From the IMG/VR virus record IMGVR_UViG_3300025687_000165, positions 1-34,099 of that record: a DNA stretch of 34,099 nt. One strand, given 5' to 3'. Shown here one piece after another: positions 1 to 34,099 of this stretch. This DNA comes from a virus. The notes below the pieces were generated by a model. The model was not told where the DNA came from and made no database searches. It was given only the letters and a program-made list of their open reading frames with translations. Numbering within the stretch: the stretch's first letter is position 1; each line of letters begins with the position of its first letter. Both the position numbers and the translations under genes were made by a program.

Positions 1-196
1 GTGTTTTCTCAAGTGCAGTAATTCTACTAGTAGTAACTTGACGAAAATCAGCTTCAGGATCAAGAGGATCGGAGATCATTGTAAGAGAGTTGCCTTCTTC
101 TGGTTCAGACAAGATAACTCCAACTACCTCTTTAGTTCTTAGGTTATTATTTGTAGAAGCAAATCTTTTTAGTTTATATTTTTTGCTAATCGTCAT
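1..196 (-). CDS. Hypothetical protein, 3' end beyond window
   Basis: An open frame starts at an ATG at 196 with a GGAGG-type ribosome binding site (GGAGGGAAG on the minus strand) and stays open for 65 codons until it leaves the window. The N-terminus is basic (MTISKKYKLKRF), followed by a segment rich in acidic and polar residues. I recognise no family. It is the most downstream gene seen of the minus-strand series, 22 bases after the stop of its upstream neighbour, so it is probably co-transcribed. Confidence 0.65.
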   Translation of the reverse strand, partial: MTISKKYKLKRFASTNNNLRTKEVVGVILSEPEEGNSLTMISDPLDPEADFRQVTTSRITALEKT

Positions 197-218
197 CTTC
201 CCTCCGATTATTAAGATA

Positions 219-437
219 TTAATAAGCTTCGCCTTCGTCAAGGTAATCAGAAAAAAGTTCTGGATACCGGTTCAAGTATCCAGTCTCACTCAGAAAATCA
301 AAAAGAGCTTCACTAGGCTCAAGCTCATCTTCGTAGCTGTCTCGCCAACGATAGTCTTCTAGATCGTGCACTGAAAATCCTACGATCTTAGTACACAATT
401 TGTCAACCTCTTTCATCCATGCGTTAAACGAGATCAT
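219..437 (-). CDS. Small conserved-type protein of unknown function
   Basis: This 72-residue protein has the pattern W-M-K-x-V-D near the N-terminus, then a G-F-S-V-H-D-L segment and an R-D-x-Y-E-D-x-L-x-P-S-E-A segment. From memory this resembles a widespread class of very short proteins in phages and bacteria with no known function; that match is not verified. It overlaps the upstream gene by four bases (ATGA), a usual sign of translational coupling. It is acidic and has no membrane segment. Confidence 0.75.
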   Translation of the reverse strand: MISFNAWMKEVDKLCTKIVGFSVHDLEDYRWRDSYEDELEPSEALFDFLSETGYLNRYPELFSDYLDEGEAY

Positions 438-721
438 ACAATGCTCCTATGAAGCTGGTTGGTGTACATGCTAACATCGTACTCAGATATCCATGCCACT
501 GTGTTTTCCCAATCAGGAGCCTGAATGAAGTGAGAGGACCACACAGGGAATACAGAGTCTCCATCGCAATATATGACTTGTTCGAATTGCTCATCAAACT
601 TGTTAAATGGAACTCCGAATAGAGCTTCTTGCTGAACATCTATAATTTGACCATCTTCGTCACAGATTATGAGATCACTGATACCTTGTGGATTTGGCTG
701 AGTAGCATAATAACGATTCAT
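434..721 (-). CDS. Hypothetical protein, first gene after an ACAGAT element
   Basis: This 95-residue soluble protein has no recognised family. It contains an I-C-D-E-D-G-Q turn near residue 20, a Trp-rich middle (PVWSS, APDWEN, VAWIS), and is moderately acidic. The start at 721 has a strong GGAGG site. An ACAGATNNNA element lies 30 bases upstream, suggesting that transcription of this pair of genes starts here. Its stop overlaps the start of the next gene by four bases. Confidence 0.8.
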   Translation of the reverse strand: MNRYYATQPNPQGISDLIICDEDGQIIDVQQEALFGVPFNKFDEQFEQVIYCDGDSVFPVWSSHFIQAPDWENTVAWISEYDVSMYTNQLHRSIV

Positions 722-746
722 AGTAAACCCTCCTTATATCAAAATA

Positions 747-757
747 TATAATCTGTT
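747..757 (-). promoter_or_regulatory. ACAGATNNNA element, copy A
   Basis: On the minus strand the sequence is AACAGATTATA, with its ACAGAT core beginning 30 bases upstream of the ATG at 721. It is followed by ATATTTTGAT and a GGAGGG ribosome binding site, a string shared with copy B at 2441. It is one of eleven copies in minus-strand gaps. Confidence 0.5.
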
Positions 758-770
758 AAAGTGAGGGAAG

Positions 771-923
771 TTAGATGCACTGGCCTCTAAAGAACCATTT
801 ATTCTGCTTCTCGCACTCGCCTTTTGTTTTGAAGTAGTGGTAAACAGAAGCGGCTGCTAGTATACAGAATAAGATTGCTAATATGTACTTAGCTTTCTTT
901 GAGATATTATCTTTATCATTCAT
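771..923 (-). CDS. Small single-pass membrane protein, 50 residues
   Basis: The ATG at 923 follows an AGAGG ribosome binding site and opens a 50-residue frame ending at 771. Residues 1-10 are charged and lysine-rich, residues 12-31 form one clear transmembrane helix, and the short tail carries two cysteines in a basic and aromatic context. It overlaps the upstream gene by eight bases. By charge the N-terminus should be cytoplasmic and the cysteine tail periplasmic. Function unknown; such small inner-membrane proteins in phages are often linked to lysis or superinfection exclusion, which is only a possibility here. Confidence 0.7.
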   Translation of the reverse strand: MNDKDNISKKAKYILAILFCILAAASVYHYFKTKGECEKQNKWFFRGQCI

Positions 924-1203
924 GGTAACCTCTATTAAACATCTTGTCCCACATTTTTACAGAGCGGTTATCAACCTGAACTGAGTGTGTTCTATGATTT
1001 AGGTATTGATAAGCTGCATTGACTGATTCAGGTGTCGAAGGTCCGTCGTCGACTGTTGCCTGAACATTTTCCCATTTAATGGGAATAAACAACTGTTTGT
1101 GAAGGCCAACTGCTTTTCTTTCGTCGGCAGATTTCTTCTCTAGAAAGATATCCATGTGCCCATTTTTATAGAGATTAATAAAAAGCACTTTCTCAAAACT
1201 CAT
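916..1203 (-). CDS. Hypothetical protein
   Basis: This 95-residue soluble protein begins MSFEKVLFINLYKNGHMDIFLEKK, which looks like a beta-strand start, and has a basic C-terminal half. I recognise no family. A possible AAGGGA-type site precedes the ATG, and the gene starts two bases beyond the stop of the neighbouring gene, so it belongs to the same transcription unit. The reading frame is consistent with coding throughout. Confidence 0.75.
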   Translation of the reverse strand: MSFEKVLFINLYKNGHMDIFLEKKSADERKAVGLHKQLFIPIKWENVQATVDDGPSTPESVNAAYQYLNHRTHSVQVDNRSVKMWDKMFNRGYHE

Positions 1204-1204
1204 G

Positions 1205-1399
1205 TTATCCCTTTCCTAACAACATCTTGTCATATTTACTTAGATATTTGCTTCTATCGATCAACAAACCTAGTAACATCATGTCGTATAGGTATTTTAG
1301 CTCTTCTTGTGAAGGTTCGGAAGAAGACTCTTCAGGCGCAGGATATTCATCCGATCGCTGATTAAAAAGAAAGTCATAGTCTTCTTGCTCGTAGTACAT
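1205..1399 (-). CDS. Hypothetical acidic protein, 64 residues
   Basis: The chosen start is the ATG at 1399, because it has TTGGAG just upstream and overlaps the stop of the preceding gene as TGATG; an in-frame ATG at 1417 has no ribosome binding site. The N-terminal half is acidic with a run of glutamate, serine and proline (EESSSEPSQEE). The C-terminal half is helical and leucine-rich. There is no signal peptide. Function unknown. Confidence 0.7.
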   Translation of the reverse strand: MYYEQEDYDFLFNQRSDEYPAPEESSSEPSQEELKYLYDMMLLGLLIDRSKYLSKYDKMLLGKG

Positions 1400-1581
1400 C
1401 ACTCCAAACCTTTGCAAGACTCAGCATCATTCTTTGAATTTTGCTGGCATGCAACATACTTATCTGCATTCGTCTTTTTGCTAACACTAACGATTTCTGA
1501 TGTAGCTCCTACTATCGTAGATAAAGTAACTGTCCCACATACCGCATATACTGCGTATAATATAACTAACTCGAGACCCAT
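1399..1581 (-). CDS. Small single-pass membrane protein, 60 residues
   Basis: Residues about 4-27 form a hydrophobic helix rich in valine, leucine and alanine, followed by a polar, lysine- and asparagine-rich tail with two cysteines (VACQQ and ESCKG). Start and stop couple it to its neighbours: its stop overlaps the next ATG as TGATG and its start lies one base after the upstream stop. Probably an inner-membrane protein; no family recognised. Confidence 0.7.
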   Translation of the reverse strand: MGLELVILYAVYAVCGTVTLSTIVGATSEIVSVSKKTNADKYVACQQNSKNDAESCKGLE

Positions 1582-1582
1582 A

Positions 1583-1999
1583 TTAAGCTCCTAGTCCTAA
1601 GATTCGAAACATTTCTGCTTCTTCATATCGTTTTACTAAATCATATTTTGAACTTACTTTAGTAATCCATACGTTTTTATAGAAATCATATACTTTAATT
1701 CCATTGATATATCCTGATTTGTCCCATATAAACTTTATAGCATATGAAGATTCTTTCTTATATTTCTTGATCTCTTTCATCAGTTCTTTACTTGCCAATA
1801 TAGTTCGAAACTTCTGACAGTGAAGATCATAAATACTCTTCAATGCTGCCTCATATTCTTTCGAGTTGTTGATAATATTATGCTTATAAAGCGCTTTCTT
1901 GCCATATGCTCTAAGTAGCTTGAATCTTAGTGAGTTTCTCTGCCGATTTAACTCGTTCTTATGATAACACATTGTGATAAGGCCAGCAAAATCAGTCAT
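1583..1999 (-). CDS. Hypothetical basic protein, 138 residues
   Basis: This lysine- and arginine-rich, mostly helical protein has a highly basic first half (NELNRQRNSLRFKLLRAYGK) and a C-terminal part that looks beta-stranded (IKFIWDKSGYINGIKVYDF). The ATG at 1999 has a GGAGC-type site. The 20-residue membrane micropeptide ends inside its first codons. The composition is compatible with nucleic-acid binding, but I see no recognised domain. Confidence 0.75.
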   Translation of the reverse strand: MTDFAGLITMCYHKNELNRQRNSLRFKLLRAYGKKALYKHNIINNSKEYEAALKSIYDLHCQKFRTILASKELMKEIKKYKKESSYAIKFIWDKSGYINGIKVYDFYKNVWITKVSSKYDLVKRYEEAEMFRILGLGA

Positions 2000-2054
2000 T
2001 GATAATGCTCCTAATTATAATTAGAATTAGCAAAAACAATATGATCCAAAACAT
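1992..2054 (-). CDS. Twenty-residue hydrophobic micropeptide
   Basis: The ATG at 2054 follows GGGAG with good spacing and opens a 20-codon frame: MFWIILFLLILIII followed by RSIIND. It is essentially one transmembrane helix with a tiny polar tail. It fills the gap between two genes and overlaps the downstream one by eight bases. The good ribosome binding site and full hydrophobicity support a real micropeptide; random occurrence cannot be excluded at this length. Confidence 0.5.
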   Translation of the reverse strand: MFWIILFLLILIIIRSIIND

Positions 2055-2055
2055 A

Positions 2056-2415
2056 CTATTCTCCCAACAAATTATTAGAAATTGAGCGCTCTTCTATTTC
2101 ATAAGACTGAAATACTAGCTTTCTATCTTTCTGTTTCTTAGCGATCTTTATTAAAACTACATTATTGTTGGAATAAGAGTTGATATAAGAGGTCATCTTC
2201 AGCTTAATCGACACTTCATTATTGCTTAAGTAAGTAACCCTATTTAAGCTATGAAATCGCTTATGCTTTTTATTCATTAATTTGACAGAGTCAGATATCA
2301 TATTAATAGCAGAATAGTATATATCTTGCATGATATCTTCTTGTGACATATTAAGCTTATTCTGAAGATATTGTGACTCAAAATAATTTAAGTGTATTTG
2401 AAAGTCAAGACTCAT
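2056..2415 (-). CDS. Hypothetical protein, 119 residues
   Basis: The N-terminal half is helical (residues 1-50), then there is a basic patch (NKKHKRFHSL) and beta-like segments (VTYLSNNEVSIKLKM). It is tyrosine-, serine- and asparagine-rich. No family recognised. The ATG at 2415 has a strong GGAGGG site and an ACAGATNNNA element 30 bases upstream, so it may be the first gene of a transcript. Confidence 0.75.
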   Translation of the reverse strand: MSLDFQIHLNYFESQYLQNKLNMSQEDIMQDIYYSAINMISDSVKLMNKKHKRFHSLNRVTYLSNNEVSIKLKMTSYINSYSNNNVVLIKIAKKQKDRKLVFQSYEIEERSISNNLLGE

Positions 2416-2440
2416 GCTTTATCCCTCCTTCATCAAAATA

Positions 2441-2451
2441 TTTGATCTGTT
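2441..2451 (-). promoter_or_regulatory. ACAGATNNNA element, copy B
   Basis: The minus strand reads AACAGATCAAA. The ACAGAT core is 30 bases upstream of the ATG at 2415 and overlaps the stop codon of the upstream gene. It is followed by ATATTTTGAT and GGAGGG exactly as in copy A. The sequence ATCAAATATTTTGAT at its 3' side can form a small hairpin. Confidence 0.5.
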
Positions 2452-2800
2452 AGGGTTTGTAAAGCTCGTCTGGTAGATAGTCCATTGGCATAGATTCACA
2501 AGTTTCAGGATATTTTTCACAGTTTAGTGTGGGGCAACTTATGTGAATTATCTTTTCGTCAGGTATTTTATGGATCTTAGCTGGATCCCACACAGTTTCG
2601 GCAGAATCAACATGAATTTGCCAGCCTAAAAAATGCTTATTGTCATATAGATCATAAACTTTCCACATATTTTTGTAATCTGTGGTGAAACAATGACCAG
2701 TCTTAATGTTACGTGCAGTATTGCGTTTTGGGTTAAAAACTGCTACGGCAAAAATAACTAATACTGCAAGAAGTCCAGCGGTCGTATTATAAAGTCTCAT
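2450..2800 (-). CDS. Membrane-anchored cysteine-containing protein
   Basis: This 116-residue protein has a hydrophobic helix at residues about 8-23, a basic stretch (PKRNTARN), then a soluble domain. The domain has four cysteines (HCF, SCPTLNC, ETC), the last three close together. The N-terminal helix may be a signal anchor; the basic residues after it make the topology ambiguous. Clustered cysteines would suit disulphides if the domain is periplasmic. No family recognised. It overlaps its upstream neighbour by 14 bases. Confidence 0.7.
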   Translation of the reverse strand: MRLYNTTAGLLAVLVIFAVAVFNPKRNTARNIKTGHCFTTDYKNMWKVYDLYDNKHFLGWQIHVDSAETVWDPAKIHKIPDEKIIHISCPTLNCEKYPETCESMPMDYLPDELYKP

Positions 2801-2948
2801 CTTCCGCCTCGCATAAAAAGTTATCGATCATAGCAACCAAAGTTTTGCTAATCGGTTTATCTGACCAAATATTAATCAGATCTTCTCGAAATAACATTAA
2901 GAAAGACGCGTATCGTTCTAAGTCTAGATTCTCTTGCTCTTTGCTCAT
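2787..2948 (-). CDS. Hypothetical acidic helical protein, 53 residues
   Basis: The start is taken at the ATG at 2948, which overlaps the upstream stop as ATGA and has AAAGGA before it; a longer in-frame version from 3041 would lie entirely over the neighbouring gene and is unlikely. The product begins MSKEQENLDLERY and is acidic and helical, with no motif I recognise. Confidence 0.7.
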   Translation of the reverse strand: MSKEQENLDLERYASFLMLFREDLINIWSDKPISKTLVAMIDNFLCEAEDETL

Positions 2949-3721
2949 TTCATGTCCTTTAATAGATATTCCATATAGGAAACAGCAAGAGTTGACATAT
3001 GATAAGAAGCCATAACGTGGTCTGGGTAAGCCCATGACCATACTAATGGTGGCTTACTTAAATTAGTAGCTCTATTCCACATGTGAGGTAGCTCAGCATG
3101 AAACCATAGTTTATCGCCCTTAAGATACTTAACCATTGCATTTTGAGAAAGTCGATGGTCAAGTATATCAAGAGTTGCATTCCAAAATATCCCCTTTCTC
3201 TTACCGCATCTAAGTTGAAAAATCATAGAAACTAATACAAGATGCAGTTGATATCCACTCCAAGCAGTTGCTACAGAAATAAGATTTTCAAGACCCTTAA
3301 ATGGGCTAAGGAGTTTCCACCATAGCCAACCTTTTAAACCAATAGTTTTCTTTACATTAACTCCACTAGCATACAGTGCATCGCCAATATCTAGCCAGGT
3401 TCCAGGCCTTACATGAGTTCTTGAGTCACCAGTAGGTGCAATCTTGCCTGTTCTAGCAATGTACTTAGCGACTTTTTCTAGCGTATCTGTTTTAGGATCA
3501 CTCATAGATCCAAGCAAAAAGCCTGCCAACATATCTCGACTAGTACCATGACTATAAGGCGAGTAACTAGCTTGTGCTTCTTCTTCATTTCTCCATAATC
3601 TACCATCTTTATCTACGCATCTATTTAAAGCTTCTATCCACTCTATGCCTGCCACATCTGCCATCATACCGATGTATAAAGTGGCGTCACCATACAGATC
3701 ACTAGGAATTAGGTGTTTCAT
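2945..3721 (-). CDS. Hypothetical phage protein, 258 residues
   Basis: A tryptophan-rich, probably all-helical protein. Notable segments are G-T-S-R-D-M-L-A-G-F-L-L-G-S near residues 58-71, an R-T-G-K-I-A-P-T-G-D-S-R-T segment near 90-102, and alternating amphipathic helices to the end. The spacing of the S-R-D and G-D-S-R elements recalls proteins with repeated helical hairpins, but I cannot assign a family. It overlaps the GMP reductase-like gene by ATGA, so the two are translated together, yet nothing in it points to nucleotide metabolism. Confidence 0.75.
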   Translation of the reverse strand: MKHLIPSDLYGDATLYIGMMADVAGIEWIEALNRCVDKDGRLWRNEEEAQASYSPYSHGTSRDMLAGFLLGSMSDPKTDTLEKVAKYIARTGKIAPTGDSRTHVRPGTWLDIGDALYASGVNVKKTIGLKGWLWWKLLSPFKGLENLISVATAWSGYQLHLVLVSMIFQLRCGKRKGIFWNATLDILDHRLSQNAMVKYLKGDKLWFHAELPHMWNRATNLSKPPLVWSWAYPDHVMASYHMSTLAVSYMEYLLKDMK

Positions 3722-4686
3722 CGCGTTCCGTTCTCCTTAATTGTTGAACTAGATATCCTAACTAATTTAGCTGATTTCTTGAACTGTTCTGCTGTATAGG
3801 CGCCACTATAGCTAAAAGCTGATTTAAGGCCTGCTAGAAGTACTTCTAGAGTTTGGCTTGTACGCTTCACAGGGTGGTTGTAACGAATTGTCTTAGAGAT
3901 CCCTTCTGGAGCTCTATGAGATGATTCTTTGCCATTTGAGGAATATGATTCTTGAGAGGCAGAACCGGCATATGACATAGGAGTAACACACTTGTCTGTG
4001 TAAGCAAGTAGTTTACCTGTCATAACCATGTCTGCACCGGCTGCTAAAGCTTTTGCTATATCTCCACTAGATTCCATTCCACCATCAGCAATAATCTTAG
4101 TCTCTGAATGATCTGCCCAAAACACTTTATCTTTTACAGTATCAAGAATGGCTTGCAGTTGTGGATACCCGTGACCAGTCACCAATCTAGTAGTGCATAC
4201 GCTTCCTGGTCCTATGCCAATCTTAATTCCATATAAAGGCCTATATTTATGGAATAGAAGTCTCATAGGCCACTCAATAAAGTTTCCTGCTACTAGCCTA
4301 AGATTAGGAAACTTAGCTTGAGCAAACTCTATGAAATCTGACATCTTTCGACTATATCCATGAGCAACGTCAATTACCACAATAGCATCATCTTTAACTT
4401 TAGCTAGCGCTTCTAATCGGTCAGCTTCAAAACCAACTGATACCCAAGGTTCTATACCTTCGTTAAGAAGAGTACTAAACATAGAAGCATTTTCTTCGAC
4501 TGGCATAAATCGATGAAGACAACCAATTTGATTAAACTTAGCCATCTCGCGGCACATATCGATACCGGTAATAGATGCCATATTAGCAGAGATAATCAGG
4601 TTGTCCGTATTAACTTCAGCTCTTGATTTGATGTAAGAGAACTGAGGCTTAATAAGAACATCATCAAAGGTCAGTAACGTTTCCAC
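3718..4686 (-). CDS. guaC: GMP reductase-like enzyme (IMPDH/GMPR family)
   Basis: This 322-residue TIM-barrel enzyme belongs to the IMP dehydrogenase/GMP reductase family. The N-terminus F-D-D-V-L-I-K-P near residue 7 and S-R-A-E-V match GMP reductases. The loop G-I-G-P-G-S-V-C-T-T-R at 157-167 carries the predicted catalytic Cys164, and A-D-G-G-M near 200 forms the phosphate-binding region. The C-terminal H-R-A-P-E-G and L-A-G-L-K-S-A-F-S-Y-S-G-A are closer to GuaC than to IMPDH, and there is no CBS domain. GMP reductase converts GMP to IMP with NADPH. Slightly shorter than the usual 345 residues. It lies beside a deaminase gene, suggesting nucleotide-pool remodelling. Confidence 0.85.
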   Translation of the reverse strand: METLLTFDDVLIKPQFSYIKSRAEVNTDNLIISANMASITGIDMCREMAKFNQIGCLHRFMPVEENASMFSTLLNEGIEPWVSVGFEADRLEALAKVKDDAIVVIDVAHGYSRKMSDFIEFAQAKFPNLRLVAGNFIEWPMRLLFHKYRPLYGIKIGIGPGSVCTTRLVTGHGYPQLQAILDTVKDKVFWADHSETKIIADGGMESSGDIAKALAAGADMVMTGKLLAYTDKCVTPMSYAGSASQESYSSNGKESSHRAPEGISKTIRYNHPVKRTSQTLEVLLAGLKSAFSYSGAYTAEQFKKSAKLVRISSSTIKENGTR

Positions 4687-4695
4687 ACTAACTCC

Positions 4696-5061
4696 TCAAG
4701 ATCTTAGATCTAGATATTGCCAGCCATCTTTTGTTGAATACCATACTTCTTTTACCCCGCAACGTCTCAGCAGAGTCTCGCAGTATTGACACGGTTTAGC
4801 CATACCAAGAGTGTTATCTTTGAACAATCGTGCAACATATGCGGTGGAATTAGAAAGATCTTCACCCTTAGCACTAGCTACAGCATCAACTTCTGCATGT
4901 AGCGAATGAAAAGGGTGAAGAGATTTAGGGTGAGTTTTCTCGCCGTTATTTATCCCGATAGAAAGTACGCTGTTACCTTTCACAATAACACAGCCCATTC
5001 TAACTCGAAAGCTAGATTTATGGGCTACTTTCTCAGTAAGTTTTGCGTACTTACTTTTCAC
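4696..5061 (-). CDS. Deoxycytidylate/cytidine deaminase-family enzyme
   Basis: This 121-residue protein has the zinc-dependent deaminase signature: H-A-E at residues 55-57 (zinc ligand and catalytic glutamate) and P-C-Q-Y-C at 90-94 (two zinc ligands). By analogy with phage dCMP deaminases it may convert dCMP to dUMP to feed dTTP synthesis, but the protein is short and the substrate cannot be fixed from sequence. It starts with GTG at 5061 after AAGGA. It is followed closely by the GMP reductase-like gene, so both probably share a transcript. Confidence 0.85.
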   Translation of the reverse strand: MKSKYAKLTEKVAHKSSFRVRMGCVIVKGNSVLSIGINNGEKTHPKSLHPFHSLHAEVDAVASAKGEDLSNSTAYVARLFKDNTLGMAKPCQYCETLLRRCGVKEVWYSTKDGWQYLDLRS

Positions 5062-5069
5062 GGTGTTCC

Positions 5070-5246
5070 TTATGGAGTAGAGAATTGAATTGCACCAACG
5101 GTATCATCTGCTCTTACGAAGTACATGGTACTTCCAACCCAAGCAACATGTCTCTCATCGATGCTCTCATATCCACCACTACAAGTGGAAGAACTTGTAT
5201 ATAATCGGAAGTTAGAACCCTGCTTATTAACAGATGTTCCTACCAT
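5070..5246 (-). CDS. Hypothetical small protein, 58 residues
   Basis: The ATG at 5246 is preceded by a near-perfect ribosome binding site (AGGAGGAAAC), so it is preferred over an in-frame ATG at 5285 that would overlap the neighbouring gene. The protein is rich in serine, threonine and glycine and looks beta-stranded (HVAWVGSTMYFVRADDTVG). No signal peptide or membrane segment, and no family recognised. Confidence 0.7.
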   Translation of the reverse strand: MVGTSVNKQGSNFRLYTSSSTCSGGYESIDERHVAWVGSTMYFVRADDTVGAIQFSTP

Positions 5247-5272
5247 GTTTCCTCCTATGAAAAGTGCATCAC

Positions 5273-5476
5273 TTAACAAGCCCATTTATTTGTCCAGACC
5301 ATTACTGGGAACCACAATATCCAGAAGATAATAACAAGTGGCCAAAAAATTATTTTAGCAAGATTGCGTGGAGTGAGTTTTCGTTCTTGAATGTAATCAC
5401 TAAATAGCAATACTGATACTATAATCCACGCTACTAAACCAAATGCTAAACCAAATGCTAAAAATTCATAGCTCAT
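5273..5476 (-). CDS. Two-helix membrane protein, 67 residues
   Basis: Two hydrophobic segments, about residues 7-26 and 43-60, are separated by a charged loop (QERKLTPRNLAK). The basic loop predicts a cytoplasmic turn with both ends outside. The C-terminus ends W-T-N-K-W-A-C. The ATG at 5476 follows GGAGGAGA and overlaps the upstream stop. Its topology resembles phage superinfection-exclusion or holin-like proteins, but no specific family is recognised. Confidence 0.75.
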   Translation of the reverse strand: MSYEFLAFGLAFGLVAWIIVSVLLFSDYIQERKLTPRNLAKIIFWPLVIIFWILWFPVMVWTNKWAC

Positions 5477-5666
5477 TCTCCTCCTCCCAAGCTAACGCTT
5501 TTTTACAACAGAGAGCTACCTCTTGGGCATTACCGGAGCAAGCCCAAAGATGCTCCAATAGCTCTCTGACGTCTTGCCACCGTACCCAATCTCCCAACTG
5601 TCGTTCTTCCATTGTATAGTAGTCATCAAATGCATGCACCATTTGGTATCGCTTAATTTTCGTCAT
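5466..5666 (-). CDS. Hypothetical protein, 66 residues
   Basis: A soluble, helical, acidic protein with a cysteine-containing second half (LWACSGNAQEVALCCKKALAWEEENEL). The first half has D-D-Y-Y-T-M-E-E-R-Q and tryptophans at W-V-R-W. The ATG at 5666 has AAGGA somewhat far upstream. The gene lies between two membrane-protein genes and overlaps the second by 11 bases. Function unknown. Confidence 0.7.
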   Translation of the reverse strand: MTKIKRYQMVHAFDDYYTMEERQLGDWVRWQDVRELLEHLWACSGNAQEVALCCKKALAWEEENEL

Positions 5667-5700
5667 TGTTCTCTTTCTATTTCCTTACCAGCATTTTCGA

Positions 5701-5886
5701 TCAAAAATAAAGAATTGTTCCTAAAATGAGTCCCGCCACTGGACAGATAGCTACCATTAAAGCCAATTCTGGGGGGAGTCCGAGGCTCACTAAGTAAGTT
5801 GTAAGAGCCGCCATTCCCCAAACAAGCAGAAAGATGCCCGCAAACCCAAGTGTCGTCAATATTACGCATTTAAGCCACTCTTTCAC
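5701..5886 (-). CDS. Two-helix membrane protein, paralog 3 of a trio
   Basis: This 61-residue protein begins M-K-E-W-L-K and has two transmembrane helices at about residues 8-33 and 42-60, joined by S-L-G-L-P-P-E-L-A. It is clearly related to the protein at 6121-6330: shared W-[IL]-K-C-V-I-L start, S-L-G-x-x-P-x-x-A loop and a G-T-[GI]-[IL]-Y end. It overlaps the middle paralog by ATGA. An inner-membrane protein; function unknown. Confidence 0.8.
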   Translation of the reverse strand: MKEWLKCVILTTLGFAGIFLLVWGMAALTTYLVSLGLPPELALMVAICPVAGLILGTILYF

Positions 5887-6137
5887 TGCTCACCCCCTCG
5901 TCGTTCCTGTAGGTAGTCTCTTATTTCTAAACCGGCCATAAGTAGCCATATTGGTATAGTTACGGCACAGACTGTAAGCATGTCATCTGGAACACCTGCT
6001 GCAGCCAATCCTCCATGCACTAAAATGCCCGTAAGAAGAAGTGCTGATATTAAAAACACAACCCCCATCATTACAGACAAGAACTCAAGACATTCATTAA
6101 TTATCAAGGATGTTGCATATTTAATCCACTGTTTCAC
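5883..6137 (-). CDS. Two-helix membrane protein, paralog 2 of a trio
   Basis: The start is taken as GTG at 6137, giving MKQWIKYATS, because GGAG lies eight bases before it and the N-terminus then matches its two neighbours; an ATG at 6167 would extend it further into the upstream gene. The 84 residues contain transmembrane helices about 19-40 and 48-69, linked by A-A-A-G-V-P-D-D-M-L, and end in a charged tail (LEIRDYLQERRGGEQ). It is the most divergent of the three paralogs. Confidence 0.7.
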   Translation of the reverse strand: MKQWIKYATSLIINECLEFLSVMMGVVFLISALLLTGILVHGGLAAAGVPDDMLTVCAVTIPIWLLMAGLEIRDYLQERRGGEQ

Positions 6138-6330
6138 TTTTCTTCTCCATATAAATACCCGTTCCAAAAAGAAGTGCTACGACAGGAAGAATGGCCACTA
6201 CAAAAGCCATCTGAGGGTCGATTCCTAGACTGGATAGAAACCCCACAAGAAGTCCGAACCCGAAAGCCAAAAAGCTGAGGCCTGTGACTACAAGCATCGA
6301 TAATATGACGCATTTAATCCAATCCCACAT
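6121..6330 (-). CDS. Two-helix membrane protein, paralog 1 of a trio
   Basis: A 69-residue protein beginning M-W-D-W-I-K-C-V-I-L with helices about 7-33 and 42-60, loop S-S-L-G-I-D-P-Q-M-A, and a charged C-terminus (MEKKSETVD). The ATG at 6330 follows a run of G (AGGGGGGTAT) that serves as ribosome binding site. First gene of three tandem duplicates; all probably insert as N-in, C-in hairpins, which is a prediction from charge only. Confidence 0.8.
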   Translation of the reverse strand: MWDWIKCVILSMLVVTGLSFLAFGFGLLVGFLSSLGIDPQMAFVVAILPVVALLFGTGIYMEKKSETVD

Positions 6331-6342
6331 ATACCCCCCTAA

Positions 6343-6516
6343 TTACGCTTGGTTAAGTAGTTTTGTCATGTATTCGAGAGAATGGCTCGTGTAGAGGCTC
6401 AGGTAATTAGCACAACGCTCCTCCATGAGAATGTGTACATAGCCCGGAAACTCCTTCGACACCCTCATGCTGGAGATATCTGTCACCTTCACGGACACGT
6501 CAGAACCTGGCTGCAA
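6343..6516 (-). CDS. Possible small protein with TTG start
   Basis: The frame is open from 6531 to the TAA at 6343-6345 and fills a 200-base gap in an otherwise tightly packed operon. The translation looks protein-like (VSVKVTDISSM, YVHILMEERCANYL). It lacks an early in-frame ATG. The TTG at 6516 has AAGAG before it and is my best guess, giving 57 residues; an internal ATG at 6468 would give 41. The ATG at 6530 with AAAGGA upstream is one frame off, so a frameshift is also possible. Confidence 0.4.
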   Translation of the reverse strand: MQPGSDVSVKVTDISSMRVSKEFPGYVHILMEERCANYLSLYTSHSLEYMTKLLNQA

Positions 6517-6550
6517 AACCAACTCTTCATTTCACAGTTTCCTTTAAAAA

Positions 6551-6982
6551 TTACTTGCAATTTGTATTGTTTTTTTCTTCTTTGTTGTGCGTCCTCTCGC
6601 CTTCAATAAACCAATATCTGCAGGTAATTTGACCCTCTTCCGAATAATAAATAACAGCAGGGCCATTTAGTCTATGCGGCTGATAGTGTTTTTGCCATAT
6701 TTCAAAATGAACCCTACCATTTGGGTAGTAAAAAGAAATGACACTGGTGTTCGTTTTCCGGTGCTTCTGGTCTCTGTAAACTATCGTTTTACTTGTCAAT
6801 CTTCCATCTTCGCTAAATATATGCTTTTCTCCGTCTTTGTATTTCTTCTCTCTTAGGTTTCCATTCTCGTAATACTTATATATCGCGTCTCTTTCTCGCT
6901 CAATCACTTCTTTAGGGCAGGCCAATTGAACTGAGCAGCCAGAGAATAAGGCACAACACAATATAAGTAAATACCTTTTCAC
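6551..6982 (-). CDS. Lipoprotein with a MORN-like repeat
   Basis: The start is GTG at 6982, overlapping the upstream stop as GTGA. The 143-residue product has a lipoprotein signal peptide: basic start (MKRY), hydrophobic core and lipobox L-F-S-G-C with Cys16 as lipidation site. The mature part has two MORN/YwqK-like units (YYENGNLREKKY; EDGRLTSKTIVY) and one unit like those at 8.7-10.1 kb (HRLNGPAVIYYSEEGQ then YWFIEGE). Probably exported and membrane-anchored in a Gram-negative envelope. Lipoproteins of phages can block receptors, but this role is speculative here. Confidence 0.8.
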   Translation of the reverse strand: MKRYLLILCCALFSGCSVQLACPKEVIERERDAIYKYYENGNLREKKYKDGEKHIFSEDGRLTSKTIVYRDQKHRKTNTSVISFYYPNGRVHFEIWQKHYQPHRLNGPAVIYYSEEGQITCRYWFIEGERTHNKEEKNNTNCK

Positions 6983-7164
6983 TCCTCTTCCTCCCACTCA
7001 ATGGTCAGCTTAACTTCTACATATCCTTCTACTGGCGTGATGCTCCAACAACCAAAAACAGCAACTGCATTGCCAAAAAGATAAGACACTATACTGTTAG
7101 TGTCAGTTGGAGTATAGTGAAATAGATGCTTTGGATCTACCCACACTGATTTAGTGGTCTTCAC
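6979..7164 (-). CDS. Hypothetical protein, 61 residues
   Basis: Start taken as GTG at 7164, preceded by AGGAG at eight bases; an ATG at 7185 lacks such a site. The protein is beta-like with an acidic C-terminus ending in a run of glutamates (TIEWEEEE). It contains an S-Y-L-F-G-N-A-V-A-V-F-G-C-W segment that is hydrophobic but too short for a sure membrane helix. No family recognised. Confidence 0.65.
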   Translation of the reverse strand: MKTTKSVWVDPKHLFHYTPTDTNSIVSYLFGNAVAVFGCWSITPVEGYVEVKLTIEWEEEE

Positions 7165-7564
7165 TCCTATCTCTCCTGATATCATATGCTGGTAAATCTT
7201 CTACCCACTGAACATCTAGTAGATAGTCTTTGATCATCAGTTCTGCTTTATGCTCATCAACCTCATAGAAGAGTTCTGGCCATGGGTTCTTATAGTAACG
7301 ATTAACAAAGAACTGACCTAACCTCTCTTGAGTTGCTGGACTCTCTTTCTTCCAGCTAGAATACACTTGGTAGTAAGATTGCATGATGTCAGCCTCCATC
7401 TCTATGCGATCTATCTCGGATCCGTCTAAGCCCCAATTGAGGTCATAGGAGAACCCATAGTTATCATAGCGATCTATAGAGTCTTGATCTAGTAGCCAAA
7501 CCCAGGTGTCTGACTCTAGACCAGTCTCACTATCGTGAAATCCTTTTACCAGTACTTTCTTCAT
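7151..7564 (-). CDS. Hypothetical acidic protein, 137 residues
   Basis: A soluble protein rich in aspartate, tyrosine and tryptophan, with W-V-W-L-L-D-Q-D near residue 21 and a helical second half (ELFYEVDEHKAELMIKDYLLDV). It is the first of three consecutive acidic proteins when read upstream, joined to the next by ATGA. No domain recognised. Confidence 0.75.
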   Translation of the reverse strand: MKKVLVKGFHDSETGLESDTWVWLLDQDSIDRYDNYGFSYDLNWGLDGSEIDRIEMEADIMQSYYQVYSSWKKESPATQERLGQFFVNRYYKNPWPELFYEVDEHKAELMIKDYLLDVQWVEDLPAYDIRRDRSEDH

Positions 7565-7821
7565 AAGTTCTCAAACCCTTTGATGGCCTCCAGCTTAGTC
7601 ATGTAGTCAGTAAAGTAGTACAGAATATCATCAGTAGAGCGGAAAAACTGAAAACCAGTATCTTCGTCTTCTATAACATTGTCTTTAAATTGCTCATGGT
7701 GACCTTTAACAAAGCGAAGTCTAGGTTCATCAGTATAGAAAAGTCTATCAGAAGAGATAGATTCAGGTAACTCATCTTCGATAAAGGTTACGTCGTCGAT
7801 CAGAAGAAGAAAGCGATGCAT
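7561..7821 (-). CDS. Hypothetical acidic protein, 86 residues
   Basis: By my count it has 20 acidic and 9 basic residues. It begins MHRFLLLIDDVTFIEDELPES, has a central acidic patch (IEDEDTG) and an aromatic stretch (DILYYFTDY). It overlaps both neighbours by ATGA or TGATG. A soluble acidic small protein of unknown function. Confidence 0.75.
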   Translation of the reverse strand: MHRFLLLIDDVTFIEDELPESISSDRLFYTDEPRLRFVKGHHEQFKDNVIEDEDTGFQFFRSTDDILYYFTDYMTKLEAIKGFENL

Positions 7822-8102
7822 CAGTAGCCTCCAAACTCATAAGGGTTGTTATCAAGACTAGCTTCATATGCCTCTTGCATATCAAAATCACGAAGGCACT
7901 CAGTCAAGAATTGAACTGCATCATCATCAGTCAATACTAGATGATCTGATCCTTCCTCCTCATATACACCAATAAGAAAATGGGAAAGAACTCTGTCTAC
8001 TTCAGGACCATATTCAGGATCAGCAAAACTCTCTTCATAGTCAAAGAAAAGAGTTACTGGTTCTCTGTCTTCAATTGCTTTCTGGATATCTTGCTTTCTC
8101 AT
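7821..8102 (-). CDS. Strongly acidic protein, 93 residues
   Basis: By my count it has 25 acidic and 6 basic residues. Acidic patches include D-Y-E-E, Y-E-E-E-G-S-D and T-D-D-D. The ATG at 8102 has AAGGAG and lies 33 bases downstream of the ACAGAT core of copy C, so it is probably the first gene of its transcript. Very acidic small phage proteins sometimes mimic DNA to block host nucleases; no specific family is recognised. Confidence 0.75.
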   Translation of the reverse strand: MRKQDIQKAIEDREPVTLFFDYEESFADPEYGPEVDRVLSHFLIGVYEEEGSDHLVLTDDDAVQFLTECLRDFDMQEAYEASLDNNPYEFGGY

Positions 8103-8130
8103 ATCTGTCTCCTTATCTTATGAAGGATAA

Positions 8131-8141
8131 TCAAATCTGTT
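8131..8141 (-). promoter_or_regulatory. ACAGATNNNA element, copy C
   Basis: The minus strand reads AACAGATTTGA, with the ACAGAT core 33 bases upstream of the ATG at 8102. It overlaps the last codons and stop of the exonuclease gene, so transcription would start at the gene junction. Confidence 0.5.
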
Positions 8142-8721
8142 TCAGTAGTCTAGGTCTAAGGATTTCTATGGGAGCTTTAGTAGCTGAGCAAGATTCTCCT
8201 CTAAGTGATCTGAGTAAGTTGTAGTATAAGGCAAAAGTGTTGTAAGCATCACATAAAGCTCTATGCTTCTGACCTTGAAATGATAATCCTAACTTAGTCA
8301 TAGACTTAGCTAGACCACCTCTAGGCATCCAATGACCTTTGCTTTGCTGATGAGCTATGAAGACAGTCTTTACATCTAAGTATCTGAAGCCAAATGGCCA
8401 CTTAAAGTTAGATCCAAGTTGTTGCTTAAGTTGTTCTGAATCCCCACCTCCCCAAGTCATCAAGTTAGGGAATTCCTTAAATGAGGCAGACCAGGTTAAG
8501 AAGGCAGCACCAGCATCAGCCAGATTAGGAGCATCAAACAGCATCTCAGGAGAGATACCAGTCAAAGTAGTTATCCTAGGCAGCAGATCTTCATCTAGTG
8601 CCACTAATGACTCAAACAAGGATACTACTTCACCATTGACTAGATCACCAGCTACTGCACCTATCTCTATGATCTTCCCAGATGGTTGATTGAACTCTAG
8701 ATCTAGACTTATTATCTTCAT
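8131..8721 (-). CDS. DEDDh 3'-5' exonuclease
   Basis: A 196-residue exonuclease of the DnaQ-like fold. Exo I motif S-L-D-L-E-F gives Asp7 and Glu9, Asp94 in G-G-G-D-S is the Exo II aspartate, and H-R-A-L-C-D gives His153 and Asp158 as the DEDDh Exo III motif. The enzyme should cut single nucleotides from 3' ends of DNA or RNA with two metal ions; resemblance to KapD/ERI-1-type enzymes is a memory-based impression. The start at 8721 overlaps the upstream repeat-protein stop as ATGA. No polymerase domain. Confidence 0.85.
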   Translation of the reverse strand: MKIISLDLEFNQPSGKIIEIGAVAGDLVNGEVVSLFESLVALDEDLLPRITTLTGISPEMLFDAPNLADAGAAFLTWSASFKEFPNLMTWGGGDSEQLKQQLGSNFKWPFGFRYLDVKTVFIAHQQSKGHWMPRGGLAKSMTKLGLSFQGQKHRALCDAYNTFALYYNLLRSLRGESCSATKAPIEILRPRLLKQI

Positions 8722-9206
8722 ACCAACCAACTCTCTATCTGTTTTTCTATCTCTAACTTGATCTTTAGGTCTTCTGCTTCTTCTTTGGTTAGTTGTTTAT
8801 TATCTAAGTACCATCCTTCTGAATAGATAGAACCATCTTCATAATACCAAACTACAGCTGGACCATCTAATCTATGTCGTTTACCATCTAAGTACCAGCG
8901 TTCTGATTCTATGGAACCATCTTCATAATACCAAACTACAGCTGGACCATCTGGTCTATGTTGTTTACTATCTAAGTACCATACTTCTGATTCTATGGAA
9001 CCATCTTTATAGTAACTAACTACAGCTGGACCATCTAATCTATATAGATTATCGTCTAAGTACCATACTTCTGATTTTATAGAACCATCTTCATAATACC
9101 AAACTACAGCTGGACTATCTATCCTATGGCATTTATCATCTAAGTACCAGCGTTCTGATTCTATGGAACCATCTTCTCTTCTAAAGATCTTATGTTCTAA
9201 GTTCAT
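8718..9206 (-). CDS. MORN-like repeat protein, four full repeats
   Basis: This 162-residue protein consists of an N-terminal cap (MNLEHKIFRREDGS), four 28-residue repeats with consensus E-x-W-Y-L-D-x-K-x-H-R-x-D-G-P-A-V-V-x-Y-Y-E-D-G-S, a fifth partial repeat, and a helical cap (EEAEDLKIKLEIEKQIES). One repeat has D-S-P-A instead of D-G-P-A. Such W-Y-L-D-G / D-G-P-A repeats are known in phages and giant viruses and are related to MORN_2/YwqK repeats. They probably form an extended beta-sheet; the binding partner is unknown. Joined to its upstream paralog by ATGA. Confidence 0.8.
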   Translation of the reverse strand: MNLEHKIFRREDGSIESERWYLDDKCHRIDSPAVVWYYEDGSIKSEVWYLDDNLYRLDGPAVVSYYKDGSIESEVWYLDSKQHRPDGPAVVWYYEDGSIESERWYLDGKRHRLDGPAVVWYYEDGSIYSEGWYLDNKQLTKEEAEDLKIKLEIEKQIESWLV

Positions 9207-9532
9207 AGTTCACCTACTAACATCAGTTCAGTTAGTTTTTCTATTTCTAGTTTGATCTTTAGGTCTTCTATTTGTTCTTCAGTTAGCTGCTTACCATCTA
9301 AGTACCATACTTCTGATTCTATGGAACCATCTTTAGAGTATCTAACTATAGCTGGACCATCTGATCTATGTTGTTTACTATCTAAGTACCAGTATTCTGA
9401 ATAGATAGAACCATCTTTATAGTAACTAACTACAGCTGGACCATCTAATCGATGTAGCTTATTGTCTAGCCACCATTGTTCTGATTCTATGGAACCATCT
9501 GATCTTCTGAAGATCTTATGTTCTAAGTTCAT
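9203..9532 (-). CDS. MORN-like repeat protein, two full repeats
   Basis: The shortest of the three paralogs (109 residues): the same N-terminal cap, two full 28-residue repeats, a partial repeat (EVWYLDGKQLTEEQ) and the helical tail IEDLKIKLEIEKLTE, which is identical to that of the upstream paralog. One repeat begins Q-W-W-L-D. Overlaps both neighbours by ATGA. It looks like a contracted copy from duplication followed by loss of repeats. Confidence 0.8.
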   Translation of the reverse strand: MNLEHKIFRRSDGSIESEQWWLDNKLHRLDGPAVVSYYKDGSIYSEYWYLDSKQHRSDGPAIVRYSKDGSIESEVWYLDGKQLTEEQIEDLKIKLEIEKLTELMLVGEL

Positions 9533-10122
9533 AGTTCGCCCACTAACATGAGTTCAGTTAGTTTTTCTATTTCTAGTTTGATCTTTAGGTCTTCTATTTG
9601 TTCTTCAGTTAGTTCTTCACCATCTAAGTACCAGTATTCTGATTCTATGGAACCATCTTCATAATAATGAACTATAGCTGGACCATCTAATCTATGTCGT
9701 TTACCATCTAAGTACCATACTTCTGATTCTATGGAACCATCTTTAGAGTATCTAACTATAGCTGGACCATCTATCCTATGGCATTTATCATCTAAGTACC
9801 AGTATTCTGCTTCTATAGAACCATCTTCATAATAATGAACTTCAGCTGGACCATCTATCCTATGGCATTTATCATCTAAGTACCAGTATTCTGATTCTAT
9901 AGAGCCATCTTCATAGTACCAAACTATAGCTGGACCATCTATCCTATGGCATTTATCATCTAAGTACCAGCGTTCTGATTCTATAGAGCCATCTTCATAG
10001 TACCAAACTATAGCTGGACCATCTAATCTATGTCGTTTACCATCTAAGTACCAGCATTCTGATTCTATAGAACCACATGATCTTCTGGAGATCTTATGTT
10101 CTAGCTGACTGTCAGTGCTCAT
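9529..10122 (-). CDS. MORN-like repeat protein, five full repeats
   Basis: The ATG at 10122 has a strong AAGGAGGG site and gives MSTDSQLEHKISRRS. The 197 residues hold five full 28-residue repeats plus a partial one and the shared helical tail (TEEQIEDLKIKLEIEKLTE). Repeats differ mainly at the variable triplet after W-Y-L-D (GKR, DKC) and before Y-Y (VW, VH, VR). It is the first gene of the repeat-protein group, with an ACAGAT core 30 bases upstream. A longer frame from 10194 has no good start signal. Confidence 0.8.
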   Translation of the reverse strand: MSTDSQLEHKISRRSCGSIESECWYLDGKRHRLDGPAIVWYYEDGSIESERWYLDDKCHRIDGPAIVWYYEDGSIESEYWYLDDKCHRIDGPAEVHYYEDGSIEAEYWYLDDKCHRIDGPAIVRYSKDGSIESEVWYLDGKRHRLDGPAIVHYYEDGSIESEYWYLDGEELTEEQIEDLKIKLEIEKLTELMLVGEL

Positions 10123-10123
10123 A

Positions 10124-10231
10124 CTACTCACCCTCCTTACCCTCATATAATATCTGTCTAAGGATAAACAGGTAACTAAGTAGTAACAAGGCACCCAGCC
10201 ATACAGCCCTACCAGTAAATGGACTAAACAT
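10124..10231 (-). CDS. Possible 35-residue membrane micropeptide
   Basis: The frame from the ATG at 10231 encodes MFSPFTGRAVWLGALL, then LLSYLFILRQILYEGK and a short acidic end. Residues about 10-26 form one transmembrane helix. The only ribosome-binding-like sequence (TAGG) is very close to the ATG, so initiation is doubtful. An ACAGAT element lies inside it and would serve the next gene. It ends two bases before the ATG of the repeat protein. Confidence 0.4.
   Translation of the reverse strand: MFSPFTGRAVWLGALLLLSYLFILRQILYEGKEGE
10148..10158 (-). promoter_or_regulatory. ACAGATNNNA element, copy D
   Basis: The minus strand reads GACAGATATTA, with the ACAGAT core 30 bases upstream of the ATG at 10122, followed by TATATGAGGGTAAGGAGGG. 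It lies inside the possible micropeptide frame. Confidence 0.5.
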
Positions 10232-10434
10232 ACCTAAGTGTCACTCTATGGCTTACTTACACCAACATACACCTAAAACACCAAAAATCACATCCAAGCA
10301 ACCCAAATAACCCCACAACTAAACCCTCTTCCCCCTCTCCCCATCAATTAAAAACATCACTACATAATCATTTCTCCTACTAATCAAAAAGTTAAAAAAG
10401 TCCAACTAAACCAAACTATAAACTATGCTAGTCC

Positions 10435-10515
10435 TATAGGAGAAGAAGGAGTAGAGGAGGAGGAAGGAGATAGGTAGGAGAGGGGGAGAGAGGAGAGATA
10501 GGTAGGAGAAGGAGG
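10435..10515 (+). repeat. Purine-rich tract with internal repeat
   Basis: About 80 bases are almost only A and G on the plus strand. GAGATAGGTAGGAGA occurs twice inside it, at about 10468 and 10495. A matching tract of opposite strand sense (pyrimidine-rich plus strand) lies near 10757-10800. The pair could base-pair in a transcript or form unusual DNA structure. Confidence 0.6.
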
Positions 10516-10672
10516 GAATAAGAAACCATACTAAACTAGGCTATAAATAGGAACTTATCTAGCACCACTAGACCAAGCCTAGAAGAAGATTAAATTAGCC
10601 TTAACTTATTAATTTTACTAGACCCAGAAGTGGGAGTGATTTCAATGGCTTAACGCACATACTATGACACTA

Positions 10673-10743
10673 CCATACATTTGTATGGCTGTTTTAGGTA
10701 TTATACCACATATTCACAGTGGTTTGTATGGTATCTTGTATGG
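10673..10743. promoter_or_regulatory. Operator-like cluster of TGTATGG half-sites
   Basis: CCATACATTTGTATGG at 10673-10688 is a perfect inverted repeat (7-base arms, 2-base spacer). Two more direct TGTATGG copies lie at 10725-10731 and 10737-10743. Between them, on the minus strand, TATAAT at 10700-10705 in the context GGTATAATAC looks like a sigma70 -10 box. The arrangement is that of a repressor- or activator-bound promoter; the protein is unknown. Confidence 0.45.
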
Positions 10744-11053
10744 GCCCAGCAATGTATCTCCTCCCCTCCCTATACTGAGACTTCTCTCCTCTCCCCCTCT
10801 ATAGAATGGTCTTGTTTCTGTGAGTAGAGAGATGTTTATAGGAAGATTTGTGTATTTTAAGGAGTAGGGAGATGTTTGGGGAGTAGTTTTTGGTGGTTTA
10901 GGTGGGTGGGGTTATAAAAAAGTTTTATAGCTTAAGTAGTTGATAACACAGTGAGGCAGGTGTTTGAGATGTGCTTTGTCCCGGGAGGAAGAAGTGGTTT
11001 TTGAGTGAAAAAACAGGTCTAGGTATAAGTGTTTTTTATAGCCAACAGAGTAT

Positions 11054-11094
11054 GGCGTAGCAGTGTCAATCTGTAGGTGGGGGCTGCAGCCCCC
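11054..11094 (-). promoter_or_regulatory. TGACACTGCTACGCC element copy 1 with upstream palindrome
   Basis: The 15-base element lies at 11054-11068 (minus strand) and is preceded, ten bases upstream, by the perfect palindrome GGGGGCTGCAGCCCCC at 11079-11094. The hairpin-then-element order matches copies 2 and 3. Here a TTGACA -35-like box is present, but the nearest TATAAA lies about 23 bases away rather than 16, so this copy may be weak or degenerate. No gene follows for about 800 bases. Confidence 0.5.
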
Positions 11095-11118
11095 CATGTT
11101 TAACTAAGTTGATATGTT

Positions 11119-11141
11119 AAAATACCCTATTAGGGTATTTT
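11119..11141. terminator. Rho-independent terminator (probably bidirectional)
   Basis: AAAATACCCT, loop ATT, AGGGTATTTT: a perfect 10-base stem with a 3-base loop, ending in a T-run on either strand. It lies ten bases downstream of the stop of the minus-strand gene 11152-11343, so it should end that transcript. Confidence 0.85.
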
Positions 11142-11151
11142 AAAGAGAAGA

Positions 11152-11343
11152 TCAGTCATTAAAGCTGATGAACAGAGTATCCTCTTCTCCCCTGTGGATC
11201 TGACAGTTAGGCAGGTTTCTTACTGTTACTGGAGACAGATCTTTTCCCTTGTGCAGAGTAACTGACAGCCCACCTACAGATCTGCTGAAGGACTTGACAG
11301 ATGAGTCAACACTGATCATGAGTGAAGCAAAAGCTAGGTTCAT
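11152..11343 (-). CDS. Hypothetical protein, 63 residues
   Basis: The ATG at 11343 follows AGGAGAGAG. The protein begins MNLAFASLMISVDSSVKSFSRS, is mixed in charge and appears beta-rich in the second half (VTVRNLPNCQIHRGEEDTLFISF). The start could be read as a weak signal peptide, but the core is short and no cleavage site is clear. It ends just before a terminator and follows the 157-residue NPGSR-type gene, from which a hairpin separates it. Confidence 0.65.
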   Translation of the reverse strand: MNLAFASLMISVDSSVKSFSRSVGGLSVTLHKGKDLSPVTVRNLPNCQIHRGEEDTLFISFND

Positions 11344-11361
11344 AGCTCTCTCCTATAGAGA

Positions 11362-11385
11362 GGAGGAGAGTCTCTGCTCTCCTCC
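11362..11385 (-). promoter_or_regulatory. Intercistronic hairpin
   Basis: GGAGGAGAG (11362-11370), a six-base loop and CTCTCCTCC (11377-11385) form a 9-base stem between two minus-strand genes. There is no T-run, so it is more likely an mRNA stability or processing element than a terminator. A second AGGAGAGAG downstream serves the next gene and could compete for the pyrimidine arm. Confidence 0.5.
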
Positions 11386-11394
11386 CTAGGTTAA

Positions 11395-11868
11395 TTAGCC
11401 AACCAGGTGCTTGAGGTGTTCTGGGATCAGGTCAGAGTTCACTACTTTCTTAGCTTGAACCATCTTCTGTGACTTGACCTCTGCCAAGCGAGCATCAATC
11501 TCAGCTTGGATAGCTTCTTGTGACTCTGCATCTGCTAGGGAGAGGAGCTTCTTGAGCTCTCGAATCACTGGGTCACCTGAGCCAGCTCTTGAACCTGGGT
11601 TCTTAGCTTCATACTTGGTGCCACCATTGAGTCTAGTGTCTTTGCGAAGCCAGTTGTTGACCAAGCCGATGACGTAAGTCCTAGTCTTCTGCTCAGTATC
11701 ATACTTGGCTTTTGCTGCATCACTGAACTCTGTGTCTCCACTCAGGATGGACTGAGTGACTACATCCACTACTTCTGATCTCTGCTCCTTAGTGAGACTG
11801 ACTGGACCATCAAACTCACCAATAGTGCTGAGAACTGCTTGAAAAACTGACTCTTTCTGATTAAGCAT
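11395..11868 (-). CDS. NPGSR-type phage protein, paralog A
   Basis: The ATG at 11868 (MLNQKESVFQAVL) has AAGGAG before it and matches the start of paralog B at 13470; an in-frame ATG at 11916 lacks a site. The 157 residues are mostly helical and contain L-R-K-D-T-R-L-N-G-G-x-K-Y-E-A-K-N-P-G-S-R near the middle, an R-E-L-x-K-L-L helix and the end L-I-P-E-H-L-K-H-L-V-G. The motif is familiar to me from early-region proteins of several phages, but no function is known to me. Promoter and terminator elements flank it. Confidence 0.85.
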   Translation of the reverse strand: MLNQKESVFQAVLSTIGEFDGPVSLTKEQRSEVVDVVTQSILSGDTEFSDAAKAKYDTEQKTRTYVIGLVNNWLRKDTRLNGGTKYEAKNPGSRAGSGDPVIRELKKLLSLADAESQEAIQAEIDARLAEVKSQKMVQAKKVVNSDLIPEHLKHLVG

Positions 11869-11929
11869 AAGTAACTCCTTAAAATAAGTTTTGCTAAAGG
11901 TGAATGGCTCATCCATTCACAACTATAAT

Positions 11930-11966
11930 TAAGATCTGTTTAATATATTTGGGCGTAGCAGTGTCA
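11930..11966 (-). promoter_or_regulatory. Promoter-like element copy 2 plus ACAGAT copy E
   Basis: Minus strand: TGACACTGCTACGCC (11952-11966), with CTGACA as a possible -35, 16 bases, TATTAA as a possible -10, then AACAGATCTTAATTATAG. The same order and near-identical sequence occur at 12906-12943. Downstream, GAATGG and CCATTC around 11904-11920 can form a leader hairpin before the NPGSR-type gene. The terminator for the upstream unit lies immediately before it. Confidence 0.6.
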
Positions 11967-11974
11967 GTAACGAC

Positions 11975-12004
11975 AAAAAGGGTGGCACCCAGTGGATGCC
12001 ACCC
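11975..12004 (-). terminator. Rho-independent terminator
   Basis: On the minus strand GGGTGGCA, a nine-base loop and TGCCACCC are followed by TTTTTG. It lies 26 bases downstream of the stop of gene 12031-12390 and just upstream of promoter-like copy 2, so it closes one unit where the next starts. Confidence 0.8.
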
Positions 12005-12030
12005 GAATTGCAGGGAGAGAGAGTGCTCAT

Positions 12031-12390
12031 TTATCCTTGAGCTAAGGAGGACAGGAGAGCTTCTTTAAACTCTGTTTCTTGTGCTGCACCTAGTCTAGAC
12101 CCTATGTGCAGGGTGACAGTTGGTTGAGACCAGTACTCATGGGGAGAGGGAAGTCTATCATCATACAAGCTGGTCTCCTTCCAGTCATACACAGTGAATA
12201 CTTCACCTAGATAGGAGAAGGTCCAGTCCCTGGATGACTTGTCCCCATACTCTTCATAGTCTGGGTACTTAGCACTGAACACAGCTGGATCTACCTTGAT
12301 GGTTACATCATGGAATGAGGTCCAAGCTGAGTTGAGTGACTGGTCTTGCACTACTTTACTTGTAAGTTCTGAGGAAGTTCTTGAGGTCAT
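12031..12390 (-). CDS. Hypothetical phage protein, 119 residues
   Basis: The start at 12390 has GGAG seven bases upstream, inside the preceding gene, giving a 35-base overlap. The protein has T-I-K-V-D-P-A-V-F, a W-T-F-S-Y-L-G-E-V-F-T-V-Y-D-W-K-E-T segment and L-H-I-G-S near the end. From memory, this V-F-T-V-Y-D-[WY]-K-E-T plus [LH]-I-G pattern occurs in small proteins of several tailed phages, without known function. Soluble, last gene of its unit. Confidence 0.8.
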   Translation of the reverse strand: MTSRTSSELTSKVVQDQSLNSAWTSFHDVTIKVDPAVFSAKYPDYEEYGDKSSRDWTFSYLGEVFTVYDWKETSLYDDRLPSPHEYWSQPTVTLHIGSRLGAAQETEFKEALLSSLAQG

Positions 12391-12583
12391 TGTACATCTC
12401 CATTGCTATATCTTCTGCCAAGAGTTGGATTCTCTCATCACCTCTGTACTGATGATACTCTGTCTCACCTACTGTCTCATTGGTCACTATCAGTATGCTG
12501 TTGTTGATCTGGTAGGAGAAGTCATACTCTCCTACCTTGAAGTAGACTGGTGGAGCATCGACTCCTTTAGTCTTGGTGATCAT
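12356..12583 (-). CDS. Hypothetical protein, 75 residues
   Basis: The protein has a beta-like first half (PVYFKVGEYDFSYQINNSILIV) and a helical second half (RIQLLAEDIAMEMYNDLKNFLRTYK). The ATG at 12583 follows GGAGGAAGG and overlaps the stop of the upstream gene as ATGA. No family recognised. Confidence 0.8.
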   Translation of the reverse strand: MITKTKGVDAPPVYFKVGEYDFSYQINNSILIVTNETVGETEYHQYRGDERIQLLAEDIAMEMYNDLKNFLRTYK

Positions 12584-12741
12584 AGTCCTTCCTCCTCAAG
12601 CATGGAGATGAACTCTTGCACTGCTTGCTGCTCTTCTTCTTCTGACAATGGTTCTTCATAGAGCTCTATCTTGTACTGATTCCAAGCAAACTGCACTACT
12701 TCATTGAAGTCCTTGAGATACCGACCTTTTACATAGTACAT
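12580..12741 (-). CDS. Hypothetical acidic protein, 53 residues
   Basis: The frame starts at the ATG at 12741 after AAGGAGGAG and codes for MYYVKGRYLKDFNEVVQF followed by a very acidic second half with a run of four glutamates. The start lies 30 bases downstream of an ACAGAT core. It couples to the next gene by ATGA. Good start signals and tight packing support it despite its size. Confidence 0.75.
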   Translation of the reverse strand: MYYVKGRYLKDFNEVVQFAWNQYKIELYEEPLSEEEEQQAVQEFISMLEEEGL

Positions 12742-12766
12742 ACTCTCTCCTCCTTACATATTGATT

Positions 12767-12777
12767 TAATATCTGTC
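12767..12777 (-). promoter_or_regulatory. ACAGATNNNA element, copy F
   Basis: The minus strand reads GACAGATATTA, with the ACAGAT core 30 bases upstream of the ATG at 12741 and a strong AAGGAGGAG between. It follows the 26-residue micropeptide stop by about 20 bases. Confidence 0.5.
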
Positions 12778-12797
12778 TTAGTCCTTGCTAGTGAAGA

Positions 12798-12878
12798 TCA
12801 TTCCAAGCATGAGCACACCACACAAGCTGCAGTGAAGATGAAGCCACCAATGAAGAGATTCAAAGCTTCTAAGTTCAT
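12798..12878 (-). CDS. Membrane micropeptide, 26 residues
   Basis: The ATG at 12878 has an excellent ribosome binding site (AAGAAGGAGG, spaced seven bases). The frame encodes MNLEALNLFIGGFIF and then TAACVVCSCLE: one short transmembrane helix with three cysteines at the C-terminal side. It is the first possible gene after promoter-like copy 3. Function unknown. Confidence 0.6.
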   Translation of the reverse strand: MNLEALNLFIGGFIFTAACVVCSCLE

Positions 12879-12905
12879 GTTCTTCCTCCTTCTTACAACT
12901 ATAAT

Positions 12906-12943
12906 TAAGATCTGTTTTTATATAATTAGGCGTAGCAGTGTCA
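12906..12943 (-). promoter_or_regulatory. Promoter-like element copy 3 plus ACAGAT copy G
   Basis: Minus strand: TGACACTGCTACGCC (12929-12943), GTGACA as -35, 16 bases, TATAAA as -10, then AACAGATCTTAATTATAG. The ACAGAT core is 32 bases upstream of the micropeptide ATG at 12878. The TATAAA at the proper distance makes this the best promoter of the three copies. Confidence 0.65.
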
Positions 12944-12950
12944 CAAGAAT

Positions 12951-12975
12951 AGGTGACACCTACTGGGTGTCACCC
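12951..12975 (-). terminator. Hairpin terminator
   Basis: GGTGACACC and GGTGTCACC form a 9-base stem with a 5-base loop downstream of the stop of paralog B (12997). The following T-tract on the minus strand is poor (TATTCTTG), so termination may be partial. It lies eight bases before promoter-like copy 3, as in the other copies. Confidence 0.7.
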
Positions 12976-12996
12976 TAAAGGAAGAGAGTGGTTGGC

Positions 12997-13470
12997 TTAA
13001 CCAACCAGGTGCTTCAGGTGATCTGGGATCAGGTCAGAGTTAATCACCTTCTTGGCTTGGGACATCTTCTGCTCTTTCACTGCAGCAAGTCTGCTATCAA
13101 TCTCAGCTTGGATAACTGCTTGCTGCTCCTCGTCCACATGACTCAGCAGCTTCCTCAGTTCCCTCACTACCGGGTCAGTGGATCCAGCTCTTGAGCCAGG
13201 GTTCTTGGCTTCATACTTCTCACCACCATTCAACCTGGTGTCCTTCCTCAGCCAGTTGTTGACCAGACCCACACAGTAAGTCCTGACCTTCTGCTCTGTG
13301 TCATGCTTAGCCTTAGCATCTGCTGAGAACTCAGTATCACCACTCAGGATGGAAGCAGTCACCAAGTCAACTACCTCTGACCTCTGCTCCTTGCTCAACT
13401 GTACAGCACCCTCAAACTCACCAGCAACACTCAAAACTGCTTGAAACACTGATTCTTTTTGGTTCAACAT
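12997..13470 (-). CDS. NPGSR-type phage protein, paralog B
   Basis: The ATG at 13470 follows AAGGAG and gives a 157-residue protein with the same length and start (MLNQKESVFQAVLS) as paralog A; most positions are identical, including N-N-W-L-R-K-D-T-R-L-N-G-G and K-N-P-G-S-R-A-G-S. Differences cluster at surface-type residues of the helices. The bases before both ATGs are also alike (AACTTATTTTAAGGAG), so the duplication included the leader. Function unknown. Confidence 0.85.
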   Translation of the reverse strand: MLNQKESVFQAVLSVAGEFEGAVQLSKEQRSEVVDLVTASILSGDTEFSADAKAKHDTEQKVRTYCVGLVNNWLRKDTRLNGGEKYEAKNPGSRAGSTDPVVRELRKLLSHVDEEQQAVIQAEIDSRLAAVKEQKMSQAKKVINSDLIPDHLKHLVG

Positions 13471-13515
13471 ACTCAATCTCCTTAAAATAAGTTAACTATC
13501 AAAACTAATCAACCA

Positions 13516-13526
13516 TACAATCTGTC
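13516..13526 (-). promoter_or_regulatory. ACAGATNNNA element, copy K
   Basis: The minus strand reads GACAGATTGTA, with the ACAGAT core 50 bases upstream of the ATG of paralog B and preceded by TTTG. It overlaps the stop codon of the 27-residue micropeptide. Confidence 0.4.
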
Positions 13527-13608
13527 AAACAAGCAACCCAACCAAACCAAACAGACTGAACAGAGTAACCAGCTTAATGAATCCATCTAACAATAAGAAC
13601 TGTTCCAT
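13525..13608 (-). CDS. Membrane micropeptide, 27 residues
   Basis: The ATG at 13608 follows GAGGAGAGAG and encodes MEQFLLLDGFIKLVTL and then FSLFGLVGLLV: one transmembrane helix of about 18 residues to the end. An in-frame ATG at 13647 would add 13 residues (MEQILCICMRREI), but the site near 13608 is better. It precedes NPGSR paralog B in the same unit. Confidence 0.55.
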   Translation of the reverse strand: MEQFLLLDGFIKLVTLFSLFGLVGLLV

Positions 13609-13632
13609 AATCTCTCTCCTCATACATATACA

Positions 13633-13643
13633 TAGAATCTGTT
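13633..13643 (-). promoter_or_regulatory. ACAGATNNNA element, copy H
   Basis: The minus strand reads AACAGATTCTA, with the ACAGAT core 29 bases upstream of the micropeptide ATG at 13608. It is followed by TGTATATGTATGAGGAG. Confidence 0.5.
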
Positions 13644-13667
13644 CCATACCCTAGAGCTAGGGAGTAG

Positions 13668-13736
13668 TAAGATCTGTAGGGTGGGCCCACAGATATCCAC
13701 TACCCTCAAGGAGGGTACTGGTACCTAAAATCTGTT
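13668..13736 (-). promoter_or_regulatory. Two ACAGATNNNA copies (L and I) with inverted repeats
   Basis: Copy L (ACAGATCTTA, 13668-13678) and copy I (ACAGATTTTA, 13726-13736) flank an inverted repeat and a hairpin (TACCCTC, loop CTT, GAGGGTA on the minus strand). Neither has a recognisable ORF start at 30 bases. They may drive the leader of the unit that starts with the micropeptide at 13608. Confidence 0.4.
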
Positions 13737-14009
13737 TGACTCCCTCCTCGCCCATTCTCTCTACCTACACTACCTACACGATACTACCCCCATCTACACC
13801 CCATCTTCTCAATGATCTCAACTACTTACCGTGTCTATGTACAAGTATATGTATGTATGTATTCCTACTCCTCTCTCCCCACTCCTCACCATGAGTTATA
13901 GTTCACTCTCCTATGAATCACATCTCTTCCCTCCCTACAGAAGAGATTGTCCCTCCCTAGAGTAAAGATGATCTCCCCCTCTAGAGAGATACTCATCTAC
14001 ATCCATCTC

Positions 14010-14063
14010 ATAAACATTCACCTCCTCCTATGTCTATAAAACTCACTTTTATAAACATTCACC
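14010..14063 (+). repeat. Direct repeat ATAAACATTCACC
   Basis: Two exact 13-base copies at 14010-14022 and 14051-14063, 41 bases apart (about four helical turns). A related ATAAACATC occurs on the minus strand near 10831-10839 in the other non-coding region. Such phasing would suit a DNA-binding protein. Confidence 0.55.
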
Positions 14064-14184
14064 CTTCCTCCCCCTACTACCCCAATGGCTAACCCAATAG
14101 GCCCACCCCCATAGGTACCCACTACCCTCACCCCTAGTATAAGGGTCCCTACCCCAGGTATCAGCTAGGCTCCCTTATCATCAC

Positions 14185-14232
14185 CAGGTAAGTTACCTGA
14201 CCTAGTTAGTCCTTCAGGACTAACTATCAGGT
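14185..14232. promoter_or_regulatory. Strong structured hairpin region
   Basis: ACCTGA, a two-base CC bulge and TAGTTAGTCC pair with GGACTAACTA and TCAGGT around a TTCA loop (14195-14232), a 16-base-pair stem. An overlapping alternative hairpin, CAGGTAA-G-TTACCTG at 14185-14199, is mutually exclusive with it. It lies about 45 bases upstream of the first plus-strand ORF. There is no T-run, so it looks more like an RNA switch, a protein-binding leader or an origin element than a terminator. Confidence 0.65.
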
Positions 14233-14250
14233 GAGTATCCTGGGGAGAAG

Positions 14251-14256
14251 TAGAAT
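14251..14256 (+). promoter_or_regulatory. Possible plus-strand -10 element
   Basis: TAGAAT within GTAGAATAAATATATTAG is similar to the TATAGAAT boxes before the structural genes. It lies 26 bases upstream of the ATG at 14277. Confidence 0.35.
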
Positions 14257-14276
14257 AAATATATTAGGAGGGAAGG

Positions 14277-14459
14277 ATGAGGATACCTTTTTTTAAGGTC
14301 AACTTGACCAGGATACTGCAACTCAACTGGTTCTTCATGTTTAGGTTGGGGTTGATGGATCAGTTTGACTACTTGGCTAATAGTGAAGTCATGGAAGAGT
14401 TCATGGTCATAGTTTCTTCCTTCTCTGCCTTGTGCCTGAATCTGGGGGTGGACCATTAG
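14277..14459 (+). CDS. Small hydrophobic-helical protein, first of tiny-ORF array
   Basis: The ATG at 14277 follows GGAGGGAAGG, a good ribosome binding site. The 60 residues begin MRIPFFKVNLTRILQLNWFF and contain amphipathic, leucine- and phenylalanine-rich segments without a clean membrane helix. A run of seven T lies in codons 5-7. The following frame starts at its very end. Unknown function; part of a chain of eight short overlapping ORFs. Confidence 0.55.
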   Translation: MRIPFFKVNLTRILQLNWFFMFRLGLMDQFDYLANSEVMEEFMVIVSSFSALCLNLGVDH

Positions 14460-14649
14460 GTATCTAGATTACTATCAAGCCCAGTACTGGCACTCCTACT
14501 GGATGAGGGAGATAGATCTACTTACTAAGTATGAGTCCATCTTGGTTCCCATAAATAATCAGGATATCTCTGAGTGCCTCTATGGCTTCTTGTGCTTGAT
14601 GACCTTCCTTAAGTTAGCTGATGTCTTATCTTCTTTACCTACCAAGTAG
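14455..14649 (+). CDS. Small ORF without standard start (ATT start or frameshift)
   Basis: The frame is open from 14440 to the TAG at 14647-14649 and looks coding (RYLDYYQAQYWHSYWMREID, then ECLYGFLCLMTFLKLADVL). No ATG, GTG or TTG lies near the beginning; ATT at 14455 follows GGGGGTGG, and the first ATG is at 14503 without a site. It overlaps the end of the preceding ORF in the +1 frame, so a +1 frameshift product of that ORF is an alternative. Confidence 0.4.
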   Translation: MRYLDYYQAQYWHSYWMREIDLLTKYESILVPINNQDISECLYGFLCLMTFLKLADVLSSLPTK

Positions 14650-14659
14650 TGAGTTATCT

Positions 14660-14857
14660 ATGTTATCTGGTGGATCACCTGAGGTTACTAGGTCTATGGA
14701 ACTAGCTGAATTGCTCTATACATATAAGAAATCAGAGAGTCAAACAGTACCTGACTTAGCTAAAGCTCTTCACTTGCTTAATGCTTGGGAAGCTCTTTAT
14801 CTTTTTAATTGCATATCTTGCTATCGTCTGGACTTGATCATAAGTAAAAAAAGCTAA
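14660..14857 (+). CDS. Small helical protein of the tiny-ORF array, 65 residues
   Basis: Start taken at the ATG at 14660 (weak GAG at six bases); a longer frame reaches back to 14621. The sequence MLSGGSPEVTRSMELAELLY is followed by a lysine- and serine-rich turn and a leucine-rich helix (LAKALHLLNAWEALYLFN) with two cysteines. No family recognised. Confidence 0.5.
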   Translation: MLSGGSPEVTRSMELAELLYTYKKSESQTVPDLAKALHLLNAWEALYLFNCISCYRLDLIISKKS

Positions 14858-14903
14858 TGATTAGTTATATTTATATAGCCCTAGGCGGGGATATCAAACC
14901 CAG

Positions 14904-14909
14904 TATAAT
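14904..14909 (+). promoter_or_regulatory. TATAAT box adjacent to a start codon
   Basis: TATAAT ends six bases before the ATG at 14916, where a transcript would be expected to begin. If used, the message would be leaderless. Confidence 0.35.
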
Positions 14910-14915
14910 ATATAC

Positions 14916-15032
14916 ATGGCTAATTCAGAATACCCACTCATAGTAGATCTAATATTGCTAGCTCATCAACTAGGTTTGACTACCATGGATTCAGTGATGT
15001 TGATCAGGACTAACTCACATGCCTCAAGCTAG
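14916..15032 (+). CDS. Tiny ORF, 38 residues
   Basis: The frame codes for MANSEYPLIVDLILLAHQLG and a polar end. It has no ribosome binding site but a TATAAT box directly before it. The core L-I-x-D-L-I-L-L-A-H-x-L-G-L resembles the helix of its downstream neighbours. It overlaps the next ORF by 14 bases. Confidence 0.4.
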   Translation: MANSEYPLIVDLILLAHQLGLTTMDSVMLIRTNSHASS

Positions 15033-15171
15033 CTACTATATAACAATTGGTAGGTTCATAAGGTTACTGATTAAGCTTCAGCTAGTTGAGAAAAATATAC
15101 CTGATGCAGTAGATCTGTATGAATGCTGCATCAGGTATATTAAGACTTATGAAGAGAAATATGGACTCTAG
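15019..15171 (+). CDS. Tiny helical protein, 50 residues, array paralog
   Basis: The frame from 15019 encodes MPQASYYITIGRFIRLLIKL and then QLVEKNIPDAVDLYECCIRY with a basic and acidic tail. The R-F-I-R-L-L-I-K-L-Q-L-V pattern aligns with N-F-A-N-L-I-C-N-L-G-L-S of the next ORF. No clear ribosome binding site, suggesting translational coupling with the overlapping upstream ORF. Confidence 0.5.
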   Translation: MPQASYYITIGRFIRLLIKLQLVEKNIPDAVDLYECCIRYIKTYEEKYGL

Positions 15172-15313
15172 AACTTTAAGTAGAAACTTTGCTAATCTGA
15201 TATGCAACTTAGGGTTAAGCAGCTATCATCATACTAGTATAGAGATACTTAGCATCATGGTAGACATAAGGATCTATTGTGCTACACAAGCAAGAAGAAA
15301 AGCGCAAGTCTAG
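15161..15313 (+). CDS. Tiny helical protein, 50 residues, array paralog
   Basis: Start taken at the ATG at 15161, which follows AAGAG and overlaps the preceding stop. The protein MDSRTLSRNFANLICNLG then LSSYHHTSIEILSIMVDI ends in a basic tail (QARRKAQV). It shares F-x-N-L-[IL]-C-N-[IL] with the ORF at 15484 and has exactly the length of its upstream neighbour. Confidence 0.5.
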   Translation: MDSRTLSRNFANLICNLGLSSYHHTSIEILSIMVDIRIYCATQARRKAQV

Positions 15314-15494
15314 CTACAGTATTACGCTGGAGGCTAACTTAGCACTAGCTCACACCTTTGGTCTCATATTTGAGGTAGGTCTACTGTCTAGAGATATATC
15401 TATATCCGGTTTAACTCAGATCTCTAACTTGATCATGCTGATGGGATATCAGGGTTTCATCAACATGATAAAGGAGGAGATGGATGACCAGTGA
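15279..15494 (+). CDS. Small helical protein, 71 residues, GTG start
   Basis: The GTG at 15279 has AAGGA six bases upstream and no better start lies in frame. The N-terminus is basic (HKQEEKRKSS), followed by two hydrophobic, leucine- and isoleucine-rich helices (LALAHTFGLIFEVGLL; ISNLIMLMGYQGFINMI) and an acidic end. It overlaps the previous ORF by 35 bases. Confidence 0.55.
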   Translation: MLHKQEEKRKSSYSITLEANLALAHTFGLIFEVGLLSRDISISGLTQISNLIMLMGYQGFINMIKEEMDDQ

Positions 15495-15738
15495 CTGGGC
15501 TTGGTTACCTACATTCTATATGAACGCGGAAAATACTTTTACTGATTTCTGTAATCTACTATGCAATATAAAGATGATCTCATCATCAGACAGAACACTG
15601 ATGATATATAGCGTAATGTTTTTACCCAATGCTGCTGATTTGTACAGCTTGGGTCTCTATGATATCATGTCCTCTCTACCTATCAGGCTTCTTCTCTTGA
15701 AGCCTGAGCAAGAACTGAAGTCTTGGTACTCTGATTAG
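15484..15738 (+). CDS. Small helical protein, 84 residues, array paralog
   Basis: The ATG at 15484 follows AAAGGAGGAG, the best ribosome binding site of the array. Residues 19-45 (FTDFCNLLCNIKMISSSD) match the F-x-N-L-x-C-N pattern of the ORF at 15161. The second half is leucine-rich (DLYSLGLYDIMSSLPIRLLLL). It is the last of the array, 31 bases before the first structural gene. Confidence 0.6.
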   Translation: MTSDWAWLPTFYMNAENTFTDFCNLLCNIKMISSSDRTLMIYSVMFLPNAADLYSLGLYDIMSSLPIRLLLLKPEQELKSWYSD

Positions 15739-15746
15739 TATAGAAT
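15739..15746 (+). promoter_or_regulatory. Late-type TATAGAAT box before first structural gene
   Basis: TATAGAAT lies 31 bases upstream of the ATG at 15770, followed by ATTAG and GGGAGG. It overlaps the stop codon region of the last array ORF. No -35 hexamer is evident. Confidence 0.5.
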
Positions 15747-15769
15747 ATTAGTATCATTGGGAGGACTAA

Positions 15770-16561
15770 ATGGCAAACTCAAACAACTCAAACAACTGCT
15801 TCCCGCCGTTGTCCATTCCATCTACTATGCCTAACATCATACCTGACCCTTCTCTTAAGGGTGCTAGCTTTGATCAGATTCTTCAGAATCGCGGCATCAG
15901 GTTCCTTCATCGCAAGTCTGCTCCTTGTCCCAACGTAAAGAGCCTAGCGGATAACTCCCATAATCCTAACTGCCCAATCTGTGACGGCAATGGGATCTTC
16001 TACTATCAGGAGAAGGAGATAGTTGGAGTATTTACTGGTAACTCACTTCAGAAAAACTTCGAGATGCAGGGCATCTGGGAGATCGGGACTGCAACTGTCA
16101 CCCTTCCTACCGTTTACCCAGATGGTACTCAGGCTGAGTTCAATACTTATGATCAGCTAGTAATCATGGACTACACCGTTAGGATGTGGGAGCTTAAGGA
16201 GTACGAGCCTAGACTAGATGGTCTTCAGCAGATGAGATACCCAATAGTGAGCGTAGACTACATGGCATCTGCTATAAATAACGCACTCAATCCATATGAG
16301 CTAGGAGTAGACTTTAATCTGGTTAACGGCAAGATAGAGTGGATTCCTGGAAAGGAGCCTTCTTATGACTCTGTTAATGAGCGTGGTGAAGTGTTTGTGA
16401 TCAACTACTTCGCCAACCCAGTTTACGTAGTGCTCCAACATCTTAGAGAACTAAGAGTAACTCAAGAGCTTATTGGTGGCGTTAAGACACCCATCAGACT
16501 ACCACAAGAGCTCTTGATTAAAAGGGACTTCTTGGCCAATGAACCAGAACGACAGGGATAA
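15770..16561 (+). CDS. Neck or head-tail connector protein with zinc-like cysteines
   Basis: This 263-residue predicted virion protein has a polar N-terminal arm (MANSNNSNNCFPPLS), the segment R-G-I-R-F-L-H-R-K-S-A-P-C-P (Cys53) and C-P-I-C-D-G-N-G (Cys68, Cys71), which could bind a metal. The rest is mainly beta-stranded with conserved-looking D-Y-M and Y-F-A-N-P segments. Its place before the other neck and tail genes suggests a connector or head-completion role, by position only. Start has GGGAGG. Confidence 0.65.
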   Translation: MANSNNSNNCFPPLSIPSTMPNIIPDPSLKGASFDQILQNRGIRFLHRKSAPCPNVKSLADNSHNPNCPICDGNGIFYYQEKEIVGVFTGNSLQKNFEMQGIWEIGTATVTLPTVYPDGTQAEFNTYDQLVIMDYTVRMWELKEYEPRLDGLQQMRYPIVSVDYMASAINNALNPYELGVDFNLVNGKIEWIPGKEPSYDSVNERGEVFVINYFANPVYVVLQHLRELRVTQELIGGVKTPIRLPQELLIKRDFLANEPERQG

Positions 16562-16575
16562 CCTAAGTTTTGGGT

Positions 16576-16581
16576 TATAAT
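16576..16581 (+). promoter_or_regulatory. Late-type TATAAT box
   Basis: TATAAT, preceded by GGT, lies 32 bases upstream of the ATG at 16608, followed by GTAGTTAGTAATC and GAGGAC. No clear -35 box. Confidence 0.5.
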
Positions 16582-16607
16582 GTAGTTAGTAATCATGAGG
16601 ACATCGG

Positions 16608-18116
16608 ATGCCGGCGCCCGTAAGTAAAAAGCAATTAAGATATATCATGGCTATCTTGCACAGCAAGAAGCAAGGTACTTCTGCTCGTGGCGACCGAATG
16701 CCTAAGAGTGTTGCTGAAAAATATGCAAGCTCCGATACTAAAGAGAAAGAGCTCCCAGAATCAAAAGGCAAAGAGCTCCGCGGTGGCAAGTGGACTAAAG
16801 AGCACCACGAGAAACATAACAAGAAGCTTAATAAATCTCTACTAGCGTATATCTCTTCTATGAATCGTAAAGGTTCAGGCTGTCTTGTTGTTGATGAGAA
16901 TGGCTGTATTCTCTTAGGTATGCGTACTGACAATGGTCTATGGGCTACACCAGGTGGTCACGTAGATGAAGGCGAATCTTTTGAAGAAGCTGCTATCCGA
17001 GAACTAAAAGAAGAAACTGGTATGAAAGGTAAGATTGAGTCAGAGATTCTTCATGGACAATACGGTGGATACGAGTCTAAAACTTTCTTAGTTACTAAAT
17101 TCTCTGGCAACTACAAAGATTCCACCGAGATGCGTAGGCTTAAGTTCTTTCAGCCTCATGAAATCCCTTGGGATCGTTTGACCGACTATACTTGCGACGC
17201 TGTCTGTGCTCTAATCAGAGAAAAGCTAAGTAAAGCTAATGAGATAAAATGGATGTTGGCTGAAGAAGAACTTCAGAAAAACATCATCCGCAGCGGTAAT
17301 GCTCCTGGAAATACAGTATATGAGCTAACTCGTGGAGATGCTCTTAAGTTAGTTGGCAACGGAACATTTCGTATGTTGCGTGATCTAGTGGCAGACATGG
17401 AAGATGAGTCTTTCAAGAAAGCTAAGGTTGACGGCTACGAGATTCATATCAGAAAGCATGTGAACGACGTATACTCTGGTAGAGTGCTAGATGGTCAGAA
17501 GCAGATTCATCAGTTCACTAATCGCTCTTTGCCTGGTCTAGCGGCTGAACTCATGAGTGTTTTTGAGTGGTACTTGCCAGAAGATCAAGAAGAGCTAGAG
17601 ATACTAGATGAAGATGACCTTGATCCTAATGTTATCGAAGGTGGACTTAGTCAACTAGTCGATAATTACAAGAAGCATAACATCTCTAACATCTATGAAG
17701 AGATGGAAGATATTAGACGAGAGATTAGACATGGTAATGCTATTGATCTTCAGCAGTCAGAGATGAAGATCATGAAGCTATTCGATAAGTTAGAAGAGAC
17801 ACTACTTGAGACCGCTAATAAGCATAATAAACTTAGTCAAGATGCTGGAGTTGCAATTGATGAATTAGAATCTAAGCTACTTCAACTGCAACAAAAGGTC
17901 GAAACACTAGCTCAACAACCAACTAGTGTTCAAGCCTACTCTCAAAATCCAGCAAGTGAGCAAAAAGTTTATAATGAGTCCTACTCGTATCTTACTAGAC
18001 CCCAAGTTCAAATTGATCCTAGCGGCAGGATCACTATCACCTTTGGTTCGGACTGGCATAGCATGGACAGGAGCAACTTCCTCAAAGACATCCGAGCTAA
18101 AGCCATCAACAAGTAA
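16608..18116 (+). CDS. Nudix-hydrolase-containing virion-region protein
   Basis: A 502-residue multi-domain protein. Residues 1-75 (MPAPVSKKQLRYIMA) are basic and resemble the short DUF3008-type segment found at the start of some phage proteins. Residues about 88-210 form a Nudix domain with a full Nudix box at 117-139: G-x5-E-x7-R-E-L-K-E-E-T-G-M. The remaining 290 residues are acidic and contain a long coiled coil (about 385-440) and a C-terminal beta-like segment. Nudix enzymes cleave nucleoside diphosphates linked to another group; the substrate is unknown. The position in the neck cluster suggests that it is virion-associated or a maturation factor. Confidence 0.8.
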   Translation: MPAPVSKKQLRYIMAILHSKKQGTSARGDRMPKSVAEKYASSDTKEKELPESKGKELRGGKWTKEHHEKHNKKLNKSLLAYISSMNRKGSGCLVVDENGCILLGMRTDNGLWATPGGHVDEGESFEEAAIRELKEETGMKGKIESEILHGQYGGYESKTFLVTKFSGNYKDSTEMRRLKFFQPHEIPWDRLTDYTCDAVCALIREKLSKANEIKWMLAEEELQKNIIRSGNAPGNTVYELTRGDALKLVGNGTFRMLRDLVADMEDESFKKAKVDGYEIHIRKHVNDVYSGRVLDGQKQIHQFTNRSLPGLAAELMSVFEWYLPEDQEELEILDEDDLDPNVIEGGLSQLVDNYKKHNISNIYEEMEDIRREIRHGNAIDLQQSEMKIMKLFDKLEETLLETANKHNKLSQDAGVAIDELESKLLQLQQKVETLAQQPTSVQAYSQNPASEQKVYNESYSYLTRPQVQIDPSGRITITFGSDWHSMDRSNFLKDIRAKAINK

Positions 18117-18811
18117 TGATCAACAAACAGATACAGCTTTTTCGTTTAAGGCAAGTTTTAAGAGACTATGGTGTAGAGTCTCAAGAAATAGAAAGCATAG
18201 TTAGAGAAGCTAATGATCTGATTAGTGAGTCAGTTGACTCAGTAGTTCAAGCAGCCATAGAAGATGCAGTTAGCTATGCAGACGAGCAAGGCGCTCTTCG
18301 ATTCGCAGAAGACATAATCGTAGACGATATCGGAGATTATAAGAGAATATCTTCTCGCACCGGCTCTTTTATATATGAGAATCCTCAAATACACAATCTG
18401 CCTAATCTATTAAAGAATGCAGAAGTATCTAAGGATGGAACTCTCTATAAGAAGATCCCAGTAGGCAAGCCAGCAGCTAGATCATCTTTCGACGTCACGA
18501 GAGCCCAAAGCAATGTTCAAGCAGAAGCTAGAAAATCTTTAGTCGGCAAGAATATGGCTAAAAGAGTTAGTCAGTTAAATGAGTCGATGACTGCTAGAGT
18601 ACAAGAGAGACTAAAGGCTAGAAACATAAAAACTAGTCAGCAACCAGAGATAAGAACTGCAACTAGTAAACAAGATGCAAGCACTCAGTGGGTGATCCCA
18701 GAGAAGACAATAGATCTAACTGACTACATAGAAAACATCAACCAAAATATCCAGCAATCTACTGATGATATAATTGTGTCAGTGATTGACTCATACATGA
18801 AATCTATCTAG
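18116..18811 (+). CDS. Virion-region protein, mostly helical
   Basis: This 231-residue protein starts one base before the end of the preceding stop (TAATG). It has an N-terminal helical region (LRQVLRDYGVESQEIESIV), a basic middle with K-R-V-S-Q-L-N-E and R-V-Q-E-R-L-K, and a C-terminal helix. Similar-sized proteins lie between connector and tail terminator genes in many myoviruses, but I cannot name it. Confidence 0.65.
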   Translation: MINKQIQLFRLRQVLRDYGVESQEIESIVREANDLISESVDSVVQAAIEDAVSYADEQGALRFAEDIIVDDIGDYKRISSRTGSFIYENPQIHNLPNLLKNAEVSKDGTLYKKIPVGKPAARSSFDVTRAQSNVQAEARKSLVGKNMAKRVSQLNESMTARVQERLKARNIKTSQQPEIRTATSKQDASTQWVIPEKTIDLTDYIENINQNIQQSTDDIIVSVIDSYMKSI

Positions 18812-18822
18812 TTAGGTAAACT

Positions 18823-19467
18823 ATGTTCATTCTTCCTCAAGTCGCGCTACATCGACTTATACAAGAAGGTATTAAGGCTATCAAGAATAAGCCAGAACTA
18901 CTAGATGAGATATTTCAATACTATAAACTAGATTGGGCTAACTCAGATTACGGTGATTCTTACATTCAGATGATCAAGACTTGGTTTGTGGACACTAAGA
19001 TACCAGTAGTTCAAGCTTGGTCCATTAATCCTCAGCAAGTCCCTCAAGTAGCAGTAAGATTAGCTAGTGAGCAGGAAGATCAGTCTAAAGCTGCTATGGG
19101 TGACCACTACTACTATGGAGAAGAATCAACTGTAGGTACATCGCCATTTTCAGTTACGCTAGAGATACTAGTAATGGCTAGCAGAAACTCTGATGAATCA
19201 CTATGGCTATACTATATAATCCTCTATATCTTGTTTAAGACTAAGACAAGAGCTCACCAGATGGGTCTAGAGCTACAAACAGTCTCAGCATCAGATCTAG
19301 TGAGAAATAACGCAGTACTGGCAGACAATATCTGGACTCGATCTATTAGGTTTAGTACTATCGTTCAGCATACTTGGAATGATATGGATTACCTAGATAT
19401 TGATGATGTGGAAGTAGAACTAGACGTAGAGAGTTCAAGTACTGGGATAAAAGTAGAAGGAGTTTAA
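18823..19467 (+). CDS. Tail terminator or neck protein candidate
   Basis: The 214-residue protein begins MFILPQVALHRLIQEGIKAI, has a beta-rich middle (PFSVTLEILVMAS), a hydrophobic W-L-Y-Y-I-I-L-Y-I-L helix, and an acidic beta end (DIDDVEVELDVESS). This mixed pattern with a central long helix fits tail-terminator/neck folds, and it is placed before the sheath; the assignment rests on position and pattern. Confidence 0.55.
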   Translation: MFILPQVALHRLIQEGIKAIKNKPELLDEIFQYYKLDWANSDYGDSYIQMIKTWFVDTKIPVVQAWSINPQQVPQVAVRLASEQEDQSKAAMGDHYYYGEESTVGTSPFSVTLEILVMASRNSDESLWLYYIILYILFKTKTRAHQMGLELQTVSASDLVRNNAVLADNIWTRSIRFSTIVQHTWNDMDYLDIDDVEVELDVESSSTGIKVEGV

Positions 19468-19468
19468 G

Positions 19469-19747
19469 ATGGTAAAGAAGAAGAGTATCAGAGAGCAAAT
19501 TAAAGAGATGGAAGTTAAGAGTAGGCAGCAAGCTATCGAAGCAGCTCCAGCACCAGCTAAGCCTAAAGAACCAGCTGCTATTAGCTTTGACCAGTGGTGG
19601 ATGGTAGCTTCTAAGAAACTTAAGTTAAAACCTTGGCTTAAAGAAGTTATTGCCGCTGACTTCAAGGCACGTGGCCTCTCTAAAGATGAGAAGGAAGAGT
19701 CTTACAACCAAGCACTAGAGAAGTTTGGCTATAAACTCCCTAAATGA
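19469..19747 (+). CDS. Small basic protein, 92 residues
   Basis: The N-terminus is charged (MVKKKSIREQIKEMEVKSRQ), followed by an alanine/proline linker (APAPAKPKEPA) and a compact C-terminal domain F-D-Q-W-W-x-x-A-S-K-K-L-K-L-K-P-W-L-K-E-V-I. From memory a similar L-K-L-K-P-x-x-K-E domain occurs in small proteins of other phages near neck genes. It overlaps the homing endonuclease gene by ATGA. Confidence 0.65.
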   Translation: MVKKKSIREQIKEMEVKSRQQAIEAAPAPAKPKEPAAISFDQWWMVASKKLKLKPWLKEVIAADFKARGLSKDEKEESYNQALEKFGYKLPK

Positions 19748-20778
19748 AACACTCTGATTTCCTTTACAGGAACAACAGAAGATTCTACCGGTATTCTTGT
19801 GACTCATGTAACTCTGATATGGGTTACATGAGACCTTATAATGCAACTCTTGTTCAACATTCATGTCGATCATGCAATGCAATTCCCAATCCCTCTCCAT
19901 CAAATGTAGATACTAAAGACTATCAAGATAAGCATAATGCTAGATACTACAGAACTAGCTGCATAAGTTGTGGTGACTTTAGAGGTTACTTACCTATAGC
20001 AAAACATGCTATTAAATGTCGTAGGTGCACCAAGAATAAGAATCTCGACATACTAGAGAAAGACGGTGTTTCTGCCAATGACTTCGTGATTAAGAAAGAT
20101 AATAGAAAAAAGTATAGAATGACTTGCTTAGACTGTGGTGCAGACAGAGGATATCAGAGACTATATCGCTATGGTTCTGGCTTGTGTAAGAGTTGTGCCT
20201 CTATAAAGTTTAACTCTGGCAAAACAGTGAGTGAAGAATCAAGAAAGAGAATGTCAGAGAATAATTGGATTAAGAAGTTAGCTAAAGAAGATCATCCATT
20301 TTTTGGTAAATATCATTCAGATGAAACTAAGAAGAGGATAGCAGAAAAGCAGAAAGAGTATTGTAAAAATAAGGGTAATCAATTTAATTTAGGCAAATCA
20401 AAAGGACGGCATCGATGGACCACAATACAAAAGCTATCTGAAGCTAACTCAGGTAGAGAACCTAAGTGGAAAGGAAGAGTATTCTTGTACGATGGACCGA
20501 TAGGTAGATTTAAGTTAAGAAGTTCATATGAGTTAGCTTATGCTAATTGGCTTGATAGTAAAGGAATTAGTTGGAAGTATGAGCCTAATTTTAGGTTATC
20601 AGATGGAAGATCATTTAGTCCTGATTTTCAACTAAGCACAGGTGAGATAATAGAAATAAAGGGTTTTTGGACAGATAAGGCAAAGGTTAAATGGGAGATG
20701 TTCTGTTTAGAGTTTCCCGATCTCAAGAAGACTGTTTTGATGAAGGAAGACCTTCAAAAGATAGGATTGAATGTTTAA
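19744..20778 (+). CDS. Homing endonuclease with zinc fingers and PD-(D/E)xK nuclease
   Basis: This 344-residue protein has three C-x2-C...C-x2-C modules (Cys19/22/41/44, 73/76/92/95, 128/131/148/151), then NUMOD3-like DNA-binding motifs (G-K-T-V-S-E-E-S-R-K-R-M-S; G-K-Y-H-S-D-E-T-K-K-R-I-A) and a C-terminal nuclease with S-S-Y-E (Glu263), P-D-F (Asp294) and E-I-K (Glu304, Lys306). It should cut a specific DNA site to promote its own spread. It lies as a free-standing gene between neck and sheath genes. Not an intron: both neighbours are complete. Confidence 0.85.
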   Translation: MKHSDFLYRNNRRFYRYSCDSCNSDMGYMRPYNATLVQHSCRSCNAIPNPSPSNVDTKDYQDKHNARYYRTSCISCGDFRGYLPIAKHAIKCRRCTKNKNLDILEKDGVSANDFVIKKDNRKKYRMTCLDCGADRGYQRLYRYGSGLCKSCASIKFNSGKTVSEESRKRMSENNWIKKLAKEDHPFFGKYHSDETKKRIAEKQKEYCKNKGNQFNLGKSKGRHRWTTIQKLSEANSGREPKWKGRVFLYDGPIGRFKLRSSYELAYANWLDSKGISWKYEPNFRLSDGRSFSPDFQLSTGEIIEIKGFWTDKAKVKWEMFCLEFPDLKKTVLMKEDLQKIGLNV

Positions 20779-20790
20779 CCTTTGATCTGA

Positions 20791-20798
20791 TATAGAAT
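20791..20798 (+). promoter_or_regulatory. Late-type TATAGAAT box before sheath gene
   Basis: TATAGAAT lies 35 bases before the sheath ATG at 20826. It sits in the loop of an AACCTTT...AAAGGTT inverted repeat (20777-20805) that could end transcription of the endonuclease gene. Confidence 0.5.
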
Positions 20799-20825
20799 AA
20801 AGGTTGATGAATAAGGAGAATTCAA

Positions 20826-23399
20826 ATGGCGATATCAACGAGTTTTAACGGCGCTACGCTATACCGCCCCGGTGCTTACTCTAAAACTGAGATCGACTTA
20901 GGTGGTGGCCTTCCTCTTGGTCCTGCTGGTCTAGTAGCAGTTATCGGTGAAGCTGATGCTGGTGCGCCTGGCAATCAAGAAGTGGACATCAAGAATAATC
21001 GCTTTGGTGGTGATCAGCTCGTTGCTATCCGAGAGAAATATAGAAGTGGACCCATCGTTGACTCTGCTTCCTTCTTGTTCGCTCCTGCTGCTGATGCTGC
21101 CATCCCTAACGGAGCTCAGACAGTATGGTTCTACAAGACTAATCAATCTACTCATGCTGAGCTAGCTCTAGCTAACTCATACGGTACTGTTCAGTCTGTA
21201 GAGTGGGGAGTTGGTGGAAATCGAGTTACTTATAAGAATGTTCTAGTCGGAGAATCCGCTCCTGCTAAGAATGGTTCTGATCTTACTTTTGCTCCAACTG
21301 CTGAAGTAACCAATGTAACCATGACACTCGGTGGTGCTGGTCTAGATGGAGCTACTGGTAAGTACTGGACTCTATGGTCTGCCAATGATGCAGCTCAGTA
21401 CTATGTATGGTACAACGTGACTGATGGTATTCCTCCTGTTGATCCAGCTCCGCTAGGCATGACTGGTGTAGAAGTTCAGGTTCTTCTAGCTGATACTCCT
21501 GCTCAGGTTGCTGTCAAGACTGCTGCTGCTCTAGATGCACTAGCTGCATTCTCAGTACCAGTACCTGCAGCTGCTACAATCACAGTTACCAATGCTGGTA
21601 CTGGACCATCAACTGATGCAGCTGATGTAGATGCTGGCGTTAGTGTATCTGTAACTACTCAAGGTGACCTAGCTAGTGGTGCTACTCTAAACGGAGCTTC
21701 ATTCTCTATTCGCCAGAACGGTGGACCTTCTGTAGCAGTAGTTACTCTATCTGGTACTGAAGCTAACCATGACTCTATCGCTGATCTAGTAGTTGAACTA
21801 AACGGACTTCTTCCTGCCGGTATGGAAGCGGAAGCTTCATTGAGCGGTAATGGTATTGCCCTTAAGATGACTGATCTAGCTACTGCTCACCAACTTGGCT
21901 GGGGACGAAGCTTCGAGCTAATTGACTCCACCCCTGGAGATCTAGCTAAGCTTGGTCTTACTGCTGGCCTATCTTCTGCTCTAGTAGAGCCAAGCTGCTC
22001 TATCACTATGAGCCAGAAGCGAGATCTAATTGAAGAGACAGAAGAGCTCGGTGGAAACGTGGTTCTAACTATCGGCAATGATGGGACTGAAGGAAATACT
22101 TCTGCTTCAGTAACTGTAACTGCTTCTGCTATTCAACTACTTGAAGATGCGGTAATCGTTCACTCTTTCTTGAAAGACTCTTTTGCTACCATTGGTGATC
22201 TAGTTGCTGAGATCAACTTGGCTTCATATGCAGGATGGACTGCTAGCGTAACTAACGGTCTATACAACCAGCTCCCACTTAGCGTACTTGATCAAGTTTC
22301 TGCAGTTGGTGCTTTCTCTGCTAGTGGAGCTAAACCAGCTCGACTCAAGAAAGATGCTGACGATGTAGCTCAGCTCTTTGCTAACTCTGCTCTTGCTTCT
22401 ATCGAAGACCAAGCAGTTAAAGGTCTACCAGAAGCTCAGATCGAACTATCTCTAGCTGGCGGTACTAAAGGTGGAACTACACCTGCTGATATTGTAGAAG
22501 CTCTTGAGAAATTCCAGAAGTTTCACGTAAACTTCGTGCTTCCTCTATTCTCACGAGATGCTAGCGATGACATCACTGATGGTCTAACTGACTCATCTTC
22601 TACTTACACTATCGCTGGTATCCATCAGTTGATCAAGACTCATCTGTCGTTGATGAAGACTACTAAGAAGCGTTCTGAGCGCCAAGCTTATCTGTCTCTT
22701 AAAGCATCCTTTGATGACAGCAAAGATGTTGCTGGAAATCTTGCTGATGGGCGAATTCAGCTATTTATCCAAGATATTCGTCAGACAGACGCTCAAAGCA
22801 CTATCAAGTGGTTCCAACCATGGGCACTTGCTGCTCTAGCTTGCGGAGCTCGAAGTGGCTCACCAGTTGGTTTGCCGCTAACGTTCAAGTTCATGAATGC
22901 TTCTGGACTACGTCATACTGCTCAGCCAATGTCTACAGCAGAAGCTGATATCGTAATTGACTTTGACCCAGATCTTCAAACTGATGAAGCTATCCAAGCT
23001 GGCATTACCTTCATGGAGAATCCACAGACTGGCGGATTCCGAGTAGTTGTAGATAATACAACTTATGGCCGTGATAGAAACTTCGTATGGAACCGAGCTA
23101 ACGTAGTTTACGCTGCTGACATTGTTGCATTCAATCTGCGTACTGCTCTTGAGAACAGATTTGTTGGTCAGAAGAATACTGTTAGCGTTGCTGACGTAGT
23201 TGGATTCACAACATCAACTCTACGCCAGTTCCTAACTCAAGGTATTACTGTGGCTACACAGGATGCGCCACAGGGCTTTAAAGAGTTGACAGCTAGAATC
23301 GATGGTAATACGATCTACGTTGATGTTGTGGTTAAGATTGTTGAAGGCATCGACTTTGTCTTGACGACAATCAGTGTTCAGAGAGCAACTCAAGGTTAA
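20826..23399 (+). CDS. Contractile tail sheath protein
   Basis: An 857-residue protein with typical sheath ends: an N-terminal G-A-T-L-Y-R-P-G-A-Y-S-K-T-E-I then P-L-G-P-A-G-L-V-A-V-I-G-E-A-D, and a C-terminal region about 540-857 with F-V-L-P-L-F-S-R-D, Q-A-Y-L-S-L, Q-P-W-A-L-A-A-L-A-C-G-A-R and V-V-V-K-I-V-E-G-I-D-F-V. The middle (about 125-520) is threonine-, alanine- and glycine-rich and beta-like, a large insertion compared with the roughly 400-660 residues of common sheaths. The insert probably faces outward. Start has AAGGAG. Confidence 0.85.
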   Translation: MAISTSFNGATLYRPGAYSKTEIDLGGGLPLGPAGLVAVIGEADAGAPGNQEVDIKNNRFGGDQLVAIREKYRSGPIVDSASFLFAPAADAAIPNGAQTVWFYKTNQSTHAELALANSYGTVQSVEWGVGGNRVTYKNVLVGESAPAKNGSDLTFAPTAEVTNVTMTLGGAGLDGATGKYWTLWSANDAAQYYVWYNVTDGIPPVDPAPLGMTGVEVQVLLADTPAQVAVKTAAALDALAAFSVPVPAAATITVTNAGTGPSTDAADVDAGVSVSVTTQGDLASGATLNGASFSIRQNGGPSVAVVTLSGTEANHDSIADLVVELNGLLPAGMEAEASLSGNGIALKMTDLATAHQLGWGRSFELIDSTPGDLAKLGLTAGLSSALVEPSCSITMSQKRDLIEETEELGGNVVLTIGNDGTEGNTSASVTVTASAIQLLEDAVIVHSFLKDSFATIGDLVAEINLASYAGWTASVTNGLYNQLPLSVLDQVSAVGAFSASGAKPARLKKDADDVAQLFANSALASIEDQAVKGLPEAQIELSLAGGTKGGTTPADIVEALEKFQKFHVNFVLPLFSRDASDDITDGLTDSSSTYTIAGIHQLIKTHLSLMKTTKKRSERQAYLSLKASFDDSKDVAGNLADGRIQLFIQDIRQTDAQSTIKWFQPWALAALACGARSGSPVGLPLTFKFMNASGLRHTAQPMSTAEADIVIDFDPDLQTDEAIQAGITFMENPQTGGFRVVVDNTTYGRDRNFVWNRANVVYAADIVAFNLRTALENRFVGQKNTVSVADVVGFTTSTLRQFLTQGITVATQDAPQGFKELTARIDGNTIYVDVVVKIVEGIDFVLTTISVQRATQG

Positions 23400-23404
23400 T
23401 AGCG

Positions 23405-23424
23405 CACCCAGTTAATTCTGGGTG
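23405..23424 (+). terminator. Hairpin after sheath gene
   Basis: CACCCAG, loop TTAATT and CTGGGTG form a 7-base stem right after the sheath stop. The downstream sequence TGTTATAATT has few consecutive T, so termination may be partial. Confidence 0.5.
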
Positions 23425-23427
23425 TGT

Positions 23428-23433
23428 TATAAT
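23428..23433 (+). promoter_or_regulatory. Late-type TATAAT box before tube gene
   Basis: TATAAT follows the hairpin directly and lies 32 bases upstream of the ATG at 23460, followed by TTATTATCTGATTGAGGAG. Confidence 0.5.
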
Positions 23434-23459
23434 TTATTATCTGATTGAGGAGATAACAG

Positions 23460-24011
23460 ATGGCAGGAATTACACCTAGTTTCGTAACTGGTGCAAAAGC
23501 GATTGTCAAGATCTATGACAAGACAGTTGCTTTTTGTAGCGATGTAAGCTATAATGTAAGTGTTGAGCATGTGCCAATTGAGTCATTGGGCATCTTTGAG
23601 ATTATTAGTCATGAACCAGTAGCTTATACTGTTAATGGCTCATTCTCAGTTGTTCGATATGCTGGCACTGATGCTAATCTTAAGAACTTTGCAGCTGCTC
23701 AAGGTGCTCAAGAGTTGGCAAATGCGAACGGAGCATCCAACATTGGAGACGGAACTAACAGCATCAAGCAACATGTCGACCCTAGACAAATTCTAGCTTC
23801 TACAACTTTTGACCTAGAAGTTTTGCAGAAGCAGACTGCGGATACAGCAAATAAGCTTAAGGGATTCTTCAAGCTATTGGATTGTCGAATTACAAATCGC
23901 TCTTCTTCGCTAAATAAGCGTGGTGTATTAATCGACAATTATCAGTTTGTTGGTCGTTTTGCTGAAGATGATCATAAACCTTCTGATCAGGTTGGCGATA
24001 GTGCAACTTAG
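23460..24011 (+). CDS. Tail tube-like protein 1
   Basis: A 183-residue beta-rich protein following the sheath. It begins M-A-G-I-T-P-S-F-V-T-G-A-K-A-I-V-K-I-Y-D-K-T-V-A-F-C-S-D-V and contains H-E-P-V-A-Y-T-V-N-G-S-F-S-V-V. These features are shared with the next gene, and the fold and position fit tail tube proteins. Preceded by GAGGAG and a TATAAT box. By position this is the most likely major tube subunit. Confidence 0.75.
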   Translation: MAGITPSFVTGAKAIVKIYDKTVAFCSDVSYNVSVEHVPIESLGIFEIISHEPVAYTVNGSFSVVRYAGTDANLKNFAAAQGAQELANANGASNIGDGTNSIKQHVDPRQILASTTFDLEVLQKQTADTANKLKGFFKLLDCRITNRSSSLNKRGVLIDNYQFVGRFAEDDHKPSDQVGDSAT

Positions 24012-24039
24012 GCTCTTTAATATCTCGTAAGGTGAATAT

Positions 24040-24645
24040 GTGGCTGGACTTAAACCATTCTTTATTACTGGCAGTACTGCAATAATAAAAGTTGATGGTA
24101 AAGTCATAGCTTATGCAACTAATATTTCTGGCCAAATCTCTGTCAATCACGCTTCTCCTCGTGTGCTTGGCAGAGCAGAAGTAGAAGTTCATCAACCGCT
24201 CTCTTACGACGTCTCTGGTTCTCTATCTATCATCAAGTATGCCCAAGGTATTCAGAATTTTATAGGTGCCAATCGTAGCCCTGTATTGTCCGACAATGAT
24301 GGCAATGGACCAGGCTCTATGTCACCTGACTCCGGTTTTTTCTCTAGCGCACTAGGTCTAAATCAATTTACTAATGGGACTAATAACGCAGCAGAAGAGG
24401 CTTTTAATCCCTATTTCTTTTTTCAATCTAAGCAGTTCGATATAGAGATTTTTCAAAAATCAGATAATGGTAGAACTCAAGATATAGCTCCCGTAATTCG
24501 ATTTAGAGACTGTCGCTTCAGCAATCTTCAGTTTGCTCTACAAAAAAGAAGTCCACTAGTGTTAAACATGAATTTTGTATCTAGATACTATGATGATGAT
24601 ACATTAATCGCTAGAGGATCTGGAGTAGGACAGGAGTTTAGCTGA
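24040..24645 (+). CDS. Tail tube-like protein 2 (paralog)
   Basis: A 201-residue protein with GTG start after AAGG. It aligns with the preceding protein at the N-terminus (M-A-G-L-K-P-F-F-I-T-G-S-T-A-I-I-K-V-D-G-K-V-I-A-Y) and in H-Q-P-L-S-Y-D-V-S-G-S-L-S-I-I. The two differ in a longer loop (about 85-135). It may be a tube variant, an adaptor at the baseplate or a tube terminator. Confidence 0.65.
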   Translation: MAGLKPFFITGSTAIIKVDGKVIAYATNISGQISVNHASPRVLGRAEVEVHQPLSYDVSGSLSIIKYAQGIQNFIGANRSPVLSDNDGNGPGSMSPDSGFFSSALGLNQFTNGTNNAAEEAFNPYFFFQSKQFDIEIFQKSDNGRTQDIAPVIRFRDCRFSNLQFALQKRSPLVLNMNFVSRYYDDDTLIARGSGVGQEFS

Positions 24646-25271
24646 TGACTATAGACAATAAATTAAAAAGCCCACCAAATTTAGCAGCAGGTGTCGGAGA
24701 TTCACTGATATCTGGTTTACAAAATTCTGTAAAATCAGCTATTGCTTCTGCCTATCCTCTAAATGATTTTGGTAAATACTTTAGTGGTTTAAGAGCTATC
24801 ATTAAAGTCAATGATCAGCTGTTTGGCTTCGCTTTTGGGGTTTCCTTGAATTTAAAATTTGACACCGAAGAGATTTGGACCGTCGACAATTATCAAGCTT
24901 ACGAGTTAGCACCAAGAAAGATGATTGCTACTGGTACCATCTCTATGTTTCATATTCCTGGAAAAGGACCAGGAATACAGAATGTCCATCCCAATGGTTT
25001 TTCCTTCCTAATGCATAGATATATCTCTCTCGATATATCTGATCAGATGACTGGTGAAAGTATCTTTAAGACAGAAAAGGCGATGATTACTGGTCGTACT
25101 CAAGATGTCGACGCCAACAAGATATCTACCATAAGACTTGAGTGGAAAGCAATCGAGTGGGTTACAGAGAATGATCTAAACAATATTGTAGAAGGTCGTG
25201 ACGATCCTGCATCAGAAGGTCAAAACTCTGTTCCGCTACTCAATTCTATTAAAAAATCTTTTTTAAAATAG
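24645..25271 (+). CDS. Tail tube-like protein 3 (divergent paralog)
   Basis: This 208-residue protein overlaps the preceding stop as TGATG. It keeps the pattern G-L-R-A-I-I-K-V-N-D-Q-L-F-G-F-A, A-P-R-K-M-I-A-T-G-T-I-S-M and an R-x-x-D-V segment, but has a longer N-terminal arm (SPPNLAAGVGDSLISGLQ). Third member of the tube-like group; it could be a tube initiator or a head-side adaptor. Confidence 0.6.
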   Translation: MTIDNKLKSPPNLAAGVGDSLISGLQNSVKSAIASAYPLNDFGKYFSGLRAIIKVNDQLFGFAFGVSLNLKFDTEEIWTVDNYQAYELAPRKMIATGTISMFHIPGKGPGIQNVHPNGFSFLMHRYISLDISDQMTGESIFKTEKAMITGRTQDVDANKISTIRLEWKAIEWVTENDLNNIVEGRDDPASEGQNSVPLLNSIKKSFLK

Positions 25272-25273
25272 AG

Positions 25274-25279
25274 TATAAT
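25274..25279 (+). promoter_or_regulatory. Late-type TATAAT box before chaperone gene
   Basis: TATAAT preceded by GAG lies 34 bases upstream of the ATG at 25308, just after the stop of the third tube-like gene. A TTAAAAAA...TTTTTTAA inverted repeat overlaps that stop. Confidence 0.45.
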
Positions 25280-25307
25280 CTTATCGTAATAACTTTTTGG
25301 AGTTAGC

Positions 25308-25709
25308 ATGTATAAGAGCTTACCTAAACTTGAGAAGACCTTTACCATCGATCTAGTTGGCGAGACTACTGGGCTAGAATATAAAGGTCAGTTTACCGCT
25401 AAGTGCGTACTCTCTATCAGAGATCGTCAAGCAATTGAGCTTGAGAAATCTAGACTAACTGCTGACTACGCTAACCCAAGCGGAACCCTATTTGCTATCG
25501 CATCTATGGTAGCTACGCTGCGAGCTAAGCTAGTTGAGTTTCCTGATTGGTGGAAAGAGGTTGGTCTAGGCTCAGATCTTCTAGATGAAAATGTGCTTAT
25601 TGAAGTATATGAAAAGACAGAAGATATTGCGAAAGAATGGAAAGAATCGCTTAAGAAGCAAGCTGGCGAGGAAAAAGATAAAGAGGGAAACGAGAAGAAG
25701 GGGAAGTAG
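25308..25709 (+). CDS. Tail assembly chaperone, short form
   Basis: A 133-residue protein placed between the tube-like genes and the tape measure, where phages encode a tail assembly chaperone. It has a compact domain (about 1-105) and a lysine- and glutamate-rich end (EEKDKEGNEKKGK). Near its end lies a canonical slippery heptamer, G-GGA-AAC, from which -1 frameshifting adds the next frame. Ribosome binding site GGAG. The domain itself I do not recognise with certainty. Confidence 0.8.
   Translation: MYKSLPKLEKTFTIDLVGETTGLEYKGQFTAKCVLSIRDRQAIELEKSRLTADYANPSGTLFAIASMVATLRAKLVEFPDWWKEVGLGSDLLDENVLIEVYEKTEDIAKEWKESLKKQAGEEKDKEGNEKKGK
25685..25691 (+). promoter_or_regulatory. -1 ribosomal frameshift site GGGAAAC
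   Basis: In the zero frame the heptamer reads G-GGA-AAC and so fits X-XXY-YYZ. It closely resembles the GGGAAAG of the phage lambda G/GT frameshift. It is followed by 155 open codons in the -1 frame. The zero frame stops 18 bases later. Confidence 0.85.
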
Positions 25710-26158
25710 AGAGCTTCTCCACAACTGACCTAATCCAGCGGATTGCCAAAAATAACTTCGATCCACAAAGTGAGTTCTACAACTACCACTTTTTACACAT
25801 GTGGTGGTGCAAAAAATATAATCGCCCATTGAAAGATCCTCTACTACAAGAATACTCATACGAAGAGCTTTTGTATGAGATGTCAGCATATTCTGAGCTA
25901 CAGAAATCGCTCGATAAGCTCGCTGAAGAAGAAGCTGATAGAATAGAAGATGAGAAGTATGAAGAAGATCTAGCGTGGGCAGAGCAGATGGAGAAGGAGT
26001 TTGCAGCACAGCAAGCTCCTGCAGATACTCCTAAACCTACTGATCCTTCACTTGATCCCGCTAATATTGAGTGGATGAATAAGGCGATTCAAGAAGAGAA
26101 AGCTAGACTAGGCGAAGATTTTGGCGAAGATTTATCATTTAGCATGGAAGATGAGTAA
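25691..26158 (+). CDS. Tail assembly chaperone -1 frame extension
   Basis: The -1 frame is open from before the slippery site and has no ATG or other good start until 25799, well inside. Translated by frameshift it adds 155 residues (total about 283). It begins after the heptamer with R-E-E-G-E-V-E-S-F-S-T-T-D and includes F-Y-N-Y-H-F-L-H-M-W-W-C-K-K-Y and an acidic C-terminal coiled coil. The ATG at 25799 is probably not the true start. It overlaps the tape measure ATG as TAATG. Confidence 0.8.
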   Translation, partial: REEGEVESFSTTDLIQRIAKNNFDPQSEFYNYHFLHMWWCKKYNRPLKDPLLQEYSYEELLYEMSAYSELQKSLDKLAEEEADRIEDEKYEEDLAWAEQMEKEFAAQQAPADTPKPTDPSLDPANIEWMNKAIQEEKARLGEDFGEDLSFSMEDE

Positions 26159-29100
26159 TGGCTGACGATATTAAAACTAAGCTAAGCGGAACTTCTCGCA
26201 TAGAAGAAGCCATTGCTAGAAGAGAGAAAGCTGAGTCTTCTCTAAAACAGTCATATAAAGCTCCAGAAGCTGCTATAGAAAGATTAAACAGAGAAGTAGA
26301 GAAGAAGGAGCGGCAACTAAAGGCTTTAGTACTCACTAAAGCTGATTTGATTAATAAAAAACAAGAGAAAGAGATAGCTGTTCTGGACGCTCAAATACGA
26401 CAAGTATCTGACGAGATCTCACAATATAGAAGCGGTGGCAGCATGATTGGGGTTGAGCTGCATAAAGCTCAAGTTGCTAGTCAAGCTGAAAGAATGGCAA
26501 AGGTATTTACTTCTGAGTCCGGTTTCTATAGATCTATTGAATCTTCTCTAGGTGTTAAACAAACTTCATCAGATGTTGCACAAGCAAGGCGCTTTGAGTC
26601 AACTAGGCAACGTGCTGTATCTGTAGGTTTATCGCCTACTGCCTCGACTTTTGATATGAGAAGAGATGTCGAATATAAGAAAGCATTGCTGGAGACAGCA
26701 GCACAAAGAGTAAAGAGCTCAGCTACTGCAGTTGCTACCACTAACATCTTGTTAGAAAAAGAGAAATCGGGAGTTATTACTCCAGAAGAGCAAGATAGAT
26801 TGCAAGCTGCTAGACAAGAAGCTGGCATGTTTTCTACGAGAGTAGCTGGCAGAAATCGTTTGGTACAAAGTCTTGCTCAATCAGAAGAAGCTATTGGGTA
26901 TAGAAAAAGATTTGGTTTAGATGTAGAGTCTAGGTTTAGCAAGGCTCAAGGAGTGGCTTCTAGAATAGAAGATATAGCAGAATCTAACTTGATTAAGAAG
27001 GAAGTTGGTCAAGGAGCTTATAGTAGAGAACAGATTGAGAAGGATCTAGCACAGACAGGTAAGCAGCTGCTAGACACTTTTGCCAAACTTAGGGATGCCT
27101 TCGAGAAGGGTAGCTCAAATGCTGACGCGCTTGCTTCTGAGTTCGAGGATCTGCAGAAGCAATACAATAAGCAAGAAAAAATCAGCAGAGAGATTGATAG
27201 ACAGCCAGCTCAAGACATTAATAGGCTTGGCTTTATCGGTAGACAAATTGGTGGTTTTGGAAGTGCCTTGTCTGCGGTTGGTGCTGCTTACAGCTACGAA
27301 AATGTAGGAGCTCAACAAGCTCTGATGGGCAACCGCATCGGTGCTGCTCAAAGAACAAATCAGATCAATAGAGATATTATTGCTGGTGCTGGTGGTGATT
27401 ATGCAGCCATTAGGCGATTCATCACAGATCAGGCTAGGATGGAGGCAGACTACGCAACTCAGATAAGGGGTAAAGCTAGACTAGGTGAAGGTATTCAGTT
27501 AACAGGCAGCGGAGCACAAACAGCTGCTGCTGGTATAGGTGCTGCTCAAAACTTTATGACTGCAGTAGGAGCGGGCACAGCTATTGGCGGACCAGCAGGT
27601 GCAGCAAAAGCTTTATTAGCCAACCTAGGTTCAACAGCAGGTGAAGTAGCTGGACCAGCTGCGCAGTTTGCTACTCAGCTGTCTGATTTCAGATATCAAA
27701 ATAGAAGTATGTCTGCTGGTCTATACAGTGCTCAGCAGATGAGACAATATTTCGATACTGTCAACGAGCTTGGTGATTCCATGGGTCAGCAAGGTCTTGA
27801 TTTTATAACTCAGAGTGCTAAGAGATTAGTTGGTATTGGTGGTACTAAGTCAGCTAGACCAATGAGAGCAGCTCCTGCTACACTTGCTGAGTCAATGCGC
27901 AGAAATCCTTACGCTGTATCGATGCAAACTTCTGAATCTTTTAATGTTGCCAATCCCTTTCAAGACATGAGTTCGCCTCAAGCTGTACTTGAAAATTTAG
28001 GCAACTCTTTTGAGTCGCTAACTAATGCTGTCCCAGAAGCTAGTAGAAGAGCGAAAGGTCAAAGCTTAGGTGTTGTAAATCCCTTAGCAGCCGTAGATAC
28101 TATGCCAGTAGCACCACCTACTCAAGATCTAACAGACATGCTTATAGAAGCTACTAGTGGTGATAAGTTAAAAGCTCTGCTAGAAGAATCAGGAGTGACA
28201 GAAAGTAGAGTTGCTAAAGCTCAGCAAGCCGCTGTTCAACTTGGCTCCTCTTTTTTTGGCACTCGCAACATGACAAATGAGGCTAAAAGAGATAGTTACT
28301 TAAGTAATTTGCGAAACGTATCTTCTTTAGAAGCAGCAGGTATAGTGGGTCAAGAGAAGTTCTATGGCATGCAAAGTCGCTTGATTCAAGCAGGTGCAGG
28401 TCAATCTGCTAAAGGTATCGAAGATATTATGAGAACTGCGATTGCAGCAGGCTTCACTGACTCACGATCTTTCGAGAAACTAGTAGATCTCACAGCACAA
28501 GTAGCTCAAAATACTAAAGATACTGCGATGGGCATCGACGTTACTGGTGGTGCTGCTTCTCTTATTGGCGGAATGGTTCAGTCACAAGATGAGTCTAAGA
28601 CGATAGAGCAAGCTTTAGCTGCAGCAGGCTCAACCGCTAACGTGCTACGTAGCACCATGACATCGCAAGACTTGTCACTTGGCAATGTGATGGAGATGGA
28701 TCTACTGTCTAGAGCAGTACCTAAAGCGAGTATGAGTCAAGTACAACTATTACAAAAAATGGGTCCAGAAGCATTAGCTGAGATGAATAAGCAATTTGCT
28801 GCTGGTACTGGTGAAGATTTTATTCGTAAAAATTACCCTGGATTAGAGGGTATCGTAACTAGTGCTCAACAAGCTCAGCAGATTTCTAGAATTGGCATTG
28901 GTACGTCTTTATTGAATACTCCAGCTGTCTACACAGCTCCATCTCTAATAAAAAAAGTGCAAGACATTATAGAAACAGGCAATATGCCTAAATTCGATAA
29001 AGACGAGTTAGCAGCACTTCAAGTTGCTGGTTATAGCCCTAATACTCTAGAAGGCGCTATAAAAGGTACTTTAAGACCACAAGATATTAAAAAAGGCGAG

Positions 29101-29499
29101 CAAGATCTAAGGCAAGGATCAGCACAAGAAACTGCTTTAGTTATGGAATACAGCGCTACCATGACTACTGCCGAAGGTACTAAGAAAGTGATGCCTGAGA
29201 TAGAGGCTTTTACAACAATAATAAAATCGATGGGTAGAATGATCAGTAAAGAAGGTTTTGTTGGTGCAGCAGAAGCAGCAGCAGATGAGTTAAAGATAAG
29301 CTCTAATGAGCACGTGAAGGCAGTGCAAGCTATGACAAGTGCTATGCTAGAAGCTGCTCAGAAGATCGGAGTCATAGGTGGAGGCGCCCAAAACAATAAT
29401 CAGCAATTTACTCCACCACCCAATTCTCCAGTTGGTCAACTGCTTGACTCTCTTTGGAATAATAGCACTGTACATAATAAGCTAGGATGGAGGAGGTAG
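26158..29499 (+). CDS. Tail tape measure protein
   Basis: A 1113-residue protein directly after the chaperone gene. Residues about 1-350 are helical and charged coiled coil (RREKAESSLKQ; ELHKAQVASQAERMAKV). About 350-520 is a glycine- and alanine-rich, hydrophobic section (GAAQNFMTAVGAGTAIGG), and the rest is helical with glutamine- and alanine-rich segments. This is the typical tape-measure layout that sets tail length. No lysozyme or peptidase motif is evident. Confidence 0.85.
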   Translation: MADDIKTKLSGTSRIEEAIARREKAESSLKQSYKAPEAAIERLNREVEKKERQLKALVLTKADLINKKQEKEIAVLDAQIRQVSDEISQYRSGGSMIGVELHKAQVASQAERMAKVFTSESGFYRSIESSLGVKQTSSDVAQARRFESTRQRAVSVGLSPTASTFDMRRDVEYKKALLETAAQRVKSSATAVATTNILLEKEKSGVITPEEQDRLQAARQEAGMFSTRVAGRNRLVQSLAQSEEAIGYRKRFGLDVESRFSKAQGVASRIEDIAESNLIKKEVGQGAYSREQIEKDLAQTGKQLLDTFAKLRDAFEKGSSNADALASEFEDLQKQYNKQEKISREIDRQPAQDINRLGFIGRQIGGFGSALSAVGAAYSYENVGAQQALMGNRIGAAQRTNQINRDIIAGAGGDYAAIRRFITDQARMEADYATQIRGKARLGEGIQLTGSGAQTAAAGIGAAQNFMTAVGAGTAIGGPAGAAKALLANLGSTAGEVAGPAAQFATQLSDFRYQNRSMSAGLYSAQQMRQYFDTVNELGDSMGQQGLDFITQSAKRLVGIGGTKSARPMRAAPATLAESMRRNPYAVSMQTSESFNVANPFQDMSSPQAVLENLGNSFESLTNAVPEASRRAKGQSLGVVNPLAAVDTMPVAPPTQDLTDMLIEATSGDKLKALLEESGVTESRVAKAQQAAVQLGSSFFGTRNMTNEAKRDSYLSNLRNVSSLEAAGIVGQEKFYGMQSRLIQAGAGQSAKGIEDIMRTAIAAGFTDSRSFEKLVDLTAQVAQNTKDTAMGIDVTGGAASLIGGMVQSQDESKTIEQALAAAGSTANVLRSTMTSQDLSLGNVMEMDLLSRAVPKASMSQVQLLQKMGPEALAEMNKQFAAGTGEDFIRKNYPGLEGIVTSAQQAQQISRIGIGTSLLNTPAVYTAPSLIKKVQDIIETGNMPKFDKDELAALQVAGYSPNTLEGAIKGTLRPQDIKKGEQDLRQGSAQETALVMEYSATMTTAEGTKKVMPEIEAFTTIIKSMGRMISKEGFVGAAEAAADELKISSNEHVKAVQAMTSAMLEAAQKIGVIGGGAQNNNQQFTPPPNSPVGQLLDSLWNNSTVHNKLGWRR

Positions 29500-31331
29500 T
29501 GTCCACTAAACGTCAGGTAAGCCATGCTGCCTTTGTGATATGGAACTATAATACTCGTGGAGATTCATCTGAGAATCTTCAAGAAAAGCATGATGTTGCA
29601 GAAACATTTTTTCTAACGACAGATATCATAAATATTAAGGCAAGTAAAGATAAATCATCCCCGTCAGGCAATTTTACTATAGAGCTAGCACCAACTAGAA
29701 ATTGGGTGTCTCTTATAACACCAGGTAGCTGGTGTGCGATATTAATGTCAAATGATAGAGATGCAGTAAAAGCTTCGAAAGCAGACTATAAAAGCTTAAA
29801 GATGCTAGGTCGTATTACTTCATGCAGAGCGTCCTATAATAGCGATCAGCAAACAGGTGCCAGAAATACCTCTTTCATAATTGAGGGCAAAGATTGGGGT
29901 CAAGTATTTGAGAACTACATCTATATTGACCCTATCTTTAGAGGCAGTAATGTTGATCCTAGTAAAAGTTTAGGTTCTTCCGCCATATTGAAAACTATGG
30001 AGTCTTTTTTCTCTAAGAAAGAGGAAGATGGTTCATTCACTGCCATGAGGGTAGGTGATGTTGTTTCGAATCTTAAGAAAATTTGGGGACCTAATAATTC
30101 GCCACTTGCATTGTTAAATTCTATAATTAGTGGTCTAGGAGGCTCCAGTCCTACTGATCGATTTAATATGGCAGCATCTGGTCTTACTCTATTTAATAAA
30201 GGTGGACTTACATTGCCAAGAGAAGTAGCAGGTTTCATGAATGGGGCAGGTTTATTGGCAGCAGATGCAAATATAACAACAATAATAGTTGATAAAGAAG
30301 GTGTGCTAAAAAAATACGATGAGTATGATTACGGTGACTCTGTAAATGACGGCGTAGGCGTACCAGACATTGCTCCTCTGCTCAACACAAACTCTTTTTG
30401 GAATATACTTAACTCTAATATAAATCCATTATTAAATGAATTAGTGGTTGATTTATGCTGGGATGGTGCTACTGTCAATTTTGGACTATATCGTCGGGTC
30501 AAACCATTTTGTATTAGAGAAGAGTTTGAAGGTTCGAGTAACGTTAAAGGATTGATCTCTCTTTTTAAGAATATTAAGCGCCACCCTGTTGATCCGAAAG
30601 ATATTGTATCTTTTAATGCAGGGACAAATTGGCGAGATCGAATTAACTTCATTGAAGTAAGAAATAGCAAGACTGATGTCGCAGCGATGTCTGCTATGAT
30701 TAAAGGTGATTCGCAGATATATGATCAAAACTCTATTGACAGAGATGGTTTTAAACCACTGCCGATAAACGCTTCAACTACGTTTTATGCACCATTCGAT
30801 TTTAAGTCCAATCCAAAAACTGAAGCAATTAAGAAGTTCACAGAATGGAGATATCTCTTAAAAGAGTGGTACTTTAATACGCATACAATGTTAAATGGCT
30901 CCATAGTATTAGTTGGCCAAGACCAATATATCGGAGTAGGCGACAATATCATGGTGCCTGCCAGTATCTTTGGTGCAGGTAGCTTTAGCTCCAAGGTAGA
31001 TAGCACAAAACATTTCTTATTGGCTCATATCGAGTCAGTCAATCACTCTTTCTTAGTTGATGCTAATGGTACGAGACAATTTTTTAGTACTATTAGATTT
31101 GTTAGGGGCATCTTTACTGATCAAGACGGTAATGCAATTGCAGATGCAGGCGGTGGATTATTGGGAGCTGCTTTAGATACTTTCTCAGCTAGTGTTCCAG
31201 GTGGTGGAGGAGCTCCTATTCCTCGCGCTCTTGATCCTAAATACAAAGATATGCAAAGCATCTCTAACGATACAACGGCTAACAATGTAACAATCAGTAC
31301 TTCACCTAATAATCCAGGAGGTAAGAAGTGA
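29499..31331 (+). CDS. Baseplate hub-like protein
   Basis: A 610-residue protein after the tape measure. The start is taken as GTG at 29499, which overlaps the preceding stop (TAGTG) and has GGAGG five bases upstream; an ATG at 29487 is an alternative. N-terminal part contains a beta domain (FTIELAPTRNWVSLITPGSW) as in hub proteins of contractile tails (gp27/XkdQ-type layout), with Y-I-G-V-G-D-N-I-M-V-P near residue 480. The C-terminal about 60 residues are glycine-, alanine- and asparagine-rich and probably disordered. Confidence 0.65.
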   Translation: MSTKRQVSHAAFVIWNYNTRGDSSENLQEKHDVAETFFLTTDIINIKASKDKSSPSGNFTIELAPTRNWVSLITPGSWCAILMSNDRDAVKASKADYKSLKMLGRITSCRASYNSDQQTGARNTSFIIEGKDWGQVFENYIYIDPIFRGSNVDPSKSLGSSAILKTMESFFSKKEEDGSFTAMRVGDVVSNLKKIWGPNNSPLALLNSIISGLGGSSPTDRFNMAASGLTLFNKGGLTLPREVAGFMNGAGLLAADANITTIIVDKEGVLKKYDEYDYGDSVNDGVGVPDIAPLLNTNSFWNILNSNINPLLNELVVDLCWDGATVNFGLYRRVKPFCIREEFEGSSNVKGLISLFKNIKRHPVDPKDIVSFNAGTNWRDRINFIEVRNSKTDVAAMSAMIKGDSQIYDQNSIDRDGFKPLPINASTTFYAPFDFKSNPKTEAIKKFTEWRYLLKEWYFNTHTMLNGSIVLVGQDQYIGVGDNIMVPASIFGAGSFSSKVDSTKHFLLAHIESVNHSFLVDANGTRQFFSTIRFVRGIFTDQDGNAIADAGGGLLGAALDTFSASVPGGGGAPIPRALDPKYKDMQSISNDTTANNVTISTSPNNPGGKK

Positions 31332-32428
31332 GTTACATAGTTGAAGACTCTTCGATTACAGCTGCTTATGATATGGGGATGGGCTCTCGGAGAATAGAGA
31401 GCGCAAATGGTCTCATGATTGGCGTAGTAGCTAGTAAAACTAATGCTATTGATGAAGATCATATTCAATATATAGTAGAATGTCAAGTCGATGGTAAGCA
31501 GTTACCGATTGCTTGCAAAGTCTTGAGTCGATTCGGCGGAGTATACAACTACGAAGAGTATAATCTAAGACCTTGGAATGCACTCGATATCTCAGATTTG
31601 CCTAACCCTATTGCAGCTGACTCTCTAGAGTATCGGAACGGGGATGTAGTTGTAGTAGGAATTCTAGGTGTTGACGGCCGCTCCGGTATTATCCTAGGTG
31701 GACTTAAGCACTATGCTCGCGAGCACAAGATCCCTAGAGATGATATTCAGTACTACTCTATATTTCAAGGTCTAGAAACTCAGATCAGAGATGATGGTAG
31801 TTATAAAGTAACTTTCAAAGGCAAGCCTATTAATGAGAAGCTCCTAGAGTTACCCCCAATACCTACTAAAGCGATTGATCCAATTTATAATCCCATCATC
31901 TCCGGATCATACTATGGCTTTGATGCTAGTGGCAGCTTCATAGCAACCGATGCTTCCACCCTTGGTCCACAAATGATCAAGATCTTTAAGGACGTGGCAT
32001 CTGGCTCGATCATATTGAAGTCAGGACAAAGCGTTGTAGAGATAGGTGGTAATCCAGCTTTAGGTCAGTTTGGTGCCAAAGCTAATACTATTACTCTAGA
32101 TGCACTACAGGCAGTAAACATTGGCTCTAAGCTTAATATGAATCTACAAGGTACTCTACTGAGTATCAAGGGTCTTCAGATAGCTATCGGCAATGATACA
32201 GTAGAGCTAGTTAACGCGCTAGTAGAACTTATAACTGAGCTAGGTCAAGTTATAGTGAATAGTCCGGTTGGTACCTGCACTCCTATAGCTACTTCTCCAA
32301 ACTGGGCAGCTAAGGTGATCCCACTTCAAGTTAAACTTATGACACTTATGTCTTCACCACAAGATGCAGAAGCTTTTGAGCTTAAGGGTGATGATAGCGA
32401 AGATCTAGGCGATGATATCGAGCCATAG
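31328..32428 (+). CDS. Baseplate spike/OB-fold protein
   Basis: A 366-residue protein with GTG start overlapping the hub stop as GTGA. Residues about 100-130 (N-G-D-V-V-V-V-G-I-L-G-V-D-G-R-S-G-I-I-L-G-G-L) fit the OB-fold of gp5/gpV-like spike or hub proteins. A repetitive beta region follows (GSIILKSGQSVVEIGGNP; ANTITLDALQAVNIG), which fits a trimeric spike. The C-terminus is acidic (KGDDSEDLGDD). No lysozyme domain is seen. Confidence 0.75.
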   Translation: MSYIVEDSSITAAYDMGMGSRRIESANGLMIGVVASKTNAIDEDHIQYIVECQVDGKQLPIACKVLSRFGGVYNYEEYNLRPWNALDISDLPNPIAADSLEYRNGDVVVVGILGVDGRSGIILGGLKHYAREHKIPRDDIQYYSIFQGLETQIRDDGSYKVTFKGKPINEKLLELPPIPTKAIDPIYNPIISGSYYGFDASGSFIATDASTLGPQMIKIFKDVASGSIILKSGQSVVEIGGNPALGQFGAKANTITLDALQAVNIGSKLNMNLQGTLLSIKGLQIAIGNDTVELVNALVELITELGQVIVNSPVGTCTPIATSPNWAAKVIPLQVKLMTLMSSPQDAEAFELKGDDSEDLGDDIEP

Positions 32429-32437
32429 TGAGGATTT

Positions 32438-33262
32438 ATGACTGGGGCATTCGTAAGTGATAAAGAGACTCATCGTGGTGGTTACGGCATTGTGCCCATC
32501 GGTGGTATCATAGGTTATAACCCCGGTTTCTACACTTCTCCACTAAACACTGGATTTACACCATCAGGACCAAACTCGAACAGCATAGCAGACATGAACA
32601 GCTGGCTTAACGAGAAAGGTTGGTACGTGTGTGATGGTGCTGCAGTGAATGTTTCAGTAAGTCCTGTGTGGAATCAAGCTAATCGCTATCTACCTAACTT
32701 ATCGAATGGCAGGTTTCTTCGAGGATCTACCACCGTAGGCGGATCAGCAGGTAGCGAGACCGCTTCGCTTAGTCACACTCACACTTTTACCTCTAATGGA
32801 TCTAAAGCATCATGGGTTAGTGCTACTCTAACTACGACAGGTGGTGCAGCCAGCTTCAATAAGACTGTACTTAACTCAGATCAGCTAAATCACTCTCACG
32901 GAGACGGCTCTCTAGTGGCCAACATCTTCAACTCTAGTCCTAATATATATAGATTTAGATTCGAGACAGGTGCACCAGCGTGGACTGCTACTAACCAACT
33001 CACTGGATCATCTGGTGCAGCAGACACCACAGCAAACAATACTACTGGCGTAAGCATCAGTGGTTCTACTGGCAATTCTACTGCATCTTGGTCTTCTGCT
33101 GTTGTCAACACCTCTTTCACTAACCCATCCTTCAACAAGAATTTATTGAATACCGATCAATCTGACCATACTCACACTGGTACAACAGGAGATGCTTCAG
33201 TGGTATCGATACCAGTGATACCACTATACTTGAACACAGTCTTTCTTATAAGGGTATTCTGA
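32438..33262 (+). CDS. Tail-collar-domain fibre protein
   Basis: This 274-residue protein has a phage tail collar domain: V-P-I-G-G-I-I-G-Y near residue 20, G-W-Y-V-C-D-G-A-A-V-N, L-P-N-L-S-N-G-R-F-L-R-G and H-T-H. Downstream there are two related segments with F-N-K-x-x-L-N-x-D-Q-x-x-H-x-H, at about 140-156 and 232-248, i.e. an internal duplication. Collar proteins with H-x-H motifs in T4 gp12 bind a metal in the trimer. Probably a short fibre or receptor-binding element. Confidence 0.75.
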   Translation: MTGAFVSDKETHRGGYGIVPIGGIIGYNPGFYTSPLNTGFTPSGPNSNSIADMNSWLNEKGWYVCDGAAVNVSVSPVWNQANRYLPNLSNGRFLRGSTTVGGSAGSETASLSHTHTFTSNGSKASWVSATLTTTGGAASFNKTVLNSDQLNHSHGDGSLVANIFNSSPNIYRFRFETGAPAWTATNQLTGSSGAADTTANNTTGVSISGSTGNSTASWSSAVVNTSFTNPSFNKNLLNTDQSDHTHTGTTGDASVVSIPVIPLYLNTVFLIRVF

Positions 33263-33495
33263 TGAATCAGTATAAGTTTAGATATAAGAGAGGTTGGTTT
33301 TGGAAGACTATACGAGCTAGAGGCCATAACTTAGATAAAGAGCTCGACAGGATGGATGTATTCGGCCTAGATGGTTCTATCATATCTATACCAGAGTGGT
33401 CTAAGTGTTATTTAAAACTAGGGGTAGATTGGATAGCCTTCACTAAAGGTCAGATGGAAGCTGAGTCGGGTCAAGATATTAAGCTCAAAGTTTAG
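33262..33495 (+). CDS. Small conserved-type phage protein, 77 residues
   Basis: The start overlaps the collar-gene stop as TGATG. The sequence has K-F-R-Y-K-R-G-W-F-W-K-T, a D-R-M-D-V-F segment, S-I-I-S-I-P-E-W-S-K, D-W-I-A-F-T-K and K-L-K-V at the end. From memory such small proteins lie next to fibre genes in various phages. Function unknown; possibly a fibre chaperone or attachment factor, by position only. Confidence 0.65.
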   Translation: MNQYKFRYKRGWFWKTIRARGHNLDKELDRMDVFGLDGSIISIPEWSKCYLKLGVDWIAFTKGQMEAESGQDIKLKV

Positions 33496-33516
33496 TGCTA
33501 TAGGTTAGCTACGCGA

Positions 33517-33522
33517 TATAAT
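33517..33522 (+). promoter_or_regulatory. Late-type TATAAT box before tail fibre gene
   Basis: TATAAT lies 37 bases upstream of the ATG at 33554, followed by TCTACTGATC and a GGAG site. Confidence 0.45.
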
Positions 33523-33553
33523 TCTACTGATCATCTACAGTGGAGCTATACAC

Positions 33554-34099
33554 ATGCCAACTAATAAGATAATTCGAGCCAATGGTACCCAGACACTCAA
33601 GTTAGGTGATGGTATCGAGATCAACCAGAGTACTGGCACGGTAACTGTACCTGGTGATCTCATCGTATCCCAGAACTTTACTGTTAATGGTACTTCAATT
33701 ACCATCAATACCGCTAATCTAGATGTTGAAGATAAAAACATTACCATCAATAAGAACGGTAATGATACATCAGCAGAAGGTGCAGGTCTAACAGTTGAAA
33801 GAGCAGGCACAGATGGTTCACTTATCTATGATAGTACCTTAATTAGTAAGTGGAAGTTGGGTGATGTGGGTTCTGAGTCAGAGGTTATAGTTGCTACCGG
33901 CAATCAAACCATTGCCGGGGTGAAAACCTTTTCCAGTGACCCTACCTTCACTTCCGGGAGCCAACTTGTTACAGGCGGGACTCAGACGATTGCCGGGGCT
34001 AAGACTTTTAGCGGAGCCATCACTTTAAGCGGCGGTGTAAGCGGTAATATTGATGCAACAGGCAAGGGATTTTTCAACAACACCCTGAAAGTAACTGGA
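33554..34099 (+). CDS. Tail fibre protein, partial
   Basis: A gene that runs off the window after 182 codons. The N-terminus (MPTNKIIRANGTQTLKLGDG) is followed by threonine- and asparagine-rich beta repeats (VNGTSITINTANLDVEDKNI) typical of fibre shafts. From about residue 112 the protein has Q-T-I-A-G-V-K-T-F-S-S and Q-T-I-A-G-A-K-T-F-S-G repeats, known from phage tail fibres. The DNA becomes visibly richer in G and C from about 33890, suggesting that the C-terminal module was acquired separately. Its C-terminal end with receptor-binding function is outside the window. Confidence 0.75.
   Translation, partial: MPTNKIIRANGTQTLKLGDGIEINQSTGTVTVPGDLIVSQNFTVNGTSITINTANLDVEDKNITINKNGNDTSAEGAGLTVERAGTDGSLIYDSTLISKWKLGDVGSESEVIVATGNQTIAGVKTFSSDPTFTSGSQLVTGGTQTIAGAKTFSGAITLSGGVSGNIDATGKGFFNNTLKVTG

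Follow-up and report, generated by a model that had tools for sequence, protein, structure and literature searches.

The window analysed here (the whole stretch of 34,099 nucleotides of IMG/VR virus record IMGVR_UViG_3300025687_000165) carries on its plus strand, at 14277-15738, eight tiny open reading frames (ORFs) which form an array belonging to an undescribed family of small proteins in a lineage of uncultivated myophages. Tiny ORFs abound in phage genomes and are often dropped by annotation; here, a large set of them makes up one family, under selection and found at the same place across the lineage. The best reading of the array, which we hold with moderate confidence, is that of an accessory host-interaction arsenal, acting in takeover or in anti-defence. 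The array ORFs and the two genes that border their interval are the following (p values refer to the external core profile described below, against shuffles):

12997-13476, minus strand: left border, conserved gene with a second copy at 11395-11916; homologues upstream of gp6.4
14277-14459, plus strand: array ORF 1, 60 aa, ribosome-binding site AGGAGGG, p 0.013
14503-14649, plus strand: array ORF 2, 48 aa from the first ATG, core ECLYGFLCLMTFLKL, without a clear ribosome-binding site, p 0.0066
14621-14857, plus strand: array ORF 3, 78 aa (ATG 14621) or 65 aa (ATG 14660), p 0.033
14916-15032, plus strand: array ORF 4, 38 aa, promoter-like GTATAAT upstream (14903-14909), p 0.0033
15019-15171, plus strand: array ORF 5, 50 aa, core YITIGRFIRLLIKLQLVEKN, 13.4 bits, p 0.0033
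15119-15313, plus strand: array ORF 6, 64 aa (ATG 15119) or 50 aa (ATG 15161), core SRNFANLICNLGLSS, p 0.0033
15279-15494, plus strand: array ORF 7, 71 aa, GTG start with AAGGA upstream, assigned from its position and open frame
15484-15738, plus strand: array ORF 8, 84 aa, ribosome-binding site AAGGAGGAG, p 0.033
15770-16561, plus strand: right border, SPO1 gp6.4-like virion structural protein, 263 aa (phrog_1004, E 3.2e-24; 27% identity to SPO1 gp6.4)

A preliminary description of this DNA had given the products 60, 64, 65, 38, 50, 50, 71 and 84 residues; the ORFs do exist, but the lengths of the second, third and sixth hinge on the choice of start, the second reaching 64 residues only with an ATT start at 14455 (48 with its first ATG, at 14503). 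Ribosome-binding sites, judged by eye, are good in ORFs 1, 7 and 8 and weak in ORF 6, and the remaining ORFs may be translated by coupling. The core lies close to the C-terminus in ORF 3 (LFNCISCYRLDLIISKKS), and in ORF 7 a stretch is core-like by eye only (HTFGLIFEVGLLS).

The window ORFs resemble each other weakly. ORFs 6 and 8 (15119/15484), the closest paralogues, align clearly above shuffles (z 6.7), and the next-best pairs are 15019/15484 (z 3.3) and 14503/15484 (z 3.1). The evidence for a common family comes from an external core profile, built solely from the arrays of other phages (loci L007, L009/L082, L060, L054 and L075) with no window sequences, its seed motif having been picked by eye and never out of the window. 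With this profile, seven of the eight ORFs score above composition-matched shuffles (each p <= 0.033; Fisher p 2e-8), the sole exception being ORF 7 (p 0.43), and the array supplies the four highest-scoring small ORFs of the whole window, with ORF 5 at the top (Mann-Whitney p 4e-5, the comparison being with 142 other small ORFs). This comparison supports the suggestion, made in the preliminary description, of an array of related tiny genes. The ORFs at 15019, 15161 and 15484 indeed contain the pattern noticed there, F-x-x-L-[IL]-x-x-[LI]-x-[LM], and the only two occurrences of F-x-N-L-x-C-N in the six frames of the window both fall inside the array. Nevertheless, a strict motif regex matches two of 16 plus-strand ORFs of the window versus 0.99 expected, so that the regex alone would not have revealed the membership. 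Regarding the other profiles, the first one (18 seeds) recovered mostly its own seeds, and for this reason shuffle tests on unseen sequence were used; the window matches of profile A5 are not independent, since A5 includes window sequences, and a scan with profile A2 returned only two loci, both already known.

Relatives of the gp6.4-like gene were sought in IMG/VR, where a single sequence yields seven and an alignment 80 loci. Two relatives are near-identical to the window across the array; in one near-identical relative, the identity is 89% at window positions 24027-26532, versus 98% up to 23663, with the array almost unchanged. In many others, the interval from the conserved leftward gene to gp6.4 is packed with tiny overlapping ORFs that share one common core (consensus roughly FLxxLxxLgLiS, followed by a second helix). 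Such runs lie ahead of gp6.4 in L007, L009/L082, L060, L054 and L075, reaching, by our own count, about 24 genes in L009 and 22 in L060; L054 has a second run of tiny ORFs on the opposite strand. The signal extends to 33 further loci, in which 28% of 450 upstream tiny ORFs reach p<0.05, versus 4.2% of 48 downstream ones, and 19 of which individually reach Fisher p<0.01 (the loci are not all independent, as some are relatives of one another). In L036 and L047, a lysozyme and an HNH gene fill the interval instead of a clear array. One phage of 172 kb has 37 family matches at E <= 1, most of them within a single stretch of about 13 kb and some scattered, and the same searches gave no family member in SPO1, in Mx1 (169.6 kb) or in an Exiguobacterium phage. 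A tblastn search of cultured phages with two array proteins gave matches only at E about 2, and the closest cultured matches, SPO1-like phages and Myxococcus phage Mx1, are distant ones. A search of an open-access library brought up no paper on arrays of this kind.

The hosts are probably Bacteroidota, because relatives sit in contigs labelled as Saprospiraceae and Cytophagales metagenome-assembled genomes (viral contigs can be mis-binned). When 118 genomes of the phylum to which the Cytophagales bin belongs were compared with the family, the bin itself matched on its phage contig only, and one other genome gave a single borderline match.

In position, the window array agrees with those of its relatives, lying between the conserved leftward gene and gp6.4. 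Of 41 loci, 32 have homologues of the left-border gene ahead of gp6.4, invariably on the minus strand and with the nearest copy at a distance of 2.3-7.2 kb; the remaining nine show none within the 1.8-10 kb of upstream sequence examined. This gene is conserved across the lineage and often duplicated at the same place, and the two window paralogues (11395-11916 and 12997-13476, both on the minus strand) contain NNWLRKDxRLNGG...KNPGSR and match nothing in Pfam or PHROGs. The stretch at 13500-14250, which separates the divergent gene sets, holds no clear gene and is strongly biased towards C over G (GC skew about -0.43 to -0.5). As one would expect of an accessory region, the interval varies in content among relatives, and in some of them it also includes a PagL-like (lipid A deacylase) gene, a phage lysozyme or an HNH gene. 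The PagL-like gene (L069, 7857-8348; a similar ORF lies at L071, 3397-3882) suggests a Gram-negative host. Additionally, most relatives have two small Cys-rich leftward genes, possibly zinc-binding, between the array and gp6.4 (L087, 9286-9785 on the minus strand, and equivalents); none was seen there in the window. Elsewhere, the window encodes a 502-aa protein with a NUDIX domain in its N-terminal part (16608-18116), an endonuclease with a NUMOD3 motif (19744-20778) and an IMP dehydrogenase/GMP reductase-like gene (3718-4686).

Structure prediction, also proposed in the preliminary description, gave the same helix-turn-helix hairpin for a member from L009 and for window ORF 8, whose alignments share rows. 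In the ORF 8 model, a helix at residues 7-28 is followed by a turn and a second helix at 34-46, the hairpin having a pLDDT of 86-96; both AlphaFold models have a pTM of 0.50, and the local hairpin alone is trusted. Conservation in the core is restricted to hydrophobic positions. The initial impression that these proteins match no known family is borne out by searches of Pfam, PHROGs, PADLOC and PDB sequences, which returned nothing significant for array members (best E among 60 members 0.022 for Pfam, 0.038 for PHROGs and 0.034 for PADLOC), and by Foldseek, with no significant fold match in PDB or BFVD. A likeness to RNA polymerase helices was set aside, the matches being weak and such as any helical hairpin gives.

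Concerning expression signals, the 35 bases that precede array-interval ORFs hold GTATAAT at about nine times the density seen within these ORFs on the same strand, and in many relatives the sequence also stands directly upstream of gp6.4; over the window as a whole it is not enriched. It reads as a candidate phage promoter. A perfect 16-bp inverted repeat with a 16-base loop (15094-15141) lies within the overlap of ORFs 5 and 6 and, as RNA, folds far better than shuffles (z -5.5); long inverted repeats are absent from most other arrays checked and are no general feature of them. A long imperfect hairpin (14181-14246, z -2.3) is found shortly before ORF 1.

Are these ORFs genes at all? They could be remnants of a larger gene in decay, or untranslated open frames, as might be thought from the missing ribosome-binding sites of several window ORFs, their heavy overlap and their weak mutual likeness. 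Against this stands the purifying selection that acts on the array orthologues of relatives: ten orthologous groups, drawn from five loci, give a pN of 0.36 and a pS of 0.81 (many pS values are saturated, so that the contrast is at least as strong as the ratio shows), and the differences at codon positions 1, 2 and 3 number 1164, 837 and 1645, the third position dominating (L066/L067 were left out of these codon counts, one pair being out of register). The relatives of the window are not at a distance useful for selection, and its ORFs are judged via family membership, the external profile matching seven of the eight. A single interrupted gene in relatives, named in the preliminary description as the finding that would speak for decay, was sought and not found: the orthologues are separate tiny ORFs, and none of the 90 six-frame ORFs with a core contains two. 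A single gene read through frameshifts was also considered and rejected; the window ORFs each step by +1, yet by our own reading those of L009 and L060 step both ways. We regard fragments or untranslated frames as very improbable and, from the sequence comparisons, as refuted for the family; for the window, it is membership in the family that speaks against them. Adjacent members resemble each other more than non-adjacent ones do in two arrays (L054, p 0.002; L009, p 0.009), which is the pattern left by tandem duplication; in L060, L007 and the window, this signature does not reach significance.

On the host-interaction reading, the array would be a variable accessory locus of the lineage, each tiny ORF giving its own small protein, in whose core a short turn joins an amphipathic helix to a second helix. 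The family would have grown by tandem duplication followed by fast divergence outside the hydrophobic core, and a single hairpin scaffold could thereby carry many different surfaces. Produced during infection, the hairpin proteins would each bind a host target, acting on host proteins as takeover or anti-defence factors. The anti-host or anti-defence role raised in the preliminary description fits the variable accessory interval but finds no match in known families: anti-CRISPR, anti-defence and defence families give no recurrent match (each is matched by at most one of 60 members), and no array member matches any known takeover family. More tentatively, and with a probability of about one in three in our judgement, the two-helix scaffold may be a general platform of which a genome holds dozens of duplicated copies, each with a new surface for a different host protein. 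Whether a small scaffold can be re-aimed at many host targets is a general question that these arrays make testable.

Somewhat unlikely, in our estimation, is a role internal to the phage, in which the hairpins would serve as regulators, assembly helpers or RNA-binding helical bundles by pairing mutually or with one phage partner that they all share. Short amphipathic hairpins often require a partner for folding, conservation is limited to hydrophobic positions, and GTATAAT upstream of some array ORFs and, in many relatives, of gp6.4 makes co-expression possible; still, a common partner alone fails to explain the copy number and the sequence variation between relatives, and no fold match supports a specific role. 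Distinctly less probable is that the tiny proteins are capsid cargo, which a shared element would direct into the head and which would enter the cell together with the injected DNA, there to block host nucleases. Such a role would suit a shared element in otherwise divergent sequences and a variable locus adjoining a virion gene, and it has a precedent in T4 Ip1-3, which have only an N-terminal leader in common and each block a different GmrSD nuclease (PMC12373910). The array core, in turn, starts 0-89 residues past the first Met (median 13.5), which leaves no fixed N-terminal leader, and with its predicted hairpin looks like the folded part itself.

Among known systems, the host-interaction reading can be set beside that of SPO1, a related myophage whose host-takeover module is also a run of small genes, with a presumed action on the host. 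In SPO1, gp6.4 follows gp6.3, with no takeover module at the position of the array and no family member anywhere in the phage. Mx1, which among cultured phages gives the strongest match to the gp6.4-like protein and to the tail sheath, likewise has no array beside its gp6.4-like gene and no family member in its 169.6 kb. With the ip loci of T4-like phages, the array shares small, fast-diverging accessory proteins, a variable locus and one shared element (PMC12373910). In the T4 proteins this element is an N-terminal packaging leader, whereas in the array proteins it is a core at varying positions, predicted to be the fold itself, and the lack of a fixed N-terminal leader makes the T4-type reading, that of injected internal proteins, the poorer fit; the array paralogues are, moreover, far more numerous than those of the T4-like ip loci.
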